Part shown: piece after piece, positions 1 to 42,696 of the stretch
Numbering within the stretch: the first letter of the stretch is position 1
How the letters are laid out: every line of letters begins with the position of its first letter
Assembly (NCBI RefSeq): GCF_000377945.1
Contig: NZ_KB898946.1
Location: 1 to 42,696 of the forward strand
Source: Thioalkalivibrio sulfidiphilus
Lineage (GTDB): Bacteria > Pseudomonadota > Gammaproteobacteria > Ectothiorhodospirales > Ectothiorhodospiraceae
Direction: 5' to 3'
DNA length: 42,696 nucleotides
Notes under the pieces: model-generated
What the model saw: the letters and a program-made list of their open reading frames with translations, nothing else
The model's database searches: none
Told to the model about the DNA's origin: nothing
Translations under genes and position numbers: made by a program

Positions 1-284
1 CAGGCCACGGACGGCCTGTCAGCCGACCTCCCCGGAACGCCCCCGCGCGCAGGGCACCCCGCAGGGGCGAGAAAGTCGGGTGTCTTTTCTTTGGTTACTT
101 TCTTTGGACAAGCAAAGAAAGTAACCCGAGCCCCGTGCAACGGGGATCGGAAGCCTTTGACTTTGACAGTGCTTCACTGACACCCCCCTAACTTCACATT
201 CCCCCTCCACCAAGCTACCATCCACCCCCATCCATCCCCAAGGATGGAGACACCCGCCGGTCCCCGACTGGCACACATAACCCA
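1..284. other. Non-coding left edge with a perfect hairpin repeat
   Basis: No convincing gene is seen here. The stretch holds a perfect 14-bp stem: GGTTACTTTCTTTG at 93-106 and its complement at 113-126, with a 6-nt loop. Similar TTACTTTCTTT hairpins are dispersed in many proteobacterial genomes. The remainder is G+C-rich spacer that leads into the cobalamin riboswitch. Confidence 0.5.
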
Positions 285-500
285 TCAGGTGTTCCGCCCC
301 GACGCACTCGGGCGTGGAATTAAACGGGAAGCAGGTGAGAAACCTGCGCTGCCCCCGCAACGGTAAGGGAAGGGTCGCCGGCCAGCCATGGCCTGCGGCG
401 CCGCGAGACACACACGCCACTGCGCATCCGCGTGGGAAGGCGTCTCGCGGGATCGATCCGATCGATACTCCCCGAGCCCGGAGACCGGCCTGACGGGTTG
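285..500 (+). promoter_or_regulatory. Cobalamin (B12) riboswitch upstream of btuB
   Basis: The leader carries the conserved adenosylcobalamin aptamer core. At 326-367 there is a GGGAA segment, then a GGTGAGAAACCTGC hairpin, then a CCCCCGCAACGGTAA segment. About 110 nt downstream, at 475-492, is a B12-box-like AGCCCGGAGACCGGCCTG. Order and spacing match the family. In known examples ligand binding represses expression of the downstream transporter, usually by hiding the ribosome site. The 117 nt between the B12 box and the btuB start is G+C-rich and could hold the expression platform, but I did not fold it. Exact ends are approximate. Confidence 0.9.
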
Positions 501-609
501 CAACCGGACCGCGGTGGGCCGTCCGGCGGATAACGGCATCACGATTCCCGTGACGCCGCCCGCCTGTATCTGTCCACCCGGCCTATTTCAATGGCTGCGG
601 AGGGCAACC

Positions 610-2418
610 ATGCAAGGGCTTCATTTCAGATCCCGGATCACCGGGGCGTTTGTGCTTTCATCCTGCCTGTTCGTCGCACCGCTCGAGGCTGCCGACGAAC
701 TGGAACCCATCATCGTTACCACGCCGATGCGCATGGCGCAGACCGTGGATGACAGCCTGCACCCGGTATCGGTCATCACCCGGGAAGACATCGAACGACT
801 GCAACCGAACAGCGTGCCGGAACTGATCCGTGGCCTGCCCGGTGTGCAGGTGGGTGCGAGTGGCGGCTTCGGCAAGCAGACCGGGGTGTTCCTGCGTGGC
901 GCCAATGCCAACCAGATGATCGTGCTGGTGGATGGTGTGCGCGCGGGTTCCGCCACTGCCGGCGGCGCCGCCTGGGAATTCATCCCGGTGGATCAGATCG
1001 AGCGCATCGAGGTGGTGCGCGGTCCGAGGGCCAGCGCCTACGGGGCCGATGCGGTGGGCGGCGTGATCCAGATCTTCACCCGCAGCCCGGCGCGTGAGCC
1101 CATGCGCGAGCTTATGGTGGGCTACGGGCGTTACAACACCCGCCAGGCCAGCGCGTCCGTCTCGGCGGACAGCGGTGCCTGGCGCTACCACCTGGGCGCC
1201 AGTCACCTGGCCAGCGACGGCTACGATGTGCTGCGCGGCGGCGACCCTGACGATGACGGTTATCGCAACGATGCCGTCAATGCACGCCTGGGCTACCGGA
1301 TGGACAACGGCCTTGATCTTGAGTGGCGGCTGTTGCGCGCCCAGGGCCGCACGGAGTTCGACTCCTTGTGGACGTCCGGAACTCATGAGGAGGACTTCGT
1401 CCAGCAGGCGGTCTCGGTGCAGCTTTCCGGCCCGGCGGGCAGTGCGGGCGGCTGGCGCGTCATCGCGGGCGAGACCCGTGATGAGCGCGACACCCTGGAT
1501 GGTGATGGCCGTTACCGCTATGACACCCGCCGCCGCAATCTCAGCGCGCAGACGGACTGGCTGTTGAACCGCACACAGCTGAGCCTGGGGGCGGATTATC
1601 TGCATGACCAGGTCTCCGGCAGCACGGACTTTGCCCGGGACAGTCGCGACAGTCGCGCCGTGTTCGCGCAGCTGCACTCGGAGTGGTCCCGCCATCAGTT
1701 CGGCGCGGGTTTGCGCAACGACTGGCACAGCGATTTCGGCACCCATGGCACCGGCGACCTGGCCTGGGCCTACAGGCTCGACGAGGCCTGGCGGATCCGG
1801 GGCAGCGCAGGCACCGCCTTCAGGGCGCCGACCTTCAACGACCTGTATTTCCCCTGGGGATTCGGCAACCCGGACCTGGAGCCGGAACGCGCCCGCAATC
1901 TGGAGGCGGGCCTGGAATACAGCCGGGCAGGCCACCGGCTGGGTCTGAATGTCTTCGAGAATCGGGTTCGTGATCTGATCATCTATGACACGGAGACGTT
2001 CACCATGCAGAACGTCAACCGGGCCCACATCACCGGCGCGGAGGCCAGCTGGCAGTGGGCCGGGCAGGACTGGCAGCTCGCGGCCAGCTACACCTGGCTG
2101 CATGCCCGGGACGAGGAGACCGGCAATCAGTTGCCCCGTCGCGCACGTCACAGTGCCCGCCTGGACGCGGACCGATCCCTCGGCGCACTGCGCTACGGTT
2201 TCAGCCTGATCGGGCAGGGACGACGCTATGACGATCCGTCCAATACCCTCGAACTGCCCAGCTATGTCACCATGGACCTGCGCGGAGGGTATCGGCTGGA
2301 TCGCCATTGGGATGTCTCCGCTGCCTGGAGCAATGTGTTCGACCGGTACTACGAAACCGTGGCCGGTTACCGTCAGCCGGGGCAGGCATTGAACGTATCC
2401 CTGCGCGGCAGGTTCTGA
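610..2418 (+). CDS. btuB: TonB-dependent vitamin B12 outer-membrane receptor BtuB
   Basis: This 602-residue protein is an outer-membrane TonB-dependent transporter that imports cobalamins into the periplasm. A signal peptide covers about residues 1-27 and is followed by a TonB-box-like EPIIVTT near residue 32. The plug domain (about 45-155) contains the typical stretches IRGLPGVQV, VFLRGANANQM and ERIEVVRGPRASAYGADA. The rest is beta-barrel and ends in an aromatic residue (LRGRF), as needed for barrel assembly. I chose the ATG at 610 because an in-frame ATG at 388 lies inside the riboswitch. B12 specificity rests on the upstream cobalamin riboswitch and the adenosyltransferase 25 nt downstream. 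Confidence 0.92.
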   Translation: MQGLHFRSRITGAFVLSSCLFVAPLEAADELEPIIVTTPMRMAQTVDDSLHPVSVITREDIERLQPNSVPELIRGLPGVQVGASGGFGKQTGVFLRGANANQMIVLVDGVRAGSATAGGAAWEFIPVDQIERIEVVRGPRASAYGADAVGGVIQIFTRSPAREPMRELMVGYGRYNTRQASASVSADSGAWRYHLGASHLASDGYDVLRGGDPDDDGYRNDAVNARLGYRMDNGLDLEWRLLRAQGRTEFDSLWTSGTHEEDFVQQAVSVQLSGPAGSAGGWRVIAGETRDERDTLDGDGRYRYDTRRRNLSAQTDWLLNRTQLSLGADYLHDQVSGSTDFARDSRDSRAVFAQLHSEWSRHQFGAGLRNDWHSDFGTHGTGDLAWAYRLDEAWRIRGSAGTAFRAPTFNDLYFPWGFGNPDLEPERARNLEAGLEYSRAGHRLGLNVFENRVRDLIIYDTETFTMQNVNRAHITGAEASWQWAGQDWQLAASYTWLHARDEETGNQLPRRARHSARLDADRSLGALRYGFSLIGQGRRYDDPSNTLELPSYVTMDLRGGYRLDRHWDVSAAWSNVFDRYYETVAGYRQPGQALNVSLRGRF

Positions 2419-2443
2419 TCCACCACACAGTGACGAGGTCGCC

Positions 2444-3007
2444 ATGGGCAACCGACTGACCCGCATCTATACCCGCACCGGCGACGATGGCAGTACCGGG
2501 CTGGCCACGGGGCTGCGCGTGCCCAAGGACTCGGCGCGCATCGAGGTGATGGGCGACGTGGACGAACTCAACAGCCTGCTCGGCGTCATGCTGGCCGAGC
2601 CGGTGCCGGTTCAGCTTTCGGAGCTGTTGCTGGAGGTCCAGCATGACCTGTTCGACCTGGGTGGCGAACTGGCCATGCCGGGGGAGTCCCTGATGCAGGC
2701 TGCCCGGGTGGCGTGGCTGGAGACGCGCCTGGATCAGATCAACGAGACCCTGCCCCCGCTCAAGGAATTCATCCTCCCGGGTGGCGGCCGGGCCGCCTCG
2801 CTCTGCCAGCTGGCCCGGGCCGTGTGCCGCCGCGCGGAACGTCACCTGGTGCACCTGTCGCGGGATGAGCCCGTCACCGAGGTGTCCCGGCAGTACTTGA
2901 ACCGGCTCTCCGACCTGCTGTTCGTCATGGCCCGGGTGCTGGCCCGGGAGGTGGGGGAGGGGGAGGTCTTCTGGAAAAGCAGAAGGATGAAGGACGCGGA
3001 GAAGTGA
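2444..3007 (+). CDS. PduO-type ATP:cob(I)alamin adenosyltransferase
   Basis: This 187-residue enzyme transfers the 5'-deoxyadenosyl group of ATP to cob(I)alamin, making coenzyme B12. The family N-terminus is clear: TRTGDDGSTGLATG at about residues 10-23, then GDVDELNSLLG. The C-terminal half holds the signature PGGGRAASLCQLARAVCRRAER and then YLNRLSDLLFVMAR. The ATG follows a GAGG ribosome site. The gene lies 25 nt after btuB, so both are probably under the same riboswitch and link uptake to activation. The last codons (GAG AAG TGA) coincide with the first unit of a 7-bp repeat array that continues past the stop. Confidence 0.93.
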   Translation: MGNRLTRIYTRTGDDGSTGLATGLRVPKDSARIEVMGDVDELNSLLGVMLAEPVPVQLSELLLEVQHDLFDLGGELAMPGESLMQAARVAWLETRLDQINETLPPLKEFILPGGGRAASLCQLARAVCRRAERHLVHLSRDEPVTEVSRQYLNRLSDLLFVMARVLAREVGEGEVFWKSRRMKDAEK

Positions 3008-3090
3008 GAAGGGCGAATTGGGAAGTAGGGGCTGTGGGCAGAGTCCTCTGCGTGCTTTGCGTCTCTGCGCCCTCCGCGTGTTCAGCGATG
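2999..3090. repeat. Heptamer array followed by an octamer array
   Basis: Degenerate 7-bp units GAAGTGA, GAAGGGC, GAATTGG and GAAGTAG run from 3001 to 3028, and the first contains the pduO stop codon. From about 3045 to 3090 the sequence changes to 8-bp-periodic units, best read on the minus strand as ACGCGGAG, GCGCAGAG, ACGCAAAG, ACGCAGAG. No facing arm is evident here, unlike most other copies in the window. The block fills most of the gap before the ROK kinase gene. Confidence 0.75.
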
Positions 3091-3106
3091 CCGGGTTGAC
3101 GATCCC

Positions 3107-4027
3107 ATGTACCGCATCGGCGTCGACCTGGGGGGCACCAAGACCGAGATCATCGTGCTGGACGGGCAGGGGCGCGAACACCTGCGCCGCCGGGTGCCCA
3201 CGCCGCGGGACGACTATGAGACAACCCTCTCCACCATCGTCTCCATGGTGCGCGAGGCGGAGACCGATCTGGGGGCCACGGCGACCGTGGGCATCGGTAC
3301 GCCCGGCGCCGTCTCGGCGCGCACCGGGCGCATGAAGAACTGCAATTCCGTGTGGCTCAACGGGCAACCCCTGCGGGAGGACCTGGAGGCGCGCCTGGAG
3401 CGGCCGGTGCGCCTCGCCAACGATGCCAACTGCCTGGCCCTGTCCGAGGCCACCGACGGGGCGGGCGCGGGGGCCGGGACGGTGTTCGCCGTGATCCTGG
3501 GCACGGGCACCGGGGCGGGGATCGTGGTCAATGGCCGGGTGCTGACCGGTGCCAATGCCATCGCCGGGGAATGGGGCCACAACCCCTTGCCCTGGCCCCG
3601 GGACGAGGAGCGCCCGGGCCCGGGCTGCTACTGCGGGCGGCAGGGCTGCCTGGAGACCTGGCTGTCGGGGCCGGGCATCGCGGCGGATCATCTGCGCATG
3701 ACCGGCGAGGCACTGGACACCCGTGCCATCGCGGCGCGGGCCGCCGGGGGAGACCGGGATTGCCTGGCAACCCTGGCCCGACACCAGGATCGCCTGGCCC
3801 GGGGCCTGGCCCACGTGGTCAATATCCTCGATCCAGACGTGATCGTGCTGGCAGGCGGTGTCTCCGGGCTGCCCGGGCTGATCCCGGGGGTGATGGCCCG
3901 CTGGGGTGACTTTGTCTTTTCAGATCAGGTGGATACGCGTCTTGAGCTCGCGCGGCATGGGGATTCCAGCGGGGTGCGGGGCGCGGCCTGGCTGTGGGCT
4001 ATGGATTTCCGGGAGGGTGCAGGCTGA
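3107..4027 (+). CDS. ROK-family sugar kinase (fructokinase / N-acetylglucosamine kinase type)
   Basis: This 306-residue cytoplasmic kinase phosphorylates a hexose or amino sugar with ATP. The N-terminal phosphate loop DLGGTKT is at residues 7-13. The catalytic Asp lies in LANDANC (D106). A second glycine-rich loop, LGTGTGAG, is near 131-138. The ROK zinc site is formed by H158 (EWGH) and the cysteines of GCYCGRQGC (C174, C176, C181). Length and motif order fit the Mak/NagK branch, but the substrate cannot be fixed from sequence. No strong ribosome site precedes the ATG, and the upstream gap is repeat sequence. The context gives no sugar pathway. Confidence 0.85.
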   Translation: MYRIGVDLGGTKTEIIVLDGQGREHLRRRVPTPRDDYETTLSTIVSMVREAETDLGATATVGIGTPGAVSARTGRMKNCNSVWLNGQPLREDLEARLERPVRLANDANCLALSEATDGAGAGAGTVFAVILGTGTGAGIVVNGRVLTGANAIAGEWGHNPLPWPRDEERPGPGCYCGRQGCLETWLSGPGIAADHLRMTGEALDTRAIAARAAGGDRDCLATLARHQDRLARGLAHVVNILDPDVIVLAGGVSGLPGLIPGVMARWGDFVFSDQVDTRLELARHGDSSGVRGAAWLWAMDFREGAG

Positions 4028-4050
4028 CGCCTACCCCCCAATGGGATACT

Positions 4051-4081
4051 TTCAAAAAGTCAGACGCTTGACTATAGTCAA
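4051..4081 (+). promoter_or_regulatory. Candidate sigma70 promoter with overlapping palindromic operator
   Basis: A -35-like TTCAAA (4051-4056) and a -10-like TATAGT (4074-4079) are separated by 17 bp. The -10 sits inside a perfect 14-bp palindrome, TTGACTATAGTCAA (4068-4081). A palindrome over the -10, upstream of an operon encoding a TetR-family repressor, is the usual layout for autorepression. Binding by that TetR protein is inferred. Confidence 0.55.
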
Positions 4082-4099
4082 TGAATCCCTCGAAAGAGA

Positions 4100-4116
4100 G
4101 GGGGCTGAAAGCCCCC
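4100..4116 (+). promoter_or_regulatory. Leader hairpin upstream of dsrE2
   Basis: GGGGGCT and AGCCCCC form a 7-bp stem with a GAA loop in the untranslated leader, about 38 nt before the dsrE2 start. It is not followed by a T tract, so it is not a standard terminator. It might stabilise the mRNA or act in regulation, but nothing in the sequence decides this. Confidence 0.35.
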
Positions 4117-4153
4117 CGGATCAGGGGGCAATCCACCCTAGCAGGAGTGATTC

Positions 4154-4621
4154 ATGTCTGAGAAAAAGCTGGCCATTATCGCAACGAAGGGCTCTCTGGA
4201 TTGGGGCTATCCTCCCTTCATTCTGGCCTCCACCGCTGCTGCCCTGGGTTACCAGGTGCAGATCTTCTTCACCTTCTATGGTCTGCAGCTGCTCAAGAAG
4301 AAGCTGGACCTGAAGGTCACCTCCCTGGGCAACCCGGGCATGCCGATGCCCATGCCCATGCCGGTCCTGCTGCAGGCCCTGCCGGGTATGCAGAGCATGA
4401 TGACCATGATGATGAAGAAGAAGATGGCCTCCAAGGGCGTTGCCAGCCTGGAAGATCTGCGTGAGCTGTGCAGCGAGGCGGAAGTGAAGATGATCGCCTG
4501 CCAGATGACCGTGGACCTGTTCGAGATGGATCCTTCCCAGTTCATCGACGGTGTTGAATACGCCGGCGCTGCCGCGTTCTTCGAGTTTGCCGGCGAATCC
4601 GATATCTGCCTGTTCATGTAA
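4154..4621 (+). CDS. DsrE2-like sulfur-carrier family protein
   Basis: This 155-residue protein belongs to the DsrE/DsrF superfamily and most resembles the DsrE2 branch, which works with rhodanese and TusA in sulfur transfer in sulfur oxidisers. It begins with a Rossmann-like strand (KLAIIATKGSLDWGYPPFIL). A Met/Pro-rich segment, NPGMPMPMPMPVLLQALPGM (60-79), is followed by a Met-rich basic stretch. C116, in IACQMTVDLF, is at the position of the cysteine conserved in DsrE2 proteins; C106 and C152 are also present. No rhodanese or tusA gene is adjacent, so a role in sulfur trafficking is inferred from family only. A good AGGAG ribosome site precedes the ATG, and the stop overlaps the next start (TAATG). 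Confidence 0.85.
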   Translation: MSEKKLAIIATKGSLDWGYPPFILASTAAALGYQVQIFFTFYGLQLLKKKLDLKVTSLGNPGMPMPMPMPVLLQALPGMQSMMTMMMKKKMASKGVASLEDLRELCSEAEVKMIACQMTVDLFEMDPSQFIDGVEYAGAAAFFEFAGESDICLFM

Positions 4622-5238
4622 TGGCAGAACAGGCGGACAAGCGTCAGCCTGTGGAGGCGGGCGGCCGCGGCGCGGAGAACCGGGAACGGATCGTCGCCGC
4701 GGCCGACCGCCTTTTTTATGAAAAAGGCTTCCAGGCCACCTCCTTCAGCGACATCGCCGATGCCGCCGGGGTCCCCAAGGGCAACTTCTACTACTACTTC
4801 AAGACCAAGGATGCCCTGCTCGAAGGGGTCATCGACTGGCGCCGCCAGTGTCTGAAGAAGCTCCTGAACAGCCTCAACGTCCAGCACGATGATCCCCGAG
4901 AACGTCTCATGACCCTGCTCACGGGGCTGTGCGCCGGCGAGGACGACATCGTGCGCTACGGCTGTCCCATGGGCACCCTCAGCGCGGAACTGTGCAAGAC
5001 CGGCCACGAGATGAAGGAGCAGGCCCAGTCGCTGCTGGAGACCATCCGCGAATGGATCGCCACCCAGCTGCAGGCCATGGGCCGGGATGATGCCCCGGAA
5101 TTCGCCCGCGAGATCCTGACCCGCAGCCAGGGCGTGACCCTGCTGGCCCACGCCTACGGCGATCACCACCTGCTGGTGGAAGAGATGGCCCGGGTGCGTC
5201 ACTGGGTGAGCGCGGTGCTCGACGGGCAACCCCATTGA
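4621..5238 (+). CDS. TetR/AcrR-family transcriptional regulator
   Basis: This 205-residue protein has a typical N-terminal TetR helix-turn-helix at about residues 20-68, with the landmarks AAADRLFYEKGFQATSF, DIADAAGVPKGNFYYYF and KTKDALL. The C-terminal ligand domain includes the common motif GCPMGTLSAEL. The start overlaps the dsrE2 stop by 1 nt, so the two are translationally coupled. It probably controls its own operon through the palindrome at 4068-4081. It carries several cysteines, including one in GLCAGEDD and one in YGCPMG. A sulfur or redox ligand is possible given the neighbour, but the sequence does not prove it. Confidence 0.9.
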   Translation: MAEQADKRQPVEAGGRGAENRERIVAAADRLFYEKGFQATSFSDIADAAGVPKGNFYYYFKTKDALLEGVIDWRRQCLKKLLNSLNVQHDDPRERLMTLLTGLCAGEDDIVRYGCPMGTLSAELCKTGHEMKEQAQSLLETIREWIATQLQAMGRDDAPEFAREILTRSQGVTLLAHAYGDHHLLVEEMARVRHWVSAVLDGQPH

Positions 5239-5696
5239 GCGAACCCCGTTCCAGGCACACTGATTCCCCCTACCTCGCCGCCTTCCAGGGCGGTTTTTCC
5301 GGCGTGCTGCGCTGGCATCAGCTGGATGCCCTGTGGGAACGTCTGCGTGCGCGGGCCGGCGAGGGCTGGTATGTCTACGCCGTGGGCGAGCCACCGCCCG
5401 AGTCACCGGCCGATGCCGAGTCCCTGCTGCGTTTCATCGGGGAAGTGGACGCCCTGCTGCGCAGGGAGCACGACGAGGACTACTGCGGCGTGGTCTACGC
5501 CGACGACTTGCAGCAGCCCCGGTTCGTGAAGATCTACGACCCCAATCACCTGGGCAGCAGTTGCGGCAGCAGTGGCCTGCGCGTGCTGCCCGGCTGGACC
5601 CTGTCCCTGATCCCGCCCGTGGACCTGCCCGAGGCCCTGCCCCAGACGGGGAGTCGCAGGCGCTGGTGGCAGAAGCTGTTTGGAAGTGGGAAGTGA
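5235..5696 (+). CDS. Hypothetical protein, third gene of the dsrE2-tetR operon
   Basis: I do not recognise this 153-residue soluble protein. It starts with TTG at 5235, which overlaps the tetR stop (TTGA), so the three genes form one translationally coupled operon. It is rich in aromatic and acidic residues (LRWHQLDALWERLRAR, GWYVYAVGEPPPE, RREHDEDYCGVVYADD). There is a small Cys/Gly/Ser stretch, SSCGSSGL, and a basic C-terminus (RRRWWQKLFGSGK) that could touch a membrane or nucleic acid. The last codons (Gly-Ser-Gly-Lys-stop) are made of 7-bp repeat units, so the original C-terminus may have been replaced. Confidence 0.75.
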   Translation: MSEPRSRHTDSPYLAAFQGGFSGVLRWHQLDALWERLRARAGEGWYVYAVGEPPPESPADAESLLRFIGEVDALLRREHDEDYCGVVYADDLQQPRFVKIYDPNHLGSSCGSSGLRVLPGWTLSLIPPVDLPEALPQTGSRRRWWQKLFGSGK

Positions 5697-5716
5697 GAAG
5701 TGGGAAGTGGGAATGT
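5682..5716. repeat. Heptamer array spanning a stop codon
   Basis: There are five 7-bp units: GGAAGTG (5682), GGAAGTG (5689), AGAAGTG (5696), GGAAGTG (5703) and GGAATGT (5710). The TGA stop of the upstream gene is at 5694-5696, inside the array. No inverted partner is seen nearby. Confidence 0.85.
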
Positions 5717-5789
5717 GGCCTCGTTACCCAGTGAGTCCTGACTCATCCGGTTTGAACGCTGATCTCCGCGATTGCCCGAGATGAATTGC

Positions 5790-5940
5790 CTTGCCGCAGA
5801 GACGCGGAGGCGCAGAGAAAAACACTCAATCGACAGGATTTACAGGATGATTGGAGAGGACCGTGACCTCTGCTTTAATCCTGTGAATCATGTAAATCCT
5901 GTCAACGGACTTCTCAGCGCCTCCGCGTCTCTGCGGCAAG
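5790..5940. repeat. Nested inverted octamer repeat (class with GACAGGATTTACA inner arm)
   Basis: Outer arms of 30 bp (5790-5819 and 5911-5940) are near-perfect complements and are built from 8-bp units (CCGCAGAG, ACGCGGAG, GCGCAGAG). Inside lies a second, A+T-richer inverted pair starting with GACAGGATTTACA at 5832 and ending with GTAAATCCTGTC at 5903. A closely related copy is at 13651-13815. The element fills the gap before the DUF1841 gene and would form a long stem in RNA or single-stranded DNA. Confidence 0.85.
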
Positions 5941-5990
5941 CGGTTTCATGGCCGGGTATACTGTCCCGCCCTCAGTACGCACGACACGCC

Positions 5991-6416
5991 ATGTTTGAAA
6001 ACGCCTCCCGTGAACAACTCCGCCGCATGTATGCCGAGGCTTGGCGCAAGCACCTGGCCGGTGAGGCCCTGGAGCCGCTGGAGAAGCAGATCGCCGAACT
6101 GTTGGTCGAGCATCCGGAGTATCAGGCCCTGATCGAGGATCCCGATGCCGTGCTCGCCGCCGAGTTCACCCCGGAGGGCGGACAGAGCAATCCCTTCCTG
6201 CACATGGGCATGCATCTCGCCATCCGCGAGCAGGCCGGCACCAATCGCCCCGCCGGCTTCACCGCCGCCTACCAGAACGCCGTGCGCAAGCTCGGCGCCC
6301 ACGAGGCAGAGCACGCCATCATGGAATGTCTCGGCACTGCACTCTGGGAGGCCCAGCGCTTCGGTCGCGCCCCTGACGAGCAATCCTATCTGGAATGTGT
6401 AAGGCGTCTGGCCTGA
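5991..6416 (+). CDS. DUF1841 family protein
   Basis: This 141-residue protein is of unknown function but matches the DUF1841 family of beta- and gammaproteobacteria. The recognisable core reads LRRMYAEAWRKH, LEPLEKQIAELLVEHPEYQALIEDP, then GGQSNPFLHMGMHLAIREQ. I start it at ATG 5991 (MFENASREQLRR), where family proteins begin. The longer frame upstream would translate the inverted octamer repeat. Conserved His and Glu residues (HMGMHLAIRE, HEAEHAIMECLG) look suited to metal binding, which is inference. It is followed after the stop by a 7-bp repeat arm and lies tail-to-tail with nth. Confidence 0.88.
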   Translation: MFENASREQLRRMYAEAWRKHLAGEALEPLEKQIAELLVEHPEYQALIEDPDAVLAAEFTPEGGQSNPFLHMGMHLAIREQAGTNRPAGFTAAYQNAVRKLGAHEAEHAIMECLGTALWEAQRFGRAPDEQSYLECVRRLA

Positions 6417-6430
6417 AGGGGCCAGACGCC

Positions 6431-6543
6431 AGAGACAAGAGGCAAGTTTCTAGAGACAAGAGAAGGTCTGAAGCTCGGGTTTCAGGTCTTCGGCTTGGGT
6501 CTGCCCTTTACTTGCCTCTTGGATCTTGTCTCTTGCTTCTCTG
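6431..6543. repeat. Inverted heptamer array pair overlapping the 3' end of nth
   Basis: The left arm at 6431-6465 has units AGAGACA, AGAGGCA, AGTTTCT, AGAGACA and AGAGAAG. The right arm at 6511-6543 is the reverse complement of similar units. The region between them also carries an imperfect facing pair, GTCTGAAGC and TCAGGTCTTCGG. The right arm lies inside the nth reading frame and codes part of its C-terminus. Confidence 0.8.
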
Positions 6544-7168
6544 TTTTTTCTTTGTACTCGCACAGATCCGCGATCAGGCACTCGTTGCACTTGGGATTGC
6601 GCGCCGTGCAGGTGTAGCGCCCGTGCAGGATCAGCCAGTGGTGGGCGTCCTTGAGGAACTCCGCCGGCACCACCTTGAGCAGCTTCTTCTCCACTGCCAG
6701 CGGGGTCTTGCCGGGCGCGATCCTGGTCCGGTTGGCCACCCGGAAGATGTGGGTGTCCACGGCCATAGTGGGTTCGCCGAAGGCGGTGTTGAGGACCACG
6801 TTGGCGGTCTTGCGGCCCACGCCGGGCAGGGCCTCCAGCGAGGCGCGATCCCGGGGCACCTCGCCGCCGTGTTGCTCGACCAGGATGGCGCAGGCCTTGA
6901 TGATGTTCTCGGCCTTGCTGTTGAACAGGCCGATGGTCTTGATGTAGTGCTTGAGCCCGTCCACGCCCAGATCCAGGATGGCCTGGGGCGTGTTGGCCAC
7001 GGGGAACAGCTTCTCGGTGGCCTTGTTGACCCCCTTGTCGGTGGCCTGGGCGGACAGGATCACTGCCACCAGCAGCTCGAAGGGCGTGCGGTAGTTCAGC
7101 TCGGTGGTGGGATGGGGATTCGCCGCCCGCAGGCGTTCAAAGATCTGGCGGCGTATTTCGTTGTTCAT
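6482..7168 (-). CDS. nth: Endonuclease III (DNA glycosylase/AP lyase)
   Basis: This 228-residue base-excision repair enzyme removes oxidised pyrimidines and nicks AP sites. The helix-hairpin-helix LPGVGRKTANVV contains catalytic K120, and D138 lies in AVDTHIFR; both keep E. coli numbering. The 4Fe-4S loop has C187, C194, C197 and C203 (C-x6-C-x2-C-x5-C). E. coli Nth ends near residue 211. Here about 17 extra, highly basic residues (ETRSKRQVKGRPKPKT) follow, encoded by the 7-bp repeat arm and its loop. In many gammaproteobacteria nth follows rnfE directly; here a further gene and repeats intervene. Confidence 0.96.
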   Translation of the reverse strand: MNNEIRRQIFERLRAANPHPTTELNYRTPFELLVAVILSAQATDKGVNKATEKLFPVANTPQAILDLGVDGLKHYIKTIGLFNSKAENIIKACAILVEQHGGEVPRDRASLEALPGVGRKTANVVLNTAFGEPTMAVDTHIFRVANRTRIAPGKTPLAVEKKLLKVVPAEFLKDAHHWLILHGRYTCTARNPKCNECLIADLCEYKEKTEKQETRSKRQVKGRPKPKT

Positions 7169-7194
7169 GGATCAGTGTCGTGGCAGTGCAAGGG

Positions 7195-7311
7195 CCCCCT
7201 CCCCAAGCCTCCCCCGCTATGCGGGGGAGGGGGGTTACCCCCTCTCCCTCAGGGAGAGGGTCGGCGTGAGGGTGGTGTTCCTTGCCACTTGTGACTTGCC
7301 ACTTGCCACTT
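7195..7311. repeat. CCCTCTCCCTC hairpin element plus heptamer array
   Basis: The core at 7195-7280 holds CCTCCCCCGC facing GCGGGGGAGG, then CCCTCTCCCTCAGGGAGAGGG, then GTGAGGGTGG. This is a dispersed repeat type common in proteobacteria. It is followed at 7284-7311 by 7-bp units, read on the minus strand as GTGGCAA, GTGGCAA, GTCACAA, GTGGCAA, which start at the TAA stop of the minus-strand gene ending at 7310. This is the simple form, without the 72-bp cassette found in the copies near 24.3 and 27.7 kb. Confidence 0.8.
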
Positions 7312-7747
7312 AGATGTGGCGGAACAGACCCACGTCCGGGGAGGGCTCGCGGGGATGGCTGGCCTTCTCGGCCTCCAGGTCCTTGAGCAGCTGGTGGTGG
7401 GCTTCTTCCAGCTTGTGCATGGCATCAGCGTCCAGCTTGGGGAAGATGGTGTTGGCGATGTAGGAGCCCAACTCGTCCATGCAGGACGGCCAGTACTTGC
7501 CGTTCAGGTGGAAGGCGTGGTGGGCGTGCTGGCCCATGGGGTAGCTGTCGAAGCGACGGATCATGGTGAAGGACAGGTCGGCGTCCTTCTCGGTGAAGTC
7601 CTTGGCCCAGTCATACCACCACTTGTAGTACTTCTCCTGCACGGCCTCGCTCATGTCGTGGGCCTCGAAGAAGGCGGCCATGGTGCTGCGCGGGGCCAGC
7701 CCGTAGCGGGTGCCGCGCTTGCCGGCGAAGGGGAAATGTCCAGCCAT
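7310..7747 (-). CDS. Conserved-looking His-rich hypothetical protein between rnfE and nth
   Basis: I do not recognise this 145-residue protein. It has no signal peptide or membrane segment. It is rich in aromatic residues (KYYKWWYDWAKDF) and histidines (GQHAHHAFHLNG, EEAHHQLLKDLE, FRHI), and contains one Cys (WPSCMDELG). The His clusters could bind metal or haem, which is speculation. A GAGGA ribosome site (AGAGGACTTACAC before ATG) and strong G/C third positions support real translation. It sits on the same strand as rnf and nth, separated from rnfE by about 410 bp of repeats, so it probably has its own promoter. Confidence 0.8.
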   Translation of the reverse strand: MAGHFPFAGKRGTRYGLAPRSTMAAFFEAHDMSEAVQEKYYKWWYDWAKDFTEKDADLSFTMIRRFDSYPMGQHAHHAFHLNGKYWPSCMDELGSYIANTIFPKLDADAMHKLEEAHHQLLKDLEAEKASHPREPSPDVGLFRHI

Positions 7748-7860
7748 GTGTAAGTCCTCTTGCGGTCTTGCAGGTTCAGAGGCCGCACTTGCAGCCCTTG
7801 GGAAAATTAGAAACCGCTGAAGTTTACCGATTCACCGCCGCAACGCCAAGCGGGGGATGG

Positions 7861-8144
7861 GAAGTGCGAAGTGTGAATTTAGAGGTGGGAAGTAGGGTTT
7901 TTCCACGCTGTTCGCGGTCCGGGGAGCGCGTCAAAAGCAAACCCTATGTTCTCGCGGAGGCGCGGAGACGCGGAGAAAAGCACAAGAAATGGGGTTCCTC
8001 CGTGTCCCCGTGGCTCCGTGAGAGGACGGGTTTTCCAGAGCCAGACCCGAAAATCCATCCTCTCACGGAGCCACTGAGGCACGGGGAAAACGAAAGATGA
8101 TGATCTGTGCGGTTCTCTGCGTCTCAGCGCCTCCGTGAGAGAAC
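7861..8144. repeat. Heptamer array and double-nested octamer hairpin
   Basis: Five 7-bp units (GAAGTGC, GAAGTGT, GAATTTA, GAGGTGG, GAAGTAG) run from 7861 to 7895. Then comes an octamer element with outer arms 7948-7980 and 8113-8144 (TCGCGGAG, GCGCGGAG, ACGCGGAG type). Inner arms are at 7997-8026 and 8058-8087 (CTCCGTGTCCCCGTGGCTCC type). A small TTTTC/GAAAA pairing is in the centre. The same nested plan recurs at 20702-20893. The block accounts for most of the gap between rnfE and the His-rich gene. Confidence 0.8.
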
Positions 8145-8160
8145 AGGCTCTGGATCTTTC

Positions 8161-8847
8161 TCAGACAGCCGCTTCCACAGGCACCGCGGCGTGGGCCGGT
8201 TGGCGCTTCTGCAGGCGGGCGTCGATGATGTTCTTCAGCGCGATCAGCAGACCCAGGGCGATGAAGGCGCCGGGGGGGAGCAGGGCCAGCAGGAAGCCCC
8301 GGTATTCCTCGAACAGTGTCAGGCCGAAGCCCCGGGCGGCCTCGCCGAACATCAGGTGCGCGTCCGCCAGCAGGGTTCCGTGACCCACCGCCTCGCGCAG
8401 GGCCCCCAGGGCCACCAGCACGCAGGTGAAGCCCAGGCCCATGGCCAGGCCGTCGGCCAGGGCCTTGGGGATGGGTTGCTTGGAGGCGAAGGCCTCGGCG
8501 CGGCCGATGATGGCGCAGTTGGTGACGATCAGGGGGATGAAGATGCCCAGGATCAGGTACAGCTCGTGGAAGAAGGCGTTCATGGCCAGCTCGATGGCGG
8601 TCACCACCGAGGCGATGATCAGCACGAACACCGGGATGCGGATCTCCGGGCGCACCCAGTGACGGATCAGGGACACGGTGACGTTGGAGGCCACCAGGGT
8701 GAGGGTGGTGGCCAGGCCCAGCCCCAGGGCGTTGACCACCGTGCCGGAGATGGCCAGCAGCGGACACAGTCCCAGCAGCTGTACCAGCCCCGGGTTGTTG
8801 TGCCAGAAGCCGTTGGCGTTGATCTCGCGGTAGCTGATGTCACTCAC
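8161..8847 (-). CDS. rnfE: Rnf/Rsx electron transport complex subunit E
   Basis: This 228-residue integral membrane subunit belongs to the Rnf complex, which couples ferredoxin and NAD(H) redox chemistry to ion movement and in some gammaproteobacteria resets SoxR. It shows the RnfA/E fold with about six membrane helices and the paired motifs [21 protein letters not shown] and [21 protein letters not shown], whose Cys residues are thought to hold an Fe-S cluster between RnfA and RnfE. The start is GTG at 8847. It overlaps the rnfG stop by 8 nt, so translation is coupled. It is the last gene of the rnfABCDGE cluster. Confidence 0.95.
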
Positions 8848-9541
8848 GGGGGCTTGCCTCCATTAGTGCTTCTGTCTGGACTGCTCCAGTCTGGGCATCT
8901 TCAGCCGGGGCTGCGTCGACGGGCTGCGCGTCGGGCAGGGGCGCGAACACGATGTCACGGTGCGACTCGAAGTATATCAGCGCGTCGCGCACCGCCGTCA
9001 CCACGGCCCGTGGGGTAATGGTGGCGCCGGTGAACTGGTCGAACACGCCGCCGTCCCGGCGCACCGCCCAGCGGTCGTAGAAGGGATCCAGCAGGCTGCG
9101 TCCGTCGAAGGACAGGATCCAGTCGGAGCGGCCCACCTCGATCTCGTCGCCCAGGCCCGGGGTCTCCCGGTGGCTCACCACCCGCACCCCGTCCAGGGTG
9201 CCGTCCACGCGGATGCCCACCAGCAGGCGGATGGGTCCGCTGTAGCCCCCGGGTGCCACCACGGTAAACACCGCCGCCACCGGCTCCCCGCCAAGGCGTG
9301 CCCGGTAGGCCCGCAGATCACGTCCCCCGAGCAGTTCGTGGGAGAGCAGGACGCTGTCGGCGAGGATGTCGTTGTCGTAGGCCTCGTGGCTGAGGATGTC
9401 GTGCAGGCTGCTAAGCGTGGCCGCCTCGATGTTGGCGGCGATGCGCTCGGCCGTGCCCTGGTACACGAAGGCCACCAGGGCCGTGCCCACCACGCCGAAC
9501 AGGGCCAGCAGCACGCCGGAGATGATGATGTTGCGCATCAT
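8840..9541 (-). CDS. rnfG: Rnf complex subunit G (flavoprotein)
   Basis: This 233-residue periplasm-facing subunit is anchored by one N-terminal membrane helix (about residues 4-27) and carries covalent FMN. The flavinylation motif is TGATIT, with acceptor T174, in [15 protein letters not shown]. Before it come the conserved [12 protein letters not shown] and [14 protein letters not shown]. The ATG at 9541 overlaps the rnfD stop (ATGA), and a second ATG follows at once. The C-terminal tail is acidic and Ala-rich. Order and overlap place it firmly in the rnf operon. Confidence 0.94.
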
Positions 9542-10596
9542 GGCGTGCCACCGTTCTCGCGCCGCGGCGGCTTCTGGCCGAACACCCTTGGCCGGGTGTA
9601 GTGGTCGATGGTGGGCGCGGCCATGTTCATGAGCAGCACGGCGAAGGCCACCGCGTCCGGGTAGTTGCCCCAGGTGCGGATCACGTAGATGAGCACGCCG
9701 ATGCCGAGGCCGTAGAGGATGCGCCCCATCGGCGTGGTGCTGGCGGACACCGGGTCCGTGGCGATGAAGAAGGCACCCAGGATGGCGGCGCCGCTGAACA
9801 CGTGGAAGGCGGGCGAGGCGTAGGCGTCCGGGTCGACGATCCAGAACAGCCCTGCGGTAACGGCCAGCCCGCCCAGCACCGCCACCGGGATGTGCCAGGT
9901 GATCACGCGCATGAACAGCAGGGCGATGCCGCCGAGCAGGAACCAGTTGCCGATCCATTCCCAGCCCTTGCCGGAGAAATCGCCGAACAGCGGGTTGTCC
10001 CGGATCTCCGTGATGGTCAGGTTCCTGCCCAACTCGGTCTTCATGAGATCGAGCGGCGTGGCGGTGGTGATGGCGTCCCAGGTGAGACCGGGCGGCAGCT
10101 GGCCCAGGAAGATGGCGGCCAGGGCCTGCATGGGGCCGAAGCTCACTTCGGACAGGGGCATGGGCGGCAGCCACAGGGTCATCTCCCGGGGGAAGGACAG
10201 CAGCACCACCACGTAGCCCACCATCGCCGGGTTGAAGGGGTTGTAGCCCAGGCCGCCGTAGAGGTGCTTGGCCACCACGATGGCAAAGCCGACCCCCACC
10301 AGGGTCACCCACCAGGGCGTGAGCGGCGGCAGGGCCAGGGCGAACAGCCAGCCGGTGACCACCGCGCTGTAGTCGGAGAGGGTCGGGATCACCGGCCGCC
10401 GGCGCAGCACCAGCATGAGCGCCTCGAGGCCCACGGCCAGCACCACCGCCAGGGCCACGTTGATCAGCACGCCCCAGCCGAAGTACCAGGCCATGGCGAG
10501 CGTGCCCGGCACCAGGGCGTAGAGCACGCGGCGCATCACCTGGCCCACGTTGTGGGCAGGGGTCATGTGGGGGGAGGTTTGGGTGCGGAAGTGCAT
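9538..10596 (-). CDS. rnfD: Rnf complex subunit D (membrane flavoprotein)
   Basis: This 352-residue polytopic membrane subunit carries covalently bound FMN. It has about nine hydrophobic segments. The family motif AKHLYGGLGYNPFNPAMVGYV is at about residues 109-129. The flavinylation site is ITTATPLD with T180, matching the Ser/Thr-x-ATPLD motif of RnfD. I keep the start at 10596 because MHFRTQTSP aligns with the known RnfD N-terminus (F-R-x4-S-P), although no ribosome site is visible. The 14 nt before the ATG, CCACTGCCTTTAAA, are the tail of a 7-bp repeat array that lies between rnfC and rnfD. Confidence 0.95.
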   Translation of the reverse strand: MHFRTQTSPHMTPAHNVGQVMRRVLYALVPGTLAMAWYFGWGVLINVALAVVLAVGLEALMLVLRRRPVIPTLSDYSAVVTGWLFALALPPLTPWWVTLVGVGFAIVVAKHLYGGLGYNPFNPAMVGYVVVLLSFPREMTLWLPPMPLSEVSFGPMQALAAIFLGQLPPGLTWDAITTATPLDLMKTELGRNLTITEIRDNPLFGDFSGKGWEWIGNWFLLGGIALLFMRVITWHIPVAVLGGLAVTAGLFWIVDPDAYASPAFHVFSGAAILGAFFIATDPVSASTTPMGRILYGLGIGVLIYVIRTWGNYPDAVAFAVLLMNMAAPTIDHYTRPRVFGQKPPRRENGGTP

Positions 10597-10604
10597 TTAA
10601 AGGC

Positions 10605-10635
10605 AGTGGCTAGTGGCAAGTCTCAAGTGGCAAGG
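10605..10635. repeat. Heptamer array between rnfC and rnfD
   Basis: Units AGTGGCT, AGTGGCA, AGTCTCA and AGTGGCA (plus strand) run from 10605 to 10632. On the rnf coding strand the array ends in GCCTTTAA directly before the rnfD ATG. No opposite arm is present, but a short GACAGC-ATC-GCTGTC hairpin lies between the array and the rnfC stop. The array sits inside the rnf transcription unit. Confidence 0.8.
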
Positions 10636-10662
10636 AAAGTCGGTGACAGCATCGCTGTCCAA

Positions 10663-12261
10663 TCAGCCCGACGGTTCCTTATCTGCCTTCTCTGCGCTCA
10701 TCTGTTCGGCTTCCTGGGCGGCCTTGCGGGCCTTGGCTCGTTCCAGGGCGGCCTGGATGGCGGCCTTCTTGGGGTCGTCGGCGGTGTCGTCCTGCTTGGC
10801 GGCCAGGGCGGCCTTCTTGCGGGCCAGGCGCTCGGCCTTCTCCCGTTCTTCCTGTTCCAGGCGCGCCTGGCGGAACTCGTGGCGCTCACGGGCGATGTCC
10901 GCCTTCCTGCGCTCCCGTTCCTGGGCCCAGATCTCGTTCTTGGCGAAGCGGTAGTACTGTACCAGAGGAATGTTGCTGGGACAGACGTAGGCGCAACAGC
11001 CGCACTCGATGCAGTCGAACAGGCTGTAGTCCTGGGCCTTGTCGAAGTCCTTGGCCCGGGCGAACCAGTACAGCTGCTGGGGCAGCAGCTGCGCCGGGCA
11101 GACCTCGGCGCACTGGCCGCAGCGGATGCAGGGCATCACCGGCCCCGGCGGGGCCACGTCCTCGTGGCTGGCGGCCAGGATGCAGTTGGTGCCCTTGACC
11201 ACGGGGATCGCGTCGCTCTGCAGGGCGAAGCCCATCATGGGCCCGCCCATGATCAGCCGGCTCACCTCATCGGTGTAGCCCTCGGCGGCGGCCACCAGGT
11301 CGGCGATGGGGGTGCCGATCAGCACCTCCAGGTTGCGGGGGTGCTGCACGCCTTTGCCGGTGACGGTGATGATGCGTGAGATCAGTGGCTCGCCGTGGGC
11401 CACCGCCCGGTAGATGGCGTAGGCGGTGCCCACGTTCTGGCACACTATGCCGATGTCCGCCGGCAGTCCCTGGCTGGGCACCTCCCGGCCTGTGAGCACC
11501 TGGATCAGCTGGCGCTCGCCACCGGCGGGATACAGGCTGGGGATGGGCACGATGCGGATGCCGTGGGCCTCATCCCCGCCCAGGGCATCGCGCATGGCGG
11601 CGATGGCGCCGCTCATGTGGTCCTCGATACCGATCAGGCAGCAGCGCGGCTTGAGGGCCTGCATGAGGATGCGGATGCCCTCGATCACGCCCCGGGCATG
11701 GGTGCGCATGAGGGAATCGTCGCAGGTGATGTAGGGCTCGCACTCGGCGCCGTTGATGACCAGGCAGTCCAGCGTCTGGCCCGGGCGCGGCGTGATCTTC
11801 ACGGCGGAGGGGAAGGCGGCCCCGCCCAGGCCCACGATGCCTGCCTCACGGATGCGGTTGCGCAGGCTCACCGGGTCGGCGTCGAGATAGTCCTCGATGG
11901 GTGGCAGGCGGCTCTCGCCCCAGGATTCACGGCCATCCGGTTCGATCACCACGCAGGGGGCGGACAGGCCGGAAGGGTGGGGCACCGGGTGATCGGCGAT
12001 CTCCACCACGCGCCCGGAGGTGGGGGCATGGACCGCTGCGCCCACGTAGGTGTCGCAGCGTCCGATCAGCTGACCCTTGTTCACCCGATCCCCCGGCGCC
12101 ACGCAGGCCTCGGCGGACTCGCCGATGTGCTGGCGCAGGGGCACGATCAGGCGCGCCGGGATGCGCATGGGCAGCACCGGATCCCGGGTACTCTCCTCCT
12201 TGTGGCGGGGCAGATGCAACCCGCCGTGGAAGCGATGCAGCTTGTGGGCCTGTTCGGTCAT
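10663..12261 (-). CDS. rnfC: Rnf complex subunit C (Fe-S / flavin electron-input subunit)
   Basis: This 532-residue soluble subunit resembles the Nqo1/NuoF fold and exchanges electrons with NAD(H). Seen in order: an N-terminal HxFxGGLHLPRHKE region, a barrel-sandwich-like segment (VGAAVHAPTSGRVVEI), a GLGGAAFPSAVK nucleotide/flavin motif, and NGAECEPYI. Two ferredoxin motifs follow, CIRCGQCAEVCP and CIECGCCAYVCP. Beyond these is a long charged Ala/Glu/Lys/Arg-rich tail, probably coiled, as in gammaproteobacterial RnfC, where it links to RnfB. It is separated from rnfB by a 170-bp gap holding an octamer hairpin. Confidence 0.96.
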   Translation of the reverse strand: MTEQAHKLHRFHGGLHLPRHKEESTRDPVLPMRIPARLIVPLRQHIGESAEACVAPGDRVNKGQLIGRCDTYVGAAVHAPTSGRVVEIADHPVPHPSGLSAPCVVIEPDGRESWGESRLPPIEDYLDADPVSLRNRIREAGIVGLGGAAFPSAVKITPRPGQTLDCLVINGAECEPYITCDDSLMRTHARGVIEGIRILMQALKPRCCLIGIEDHMSGAIAAMRDALGGDEAHGIRIVPIPSLYPAGGERQLIQVLTGREVPSQGLPADIGIVCQNVGTAYAIYRAVAHGEPLISRIITVTGKGVQHPRNLEVLIGTPIADLVAAAEGYTDEVSRLIMGGPMMGFALQSDAIPVVKGTNCILAASHEDVAPPGPVMPCIRCGQCAEVCPAQLLPQQLYWFARAKDFDKAQDYSLFDCIECGCCAYVCPSNIPLVQYYRFAKNEIWAQERERRKADIARERHEFRQARLEQEEREKAERLARKKAALAAKQDDTADDPKKAAIQAALERAKARKAAQEAEQMSAEKADKEPSG

Positions 12262-12313
12262 TGATGGTGAAGCATTCTAACCCGGTTTGGGCGGGGCGGC
12301 GGGTGAAAAGCCT

Positions 12314-12415
12314 TCAACGCAAAGACGCAGAGGCGCAAAGGACGCAAAGAAAATCTTTCAGGGGTTTAAACCCAAAATGTTTTTTTGCGTCCTTTGCGCC
12401 TTCGCGTCTTTGCGT
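12314..12415. repeat. Inverted octamer array between rnfB and rnfC
   Basis: The left arm at about 12314-12350 has units ACGCAAAG, ACGCAGAG, GCGCAAAG and ACGCAAAG. The right arm at about 12380-12415 is complementary (TTTGCGTCC, TTTGCGCC, TTCGCGTC, TTTGCGTTG). The loop contains a perfect GGGTTTAAACCC palindrome at 12362-12373. It is related to the element at 14530-14634. It lies within the rnf operon, so readthrough transcripts would contain a long stem. Confidence 0.88.
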
Positions 12416-12431
12416 TGGATGTTCCCCTCAC

Positions 12432-12998
12432 TCAGGAAGACACCGCCTCCCGGTCAGCGGACTGGGTCTCGCCGGCCGGGAAGGGCCACTTCCAGGTGCT
12501 GATGTCCGGAGCGATGGGCACCATGTAGATGCAGTCCACCGGGCAGGGTTCGATGCACAGCTCGCAGCCGGTGCACTCGGATTCGATCACCGTGTGCATC
12601 TGCTTGGCGGCGCCCAGGATGGCGTCCACCGGGCAGGCCTGGATGCACAGGGTACAGCCGATGCATACCTGCTCGTCGATGATGGCCACGCTGGGCGGCT
12701 TGGTCTCGCCCTCCACGGGCTTGGGGTCCCGGCCCAGCAGGTCGGCGAGCGCCAGCACCGTGGCCTCGCCGCCGGGCGGGCAGCGGTTGATATCCGCCTC
12801 GCCGGCGGCGATGGCCTCGGCGTAGGGGCGGCAGCCGGCATAGCTGCACTGACCGCACTGGGTCTGGGGCAGCAGGGCGTCGATCTGGTCCACCACCGGA
12901 TCGCTTTCCACCCGAAAGCGCACGGCGGAATAGCCCAGTAGCAGGCCGAACACGGCGGCCAGGGTGCTGATGGCGAGGGTGGCGGCAAGCACGCTCAC
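12432..12998 (-). CDS. rnfB: Rnf complex subunit B (polyferredoxin)
   Basis: This 188-residue subunit has one N-terminal membrane helix (about 3-24) and a cytoplasmic Fe-S domain. The first cluster motif is [16 protein letters not shown] with a later CPPGG (the RnfB/Fe-S domain). Two ferredoxin motifs follow, [16 protein letters not shown] and [16 protein letters not shown]. RnfB is thought to accept electrons from ferredoxin. The start is GTG at 12998, 6 nt after the rnfA stop. Its Cys content and length match gammaproteobacterial RnfB/RsxB. Confidence 0.96.
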
Positions 12999-13004
12999 GG
13001 GGCC

Positions 13005-13583
13005 TCACTTCACCAGGCCGATGAAGCCCATGAAGCCGAGCGACATGAGCCCCGCGGTGATCAGGGCGATGGCGTTGCCCTTGAACGGCAGGGGCACGTC
13101 CGCCACCGCCACCCGCTCGCGGATGGAGGCGAACAGCACCAGCACCAGGGAGAAGCCCACCGCGGCACCCAGCCCGTAGAGGGCGGACTCGATGAAGCCG
13201 TGGGCCTCCTGCACGTTGAGCAGGGCCACGCCCAGCACCGCGCAGTTGGTGGTGATCAGGGGCAGGAAGATGCCCAGCACGTTGTAGAGCAGGGGGCTGG
13301 TCTTGTGCACCACCATCTCGGTGAACTGCACCACCGCGGCGATCACCAGGATGAAGGCGATGGTGCGCAGGTATTCCAGGCCCAGGGGCGCCAGCAGGTA
13401 TTCGTTGACCAGGTAGGAGCACACGGAGGAGAGCGTGAGCACGAAGGTGGTGGCCAGCCCCATGCCGGTGGCGGTCTCCACCTTGCGCGACACCCCCATG
13501 AACGGACACAACCCCAGGAACTTCACCAGGACGAAGTTGTTCACCAGCACGGTGCTGATCAGGATGAGGGCGTATTCGGTCAT
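13005..13583 (-). CDS. rnfA: Rnf complex subunit A
   Basis: This 192-residue integral membrane subunit has six predicted helices and is paralogous to RnfE. Family motifs are [18 protein letters not shown] near the N-terminus and [21 protein letters not shown] in the middle. The two Cys residues match those proposed to hold a [2Fe-2S] cluster with RnfE. It is the first gene of the rnfABCDGE cluster on the minus strand. The upstream gap (13584-13825) holds a large inverted octamer element, and no clear promoter could be assigned there. Confidence 0.96.
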
Positions 13584-13650
13584 CGTTCGTCAGTATCCGG
13601 CGCCAGCCTTCGGGCTGCAACCGGGTTGGGATTGGGGTTAAAGGATGGAA

Positions 13651-13815
13651 GGGCTTGCCGCGGAGACGCGGAGGCGCAGAGAAAATCAATCTGACAGGAT
13701 TTACATGATGAACATGATTTCAAAAGGCCGTTCGGATTTCCTTATTTAATCCTGTTCATCATGTAAATCCTGTCCAGTGTTTTAACTTCTCTGGCCTCCG
13801 CGCCTCTGCGGCAAT
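13651..13815. repeat. Nested inverted octamer repeat between mtnC and rnfA
   Basis: The outer arm at 13651-13685 begins CTTGCCGCGGAGACGCGG and faces 13787-13815. Inner arms at 13693-13720 and 13748-13774 carry GACAGGATTTACATGATG and its near-perfect complement, which themselves show a 9-bp rhythm. This is a sister copy of the 5790-5940 element. It fills the gap between two same-strand genes, mtnC and rnfA. Confidence 0.85.
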
Positions 13816-13825
13816 CTTGCGGTTT

Positions 13826-14500
13826 TCAAACCCGAATCCCGGAAAAATCCGTCGCCACCGGGTGCGGGCCGAAGTCTTCGCCGCTGCCGGCGCGGTCCAG
13901 CGCGGTGGTCTTCATGCCGGCCTCGGCGGCGGCGTCCAGTTCGGCGCGCAGGTCGGAGAGGAACAGCACTTCCCGGGGCTCAACACCCAGTTCCTTGGCG
14001 ATGGCCTTGTAGGAGGCGGTGTCGCGCTTGCCGCCGATGCGGGTGTCGAAGTAGGCCTCGAACAGGGGGTTCAGGTCGCCGTAGGCGGTGTGGCCGAACA
14101 GCAGCTTCTGGGCGTGCACCGAGCCGGAGGAGTAGACGGCCAGCCGGAGGCCCTGCTGGTGCCACTGGCGCAGGTGCTCAACGGCGTCCTCGTAGACATG
14201 ACCCTGGAAGTCGCCGCGCGTATAGCCATCCTCCCAGATCAGCCCCTGGAGCGCCTTCAGCGGGGTGATCTTCTGGTCGTTGTCGATCCAGCCGATCATG
14301 CGCTCGATCAGCGCCTCCTCGTCCAGCTCCCCGCCGGCATAGGCCCGGGCGTCCGCCAGCAGGCGCTTCACCTCGGGATCGTCTCGGTGGCCGCGCACGA
14401 ACTCGGGCAGGTGTTCCCGGGCATAGGGAAACAGCACGTCCTTCACAAAGGACAGGCTGGAGGTGGTGCCTTCGATGTCGGTGAGGATGATCTTGGTCAT
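13826..14500 (-). CDS. mtnC: Enolase-phosphatase E1 (methionine salvage)
   Basis: This 224-residue HAD-superfamily phosphatase enolises and dephosphorylates 2,3-diketo-5-methylthiopentyl-1-phosphate to the acireductone used by MtnD. The HAD motif I appears as LTDIEGTTSSLSFVKDVLFPY at the N-terminus. Motif II is VYSSGSVHAQKLLFGHT. The C-terminal motifs are GGKRDTASY and EVLFLSDLRAELDAA. Length fits the bacterial MtnC family. It is the last gene of the metG-mtnB-mtnD-mtnC cluster and is separated from mtnD by an inverted octamer repeat rather than by tight spacing. Confidence 0.95.
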   Translation of the reverse strand: MTKIILTDIEGTTSSLSFVKDVLFPYAREHLPEFVRGHRDDPEVKRLLADARAYAGGELDEEALIERMIGWIDNDQKITPLKALQGLIWEDGYTRGDFQGHVYEDAVEHLRQWHQQGLRLAVYSSGSVHAQKLLFGHTAYGDLNPLFEAYFDTRIGGKRDTASYKAIAKELGVEPREVLFLSDLRAELDAAAEAGMKTTALDRAGSGEDFGPHPVATDFSGIRV

Positions 14501-14529
14501 GGTCAGGTTACCGGGTCAGTCTGGGTAAC

Positions 14530-14634
14530 CGCGACGCAAAGACGCGAAGACGCAGAGGTTCGCAAAGAAAATCTTTTGGGGTTTGAAAAGAAAAAACCTT
14601 TGCGGCTCTTTGCGTCTTCGCGTCTTTGCGTCGC
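14530..14634. repeat. Inverted octamer array between mtnD and mtnC
   Basis: The left arm at 14530-14572 has units ACGCAAAG, ACGCGAAG and ACGCAGAG followed by TTCGCAAAG. The right arm at about 14598-14634 is complementary and ends in TTTGCGTCGC. The loop holds CTTTTGGGG and a facing A-rich stretch. The outer tip pairs GCGACGC with GCGTCGC, where the related 12.3-kb copy pairs CAACGC with GCGTTG, so the two tips differ by matched changes. Confidence 0.88.
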
Positions 14635-14644
14635 GGTCCCAATC

Positions 14645-15187
14645 TCACTCGCCGAAGCGAGGAAAGCGGCTGGCGATGTCGCTGCCGGTGAAGTGGGCCA
14701 CCCAGCCTTCCGGGTTGGAGAACAGCCGGATGGCGGTGAAGCGGGGCTCGGGGCCCATGTCGAACCAGTGGGTGGTGTTGTCGGGCACGCTGATGAGATC
14801 GCCCTTCTCGCACAGCACTGTGTAGACCTTGTCGTTCTTGTGGATGTAGAACAGGCCCTGGCCGTCCACGAAGAAACGCACCTCGTCCTCGCTGTGGGTG
14901 TGCTCGTCCAGGAACTTGGCCCGCAGGGCCTCCCGCTGGGGGTGGTCGGGGGTCAGGCTCACCACGTCCACGGACTTGAAGCCGTTCTCCTGCATGAGTC
15001 GTTCCACGTCGGCCTGGTAGGCCTCGAGGATCTCCTCCTGGCTGGCGCCGGGGGCCACGGGTTTGCTGGCATCCCAGCGCTCGAAGCGCACGCCGATGGC
15101 GTTGAGTTCGCGGCGGATGTCGTCGAACTCGGTGAAGCGCCGGGCCTGGCCCGGGTCATTGTCCGCGTAGATGCTCAGTGCGCTCAC
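14645..15187 (-). CDS. mtnD: Acireductone dioxygenase
   Basis: This 180-residue cupin-fold metalloenzyme oxidises the acireductone of the methionine salvage pathway to 2-keto-4-methylthiobutyrate plus formate when it holds Fe(II). With Ni(II) an off-pathway reaction releases CO. The metal ligands are visible as HTHSEDE (H-x-H-x3-E) and the later His in NTTHWFDMG. Start is GTG at 15187, overlapping the mtnB stop by 4 nt (GTGA), so the two are coupled. Length and motifs match bacterial MtnD closely. Confidence 0.95.
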
Positions 15188-15807
15188 GATCTCAACCTCC
15201 GCATTTGCATGTCACATTCAAACAGGAACTCGAAGGCCTCCATGTGCCGGCGTGCCGCCGCCACGTCCTGGCCCCAGGTGTAGAGGCCGTGGCCCTCGAT
15301 CAGGTAGCCGGGGATGTTGGGCTCCCGGTTCATCAGCTCGTCCACCCGCGCCGCCAGCTGGCGGATGTCCTGGTCGTTGGCGAACACCGGCACGTTCAGA
15401 TGCGTCTGGTGGGTGTCGATGCCCGGAAAGGCCTTCAGCACCTCGTAGTCCTCGATCACCAGCCCGCCGGGGGACAGCTTGGAGAGCACCGTGGCGTTCA
15501 CCGAGTGGGTGTGCAGCACGGCGCCCAGGTCCGGGAAGCGGCGGTACAGGACGATGTGCAGGAAGGCCTCCGCCGAGGGGCGCTTGCCCTCGGAGATCAC
15601 GTTGCCGTCCAGGTCCACCACCATCAGGTCGTCCTCGGTGAGCTCGCCCTTGTGTCGCCCGGAGACGGTCACGGCCATGTGGTGCCCGTCCAGGCGCGCG
15701 GAAAAGTTGCCCGCCGTGGCCGGCACCCAGCCCCGCTCGAAGAAGAAGTGCCCCGCCGCGATCAGCTCCGCCGCGCGCACCTTGAAATTGGGATCCTGTT
15801 CGTTCAT
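15184..15807 (-). CDS. mtnB: Methylthioribulose-1-phosphate dehydratase
   Basis: This 207-residue class II aldolase-family enzyme dehydrates 5-methylthioribulose-1-phosphate in methionine salvage. The zinc site is visible as [12 protein letters not shown] (H-x-H) with a third His in [10 protein letters not shown]. The N-terminal GNFSARLDG and [21 protein letters not shown] match the family. It is preceded by metG on the same strand, with the whole 85-nt gap made of a 7-bp inverted repeat ending CCTTTAA next to the ATG. No ribosome site is evident in that gap, so translation may depend on an unusual leader. Confidence 0.94.
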
Positions 15808-15815
15808 TTAAAGGC

Positions 15816-15890
15816 TGTCCGTTGTCAGTGGTCCGTTGTCCGTTGATCAAGGCCTTCAACAACTGACCACTGACAACGGACAACTGACAG
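15816..15890. repeat. Inverted heptamer array filling the metG-mtnB gap
   Basis: The left arm at 15816-15850 has units TGTCCGT, TGTCAGT, GGTCCGT, TGTCCGT and TGATCAA. The right arm at 15857-15890 is the facing complement (AACTGAC, CACTGAC, AACGGAC, AACTGAC). On the coding strand it starts 2 nt after the metG TAG stop and ends at the mtnB leader. It would form a stem of about 30 bp in the metG-mtnB mRNA. Similar AACTGAC-type heptamers are known as STRR repeats in filamentous cyanobacteria. Confidence 0.88.
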
Positions 15891-15892
15891 AA

Positions 15893-17935
15893 CTACTTAA
15901 CCCGCATGCCCGGCCTCGCGCCATCATCCGGGTTCAAAATGAACAATTCCTTACCCCCCGGCCCCGCGGCCAAAACCATGCCTTCCGACAGGCCGAACTT
16001 CATCTTGCGCGGGGCGAGGTTGGCCACCATCACCGTGAGCCTGCCTTCCAGCTGCGCCGGGTCGTAGGCGGACTTGATGCCGGCGAACACCTGGCGCATC
16101 TCGCCACCCAGATCCAGGGACAGGCGCAGCAGCTTGTCGGCGCCCTCCACGTGTTCGGCCTTGACGATGCGCGCCACGCGCAGGTCGATCTTGGAGAAAT
16201 CCTCGATACCGATCTCTTGGGCAATGGGACCGCCTTCCAGTTCCTGCTTCGGCGCGCTGGCGGCGGTGAGATCCTCCCTGGAGGCCTCCTGCAGGCGCGC
16301 CACCGCATCCGGGTCCACCCGGGTCATGAGCGGCTCGAAGGGATTGATCCTGTGCGCCAGCAGGGGCTCGGCCACGTGGTCCCAGGCGAGCGGCGCGACG
16401 TCCAGGAAGCCCTCGGCTTTCTCCGCCATGGCGGGCAGCACGGGCTTCAAATAGGTCATGAGCACCCGGAACAGGTTCAGGCCCTGGGTGCAGACCGCCT
16501 GCACCCGGTCGTCCATGCCGGCCTGCTTGGCCAGCACCCAGGGCTTGTGCTCGTCGATGTACTGGTTGGCCACGTCGGCCAGCGCCATGATCTCGCGCAT
16601 GGCCTGGCCGAACTCCCGGGCCTCGAAGAGTTTCGCGATCTCGTCCCGGCTGCGGGCGAAGCGCTGGTAGAGGTCGGCGTCGGGCAGGGCGTCGGCCAGC
16701 TGGCCGTTGAAGCGCTTGTGGATGAAGCCGGCGCAGCGCGAGGCGATGTTCACCACCTTGCCCACCAGGTCGCTGTTCACCCGGGCGATGAAGTCGTCCA
16801 GGCTCAGATCGATGTCATCGACCCCGGAACCCAGCTTGGCGGCGAAGTAATAGCGCAGGTACTCGGGGTTCAGGTGATCCAGGTAGGTGCGCGCCTTGAT
16901 GAAGGTGCCCCGGGACTTGGACATCTTCTGGCCGTTGACGGTGAGAAAGCCGTGGCAGAACACCGCCGTGGGGGCGCGGAAACCGGCGCCCGTGAGCATG
17001 GCGGGCCAGAACAGGGTGTGAAAGTAGGCGATGTCCTTGCCGATGAAGTGATAGAGCTCCGCTTGGCTTTCCGGCGACCACCAGGCGTCGAAGTCCAGGC
17101 CGTGGCCCTCGCAGTAGCGCTTGAAGCTCGCCATGTAGCCGATGGGCGCGTCCAGCCACACGTAGAAATACTTGCCCGGTGCATCGGGGATCTCGAAGCC
17201 CCAGTAGGGGGCGTCCCGGGAGATGTCCCAGTCGGTGAGCCCCGCCTTGAACCACTCGTTCAGCTTGTTGCGGATCTCCGGCTGCAGGCTGCCGGAGCCG
17301 GTCCATTCGCGCAGGAACTGCTCGAAGTCCGCCAGCTTGAAGAAGTAGTGTTCCGACTCCTTCTCCACGGGGGTGGCCCCGGAGATGGCGGACACCGGGT
17401 TTTTCAGGTCCGTGGGCGCGTAGGTGGCGCCGCAGGCCTCGCAGGAATCGCCGTACTGATCTTGCGCGCCGCACTTGGGGCACTCGCCCTTGATGAAACG
17501 GTCCGGCAGGAACATGCCCGCCTTCGGGTCGTAGGCCTGGCGGATGGTGCGCCGGGCGATGTGCCCGCCGTCCCGCAGTCGCGTATAGATGAGTTCCGCG
17601 AAGTGCTGGTTCTCCGGCGAGTGGGTGCTGTGGTACTGGTCGAAGGCCACGTGGAAGCCGGCGAAGTCGGCGCGGTGCTCGTGGCCAATGCGCTCGATGA
17701 GTTCTTCCGGCTCGATGCCCTCGGCGCGCGCCTTCAGCATGATCGGGGTGCCGTGGGCGTCGTCGGCGCACACGTAGATGCAACGGTGCCCGCCCATGCG
17801 CTGGAAGCGCACCCAGATGTCGGTCTGGATGTATTCCACCAGGTGGCCCAGGTGGATCGGGCCGTTGGCGTAGGGCAGGGCGCTGGTGACCAGGATCTGC
17901 CGGGTGGCCGGGGAGTTGTCGGGGGTCTGGGTCAT
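15893..17935 (-). CDS. metG: Methionyl-tRNA synthetase
   Basis: This 680-residue class I synthetase charges tRNA-Met. The HIGH motif appears as [12 protein letters not shown] near residue 20. The zinc knuckle cysteines are in [18 protein letters not shown]. The KMSKS motif is [10 protein letters not shown]. The anticodon-binding region follows. The C-terminal tRNA-binding (EMAP/Trbp111-like) domain spans about the last 110 residues ([35 protein letters not shown]), as in dimeric E. coli-type MetRS. It heads a cluster with mtnB, mtnD and mtnC, tying methionine use to its recycling. It diverges from apbC, the usual gammaproteobacterial neighbour. Confidence 0.97.
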
Positions 17936-18168
17936 GGGTGCACGGATCGGCGGGAAAAGTGAACTAAGTTAGCAGGTTGGCGCCCTGATCGCCATATTTC
18001 ACGGGCCGTTGACCCCGCTTGCCGGCCTGATCCCGACCCTTTCACGCCATAAACCCCCATTCTGTGGTTTTTTTGCCGGGGCGCCGTTGGTGTAGAATCC
18101 CGAGGCTGTATCCGGTCCAGCCGCAGGCCGGCCCGTAACCCGATTCGATAGCCCCAAGGAGCCCAGAC
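17936..18168. other. Divergent intergenic region metG / apbC
   Basis: This 233-bp stretch separates two divergent genes and must hold both promoters. Toward apbC there is a -10-like TAGAAT at 18093-18098, but the best -35-like TTGCCG (18073) is only 14 bp away, so I do not call a promoter. A strong AAGGAG ribosome site precedes apbC. No 7-bp or 8-bp repeat is present, unlike most gaps in this half of the window. Confidence 0.5.
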
Positions 18169-19260
<1,092 letters not shown>

Positions 19261-19263
19261 CAG

Positions 19264-19340
19264 CAGTGGCAAGTCTCAAGTGGCAAGTGGCAAGGTTTTT
19301 TTCGAGCCCTGGTCACTTGAGACCTGCCACTTGAGACTGA
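19264..19340. repeat. Inverted heptamer array filling the apbC-dcd gap
   Basis: Left units AGTGGCA, AGTCTCA, AGTGGCA and AGTGGCA (19265-19292) are followed by a T run and then the facing arm at 19314-19338 (CACTTGA, GACCTGC, CACTTGA, GACT). The pair takes up essentially all of the 84 nt between apbC stop and dcd start. The T run at 19296-19302 lies in the loop, so the shape is not that of a normal terminator. Confidence 0.87.
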
Positions 19341-19344
19341 TTTC

Positions 19345-19911
19345 ATGGCCATAAAATCCGACCGCTGGATCCGCCGCATGGCGGAGCAACACGGCATGAT
19401 CGAGCCCTTCGAGCCGGGGCAGGTGCGTCATGCCGGTGAGGAGCGCATCGTCTCCTACGGCACGTCCAGCTACGGCTACGACGTGCGCTGCGCCGACGAG
19501 TTCAAGATCTTCACCAACATCAACTCCAGCATCGTCGACCCCAAGGCCTTCGATGCGCGCAGCTTCGTGGACGTGAAATCCGACGTCTGCATCATCCCGC
19601 CCAACTCCTTTGCCCTGGCTCGCACGGTGGAGTACTTCCGCATCCCCCGTTCCGTGCTCACCATCTGCCTGGGCAAGAGCACCTACGCCCGCTGCGGCAT
19701 CATCGTCAACGTGACACCCCTCGAGCCCGAGTGGGAAGGCCACGTGACGCTCGAGTTCTCCAACACCACCCCCCTGCCCGCCAAGATCTACGCCAACGAG
19801 GGCGTGGCCCAGATGCTGTTCCTGGAGTCCGACGAGGTCTGCGAGACCTCCTACAAGGACCGGGGCGGCAAGTACCAGGGGCAGGTGGGGGTGACGCTGC
19901 CTAAAACATAG
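19345..19911 (+). CDS. dcd: dCTP deaminase
   Basis: This 188-residue trimeric enzyme deaminates dCTP to dUTP, the main route to dTTP in gammaproteobacteria. Family motifs include [62 protein letters not shown] and the C-terminal QMLFLESDE with [15 protein letters not shown]. The S-x-R/A-R-region and the catalytic Glu ([13 protein letters not shown]) are intact, and the length matches E. coli Dcd. The start at 19345 is immediately preceded by the repeat arm and no ribosome site is visible. It probably depends on upstream translation of apbC. Confidence 0.95.
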
Positions 19912-19919
19912 GTGGGTGT

Positions 19920-20080
19920 GAAGTTGGAAGGGTGAATTGGGAAGTGGGAATGGATCTGGACGTAGGTCGGGCTTCAGCCCGACGCCCATGTCTCACGAAG
20001 CATTGCTTGTCGGGCTGAAGCACGACCTACGGGAAGCCACCGTCTTTCTTCCCACTTCCCAATTCACCCTTCCCACTTCA
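19920..20080. repeat. Three-layer inverted repeat between convergent dcd and tag
   Basis: Outer 7-bp arms are at 19920-19950 (GAAGTTG, GAAGGGT, GAATTGG, GAAGTGG) and 20049-20080 (their reverse complement, starting at the tag stop codon). Inside are facing segments GTAGGTCGGGCTTCAGCCC (19962) and GGGCTGAAGCACGACCTAC (20013), each also partly self-complementary. The centre is CATGTCTCACGAAGCATTG. This could serve as a bidirectional 3' end for the two genes. Confidence 0.85.
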
Positions 20081-20653
20081 ACGGTTGTCCGGGTGACTCG
20101 GACACCCGATGAGATGGTCATTCACCAGTCCCACCGACTGCATGTAGGCATAGCAGATGGTCGGCCCCACGAAGCGGAAGCCGCGCTTCTTCAGATCCCG
20201 GCTGATGGCCTCGGACACGGGGGTCTGGGCGGGCACCTCTGAAAGCGTCCTGAACCGGTTCACCACCGGCTCGCCGTCCACGAAGTCCCAGAGATAGGGC
20301 GCGAGTCCGCCCCGTTCGTCCCGCAATTTCAGATACGCCTGCGCATTGCCGACCGCCGCCTGCACCTTGAGCCGGTTGCGCACGATGCCGGGGTCCGCGA
20401 GCAGCTTCTCGATCTTCTTTTTCGTGTAGCGGGCCATCTTCTCCGGATCGAAACCCTCGAAGGCGGCCCGGTAGGCCGCGCGCTTCTTCAGGATGGTCGC
20501 CCAGGACAGCCCCGCCTGCGCCCCCTCCAGGATCAGCATCTCGAACAGGTGCGCCTCGTCGTGGCTCGGCACGCCCCATTCCTCGTCGTGATAACGCACA
20601 TACTCCGGAAACGCGAGACACCAGGGGCAGCGGGGGTCGTGTGTGTCGGTCAT
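20078..20653 (-). CDS. tag: DNA-3-methyladenine glycosylase I
   Basis: This 191-residue repair enzyme excises 3-methyladenine from alkylated DNA. The N-terminal RCPWCLAFPEYVRYHDEEWG contains the zinc Cys and His. The C-terminal VNDHLIGCPSH contains the second His-Cys pair, matching the four-ligand zinc snap of Tag. The central ILEGAQAGLSWATILKKRAAYRAAF and the GFRFVGPTICYAYMQSVG signature are intact. Length fits the family. It is convergent with dcd, and its TGA stop is the edge of the 7-bp repeat arm. Upstream is an octamer repeat cluster. Confidence 0.95.
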   Translation of the reverse strand: MTDTHDPRCPWCLAFPEYVRYHDEEWGVPSHDEAHLFEMLILEGAQAGLSWATILKKRAAYRAAFEGFDPEKMARYTKKKIEKLLADPGIVRNRLKVQAAVGNAQAYLKLRDERGGLAPYLWDFVDGEPVVNRFRTLSEVPAQTPVSEAISRDLKKRGFRFVGPTICYAYMQSVGLVNDHLIGCPSHPDNR

Positions 20654-20663
20654 GGTTGTTGTT

Positions 20664-20895
20664 CAGCCGCAGAGGGCACAGGGGACACCGAGGAAAAGCA
20701 TTCTCTCGCGGAGGCGCAGGGGCGCGGAGAAAAGATTTCTTGATGTGTTTTCCTCCGTGTCCCCGTGGCTCCGTGAGAGGACATGTTTTTGGGATGTTCC
20801 CTGAAAAACCATCCTCTCACGGGGCCACGGAGACACGGGGAAAGATTATTTTGATGCAGTTCTCCGCGTCTCTGCGCCTCCGCGAGAGAACCGGC
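20664..20895. repeat. Octamer repeat cluster with double-nested hairpin, tag / pilR gap
   Basis: A loose octamer stretch (CCGCAGAG, GGCACAGG) is at 20664-20695. A double-nested element follows. Outer arms are 20702-20734 and 20861-20893 (CTCGCGGAGGCGCAGGGG type). Inner arms are 20750-20781 and 20812-20841 (TCCTCCGTGTCCCCGTGG and complement). A central TTTTTGGGA/CCCTGAAAAA pairing closes it. The plan copies the 7948-8144 element while the central loop sequence differs. Confidence 0.85.
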
Positions 20896-20902
20896 CTTTG
20901 AT

Positions 20903-22264
20903 TCACCCCGGCACATCGATGTCCAGCTTCTTCAGCCGGTAGCGCAGCTGGCGGAAGCTGATGCCGAGGAGTTTGGCGGCGGCGGTGCGGTTGCCGGAGG
21001 TCTTGGCGAGGGCGGCGAGGATGGCCTGGCGTTCCTGGTCTTCCAGCACGTCGTCCAGGGGCAGGCCGTCGGCGCCGGTGCGGGCGGTCATGCCCAGGGG
21101 CGCGCCCGCTTCGGGCAGGTGCAGGTCGGCGGCCTCCAGCACATCGCCCTCGCACAGGGTCGCGGCCCGCTCCAGGATGTTCTCCAGTTCGCGCACGTTG
21201 CCTGGGAAGCGGTAGGCGCGCAGCGCCGCCAGGGCGTCCTCGGAAAGCTGCGGCGGCTGGGTGCCCCAGTCCTGGGCGATGCGCGCGAGGATGCGGCGCG
21301 ACAGCAGCGGCAGGTCCTCCAGGCGTTCGCGCAGCGGCGGCACGCGCAGTTCGATGACGTTGAGCCGGTAATAGAGGTCCTGGCGGAACTGGCCCTCGCG
21401 CACCAGGGCGGCCAGGTCCCGGTGGGTGGCGGAGAGGATGCGCACGTCCACGGGGATCTCGCGGTTGCCGCCCACGGGCTTGACCGCCCGCTCCTGGATG
21501 GCGCGCAGCAGCTTCACCTGCATGTGCAGGGGCAGCTCCGCCACCTCGTCCAGGAACAGGGTGCCGCCCTGGGCGGACTGGAACAGGCCGGGATGGTCGC
21601 CGGTGGCGCCGGTGAAGGCGCCCTTCACGTGGCCGAAGAACTCGCTCTCCATGAGCTCCGTGGGGATGGCGCCGCAGTTCACCGGCACGAAGGGCCGCTC
21701 CGCCCGCGGGCCCAGGCGGTGGATCTCCCGGGCCACGCGCTCCTTGCCGCTGCCCGACTCGCCCAGGATGCACACCGGCGCCTGGCTGCGCGCCAGCTTG
21801 GCGATGGTCTCCTTGAGCCGGCGCATGGCCGGCGCCTGGCCCAAAAGCTTGGAGCCGTCGTCGGCGTCCTCGCCGCCGACCTGCGCCTTGTCCTTCTCCG
21901 AGAGCCGCAGGGCGGTGTTGATCAGGTCCCGCAGCATGGGCAGGTCCACGGGCTTGGAGACGAAGTCGAAGGCGCCGGCCTTGAGCGCCGCCACGGCGGT
22001 GTCCATGCTGCCGTAGGCGGTGATCACCGCCACCGGCAGGCAGGGGCAGTGGCGCTGGATGTGTTCCACCAGCTCGATGCCGTTGCCGTCGGGCAGGCGC
22101 ATGTCGGTCAGGCACAGGTCGAAGTCGTGCCTGGAGAGCAGCGCCCGGGCCTCGGTGACGCTGCCCGCGGCGTGGGTGCTGAGCTTCATGCGCCCCAGGG
22201 TGATCTCCAGGAGTTCGCGGATATCGGGCTCGTCGTCGACGATGAGTACGTGCTGGATGCTCAT
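20903..22264 (-). CDS. pilR: NtrC-family response regulator PilR
   Basis: This 453-residue sigma54 activator has three domains. The receiver covers about 1-120, with phospho-acceptor D54 in LTDMRLPDGNG. The AAA+ domain (about 140-375) shows Walker A GESGSGKE and the sigma54-contact motif GAFTGA. A C-terminal Fis-type helix-turn-helix reads GNRTAAAKLLGISFRQLRYRLKKL. I start it at ATG 22264 (MSIQHVLIVDDEPD), 11 nt after the pilS stop. The longer frame has no homology upstream. With pilS it would control type IV pilin expression, a role assigned from family and gene order since no pil structural genes are in the window. Confidence 0.9.
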   Translation of the reverse strand: MSIQHVLIVDDEPDIRELLEITLGRMKLSTHAAGSVTEARALLSRHDFDLCLTDMRLPDGNGIELVEHIQRHCPCLPVAVITAYGSMDTAVAALKAGAFDFVSKPVDLPMLRDLINTALRLSEKDKAQVGGEDADDGSKLLGQAPAMRRLKETIAKLARSQAPVCILGESGSGKERVAREIHRLGPRAERPFVPVNCGAIPTELMESEFFGHVKGAFTGATGDHPGLFQSAQGGTLFLDEVAELPLHMQVKLLRAIQERAVKPVGGNREIPVDVRILSATHRDLAALVREGQFRQDLYYRLNVIELRVPPLRERLEDLPLLSRRILARIAQDWGTQPPQLSEDALAALRAYRFPGNVRELENILERAATLCEGDVLEAADLHLPEAGAPLGMTARTGADGLPLDDVLEDQERQAILAALAKTSGNRTAAAKLLGISFRQLRYRLKKLDIDVPG

Positions 22265-22275
22265 GGACGTCCTGA

Positions 22276-23871
22276 TCACTCGGGCACGGGGAAATGAATG
22301 CGAAAGCAGCTGCCGCCGGTGGGCAGGGGAAGGTATTCCAGGCCGCCGCCGTTGTTTTCGCACAGTTCCCGGGCGATGTACAGGCCGAGTCCGGTGCCGT
22401 CACGGCCGCTGGTGATGAAGGGTTCGAACAGCTGGTGGCTGATCTCGGCGCTCACCCCGGGGCCCTGGTCCATCACGTCCAGGGTGGCGTGGCGGCCCAC
22501 CTGGCGGGCGCCGCCCTGCAGGCGGATGTAGGCGCGTCCGTCGGCGGAGCGTCCGTAGGTGAGCGCGTTCTCGCACAGGTTCCAGAGCACCTGGTGCAGG
22601 TGGTCCGGGTCGAACAGCACCCGGCTGTCGGCGGGCTCGATGTGCGCCTCCAGCTGGATCTCGTCCAGGCCCTTCTGGCGGCGGAATTCCTCGGCGAACT
22701 GGGAGACCCACGCCGCCAGGCTCAGCTCCTCCCGGCGCGCGTCCTCGCGCCGGGACAGGCGCAGCACGCTCTGGATCACCGCGTTCATGCGCTGGCTCTG
22801 GGCCTGGATGATGCCCGCCAGGCGCTTGTCCGGGGTGGTGAGATCCTCGGACTCCCCCAGCAGCTGGGCGGCATGGCTGATGGCCCCGAGCGGGTTGCGG
22901 ATCTCGTGGGCGATGCTGGCGGTGAGCCGGCCCACCGAGGCCATCTTGTCCGCCTGCATCTGGCGGCGCAGCTCGGCGGTGTCCTCCAGGAAGATCAGGG
23001 TGCCCACCGCCCGGTCCACCCCCAGGCGGGTGAAGCGCACCCGCAGCTCCGGTCCCCGGGCATCGCCGGGCAGGGTCAGGGCCGAGGCCTGGGCCGGGTC
23101 CATGAGCCATTCCTGCAGGGCGGCGTAGAGGCGCGGCGAGAGATGCGCCAGGTCGCTGGGGTTGTCCGTGTCCGGGTTGCCCACCAGGGCCCAGGCCGCC
23201 TCGTTGATCAGGTGGATGTGCCCCTGGTCGTTGGCCACGATCATGCCCGACTGCATACGGTCGATGATGTGGGCATTGAGCTCCGCCATGTTGGCGAGAT
23301 CGATGCGGTGGCGGATGGCCAGGTCCTCGCTCTCCCGGGCCCGGCGCGACAGGGCCAGGGCCAGCAGGGCGGTGGCGAACAGTCCCGCCCCCAGCAGGCC
23401 GGTCTGGGTGAAGGCGCCGTCCTTGATCACCCCCAGCACCAGGCCCTGGGCCTGGGCCGCCAGCAGGGACAGGGTGGCCAGGGCCGCGAACAGCAGGGCC
23501 CAGCGCCCGGACACCAGCAGGGCCAGGCCCGCCACGGCGGGGATCATCAGCATGCCCAGGCCGCTCGCCACGCCGCCGCTGGCGTACATCAGGGCGGTGA
23601 TCAGGGGCAGGTCCACCGCCGCCTGCAGGCCCACCTGGGTCTCGTAGGCGGGTCGGCGCAGCAGGCCCAGGGCGAGCAGCACCAGGCCGGCGACCAGGTA
23701 GGCCAGCAGGGCGGTGTCGAATACCTGGGGCAGGGCCTCGCCGAGCAGCTCCGGGCCGGTGCCCAGCCACTCCACCGCCAGCAGCAGGCAGACCACCAGC
23801 AACCGGTACAGGGAAAAGGCCCGCAGGGAACGCCAGTGGGAATCCTTGCGGGGGCCGGAGCGCAGACGCAC
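22276..23871 (-). CDS. pilS: Sensor histidine kinase PilS
   Basis: This 531-residue inner-membrane kinase has about six N-terminal membrane helices (to about 185), a PAS-like domain (MQSGMIVANDQGHIHLINEAAW) and a HisKA domain with the H-box SIAHEIRNPLGAISHAAQLL. The HATPase domain carries N (LWNLCENALTYG), G1 (DVMDQGPGV) and G2 (GRDGTGLGLYIARELCENN) boxes. This layout is that of PilS, which senses pilin in the membrane and phosphorylates PilR. Start is GTG at 23871, 6 nt after the stop of the PP0621-like gene, so the three genes form an operon. Confidence 0.9.
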   Translation of the reverse strand: MRLRSGPRKDSHWRSLRAFSLYRLLVVCLLLAVEWLGTGPELLGEALPQVFDTALLAYLVAGLVLLALGLLRRPAYETQVGLQAAVDLPLITALMYASGGVASGLGMLMIPAVAGLALLVSGRWALLFAALATLSLLAAQAQGLVLGVIKDGAFTQTGLLGAGLFATALLALALSRRARESEDLAIRHRIDLANMAELNAHIIDRMQSGMIVANDQGHIHLINEAAWALVGNPDTDNPSDLAHLSPRLYAALQEWLMDPAQASALTLPGDARGPELRVRFTRLGVDRAVGTLIFLEDTAELRRQMQADKMASVGRLTASIAHEIRNPLGAISHAAQLLGESEDLTTPDKRLAGIIQAQSQRMNAVIQSVLRLSRREDARREELSLAAWVSQFAEEFRRQKGLDEIQLEAHIEPADSRVLFDPDHLHQVLWNLCENALTYGRSADGRAYIRLQGGARQVGRHATLDVMDQGPGVSAEISHQLFEPFITSGRDGTGLGLYIARELCENNGGGLEYLPLPTGGSCFRIHFPVPE

Positions 23872-23877
23872 GGCGCG

Positions 23878-24117
23878 TCAGCCGTCCCGGCCCAGGCGGG
23901 CCTGGCGTTCGTGCTCCGGGCTGCAGTAGCGGTGCCCGTCGGAGAGGATCGCCTCGTGTTCCGGCACGTGCAGGCCGCAGTGGTCGCAGCGCACCATCTT
24001 CTCCGCCCCCAGGGGCTTGCGCTCATCCCGCTTCAGGGTCTTCTTCGGCCGCTTCAGCAGGGTGCGGGCAATCATGAACACGATGACGATGGCGGCGATG
24101 ACGAAAAGGATGCGCAT
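23878..24117 (-). CDS. PP0621-family small membrane protein
   Basis: This 79-residue protein has one N-terminal membrane helix (MRILFVIAAIVIVFMIART), a basic linker, and a C-terminal zinc-ribbon-like segment with CDHCGLHVPEHE and GHRYCSPEH. This is the pattern of the PP0621 family, usually encoded just upstream of pilS in gammaproteobacteria. Function is unknown. The four Cys/His positions suggest one bound zinc on the cytoplasmic side. It leads the pilS-pilR operon, and its ATG at 24117 is followed upstream by a 7-bp repeat array. Confidence 0.85.
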   Translation of the reverse strand: MRILFVIAAIVIVFMIARTLLKRPKKTLKRDERKPLGAEKMVRCDHCGLHVPEHEAILSDGHRYCSPEHERQARLGRDG

Positions 24118-24126
24118 GAAGGATCC

Positions 24127-24418
24127 AGAGGCAAGTTGGCAGATACAAGATACAAGGGTTTGGGGCGTTGCCCCAGAGGTCTGGGGTGGAGCAGTGGCTA
24201 GTGGCTAGTCTCAAGTGGCAAGGCGGCCCCCACCCCAACCCTCCCCCGCGATGCGGGAGAGGGGGCTTATTCTCCCTCTCCCTCAGGGACAAATCCGCCG
24301 GGTGCGGATTTGAACAGCCGACAGGCTGGCCCGAAGGGTGGAGGGCAGGACGCCCGGAATAGAGGGCCCGGGTGAGGGTGGTATTCCTCGCCACTTGAGA
24401 CTAGCCACTTGCCACTGC
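24127..24418. repeat. Composite repeat: heptamer arms around a CCCTCTCCCTC element with 72-bp cassette
   Basis: A first array is at 24127-24157 (AGAGGCA, AGTTGGC, AGATACA, AGATACA), then GGGGC/GCCCC and CCAGAGGTCTGG hairpins. Arms of AGTGGCT, AGTGGCT, AGTCTCA and AGTGGCA at 24193-24223 face 24386-24418. Between them lies the CCCTCTCCCTC element, interrupted at 24290-24361 by a 72-bp cassette that holds three mini-hairpins (AAATCCGC/GCGGATTT, CAGCC/GGCTG, GGGC/GCCC). The same composite occurs at 27644-27838. Confidence 0.88.
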
Positions 24419-24558
24419 TTTCACCCGCTCTTCCATGAAACTTTTCTATGGTCACGATCAGGTCATTTTAGAGCCTCTGATACCCCCCTGTCCCGGCGCC
24501 GGTCGCAAACCGAGGCGGGGCGCGGGTTTGCGCCCCGAGGGGGCCATTCATGCCCAGT

Positions 24559-24567
24559 TTATCCACA
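24559..24567 (+). promoter_or_regulatory. DnaA box upstream of nrdA
   Basis: TTATCCACA is a perfect match to the DnaA consensus (TTATNCACA). It lies about 46 bp upstream of the -35 of the nrdA promoter candidate. E. coli nrdAB is known to respond to DnaA, so this single strong box in a regulatory region is likely functional. Whether it acts here is inference. Confidence 0.6.
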
Positions 24568-24596
24568 GCCTGTCCCCATGCTGTACACCCCCTTAC

Positions 24597-24612
24597 ACAC
24601 AAGATCTTGTGC
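24597..24612 (+). promoter_or_regulatory. NrdR-type box upstream of nrdA
   Basis: ACACAAGATCTTGTGC is a near-perfect 16-bp palindrome resembling the NrdR consensus (ACAC-A/T-rich-GTGT). It abuts the -35 hexamer. NrdR boxes normally come in pairs about three helical turns apart. The second one here would fall near 24565-24580 and is poor, so only one box is called. Confidence 0.6.
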
Positions 24613-24642
24613 TTGACGGTTTTCGGAACCCCGTCCTATAGT
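24613..24642 (+). promoter_or_regulatory. Sigma70-type promoter of nrdA
   Basis: TTGACG (24613-24618) and TATAGT (24637-24642) are separated by 18 bp, both close to consensus. Transcription would start near 24650, giving a leader of about 75 nt before the nrdA ATG at 24724. Confidence 0.7.
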
Positions 24643-24723
24643 GTTTCGGGTCACGGGGCCCCACAAGACCCCGGCTTTATCCCCACCACCTGCTCAATCC
24701 GCATATCCCGCGAGGCCACGCAC

Positions 24724-27639
24724 ATGCAAACGGACGTCAGCACCGAACAGAATACCCGCCCGGCCGCCGCAGGCGCCGCACCCGAAGTCAGCCCCGAATC
24801 CCAGGTGACCGCCGCCGAGCTGGCGGCCACCGCCCCCGGTCAGCACCACGTGATCCGCCGTAACGGCAAGGTCACCGCCTTCGACGCCTCCAAGATCAAG
24901 GTGGCCATCACCAAGGCCTTCCTGGCCGTGGAGGGCGGCAACGCCGCCGCCAGCCGCCGCATCCACGACATCGTCGCCGAGCTCGCTGAGCAGGTGTGCG
25001 AGAACCTGTTCCGCCGCGCCGGCGGCTCCGCCGTCACCGTGCACATCGAGGACATCCAGGACCAGGTGGAACTGGCCCTGATGCGCGGCGGCCATCACAA
25101 GATCGCCCGCGCCTACGTGCTCTACCGGGAGCAGCAGGCCCAGAAGCGCGCCGCCGAGGCCGCCACCAGGAAGCCCGCCAGACAGGCCGAGGCCGCCGTC
25201 ATCCACGTCACCCGTCCCGACGGCACCCGCGCCCCCCTGGACACCGCCCGTCTGGCCAAGGTGGTGGAAGAGGCCTGCGCCGATCTCGAGGCCGTGGACG
25301 GCCAGCTGATCCTCAACGAGGCCCAGCGCAACCTGTTCGACGGCGTGGCCGAGAAGGACGTGGGCACCGCGCTGGTCATGAGTGCCCGGGTGCTCATCGA
25401 GAAGGAGCCCAACTACTCCCAGGTCACCGCCCGCCTGCTCATGGACACCCTGCGCCGCGAGGCCCTGTCCTTCATCGCCGGCCTGCCCCAGGCCGCCACC
25501 CAGGCGGAGATGACCCAGCGCTACCCGGAGTACTTCAAGGCCTACGTGAAGCGCGCCGCCGAGCTGGAACTGCTGGACAGCGAGCTGACCCGCTATGACC
25601 TGGACCGCCTGGGCGCCGCGCTCAAGCCCGAGCGCGACCTGCAGTTCACCTACCTGGGCCTGCAGACCCTCTACGACCGCTACTTCATCCACTCCGGCGG
25701 CGTGCGCTTCGAGCTGCCCCAGGCCTTCTTCATGCGCGTGGCCATGGGTCTGGCCATCCACGAGATCGACCGGGAAGGCCGCGCCATCGAGTTCTACAAC
25801 CTGCTGAGCTCCTTCGACTTCATGAGCTCCACGCCGACCCTGTTCAACTCCGGCACCCTGCGTCCGCAGCTCTCCTCCTGCTACCTGACCACCGTGCCCG
25901 ACGACCTGGACGGCATCTTCGGCGCCATCAAGGACAACGCCCTGCTGTCCAAGTTTGCCGGCGGTCTCGGCAACGACTGGACCCGGGTGCGCGGCATGGG
26001 CGCCCACATCAAGGGCACCAACGGCAAGTCCCAGGGCGTGGTGCCGTTCCTGAAGGTGGCCAACGACACCGCCGTGGCCGTGAACCAGGGCGGCAAGCGC
26101 AAGGGCGCCGTGTGCGCCTATCTCGAGACCTGGCACGTGGACGTGGAGGAATTCATCGAGCTGCGCAAGAACACCGGCGACGACCGCCGCCGCACCCACG
26201 ACATGAACAGCGCCAACTGGATCCCGGACCTGTTCATGAAGCGCGTCGCGGAAGAGGGCGAGTGGACCCTGTTCTCCCCCAACGAGACCCCCGACCTGCA
26301 TGATCTGGTCGGCGAGGCCTTCGAGCGGCGCTACACCGAGTACGAGGCCAAGGCCGCCCGGGGCGAGATCAAGGTGTTCAAGAAGCTCAAGGCCGTGGAC
26401 CTGTGGCGCAAGATGCTCGCCATGCTGTTCGAGACCGGCCATCCCTGGATGACCTTCAAGGACCCCTGCAACCTGCGCAGCCCCCAGCAGCACGTGGGCG
26501 TGGTGCACAGCTCCAACCTCTGCACCGAGATCACGCTCAACACCTCGGACGACGAGATCGCCGTGTGCAACCTGGGCTCCGTGAACCTGGCCGCCCACGT
26601 GGACGAGAACGGCCTGAACCTGGAGAAGCTGGAGCGCACGGTGAGTACCGCCATGCGCATGCTGGACAACGTCATCGACTACAACTACTACTCCGTGCCC
26701 CAGGCGCGGCGCTCCAACCTGCGCCACCGCCCGGTGGGTCTGGGCATCATGGGTTTCCAGGATGCCCTCTACCAGCAGCGCATCCCCTACGCCTCGGAAG
26801 AGGCCGTGGAGTTCGCCGACCGTTCCATGGAGGCGGTCTCCTACTACGCCATCAAGGCCTCCACGGATCTCGCCGAGGAGCGCGGCCGCTACCAGAGCTT
26901 CGACGGCTCCCTGTGGAGCCAGGGCGTGCTGCCCATCGACTCCATCGAGCTGCTGGCCAAGGCCCGCGGCCCCTACCTGCAGCAGGACACCAGCATGACC
27001 TTCGACTGGGACAGCCTGCGCGACCGGGTCAAGACCGTGGGCATGCGCAACTCCAACACCATGGCCATCGCGCCGACGGCGACGATCTCCAACATCTGCG
27101 GCGTGAGCCAGTCCATCGAGCCCACCTACCAGAACCTGTTCGTGAAATCGAACCTCTCAGGCGAGTTCACCGTGATCAACCCGAACCTGGTGAACGACCT
27201 GAAGGCGCGCAAGCTGTGGGACGAGGTGATGGTCAACGACCTCAAGTACTACGACGGCTCCGTGCAGCCCATCGACCGGGTGCCCGAGGATCTCAAGCGG
27301 CTCTATTCCACCGCCTTCGAGATCGATCCCCGCTGGCTGGTGGAGGCCGCCTCCCGCCGTCAGAAATGGATCGACCAGGCCCAGAGCCTGAACCTCTACA
27401 TGGCCGAGCCCTCCGGCAAGAAGCTGGACAACCTCTACAAGCTCGCCTGGGTGCGGGGTCTGAAGACCACCTACTACCTGCGCTCCATGGGCGCAACCCA
27501 CGTGGAGAAGAGCACCGTGGCGGATGCAAGCCGCGCCAACAAGCTCAACGCCGTGAAGGGCGCCGATGCAGCCGCGCCGGCCACCGAGGCGCCGAAGATG
27601 TGCTCGATCCTCGATCCCGAATGCGAAGCCTGCCAATAG
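24724..27639 (+). CDS. nrdA: Class I ribonucleoside-diphosphate reductase, alpha subunit
   Basis: This 971-residue catalytic subunit reduces NDPs to dNDPs. Two ATP-cone domains in tandem are visible, at about 40-130 (VIRRNGKVTAFDASKIKVAI) and about 160-250 (VTRPDGTRAPLDTARLAKVV). The active-site elements follow: SSCYL for the redox Cys, then SSNLCTEITLN with the N-x-C-x-E triad, then EIAVCNLGSVNL with the partner Cys. Paired tyrosines lie near the C-terminal barrel end, and the tail CEACQ carries the shuttle cysteines. Start ATG 24724 is the first good start after the promoter. Regulation by DnaA and NrdR is suggested by upstream sites. The stop is followed within 5 nt by a repeat composite. 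Confidence 0.96.
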   Translation: MQTDVSTEQNTRPAAAGAAPEVSPESQVTAAELAATAPGQHHVIRRNGKVTAFDASKIKVAITKAFLAVEGGNAAASRRIHDIVAELAEQVCENLFRRAGGSAVTVHIEDIQDQVELALMRGGHHKIARAYVLYREQQAQKRAAEAATRKPARQAEAAVIHVTRPDGTRAPLDTARLAKVVEEACADLEAVDGQLILNEAQRNLFDGVAEKDVGTALVMSARVLIEKEPNYSQVTARLLMDTLRREALSFIAGLPQAATQAEMTQRYPEYFKAYVKRAAELELLDSELTRYDLDRLGAALKPERDLQFTYLGLQTLYDRYFIHSGGVRFELPQAFFMRVAMGLAIHEIDREGRAIEFYNLLSSFDFMSSTPTLFNSGTLRPQLSSCYLTTVPDDLDGIFGAIKDNALLSKFAGGLGNDWTRVRGMGAHIKGTNGKSQGVVPFLKVANDTAVAVNQGGKRKGAVCAYLETWHVDVEEFIELRKNTGDDRRRTHDMNSANWIPDLFMKRVAEEGEWTLFSPNETPDLHDLVGEAFERRYTEYEAKAARGEIKVFKKLKAVDLWRKMLAMLFETGHPWMTFKDPCNLRSPQQHVGVVHSSNLCTEITLNTSDDEIAVCNLGSVNLAAHVDENGLNLEKLERTVSTAMRMLDNVIDYNYYSVPQARRSNLRHRPVGLGIMGFQDALYQQRIPYASEEAVEFADRSMEAVSYYAIKASTDLAEERGRYQSFDGSLWSQGVLPIDSIELLAKARGPYLQQDTSMTFDWDSLRDRVKTVGMRNSNTMAIAPTATISNICGVSQSIEPTYQNLFVKSNLSGEFTVINPNLVNDLKARKLWDEVMVNDLKYYDGSVQPIDRVPEDLKRLYSTAFEIDPRWLVEAASRRQKWIDQAQSLNLYMAEPSGKKLDNLYKLAWVRGLKTTYYLRSMGATHVEKSTVADASRANKLNAVKGADAAAPATEAPKMCSILDPECEACQ

Positions 27640-27643
27640 GCAG

Positions 27644-27838
27644 GCAGTGGCAAGTGGCTAGTGGCAAGTCTCAAGGAAAAGCACCTCCCTTCCCCTCTCC
27701 CTCAGGGACAAATCCGCCGGGAGCGGATTTGAACAGCCGAAAGGCTGGCCCGAAGGGTGGAGGGCAGGACGCCCGGAATAGAGGGCCGGGGTGAGGGTGG
27801 TCGCCCTTGCCACTAGCCACTTGAGACTAGCCACTGCC
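27644..27838. repeat. Composite repeat filling the nrdA-nrdB gap
   Basis: Left heptamers (AGTGGCA, AGTGGCT, AGTGGCA, AGTCTCA) at 27646-27675 face a right arm at 27807-27838 (CTTGCCA, CTAGCCA, CTTGAGA, CTAGCCA). Inside is the CCCTCTCCCTC element with the same 72-bp cassette at 27709-27780, differing from the 24.3-kb copy at only two positions. The right arm ends in GCCTTTAAA. The whole lies between two genes that normally form one operon. Confidence 0.88.
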
Positions 27839-27894
27839 TTTAAAGCCACTAGGCTGCCCAGCACCCATACCGAATAAGAACTGGAGGAATCAAC

Positions 27895-29121
27895 ATGCTC
27901 TCATGGGAAGACCCCATCGCCGCAGTCACCAAAAAGCAGCCCGAACCGCAGGTTCGCCCCGGCATGGGTCTGCAGGACAATGAGGCCTTGATGAACACCG
28001 CCGGCGCCGCGCCGAGCGTGAACCCCGATCCCATGGCCGCCCTGGCGGACGTGGAGGCCGAGGGCACGGGCAACACCGGGCTTGAAGACATCGAGATGGG
28101 TGCCGAGCGCATCCGCGTGGATGACAAGAAGATCATCAACTGCCGCGCCGACCTCAACCAGCTGGTGCCCTTCAAGTACCAGTGGGCCTGGCAGAAGTAC
28201 CTGGACGGCTGCGCCAACCACTGGATGCCCCAGGAAATCAACATGAACGCCGACATCGCCCTGTGGAAGGACCCCAACGGTCTGACCGAGGACGAGCGCA
28301 CCATCGTCAAGCGCAACCTGGGCTTCTTCTCCACCGCTGATTCGCTGGTGGCCAACAACCTGGTGCTGGCCGTCTACCGCCACATCACCAACCCCGAGTG
28401 CCGCCAGTACCTGCTGCGCCAGGCCTTCGAGGAGGCCCTGCACACCCACGCCTACCAGTACTGCGTGGAGTCCCTCGGCCTGGACGAGGGCGAGATCTTC
28501 AACATGTACCGGGAAGTGCCTGCGGTGGCCCGCAAGGCCGAGTGGGCGCTGCCCTTCACCCGTTACCTCGCCGATCCCGAGTTCCACACCGGCACCCCCG
28601 AAAACGACCAGAAGCTGCTGCGCGAGCTGATCGCCTTCTACGTCATCTTCGAGGGCATCTTCTTCTACGTGGGCTTCGTGCAGATCCTGTCCATGGGCCG
28701 GCGCAACAAGATGACGGGCGTCGCCGAGCAGTTCCAGTACATCCTGCGCGACGAGTCCATGCACATGAACTTCGGCATCGACGTGATCAACCAGATCAAG
28801 GTGGAGAATCCCCACCTCTGGACCGCCGCGTTCAAGGAAGAGATGCGCACCATGATCCGCGACGCCGTGGAACTCGAGGCCCAGTACGCCCGCGACACCA
28901 TGCCCCGCGGCGTGCTCGGCATGAACGCCGCCATGTTCGAGGAATACCTGCACTTCATCGCCAACCGCCGCTGCGCCCAGATCGGCCTGACGGAGATCTA
29001 CCCCGGCGCCGAGAACCCCTTCCCCTGGATGAGCGAAGTGCTGGATCTCAAGAAGGAAAAGAACTTCTTCGAGACCCGCGTGACCGAATACCAGACGGGC
29101 GGTGCGCTGAGCTGGGATTGA
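27895..29121 (+). CDS. nrdB: Class I ribonucleoside-diphosphate reductase, beta subunit
   Basis: This 408-residue radical-generating subunit carries the di-iron site and tyrosyl radical. In [12 protein letters not shown]180 and H183 are metal ligands and Y187 is at the radical position (E-x2-H-x3-Y). The second ligand set is in [10 protein letters not shown] and [10 protein letters not shown]. The Tyr is retained, so a class Ia-like radical is expected, unlike class Ic. The first 70 residues are an Ala/Pro-rich extension ahead of the ferritin-like core. A GGAGG ribosome site precedes ATG 27895. Co-transcription with nrdA would pass through a long repeat hairpin. Confidence 0.95.
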
Positions 29122-29141
29122 TGTGCTTTATTTAAGGAATG

Positions 29142-29165
29142 CCGCAGAGGCGCGAAGGCGCCGAG
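29142..29165. repeat. Short octamer array after nrdB
   Basis: Three 8-bp units, CCGCAGAG, GCGCGAAG and GCGCCGAG, lie 20 nt after the nrdB stop, following a TTTAAGG. No facing arm is seen. This is the right-most member of either repeat class that I could find. Confidence 0.6.
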
Positions 29166-29192
29166 GGACTGGGCACGAAGTGACTTGGGGGA

Positions 29193-29273
29193 ATGTTCAA
29201 GGGATTGAATGCAGTACTCACTGCAGGAGCGGTGATTGGAGCCATAACAGGAAGAACCCGCAACGGGATGTAG
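29193..29273 (+). CDS. Possible 26-residue peptide after nrdB
   Basis: ATG 29193 follows a GGGGGA ribosome-site-like run and opens a 26-codon frame, MFKGLNAVLTAGAVIGAITG followed by a short basic end. The peptide is small, hydrophobic and glycine-rich, with a basic C-terminus. A terminator begins 11 nt after its stop, so it would be the last cistron of the nrd unit. I recognise no family. It could equally be non-coding leader or chance. Confidence 0.3.
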   Translation: MFKGLNAVLTAGAVIGAITGRTRNGM

Positions 29274-29283
29274 TGTGATTGAG

Positions 29284-29313
29284 AGGGGTGCCCCGGTGGG
29301 GGTGCCCCTTTTT
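29284..29313 (+). terminator. Rho-independent terminator of the nrd unit
   Basis: AGGGGTGCCCC (29284-29294) pairs with GGGGTGCCCCT (29299-29309) across a 4-nt loop, with two central G-T wobbles, and runs into TTTTT. It lies downstream of nrdB and the small frame, in the right orientation for both. Confidence 0.85.
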
Positions 29314-29499
29314 GTTGGTTCTTTGCCGAATCAAGTGGATTTGTGCACAGTCCCAGGAGAATAATCTGGGTCAGGTCTTGCGTTTTGCTTGTTCTCTGCT
29401 AGAGGCGAAAGGCATGACCTGCCCCGATGTCGCGATGTGAATCTCGTTCAGCGATGCCTGGCCCGTCATCTGTCACCGAAAACAATCAGAAGGACGCCC

Positions 29500-29667
29500 G
29501 TGATATCTAAAGTTAAAAACAGAGCCATGGTGTTCTTATGTGTATCTGTTTCCGTGGCGTTCTTTATTCTCGGTGTTCTTCTTCTTTGGTTTCTTATCGA
29601 TGCCTTAATTGCGGATGAGCCAGTCAACATCATATTTAGATTTCTGAAGCAGAGTTTGGAAGAGTAG
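29500..29667 (+). CDS. Small A+T-rich single-helix membrane protein
   Basis: This 55-residue frame is opened by GTG at 29500 behind an AGAAGGA ribosome site. It encodes a basic N-terminus (SKVKNRA), one long hydrophobic helix (MVFLCVSVSVAFFILGVLLL and on) and a short amphipathic tail (VNIIFRFLKQSLEE). An ATG lies ten codons in. Base composition is much more A+T-rich than all neighbours, which suggests recent acquisition. I recognise no family, and it may be a pseudogene remnant. Confidence 0.45.
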   Translation: MISKVKNRAMVFLCVSVSVAFFILGVLLLWFLIDALIADEPVNIIFRFLKQSLEE

Positions 29668-29835
29668 CAATGGAAAACGGGAACGCTTTGGGACACTCAC
29701 AAATCTGCCACAAATCTGATGATTAGCTAAGCTCCGATCTGGGCGCACTTTCAGTCCTGTCGGCTGCAATATGTTCGCATGGCGGCCTGAGTCGGCCGCT
29801 TGGATGTCGCGGATGCCAGTAGGGGAGGCGAAGTA

Positions 29836-30438
29836 ATGATACGTGCGATGGTTTGGGCGACGGGGCTGGTGTTGACGGGCATGCTGCTGGTCGCATGTCA
29901 GACGACTTCGGGCCCCGGTGTAAGAGGCGATGTCGATGATGCTGCCGTATGGGCTGCGTTGGAGGCGGGCGGCAAGGTGGTGCTGTTTCGCCACGGCGAG
30001 GTAGAACGCGGTCCGGGAGCCGGGGATTCCTTGGTTCGAGATGAGAGCTGCGCCCGTGAGCGCAACCTCTCCAGCTTCGGGCGGCGGCAATTTACCCGGT
30101 TGGGCGAGGCCTTTGCGGCCCGTGGTATACGCGTGGATGAGGTGTTGGCGAGCCCCTTCTGTCGCACCCGCCAGAGCGCCGAACTGGGGTTCGGACGATT
30201 CGAGGTCCGTGAGTTCCTGTCCCTCGCGGAGATCCTGCCGGAGTCGGAGGCTCAGGATGCGGCCCTGGAGGCGGCGGACTTGATCGGTAATTACGCGGGC
30301 GAGGGGAATCTTGTGCTCGTGACCCACGAACCGAACATCGTGCTCATCGCCCAGAAAGCGGTGGGCTTTGCCCACGCCTTGGTGCTCGAGCCCCAAGGCG
30401 GCCCATTCTTCGAGGTGATCGGCGTACTTCGGCCCTAA
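29836..30438 (+). CDS. Histidine-phosphatase-superfamily lipoprotein
   Basis: This 200-residue protein has a lipoprotein signal peptide ending in the lipobox LLVAC (C21), so it is probably anchored in the envelope. The phosphatase core starts with VLFRHGEVERG, where H53 of the RHG motif would be phosphorylated. Later landmarks are LASPFCRTRQSAEL and the second catalytic His in VTHEPNIV. I start at ATG 29836 behind GGGGAGG, since that start gives a proper signal peptide. An upstream ATG at 29800 does not. Substrate is unknown; family members act on phosphate esters in the periplasm. Confidence 0.82.
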   Translation: MIRAMVWATGLVLTGMLLVACQTTSGPGVRGDVDDAAVWAALEAGGKVVLFRHGEVERGPGAGDSLVRDESCARERNLSSFGRRQFTRLGEAFAARGIRVDEVLASPFCRTRQSAELGFGRFEVREFLSLAEILPESEAQDAALEAADLIGNYAGEGNLVLVTHEPNIVLIAQKAVGFAHALVLEPQGGPFFEVIGVLRP

Positions 30439-30466
30439 CCCGGAAATTAGGACCCACAAAAAGCCT

Positions 30467-30513
30467 GGTCAGAGACGGATTTTCTCTACAACTTAGAGAT
30501 ATTCTCTCTGACC
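30467..30513. repeat. GGTCAGAG inverted repeat
   Basis: GGTCAGAGA (30467-30475) faces TCTCTGACC (30505-30513), with an inner TTTCTCT/AGAGATA pairing, and is followed by CTGTTTCTCC. A similar GGTCAG hairpin with the same CTGACCCTGTTTCTC edge is at 36375-36435, next to a REP-transposase remnant. It is not followed by a T tract. Confidence 0.65.
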
Positions 30514-30544
30514 CTGTTTCTCCTAATGATCCAAGGAGCCCGGC

Positions 30545-31459
30545 GTGAGCATCGAATCCCTGAACAAGCGCTTTTCCAATCCCCATGTACGTTTCCGCCA
30601 GCACGAGGCGCTGGTGATGGTGGACCTGGAGAACGATCACGGGCAGGCAAGCCTGACCACCTTCGGCGCCACGCTCCTGAGCTACCGTCCCCGGGGCGGC
30701 GAGGACCTGCTTTGGGTCAGCGAGACCGCGCTGTATGACGGGAAGAAGCCGGTGCGGGGCGGGGTGCCGGTGTGCTGGCCGTGGTTCGGGGCCTACGATC
30801 CCGCTGCCCTGGGCGCGGATCCCAGCGATGCGCACAAGAAGGGCCACGGCGTTGCGCGTTATGCGCTCTGGGACGTGGAGTCCGTTGAGACGGTGGGTGA
30901 TGCCACGCAGGTGGTTTTCGTGCTCAGGCCCGATGACGAGATCCGCAAGGCCTGGCCGCTGGATTTCGTTCTGCGACTGAAGGTGAGCCTCGGTCAGTCA
31001 CTGGAGATGACGCTCGTGGGCGAGAACCTGAGCGATCGTGACTGGCAGGTCTCCGAGGCCTTCCATACTTATTTCAGCGTGGCGGACGCCGAGGGCCTGG
31101 TGGTGCGTGGTCTGGACGGCGCGCCCCGTGTGGACAAGCTCTCCGGTGGCGCCCGGGGTGTTCAGGCCGGTGAGGTGCGCATGAGCACGCCCATGGAGCA
31201 GGTGTTCCTGGGTCATGGTGGCCCCCTGGTGATCGAGGACCGGGGCAACGGGCGCGAGATCGTGATCGAACGGGAAAACAGCGCGAGCAGCGTGCTATGG
31301 AATCCCGGTCCCGAGGGCGTCAAGGCCTTTGCCGACATGCCCGATGACCAGTACCGCAAGACCGTGTGCGTGGAAGTGGCCAATGCCCTGGAGGATGCCT
31401 ATGCCCTGAAGGCCGGGGCGAGCCATTCCATGCGCATGCGTCTTTCGGTAGGGGATTAA
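30545..31459 (+). CDS. Glucose-6-phosphate 1-epimerase / D-hexose-6-phosphate mutarotase (YeaD-like)
   Basis: This 304-residue protein has the galactose mutarotase-like beta-sandwich fold and should interconvert anomers of hexose-6-phosphates. Family landmarks are TTFGATLLSYRPRGGEDLLWVSE, KPVRGGVPVCWPWFG, HGVARYALWDVE, EAFHTYFSV with the catalytic His, and a late SSVLWNPGPEGVKAFADMPDDQYRKTVCVEVAN. Start is GTG at 30545 behind AAGGAG. The stop codon TAA is at the boundary of an inverted-repeat element, whose TTAA end supplies it. No sugar pathway genes are adjacent. Confidence 0.9.
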   Translation: MSIESLNKRFSNPHVRFRQHEALVMVDLENDHGQASLTTFGATLLSYRPRGGEDLLWVSETALYDGKKPVRGGVPVCWPWFGAYDPAALGADPSDAHKKGHGVARYALWDVESVETVGDATQVVFVLRPDDEIRKAWPLDFVLRLKVSLGQSLEMTLVGENLSDRDWQVSEAFHTYFSVADAEGLVVRGLDGAPRVDKLSGGARGVQAGEVRMSTPMEQVFLGHGGPLVIEDRGNGREIVIERENSASSVLWNPGPEGVKAFADMPDDQYRKTVCVEVANALEDAYALKAGASHSMRMRLSVGD

Positions 31460-31717
31460 CCCGCATATTTCACCGGTCGGACACCGGCGGACGCGTAACA
31501 GACTGAAACGCAGGTGGAATACACTGAAATGATCGGCGAACTCAGCATGACAGTCTGTTTCCGCCGGTGTCCTATCGCGGTTCAGGCTCGTCTTCGCGCC
31601 CGTAGGCTTGCTCTTCACTCAACCCATAGCTATTGCTATGGGTTTCGCTCCAGAGCAGCGCCTACAGACACGAATCCTTCGCCTGCTCCCGCGATCCCGG
31701 TGAAATATGCGGGTTAA
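31456..31717. mobile_element. MITE-like element with perfect 21-bp terminal inverted repeats and TTAA ends
   Basis: Positions 31456-31476 (TTAACCCGCATATTTCACC and on) are the exact reverse complement of 31697-31717. The 262-bp interior has a further hairpin (GGACACCGGCGGA at 31479 with TCCGCCGGTGTCC at 31560, flanked by AACAGACTG/CAGTCTGTT). It also holds a 10-bp stem AACCCATAGC/GCTATGGGTT (31621-31644). No transposase frame is present. TTAA at both ends is consistent with insertion at a TTAA target, as for IS1380- or piggyBac-like elements. That assignment is inference. Confidence 0.8.
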
Positions 31718-31817
31718 GGACATCCGTCATCCCTGCCGGGACCGTTGGAAAGGGTGGCAGATCGATTTTTGCAGCGCGACAATGACCTTGTCACCTCTTT
31801 CAGGGGAAGAGCCTGTC

Positions 31818-32297
31818 ATGGAAAATCGGGACGATGAATCTGCGGGCGTCAACACGCCGGAGTCCGCTGCGCTCACTGGCTTGGCGAACTTGTTCAAGCT
31901 GGGTTTTGTCATGCTCGTGCTTGTCCTGCTGTGGATACTGGCTGTCGTGGTCGCCATCTATTACAGCTACGTCTCACTGGACGGCAGCTTCCAGCAGGGC
32001 CTTGCAACCACCGCCCTGGCTGCATTGATGCTCGCTGTCGCGGTGCCTGTCCTGTTCACAGTGGTCCTTCGCAGGCCGCTCTGGCATTCCATCGCCGTCG
32101 CGATCTTGGCCGCGGGCATTTTGTGGCTGGCCGCACTTGTACCTGGCGCGTTGAGAGACGTCTTGCTGAGCCTGGGTGTCGGGGTTTGGTTCGTTCTGGC
32201 AATCGACTACTACATCGTCTATCGAATCAAAGCCTGGAAGAAGCGAATGGAGAGTGAAGCGGGGGAAGCGTCTAAAAATATTCAGCTCGTTCTTTGA
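31818..32297 (+). CDS. Hypothetical four-helix membrane protein
   Basis: This 159-residue protein has an acidic N-terminus (ENRDDESAGVNTPESA), four hydrophobic segments (FVMLVLVLLWILAVVVAIYY; TTALAALMLAVAVPVLFTVV; AVAILAAGILWLAALVPGA; VLLSLGVGVWFVLAIDYYIV) and a basic C-terminus. I start at ATG 31818, about 10 nt after GGGGAAG. The longer frame upstream would begin inside the MITE-like element. I recognise no family. It is convergent with the pyrophosphatase gene, with only 54 bp between, and no terminator is seen there. Confidence 0.65.
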   Translation: MENRDDESAGVNTPESAALTGLANLFKLGFVMLVLVLLWILAVVVAIYYSYVSLDGSFQQGLATTALAALMLAVAVPVLFTVVLRRPLWHSIAVAILAAGILWLAALVPGALRDVLLSLGVGVWFVLAIDYYIVYRIKAWKKRMESEAGEASKNIQLVL

Positions 32298-32351
32298 GTG
32301 AATATGGATCTGTCACGACTTGCTGATCTTCCTCCGTTTGACTGACGCGTT

Positions 32352-33290
32352 TCACGCGCCCCGCCGGGCCAGCACTTCCTCGAGCGGCGGCACCACCTGT
32401 TTCTTTCGCGACAGACAGCCGGGCAGATGTACGGTGCCCTGGCTGATCGGGCCAAAGGCCTGTTCGGCCACATCGAGACGATCACCCACGACCCACAGGT
32501 CACTGGCCTGGGCGTCGATGTCAGTGACCATGAGTATGACCAGCGCCAGTCCCCGTGCCTCGAGCACCTCGCGCATCTCGGTGAGGATGTCCTGCTTGCG
32601 GTGCGCCAGCGCGTCCGCCCCCATGACCTCCACCTGACCGATCCCCAGGCGCAGCTCGCCCATGTGGAATTCCTTGAAGTCGCTGCCCAGGATCGCCGCC
32701 GCGCTGAGACCGGCGGTGGCCTGCGTGCGGATCTGCCGCAGACGCCGGTCGAACTCCTCGAGGTCCAGGCCCGCCAGCGGCGCCAGCCGGGCTGCGACGT
32801 CGCGATCCTTGTCGCTGGTCGTGGGTGAGCGGAAGCCGACCGTATCGGACAGGATGGCGGCGATCATCAGCCCCGCCATGGCGGGGCTGGGCGTGAGGCC
32901 GCTGGAGAAGTAGCGCTCGGCGACCAGCGTGGCGGTGGCCCCCACGGGCTCGCAGTGGATCAGGATGGGTTCCGGCGTGCGCAGATCGCCCATGCGGTGG
33001 TGTTCCAGGATCTCGTGCACCCTGGCCTGCTCGATGTTCGGCAGGGCCTGGCCGATTTCACTGTGGTCGACCAGGATGAGGTCGAGTCCGGTGGCGTCGC
33101 TGAGCAGTTCCGGCTCCGGCAGGTGGAAGTGCTCGAGCACGAATCGGGACTCCGCGTTCAGTTCTCCGGCGCGCGCGGGGCGCACATGCGAATCGCCCTG
33201 CAGGTTCTTGAACTGCGCATAGGCGATCGCCGCGCCGATGCTGTCGGTGTCCGGATTGCGGTGTCCGATGACGTAGATGGGCTTGGTCAC
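32352..33290 (-). CDS. ppaC: Manganese-dependent inorganic pyrophosphatase
   Basis: This 312-residue family II pyrophosphatase hydrolyses PPi using Mn/Co. The DHH-type motifs are clear: GHRNPDTDSIGAAIAYA at the N-terminus, LVDHSEIGQ, then HEILEHHRMGDL. DTVGFRSPTTSDKD follows, and the C-terminal domain ends with GCLSRKKQVVPPLEE, matching the SRKKQ substrate-binding motif. Start is GTG at 33290. Most gammaproteobacteria use family I (Ppa), and family II occurs more sporadically, so this may be an acquired or additional enzyme. It stands alone on its strand. Confidence 0.93.
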   Translation of the reverse strand: MTKPIYVIGHRNPDTDSIGAAIAYAQFKNLQGDSHVRPARAGELNAESRFVLEHFHLPEPELLSDATGLDLILVDHSEIGQALPNIEQARVHEILEHHRMGDLRTPEPILIHCEPVGATATLVAERYFSSGLTPSPAMAGLMIAAILSDTVGFRSPTTSDKDRDVAARLAPLAGLDLEEFDRRLRQIRTQATAGLSAAAILGSDFKEFHMGELRLGIGQVEVMGADALAHRKQDILTEMREVLEARGLALVILMVTDIDAQASDLWVVGDRLDVAEQAFGPISQGTVHLPGCLSRKKQVVPPLEEVLARRGA

Positions 33291-33563
33291 GGCCGGTCAG
33301 GGTTTCCAGTCGGGGGTGGTGCCGGTGTCGGTGGACCTTATTAAAACAAAGCTTAGAGGGGCGGAAGGATTTTTTGATCATTGGGGCCGGTCATCACTGA
33401 GATTCCCACAGTCGCCCAGGCCCGTGACTGAGCTACTGTTTTCCTCCTCATGTCCCGCCGATGCGCTCGATCGCCACGTGGCGCCCTGTCCGCCGGGGGT
33501 GGACACGAGTCTCATGTTGCGGTGCAATATATCCTGGTACCGCATGCATGGAGGTACATGCCC

Positions 33564-34646
33564 ATGACACATGGCGAAGCGCAGAAGACCGTCGACCTCG
33601 CCCTGCAGGGCGGCGGCGCCCATGGTGCGCTGACCTGGGGGGTGCTGGATCGGCTGCTGGAGGATGCGCGTATCCGCATCGCCACCGTGAGCGGCACCAG
33701 CGCCGGGGCCATGAACGCGGTGGTCATGGCGGACGGCCTCGATCGCGGCGGACGGGACGGGGCACGCAAGGCGCTCGAGTCCTTCTGGAAGGCGGTGAGC
33801 GACGCGGCGTTGCTGTCGCCCATTCAGCGCAGTCTGTGGGACCGGATGACCAGCAACTACAGCCTGGATCAATCCCCCGGCTACCTGTTCTTCGAACATC
33901 TGACCCGCCAGTTCTCCCCCTACGAACTGAACCCGATGAACATCAATCCCCTGCGTGACCTGGTGGGTGCGACGGTGGATTTCGAACGCGTCAATCATTG
34001 CGCGGATCTGAAGGTCTTCGTGACCGCCACCAACGTGCGCACGGGGCGCGGCCGGACTTTCACGCAGCCGCAGCTCTCCGTGGACACGGTCATGGCCTCC
34101 GCCTGTCTGCCGTTCCTGTTCCAGGCCGTGGAGATCGACGGGGAGGCCTACTGGGACGGCGGTTATATCGGTAACCCGGCGCTCTATCCGCTGGTGGAGG
34201 ACACCGCCACCCGGGATCTGATCGTGGTCCAGATCAACCCGCTGGTGCGCGAGAGGCTGCCGCGCACGGCCCGCGAGATCATCAACCGCATCAACGAGAT
34301 CACCTTCAACTCGAGCCTCATCAAGGAACTGCGTTCGATTGAGCTCCTGCACCAGCTCATCGAGGCCGAGAAGCTCGAATCCGAACGCTACCGCGATATC
34401 TTCGTGCACCTGATCCATGCCCACGAGGAACTCAAGGACCTGGATGCCTCGAGCAAGATGAATGCCGAGTGGGCCTACCTAGTCCATCTGAAGGAGCGCG
34501 GGCGCGCCTGGGCGGACCGCTTCCTGACGCGCCACTTCGATGATCTCGGCGTGCGTTCGAGCTTCGACCTCAAGAGCCTGTTCACCGACAGTTTCCGGCC
34601 GCCGCAGATCCCCGAATCCGGAACCACGCAAGGGAAGGGGAGGTAA
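33564..34646 (+). CDS. Patatin-like phospholipase
   Basis: This 360-residue serine hydrolase acts on acyl esters with a Ser-Asp dyad. The oxyanion hole is LQGGGAHGALTWG, the nucleophile elbow is GTSAG with S47, and the catalytic Asp is D198 in YWDGGYIGNPAL. It has no signal peptide, so it is cytoplasmic or peripheral. I prefer ATG 33564, which is 9 nt after GGAGG; ATG 33558 is only 3 nt from it. The next gene, a GntP permease, starts 5 nt after the stop and its ribosome site lies in this gene, so they form an operon. Related proteins are sometimes linked to storage-polymer or 3-hydroxyacid metabolism, which is not proven here. Confidence 0.9.
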   Translation: MTHGEAQKTVDLALQGGGAHGALTWGVLDRLLEDARIRIATVSGTSAGAMNAVVMADGLDRGGRDGARKALESFWKAVSDAALLSPIQRSLWDRMTSNYSLDQSPGYLFFEHLTRQFSPYELNPMNINPLRDLVGATVDFERVNHCADLKVFVTATNVRTGRGRTFTQPQLSVDTVMASACLPFLFQAVEIDGEAYWDGGYIGNPALYPLVEDTATRDLIVVQINPLVRERLPRTAREIINRINEITFNSSLIKELRSIELLHQLIEAEKLESERYRDIFVHLIHAHEELKDLDASSKMNAEWAYLVHLKERGRAWADRFLTRHFDDLGVRSSFDLKSLFTDSFRPPQIPESGTTQGKGR

Positions 34647-34651
34647 CCGCC

Positions 34652-36097
34652 ATGCTCGGGATCGTGGTCATCCTCGTCACCCTGGGCCTGCTGATCTATC
34701 TCGCCTATCGCGGGATCAGTCTACTGATCCTGGCGCCCGCACTGGCCACCTTTGCGGTGGTGGCCAGCCTCGAGGGCCGGGTGCTGGCGAGCTATACGCA
34801 GATCTTCATGGGCAGCACGGCCGACTTTATCGCCCTCTACTTTCCGGTGTTCCTGCTCGGTGCCGTGTTCGGGAAACTCATGGAGGACTCGGGCAGCGCG
34901 GAGGTGCTGGCCAACGCGATCATCGAACGGCTCGGCAGCAGCCGCGCCATCCTGGCCGTGGTGCTCTCCTGCGCGGTGATGACCTACGGCGGTGTGTCAC
35001 TGTTCGTGGTGGCCTTCGCCGTTTACCCCATCGCCGCGGCCCTGTTCAGGCAGGCGGACATCCCCAAACGTCTGATACCGGCCACCATCGCCCTGGGCGC
35101 GTTCACCTTCACCATGACCGCGCTGCCGGGCACTCCGGCGATACAGAACGCCATCCCGATGCCTTACTTCGGCACCTCGCCCTTCGCCGCCCCGGGCCTC
35201 GGCGTCATCACCGCTGCGGTCATGTTCACGCTCGGCATGCTGTGGCTCCAGTACCGCGCCCGGAGACTCGCCGCCGAGGGCTATGGGGACCATGCGGATG
35301 CGGACTTCACACCGGACAAGGAACTGCGTGAGCGGGCCGCCGGCGAAGGCTTCGACCTGATGGAGCTGCCGGTGGACAAGCGCCCCGTCGGGCCGCCACC
35401 GGTCCTGATCGCCGTGTTGCCGCTGGTGCTGGTGATCGGCATCAATCTGGTGTTCACGTTCCTCGTGATCCCGCGCATGGACACCGATTACCTTGCCCTG
35501 CCCATCTACGGAGAGACCAGTATCGAGCAGGTGCGCGGCATCTGGTCGGTGATCGCCGCACTGGTACTGTCGCTGCTCGTGCTTATTGCCACCAACTGGC
35601 GGCGTCTGGGCGGGCTCAAGCAGTCCATCGACAACGGCGCCAACGCCTCCCTGCTGCCCATCTTCAACACGGCGAGCCTGGTGGGTTTCGGTGCGGTGAT
35701 CGCCTCGCTGGGCGCCTTCCTGCTGATCCGCGACGCCGTGGTGGGCATCGGTGGCGACAATCCGCTGATTTCGCTGGCCATCGCCGTCAACGTGCTCGCC
35801 GGCATGACCGGTTCGGCCTCGGGCGGCATGAGCATCGCGTTGTCGACGCTCGGCGACACCTACCTGGAGATGGCCCGCGTGCACGGTATCAACCCTGAAC
35901 TGATGCACCGGGTGACGGCGGTGGCCACCGGCGGCCTGGATACCCTTCCCCACAACGGTGCGGTCATCACCCTGCTGGCCATTACCCGCCTGACCCATCG
36001 GCAGGCGTACTTCGATCTCGCCATGACTGCCATGCTCGTCCCGTTCATCTCGCTGGTAGTGCTGATCACCCTGGGTACGTTGTTCGGCAGCTTCTGA
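34652..36097 (+). CDS. GntP-family permease
   Basis: This 481-residue polytopic membrane protein belongs to the gluconate:proton symporter (GntP) family of the ion-transporter superfamily, with about 12 helices. Landmarks are an N-terminal LAPALATFAVVASL, SADFIALYFPVFLLGAVFGKLMEDSG, TMTALPGTPAIQNAIP and AVNVLAGMTGSASGGMSIALS. The last is GLDTLPHNGAVITLL, typical of the family C-terminus. Substrates in the family are gluconate-like or short hydroxy-carboxylates. The coupled patatin gene hints at uptake of a hydroxy acid released or used with lipid or polyester metabolism, which is inference. Confidence 0.9.
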   Translation: MLGIVVILVTLGLLIYLAYRGISLLILAPALATFAVVASLEGRVLASYTQIFMGSTADFIALYFPVFLLGAVFGKLMEDSGSAEVLANAIIERLGSSRAILAVVLSCAVMTYGGVSLFVVAFAVYPIAAALFRQADIPKRLIPATIALGAFTFTMTALPGTPAIQNAIPMPYFGTSPFAAPGLGVITAAVMFTLGMLWLQYRARRLAAEGYGDHADADFTPDKELRERAAGEGFDLMELPVDKRPVGPPPVLIAVLPLVLVIGINLVFTFLVIPRMDTDYLALPIYGETSIEQVRGIWSVIAALVLSLLVLIATNWRRLGGLKQSIDNGANASLLPIFNTASLVGFGAVIASLGAFLLIRDAVVGIGGDNPLISLAIAVNVLAGMTGSASGGMSIALSTLGDTYLEMARVHGINPELMHRVTAVATGGLDTLPHNGAVITLLAITRLTHRQAYFDLAMTAMLVPFISLVVLITLGTLFGSF

Positions 36098-36295
36098 ATC
36101 GCCCACGGCGCGGCGCATGGCCCAGCATTGGGCGGAGTACAAAGAGGACTGAAGATTTAACGGCCATAACGGCCCATGCCGGGGTCGCACCACGGTAATC
36201 ATCTGATATTTTTGAAGAAGGTCAGGAAAATCGCGTGCAGTTAGCCCTTAGAGGCTTCATTTCCACCCTAAATGGTCGTTCCAAGGAGGGAAACC

Positions 36296-36361
36296 ATGCC
36301 CGGAGCCCATCGTCACTTCCTGCCGGGCCATGTTTGGCACATTACCGTTTCATTTTCATAA
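36296..36361 (+). pseudogene. Remnant of a REP-associated (Y1/IS200-like) transposase
   Basis: ATG 36296, with an AAGGAGG ribosome site, opens MPGAHRHFLPGHVWHIT, which is the usual start of REP-associated tyrosine transposases. After 17 residues homology stops, and TAA follows four codons later. The leader (TCGTTCCAAGGAGGGAAACC) also matches the leaders of such genes. Only the 5' end survives. The surrounding 36098-36442 gap has no other gene. Confidence 0.7.
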
Positions 36362-36374
36362 AACCGCATAAGCC

Positions 36375-36425
36375 GGGTCAGAGAGATGTTCGCCAGGACA
36401 TAGAGACTTATGAGTGCGCTGACCC
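36375..36425. repeat. GGGTCAG inverted repeat beside the transposase remnant
   Basis: GGGTCAG (36375-36381) faces CTGACCC (36419-36425), followed by TGTTTCTCTAA. The edge is shared with the hairpin at 30467-30513. Such hairpins are common substrates or neighbours of REP-associated transposases, which fits the adjacent remnant. Confidence 0.6.
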
Positions 36426-36442
36426 TGTTTCTCTAACGAGGG

Positions 36443-36480
36443 TTGATGTGCTCGATCAATGCGCATAATGTATGCGCATT
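36443..36480 (+). promoter_or_regulatory. ccdAB promoter with perfect operator palindrome
   Basis: A -35-like TTGATG (36443-36448) and -10-like TAATGT (36466-36471), 17 bp apart, overlap a perfect palindrome: AATGCGCATA (36458-36467), ATG spacer, TATGCGCATT (36471-36480). Toxin-antitoxin operons are normally autorepressed by binding of the antitoxin to such a site. The ccdA start lies 18 nt downstream. Confidence 0.7.
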
Positions 36481-36497
36481 AAGATATGAGGTGAACG

Positions 36498-36749
36498 ATG
36501 GAACACCCTGGCGGCTATGACTCAAACGCGCCCAGGAAGGCGACGAATTTGAGTGTCAATTCAGACCTTCTGGCCCGCGCGCGGGCGCTGAACATCAACC
36601 TTTCGCGGGTGTTCGAGCAGCGTCTCGCGGAGGTCGTTCGTGAAGCCGAGCGTGAGCGGTGGGTGAGGGAGAACACGGCCGCCATCGAGGATTACAACGC
36701 GCGCGTTGCGGAAGAAGGCAGTTTCGGCGACAAGCTGCGGCGGTTCTGA
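36498..36749 (+). CDS. ccdA: CcdA-type antitoxin
   Basis: This 83-residue protein has the CcdA pattern. The N-terminal ribbon-helix-helix is KATNLSVNSDLLARARALNINLSRVFEQRL. A flexible C-terminal toxin-binding tail follows (ERWVRENTAAIEDYNARVAEEGSFGDKLRRF, given here as family character). The RHH domain should bind the palindrome at 36458-36480, and the tail would neutralise CcdB, a gyrase poison. A GAGGTG ribosome site precedes ATG 36498. The antitoxin frame is intact although its toxin is frameshifted. Confidence 0.9.
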   Translation: MEHPGGYDSNAPRKATNLSVNSDLLARARALNINLSRVFEQRLAEVVREAERERWVRENTAAIEDYNARVAEEGSFGDKLRRF

Positions 36750-36756
36750 CGGCCTG

Positions 36757-37070
36757 ATGTCCCAGTTTGACGTTCACCGCAACCCGCATCCGCAAACCCG
36801 GGGCTGGGCTCCCTATCTCCTGCTACTGCAAAACGACCTGCTGGGGGGCTGCGCACGGCGGTCGTTGCCCCCCTCGTGCTGGAGGCGCAGTTCGGTCGCC
36901 CGGCCAGGACCCTGAACCCCGTATTCGAGATCGAAGGTGTGCGTGTCGTGATGTCCACGGCGGAGCTGGCGGGCATCTCGCGGCAACAACTGGGCGAGCA
37001 TGTGCTCAGTCTTCGTGCCAGGCGCGACGAGATCCTTGCCGCTGTCGATCTGCTGTTTACAGGGATATGA
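36757..37070 (+). pseudogene. ccdB: CcdB toxin gene with a 1-nt frameshift
   Basis: Starting at ATG 36757, 7 nt after ccdA, the frame reads MSQFDVHRNPHPQTRGWAPY, then LLLLQNDLLG, a normal CcdB N-terminus. At the run of six G at 36843-36848 the frame must shift to continue as LRTAVVAPLVLEAQFGRPAR and on to IEGVRVVMSTAELAGISRQQ and the terminal AVDLLFTGI (stop at 37070). One extra base in the G run would restore a protein of about 104 residues, the normal length. As given, translation ends at 36915. Options are true inactivation, slippage or phase variation, or sequencing error in a homopolymer. Confidence 0.88.
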
Positions 37071-37093
37071 AAAAGGAACTGAAAAAGGGTCGG

Positions 37094-37116
37094 TGACAAA
37101 TGAGAACCATTTGTCA
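37094..37116. repeat. Hairpin between convergent ccdB and membrane gene
   Basis: TGACAAATG (37094-37102) pairs with CATTTGTCA (37108-37116) across a 5-nt loop. It lies between two convergent genes, so it may help transcript ends, but there is no T tract on either side. Confidence 0.4.
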
Positions 37117-37146
37117 TCACCCCATGCTTCTTGACTCATGCGCTGA

Positions 37147-37656
37147 TCAGCGTGGCTGACCACCCTTTTGCCTCACCGAGCCGGCACCGCCCAGGAGCCA
37201 GCCGCGGCCGGCGTCGGGGTGCTGTTCGAACTGACGGCTGGAACCGGCGACCCAGATGAAGGCGGCCATGAGCAAGGGCAGGGTGATGTCGTACCAGAGC
37301 GGTTCACGCAGGCCGAGCACCAGCTGATACCAGGGAAGCTGGCCGGGCAGGGCCAGGGCGGCGGGCGCCAGCCACTGGTGGTAGCCGGCATCGAGCAGGC
37401 CGAAGCCCAGCACCAGGGCGATCACACCGAACACGGCACCGATGGAGTCGGACACCCGGTGCGCGACCCAGCCGCCGATGCTGGCGGCGGTGAGGCTGAC
37501 GATCAGGGCGATGCCGATCCAGGCGGTGTTGAACTGCAGGGTGCCGGCCACCAGGGCGTGTTCGGGACCCAGGGCCAGGAACAGGGGGACAAGGAACAAC
37601 AGGCTGATGCCTGTGACGGCGGCCAGACCGGCCGCAATACCCAACAGCAAGCGCAT
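37147..37656 (-). CDS. Hypothetical multi-helix membrane protein
   Basis: I do not recognise this 169-residue protein. It has about five hydrophobic segments: LLLGIAAGLAAVTGISLLFL, LVAGTLQFNTAWIGIALIVS, IGAVFGVIALVLGFGLLDAG, PWYQLVLG and LPLLMAAFIWVAGSS. A short polar, Gly/Arg/Gln-rich tail follows. The ATG at 37656 is clear, but no strong ribosome site is visible. It is divergent from the DUF2788 gene, with a 198-bp gap in which I see no repeat. Confidence 0.65.
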   Translation of the reverse strand: MRLLLGIAAGLAAVTGISLLFLVPLFLALGPEHALVAGTLQFNTAWIGIALIVSLTAASIGGWVAHRVSDSIGAVFGVIALVLGFGLLDAGYHQWLAPAALALPGQLPWYQLVLGLREPLWYDITLPLLMAAFIWVAGSSRQFEQHPDAGRGWLLGGAGSVRQKGGQPR

Positions 37657-37854
37657 CGAAGCATTCTCCGCTACACGGCCACGGGTCGAACTCGCACACC
37701 TCGCGATACGGGATTGGCGTAGGATTAGAAAGGGATTTCGGGTTTTGGTTCCTGGCTCGCTGCCCCGGAATCAGGCCAGGCGGGCTGGCAAGGGGCGTCA
37801 GGCTCCCGCCGGGCCCGAAGCGGTCAGGCTGCACATTCACAGACAGGTGACCCC

Positions 37855-38064
37855 ATGTTCGGCTTCACAGAAGAGCAGATCGCGCGGTTCGGCATGACCT
37901 GGGGCCTGGGTCTGTTCATCGGCTTCATGCTGTTCATCATCTGGGACCTGGCGCGCAAGTCGAAGGCCGGCCGGCTGGGCACCTTCGTGCTGTTCTTCGT
38001 CCTGGCCTTCGGCATGCTGGGGTTCGGCATCAAGCAGTTGATCGAGTGGCTGCTGGATGTCTAA
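37855..38064 (+). CDS. DUF2788 family small membrane protein
   Basis: This 69-residue protein has two membrane helices (TWGLGLFIGFMLFIIWDL and LGTFVLFFVLAFGMLGFGIK) joined by ARKSKAGR. The pattern IIWDLARKSKAGRLGTFVLF is characteristic of DUF2788, a family of unknown function in gammaproteobacteria. Length fits. The ATG lies 6 nt after a CAGGTGA ribosome-site candidate. Neighbours give no functional hint. Confidence 0.85.
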   Translation: MFGFTEEQIARFGMTWGLGLFIGFMLFIIWDLARKSKAGRLGTFVLFFVLAFGMLGFGIKQLIEWLLDV

Positions 38065-38210
38065 CCTGCCTGGAGCCCCGGCCAGTCGGGGCCAGTATGG
38101 GTAGAATCCCTGGTTGACGCGCGCGGATGCCGGCCACTGAGTTATGATGGATCGGTTATGTGCAAACAAAACAACGGGTTGCGATGCGCCCGGCGGCTTG
38201 AGGTTTTGCA

Positions 38211-39602
38211 ATGGCCCAGGTTTTCGATCTGTTGATCGTCGGCGGCGGTGTCACCGGCTCGGCGCTGCTGTACGTCGCGAGCCGCTACACCGATATCAAG
38301 CACATCGGCATGCTGGAGAAGTATGCCGCGCCGGCGCGGGTCAATTCCCTGCACAGCAACAACAGCCAGACCCTGCACTGCGGCGACATCGAGACCAACT
38401 ACAGCCTTAAGAAGGCCCTCAAGGTGCAGCGCGCGGCGCGCATGGTGGAGAACTACGCCGTCGCCCAGCCGGACATCGACCACCTGATCTTCCGCTATCC
38501 CAAGATGGTGCTGGGGGTGGGCGAACGGGAGTGCCAGCAGCTGCGCAAGCGATTCGAGACCCTTTCGCCCCACTACCCGAAGCTGCGCCTGCTGGAGGCG
38601 AAGGACGTCGCCCGCATGGAACCGGCGGTGGCCTACAGCAAGGGCAGCCCGCGCGCCGACGAGATCGTCGCCCTGGGCTCCGAGAACGAATACACCGCGG
38701 TCAACTACGAGGCCCTGGCCCGCTCCTTCGTGCGCCAGGCCCAGCGGGTGACGGACAAGCAGGTGTCGGTGGAGTACAACCAGCGCGTGCGTCACATCCG
38801 TCGCAAGGGGGAGGTGTTCGTGGTGGAGACCGGCGACACCAGCTTTCAGGCGCGCAGCATCGTGGTCTGCGCCGGCGGGCACAGCCTCAAGCTCGCCCAC
38901 GACCTGGGCTATGGCCATCACTTCTCGGTGCTGCCGGTGGCGGGCAGCTACTACTTCACCCCCCAGGTGCTGCGCGGCAAGGTCTACACGGTGCAGAACG
39001 ACAAGCTGCCGTTCGCCGCCATCCACGGCGATCCGGACGTGATGGTGCCGGGCAAGACCCGCTGGGGGCCCACCGCCCTGGTGCTGCCGGTGCTGGAGCG
39101 CTACAACTGGGAGACGGTGAAGGACTTCATGCGGGTGTTCAACTTCGACCGCAAGGTCTGGGACGTGCTCTACGACCTGCTCAAGGTGCCGGACATCCGC
39201 AACTACATGCTCAAGAACTTCCTGTTCGAGGTGCCGGTGCTGCGCCGCGACCTGTTCCTGCGCGACGTGCGCAAGATCGTCCCGGACATCAAGTTCCGGG
39301 ATCTGAAGTTCGCCCGCCACGTGGGGGGCATCCGCCCGCAGCTGATCGACAAGGAGAACCGGCGCCTGATGATGGGCGAGGCGAAGATCGACACCGGGCT
39401 CGGCGCGATCTTCAACATGACGCCCTCACCGGGCGCCACCTGCTGCCTGGAGAACGCCGAGGTGGACATGCGCGCCGTGGCGCAGTTCCTGGGCGCGACG
39501 GTGGACGAGGAGCGCTTCGCCCGCGAGCTGCTGCGGGGCGACAGCCGGCACGCCGCGTCCGATCTGCCGACGCACCTGATCAGCGGCGAGGACGCCAGCT
39601 GA
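38211..39602 (+). CDS. FAD-dependent oxidoreductase, malate:quinone oxidoreductase-like
   Basis: This 463-residue flavoprotein starts with the FAD-binding fold [20 protein letters not shown] and then carries [20 protein letters not shown], matching the Mqo family segment near the flavin. Later come [28 protein letters not shown] and [11 protein letters not shown] with a C-terminal FAD contact, [20 protein letters not shown]. Mqo enzymes oxidise malate to oxaloacetate and pass electrons to quinone at the membrane surface. The substrate is less certain in this shorter branch, which could oxidise another 2-hydroxy acid. An AGG-TTTTGCA leader gives a weak ribosome site. A VOC gene follows. Confidence 0.8.
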
Positions 39603-39634
39603 TCGCACAGCCCATGGTCCGAGTGAGCCCGCGC

Positions 39635-40051
39635 ATGAACAACCCCTTCCATCTCGCCTTCCTGGTCCACGACCTGGCCGCCGCCCGCGCCTTCTACGGC
39701 GGCATCCTGGGCTGCCCCGAGGGGCGCAGCGCAGAGACCTGGGTGGACTTCGATCTCTACGGCCACCAGATCGTGGCGCACCTGGCCGAGGGCCTGTCCC
39801 GTCCCGCCGTGGAAAACGAGGTGGATGCCCACCAGGTGCCGGTGCCTCACTTCGGGGTGATCCTGACCATGGCCCAGTGGCAGGCACTGGCCGAGCGGCT
39901 GCGCCAGGCCGGGGTGAAGTTCGTCATCGAGCCCTACGTGCGCTTCAGGGGCGAACCCGGCGAGCAGGCGACGATGTTCGTGCTCGACCCCAGCGGCAAC
40001 GCCCTGGAGTTCAAGGCCTTCGCCGACTTCGGCCAGATCTTTGCCAAGTAA
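39635..40051 (+). CDS. VOC-family (glyoxalase/dioxygenase fold) protein
   Basis: This 138-residue protein has the paired beta-alpha-beta-beta-beta modules of the vicinal oxygen chelate fold: [20 protein letters not shown] with a His ligand, then [20 protein letters not shown] with a second His, and [11 protein letters not shown] with a Glu. This is a complete H/H/E metal site. Members include dioxygenases, lyases and resistance proteins, and the substrate here is unknown. I prefer ATG 39635, where the fold begins. ATG 39614 is an alternative. It lies 32 nt after the flavoprotein stop and is probably cotranscribed. Confidence 0.82.
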
Positions 40052-40071
40052 GGAGGCTGCGCCGTCCGCGG

Positions 40072-40377
40072 TCACTGATTGACGCGCGCCGTCCAGCTGA
40101 GCAGATGACCGGGCTTGATCTCGGTCTGCAGGTGCCGGAGCACGGCCTCGATCTTCTCCGGGGTGTCGAAGAATTCCACCACCACCGGCAGGTCCGGCTC
40201 CAGGCGAACAGGGCCTTCGCGACGGATCACGCCGTCCTCGCCGAAACCGGAGATCCCCCGGAACACGGTCAGACCTCGCAGTTTCTCCCAGTCGCGCAGG
40301 CGCCGCATCAGGCTGTCCAGCTGCGCCTCGCCCTCGCTGAGATAGAGTCGTACCACGGTCACTTCAATCGTGTGCAT
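40072..40377 (-). CDS. DUF190 family protein (PII-like fold)
   Basis: This 101-residue protein matches DUF190: MHTIEVTVVRLYLSEGEAQL, then LMRRLRDWEKLRGLTVFRGISGFGEDGVI, then LPVVVEFFDTPEKIEAVLRHL. The fold resembles PII signalling proteins and the family is often next to crcB fluoride channels, but none is here. I start at ATG 40377. The longer upstream frame adds residues with no family support. It is convergent with the VOC gene, 20 bp between stops. Confidence 0.85.
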   Translation of the reverse strand: MHTIEVTVVRLYLSEGEAQLDSLMRRLRDWEKLRGLTVFRGISGFGEDGVIRREGPVRLEPDLPVVVEFFDTPEKIEAVLRHLQTEIKPGHLLSWTARVNQ

Positions 40378-40489
40378 GGGTCTGCCCCTGGCGCGGTGCG
40401 CCTCAGTTCCGACCTGGCAAGACGGATTCGGCGCCTGCCTCGGAAACATGTTGCCTCAGCAGACCCTGTCGGGCAAAGGTGAGTATGGT

Positions 40490-40966
40490 TTAGCCCGGCG
40501 GGATCTCTGCGCTGCGAAACGCGTTGGCCACCGCCTGCATGACGTCACGCTGCAGCCCCGACTCCGGTTCGCTGGCCTGCTTGTCGCAGGCCGGGCAGCG
40601 GTACAGGGGCACGATCACTTCCACCGCCACCGGGTCTCCTTCCGGCACTGCTAGGTGCGCGCGGCCGTTGCGCCGGTCTTCGGCCACCGCAGACAGTTCC
40701 TTGCCGCAGGCAGGACAGTGCAGGCGCTTGCGGAACAGGCCCTTCTGAACGGCGGGCGTGACGCCATCCAGGGCCTCGGATTCCACCAGGTGGCGGATGA
40801 ATTCAAGCGGGAAGTCCGGCGTGGGAAAGCGCCGGTGGCCATTGGTGCAGTCCAGGACGGGCAGGCCTTCGATGGTGACGTGGATGCCGCTGTTCTCGCC
40901 CTCGACGCGGTCCAGTCGCAGTACCGAGACATCGGCACTGCACTGACGACAGACGTGTGCAGTCAT
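40490..40966 (-). CDS. Zinc-ribbon hypothetical protein
   Basis: This 158-residue protein has three C-x2-C pairs: CRQC near residue 6, CPAC in LHCPACGKELSA, and CPAC in YRCPACDKQA. A single Cys also lies in VLDCTNGHRRF. Such pairs bind one or two zinc ions, and the design recalls YgiT-like or regulatory zinc ribbons, without a clear family match. Start ATG 40966 lies 6 nt after GGAGGA. It is upstream of DUF190 on the same strand, 112 nt apart. Confidence 0.7.
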   Translation of the reverse strand: MTAHVCRQCSADVSVLRLDRVEGENSGIHVTIEGLPVLDCTNGHRRFPTPDFPLEFIRHLVESEALDGVTPAVQKGLFRKRLHCPACGKELSAVAEDRRNGRAHLAVPEGDPVAVEVIVPLYRCPACDKQASEPESGLQRDVMQAVANAFRSAEIPPG

Positions 40967-41254
40967 GATGATTCCTCCGGTTGGATGGTGCGTGTGTCCT
41001 CCTCTGGTCATCCCTGGGGGAATAAAGCCCGGCACCTTGCCTGGCTGGCCGGACAGCGGGGTGTGGGTACAATTCAAAAGTATAGAAGCTGCGGCGGGTC
41101 ACTGCCGCGGATCTCCCCGGCAGGCGCGGCGCCGTACCGGCTGCTGCCACGGCTGCTGCGCCTGCTCGGCGGTCGCTGAAATAATGCATGCGGGTGATTT
41201 GGGTGGATGTGCGGGCCGCTGTTGCTCGCAGCAAATGGGCGTATATTCAGGCCT

Positions 41255-41770
41255 GTGAAACACCGACATCGCAAACGCCTTCAGCGCTTCCTGCGCGACG
41301 TGGTGATCCACACGCCGTTCGTGTGGATGGTGCTGCTGCTCGTGGGGCTGTGGCTGCTGTTCGCTGCGGGCATGCTGCTGGCCGAACGCGCTGCGGGCGG
41401 ATCACCCATCGATGGCTACGGCACGGCGCTTTACTGGGGCGTGGCGGCCTTCTCCACCGCCGGCATCGCGGACACCCCCGTGACGGGCGCGGCGCGTTTC
41501 ATTGGCGCGCTCTGGATCGTGCTGGGCTCGGTGCTGTTCTTCGGCACCATCGTGGCCACGGTCACGGCCTACTTCATGCGTCCGCTGCAGCGCCCCGCGA
41601 AGCAGATCATCGACACCATTGAGTACAACCTGGAAAGGCTGGACGACCTGTCCGTCGAGGAACTGGAATTGCTCAAGGAGACCACCGACGGACTCATCGA
41701 GCACATGGAACAGATCAAGGCCAGGCAGGCCGATGCCAGTCGCGGCCCTAAGACCCACAAGGCGGGGTGA
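41255..41770 (+). CDS. Two-helix ion-channel-like protein with degenerate filter
   Basis: This 171-residue protein has two membrane helices ([20 protein letters not shown] and [20 protein letters not shown]) around a pore-loop-like [19 protein letters not shown], the layout of Ion_trans_2 potassium channels. The usual TVGYGD filter is replaced by TAGIAD, so selectivity may differ or be lost. A long acidic C-terminal helix follows ([20 protein letters not shown] and on), likely to form a coiled coil. I take GTG 41255 (VKHRHRKR). An in-frame ATG at 41207 is possible. The next frame starts 5 nt after the stop. Confidence 0.7.
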
Positions 41771-41775
41771 TCTCA

Positions 41776-41985
41776 ATGAGCGGCCGGCGCGTCGTCTATG
41801 TCACCGGCGGTGCCCAGGGCATCGGCAAGGGCATCGCTGCCCATCTGCTCGGAGAAGGCTATGCGGCCAGCAAGGGCGGGCTGGTGGCCCTGACCCATGC
41901 CCTGGCCATGAGCCTGGGGCCGGAGATACGGGTCAATGCCGTCAGCCCGGGCTGGATCGACGTCGGCCACCCGAGGGTTTTTCAA
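41776..41985 (+). pseudogene. Internally deleted short-chain dehydrogenase (SDR)
   Basis: ATG 41776 opens a normal SDR N-terminus: [20 protein letters not shown], with the TGxxxGIG cofactor motif. After GEGY it jumps directly to [20 protein letters not shown], which is the active-site helix starting at the catalytic Tyr (YAASK), then [13 protein letters not shown]. About 115-125 residues that should lie between (including the NNAG motif and catalytic Ser) are missing, and the C-terminal third is gone after 41970. The two halves join at a shared Tyr codon context, suggesting deletion by short homology. Confidence 0.85.
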
Positions 41986-41992
41986 CAGCCTG

Positions 41993-42466
41993 CTAGTCGC
42001 AGAACCGCGCGACGTTTTGCCTGGCCTGCTGGATCTGCGTGCTGCGTGTCGCGTCGTCCAGGTAGACGCGCTCGCCTCTCTCGTCCACGTGAAATACCGG
42101 GCGGGGCGTCTCCAGGATCCTGAGTTCGCTGCGGGCCTGCTGGCAGTAGCTGCGGCGCTGTGCCTGCTGGCGATCCTGCTGCTGTTGCTCGCGACGTTCC
42201 GCCTCCTGCACCTGTCGCTGGATCAGTTCCCGCTGTTCGCGCGCCTCGCGCTGTCTCTCCCGTTCCTCCCGGGCGCGCTCCAGCTGTTCCTGGCTGGGCC
42301 CCGGTGCCATGCGGACCTCGGTGGAATTGCAGCGCGGCGGTGCACAGTCGCCGAAGTGGACCTGGCCCTGCTCGTCCACCCAGCGGTAGACCTGCGCACC
42401 GGCCGGGGCGGCCAGGGTCAAGGCGAGGGCTAGGAGCCTGGGCGGTAGAAGTTTTCGGTCGAGCAT
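41993..42466 (-). CDS. DUF4124 domain protein (exported)
   Basis: This 157-residue protein has a signal peptide ([19 protein letters not shown]) and then the DUF4124 motif [19 protein letters not shown], followed by a Gln/Glu/Arg-rich helical segment (about 60-110) and a C-terminal part with a second VHFxD-like [14 protein letters not shown]. Function is unknown, and periplasmic or envelope location is predicted. Four Cys are present and may form disulfides. Its TAG stop abuts CAGGCTGTTGAAAAACC, a sequence often seen at IS-element edges, where the SDR pseudogene is also cut off. Confidence 0.8.
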
Positions 42467-42587
42467 AAATCGATGCTGATCTGCGGGGGCCGGGTGGCGC
42501 CGGGACTGTTATCCAGCCACAGTGACCGGCATGCAGGGTCACCCGGCGTCACAGTGGGCCGCCGGCCCCGCACTGGCGGGGTGTCGG

Positions 42588-42696
42588 TTATGCCGGGCGC
42601 CATCCCAAGCGCTGCATCCGTCGCAGGTTGAGCGCCAGACACACCAGATTCCATTCACCCGTGACCGCTTCAAGCCCCCGGACACTGAAGCGGCGA
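42588..42696 (-). mobile_element. C-terminal end of an IS1182/IS5-type transposase (runs off the window)
   Basis: The minus-strand frame from the right edge reads RRFSVRGLEAVTGEWNLVCL, then ALNLRRMQRLGWRPA and a TAA stop at 42588-42590. The phrase SVRGLxxVxGEWxLVCxxxNLxR is typical of the C-terminus of DDE transposases of the IS1182 group. Only 35 residues are inside the window. The following 120 bp up to the DUF4124 gene hold CCGGCCCCGC and CACCCGGCGTCAC but no clear terminal repeat. Confidence 0.75.

Follow-up and report, generated by a model that had tools for sequence, protein, structure and literature searches.

Gene Organization of the Locus

The window, i.e., the whole stretch of 42,696 nucleotides analyzed here, belongs to a 3.05-Mb genome of 69 contigs. 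On contig C26 we found three genes encoded on one strand: dsrE2, a gene for a TetR-family regulator and a gene for an uncharacterized conserved protein, hereafter called the third gene (Table 1). As had been noted in a preliminary description of this DNA, the genes overlap, dsrE2 and tetR by 1 nt (TAATG), and tetR and the third gene by 4 nt (TTGA). A ROK kinase gene ends at position 4027 and is separated from dsrE2 by 126 bases; promoter-like hexamers and two overlapping palindromic elements lie in this interval.

Table 1. Features of the dsrE2-tetR locus and its upstream region (window coordinates).
Feature	Position	Strand	Basis
pduO-type cobalamin adenosyltransferase and ROK kinase genes, outside the operon	2444..4027	+	PF01923, PF00480
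-35-like hexamer TTCAAA	4051..4056	+	consensus scan
Operator candidate AGTCAGACGCTTGACTAT	4058..4075	+	inverted repeat AGTCA-N6-TGACT at 4058-4073, matrix score 19.5
TTGACTATAGTCAA palindrome	4068..4081	.	3' half of operator candidate plus -10
-10-like hexamer TATAGT	4073..4078	+	consensus scan
dsrE2 (sulfur carrier protein DsrE2, 155 aa)	4154..4621	+	NF047629 293 bits, PF13686 178 bits; 29-row alignment
tetR (NemR-like TetR-family repressor, putative, 205 aa)	4621..5238	+	PF00440; alignment to E. coli NemR
Third gene (uncharacterized conserved protein, 153 aa)	5235..5696	+	TTG start inside TTGA; 56-row alignment

DsrE2 and the Sulfur Genes of the Genome

The product of the first gene is recognized as DsrE2 (NF047629, 293.2 bits against a cut-off of 210) and is the sole DsrE2 match in the genome at E <= 0.001. 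We detected neither a rhodanese nor a TusA gene in the neighborhood of the trio, in agreement with the initial view of a lone DsrE2-type protein; the genome has two TusA-domain matches, on contigs C5 (84.8 bits) and C24 (42.5 bits, inside a larger frame). The C5 tusA adjoins an iron-sulfur gene with 4Fe-4S domains, which we take to be HdrC-like, and dsrA is also found on C5. Because dsrA and tusA are on C5, with a second TusA-domain match on C24, the organism is probably a Dsr-type sulfur oxidizer, with its only DsrE2 placed in what would be a separately regulated operon.

According to published work on DsrE2, DsrE2A is defined by two strictly conserved cysteines, and dsrE2 genes occur in rhd-tusA-dsrE2 or tusA-dsrE2 arrangements (PMC4175335). 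The window operon shares with such clusters the DsrE2 family and the two cysteines, Cys106 and Cys116, kept in 29/29 aligned rows, yet it lacks rhd and tusA and has a regulator of its own and the uncharacterized third gene in their place. In our set of 71 dsrE2 loci, which includes some places fetched twice, tusA was present within 400 nt in 18, none of them tetR-linked or third-linked. The same work speaks of a process that "possibly involves" DsrE2 and states that the archaeal DsrE2B showed no reaction with any sulfur compound tried (PMC4175335).

A Protein Family Accompanying DsrE2

The third protein has no match in Pfam or NCBIfam, and its designation as unrecognized thus stands. Searches of genome contigs located its family 251 times; 80 of these loci were fetched, and 56 aligned members share 24 invariant positions, including W27, W34, H79, C84, C110, W144, and W145. 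The structural model of the protein is of good confidence (pLDDT 84.7, pTM 0.82). The best hits of the fold searches with Foldseek (E 1.2) and VIA-align (Z 3.4, a glycine N-acyltransferase) are too weak to name a fold, and a profile search of PDB sequences with the family gave a best E of 0.96. When the 56 members were scanned against Pfam, the best hit was NA-iREase3 (E 0.0025; 12/56 members at E <= 1), which we did not accept as a membership.

In an even sample of 369 genomes of the class, the third gene was present in 103, dsrE2 in 148, dsrA in 119 (at E < 1e-30 and with partial genes included; 112 pass the family cut-off) and a TetR of this type in 62. The third gene co-occurs with dsrE2 in 100 of its 103 genomes, the exceptions being one genome that is 100% complete (G110) and two partial ones; by family, both genes are present in at least one genome for 51 of the 53 families with the third gene, these co-occurrence counts being irrespective of shared ancestry. 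As an alternative genomic partner dsrA was rejected, its association being weaker (86/103), and all 17 third-positive genomes without dsrA have dsrE2. The third family is therefore likely a DsrE2-associated component, as judged from these distributions. In the sample this unnamed family is hardly ever seen in the absence of dsrE2, which makes it a concrete addition to the candidate components of sulfur oxidation. A phylum-level search of 398 genomes found it in 46; 42 of the 46 lie outside the class, and their members are divergent (E 5e-34 to 1e-10).

Recurrence of the dsrE2-tetR-Third Gene Module

We identified the module in 10 genomes from four gammaproteobacterial families, i.e., in 7 of the 369 class genomes and in three congeners. 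Within the genus it is carried by four of five genomes, and the fifth, which is 82% complete, has neither dsrE2 nor tetR. In one of the seven (G344) dsrE2 is cut by the contig end, and in a further genome (G380) a dsrE2-tetR pair runs up to the contig end. The trio proteins of a near relative, Thioalkalivibrio denitrificans (L001), are 78–91% identical to those of the window. Outside the genus DsrE2 retains 79–89% identity and TetR only 39–49%; given the latter values, the recurrence does not reflect mere close kinship. Conservation of the trio in sulfur oxidizers had been named as a check, and the trio is conserved well beyond close relatives.

The trio is nevertheless a minority arrangement. 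In the class sample, 100 genomes have dsrE2 as well as the third gene, and 7 of these have the trio; in most of the 100 the two genes lie apart. Partial versions of the module exist as well: in five cases tetR and the third gene lack an adjacent dsrE2, and in three genomes (loci L184–L186) dsrE2 adjoins the third gene with no tetR. The 80 fetched third-gene loci, many with short flanks, contain three trios and two tetR-third pairs. A search of plasmid proteins returned TetR relatives only, all below 60% identity, and a literature search for DsrE2 or DsrE together with TetR gave no such link in titles or abstract beginnings. As for other neighbors, genes for a DUF2063/NGO1945_C protein, an MbnB/TglH/ChrH-type RiPP-modification enzyme and DoxX are found near the tetR-third pair of locus L073 (4475-6803), and a DUF2063 gene is convergent to the trio in L112 (173-952).

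Promoter Region and Operator Candidate

The perfect palindrome previously seen to cover the -10 hexamer, TTGACTATAGTCAA, does exist and overlaps TATAGT. It has a single genomic copy even when one mismatch is allowed; perfect 14-bp palindromes number 12 in the window and arise in 0.6% of shuffles of the 126-bp intergenic stretch. However, two congeners keep 12 bp of it and other families none, and the proposal that it serves as a conserved operator was rejected. The -35 place reads TTGAAA in two congeners and TTGACA in family f127.

What is conserved instead is the inverted repeat AGTCAKACGNNTGWCT, positioned between -35 and -10, which overlaps the left half of the palindrome and reaches further upstream. 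It is present at 10/10 readable dsrE2-tetR promoters, although weak in L021; in L194 and G344 the promoters lie beyond the contig end. In L195 and L155 the repeat is found between TTGACA and TAGGTT, 17 bases apart. Four of the five tetR-third loci have it within 200 bases of tetR; in L198, the remaining one, it stands before an NAD-epimerase gene that opens the run.

Visual inspection of some of these same promoters first suggested the motif, a selection bias limited by leave-one-out scoring, two later loci and 53 controls. With leave-one-family-out matrices, 12 of 13 sites reached a shuffle p <= 0.02 (L021 failed, p 0.11), and 12 of 13 were the best site of the whole locus. The sites used to build the full matrix score 16.2–27.4, and two loci scored after the matrix had been fixed gave 19.7 (L198) and 18.8 (L187, an operon with a DsrE2 paralogue). 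Upstream of dsrE2 genes without tetR, none of 53 distinct regions carried the operator, the maximum score being 6.3; a first control set of 32 such loci had the same maximum. Locus L201 has a 15.3 site before tetR, and its dsrE2 paralogue, which is not adjacent to tetR, only 3.4. The matrix scan found no site in L188. Consensus scoring of 21 further tetR homologues gave a fair match before tetR in L116 alone (13/16 letters).

In the window genome there is one exact site, and with up to two mismatches on both strands we counted 15 matches versus 23 for the reversed pattern; there is no second site beyond background. Scanning of the 80 third-gene loci (812 kb) revealed 10 with a site of at least 14, four of them tetR-linked operons. 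The six others score 14.1–16.8 and lie more than 700 bases from the third gene, three being the same site in related genomes, which corresponds to roughly one chance site per 135 kb. In L092 and L093, one site is located near the 3' end of dsrE2. L187 (2553-4874, genome G378) encodes on one strand a DsrE2 paralogue, an ORF that reads by eye like an NAD-epimerase, and tetR, and is preceded by TTGACA followed by two tandem operator sites.

The Regulator as a Relative of NemR

The window TetR matches PF00440 (TetR_N) with 65.6 bits, and its C-terminal part matches an LmrA/YxaF-like domain just at the cut-off. BLASTP aligned it with E. coli NemR at 2e-13 (30% over 122 columns), with C104, C115, and C125 placed on NemR C98, C106, and C116. 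The preliminary description had pointed to several cysteines, and four are indeed present (C77, C104, C115, and C125), but only C115, the equivalent of NemR Cys106, is conserved, in 41/41 aligned rows with that of the window included. C77 and C104 are confined to the genus, and the C125 column has one other row; these essentially genus-specific residues were rejected as sensors.

Further likenesses to the E. coli nemRA-gloA system include the GC-X4-LSAE-[LV]C motif around the sensor cysteine, the position of the regulator inside its own operon and AGAC half-sites just before the operon (TAGACCGACTGGTCTA before the nemR start). The half-sites of NemR are spaced by 4 rather than 6 bases. For NemR Lys175, the sulfenamide partner of Cys106, no clear counterpart can be named in the window TetR: the column has no Lys, but the alignment slipped at Cys106 and is unreliable there. 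In the window operon, the places of nemA (Old Yellow Enzyme) or gloA are taken by dsrE2 and the third gene; with neither nemA nor gloA as neighbor, we refer to the regulator as NemR-like and not as NemR.

Nine TetR homologues are encoded beside Old Yellow Enzyme-type genes (PF00724, Oxidored_FMN, 9/9). GAC-N4-GTC repeats, e.g., TAGGACNNNNGTCCTA or TAAGACNNNNGTCTTA, occur in seven of these nine upstream regions, and six of the seven are promoter-like, several directly after TTGACA; the exceptions are L120, with the repeat inside a dsrE2 remnant, L125, with a broken repeat only, and L131, with none. In the tree, the sulfur-linked TetRs of the trios are not united in a single supported clade. Cys115 is not restricted to the sulfur-linked proteins, which share it with Old Yellow Enzyme-linked regulators and E. 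coli NemR. The remnant in L120 (170-295) shows 50% identity to DsrE2 and lies just ahead of the Old Yellow Enzyme-tetR pair; at the matching place in L131 a TusA-like C-terminus can be read by eye. This TetR subfamily may be tied more widely to sulfur-trafficking genes.

According to a review, E. coli NemR senses electrophiles and bleach, hypochlorite via Cys106 and electrophiles via Cys21/Cys116 (PMC7464077). AltR, a NemR homologue from the thiosulfinate-tolerance cluster of Pantoea ananatis, senses thiol-reactive organosulfur compounds (thiosulfinates) via one conserved cysteine, which is essential for this sensing (PMC13178969). Like AltR, an autorepressor with an inverted-repeat operator overlapping the -10, the window TetR is a predicted autorepressor with one conserved cysteine and a candidate operator of this kind; in contrast, the AltR operator, CAATCTAC-N6-GTAGATTG, and its target genes are unlike those of the window (PMC13178969). 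The sulfane-sulfur repressors SoxR and sHdrR of Hyphomicrobium resemble the window regulator, a predicted repressor, in being directed at sulfur-oxidation genes in a sulfur oxidizer (PMC10451225, PMC12423496). Yet they are ArsR-family proteins, with two crucial cysteines in SoxR (PMC10451225), while the window protein belongs to the TetR family and has one conserved cysteine and not the ArsR fold with a reactive cysteine pair characteristic of SoxR and SqrR.

Proposed Regulation and Alternatives

On balance, we lean toward an autoregulated operon, in which a NemR-type repressor would be released via Cys115 by a thiol-reactive molecule, inducing DsrE2 and the third protein. Judging from conservation, TetR would bind AGTCA-N6-TGACT (4058-4073), which lies between the two hexamers of its own promoter, -35 and -10, and would thereby keep all three genes from being transcribed. 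If NemR and AltR are a guide, modification of Cys115 would free the promoter and allow synthesis of DsrE2 and the third protein; in a sulfur oxidizer the most likely signal would be excess reactive sulfur or another electrophile. Speculatively, DsrE2 made in this way would act as a carrier or buffer of sulfane sulfur in the cytoplasm, and the two-cysteine third protein could be its partner or acceptor. As anatomy, the predicted regulatory switch is well supported. Given the precedents of NemR and AltR, thiol-based sensing by the window TetR is likely and a sulfur signal possible.

The main competitor accepts autorepression through the conserved repeat and differs in the signal, which would be a small non-covalent ligand (e.g., fatty acyl, aromatic or quinone-like) and not cysteine chemistry. 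In its favor, TetR proteins for the most part bind ligands, the GCP motif recurs in the closest solved structure, 3dpj, whose entry names no signal, and the L198 operon begins with an NAD-epimerase gene, with L140 and L187 similar by eye. Set against this is Cys115, invariant in the alignment and matching the sensor Cys106 of E. coli NemR, and we regard a non-covalent ligand as a serious but rather unlikely alternative. It is improbable that TTGACTATAGTCAA itself is the operator, either for the window TetR or for a regulator of the FNR/CRP type (TTGAC-N4-GTCAA is, we presume, FNR-box-like): its perfection over 14 bp, rarity in intergenic shuffles, overlap with the -10, uniqueness in the genome and 12-bp core retained in two congeners speak for such a role, but in the families outside the genus it is missing and the adjoining repeat persists. 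Least probable is a chance or hitch-hiking gene order, with tetR inserted between dsrE2 and the third gene and regulating neither. The three genomes with dsrE2 and the third gene adjacent without tetR, and the many with the two apart, would fit this, whereas the overlapping genes, the recurrence in four families and an operator confined to tetR-linked loci speak against it.

Returning to the cysteine-based switch, the preliminary interpretation of a sulfur-responsive operon in which DsrE2 or a persulfide is sensed survives in part: the trio is conserved, an operator-like element occurs at the readable promoters and the regulator is of a thiol-switch TetR lineage, but neither TTGACTATAGTCAA as operator nor the additional cysteines could be retained. 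The example of AltR, with its single cysteine sensing thiol-reactive organosulfur compounds, makes the persulfide or sulfur-sensing idea plausible. More doubtful, though conceivable, is a broader scenario in which a NemR-lineage repressor was repurposed in sulfur oxidizers as a one-cysteine sensor of reactive-sulfur overload controlling a sulfur-buffering pair, DsrE2 and a previously undescribed two-cysteine family, the latter serving as its partner or sulfur acceptor across Gammaproteobacteria. An operon with its own sensor would offer a direct handle, as the signal releasing the repressor should hint at the substrate of DsrE2.

Flanking Regions

The pduO-ROK gene order beside the trio is repeated in two loci from other families (L182 and L195) and in the congeners L191 and L192. 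Farther upstream, a cobalamin riboswitch (270-507; Rfam RF00174, 100.8 bits) is located near the start of an ORF ending at 2418, which precedes the PduO-type adenosyltransferase gene at 2444-3007; we assume this ORF to be TonB-receptor-like. Between the third gene and a DUF1841 gene, an imperfect inverted repeat (5781-5949) with 39-nt arms, 87% complementary, encloses a second inverted repeat and has the appearance of a REP-like or small mobile element. The minus-strand ORFs at 8161-12261 presumably form an Rnf-like electron-transport cluster.
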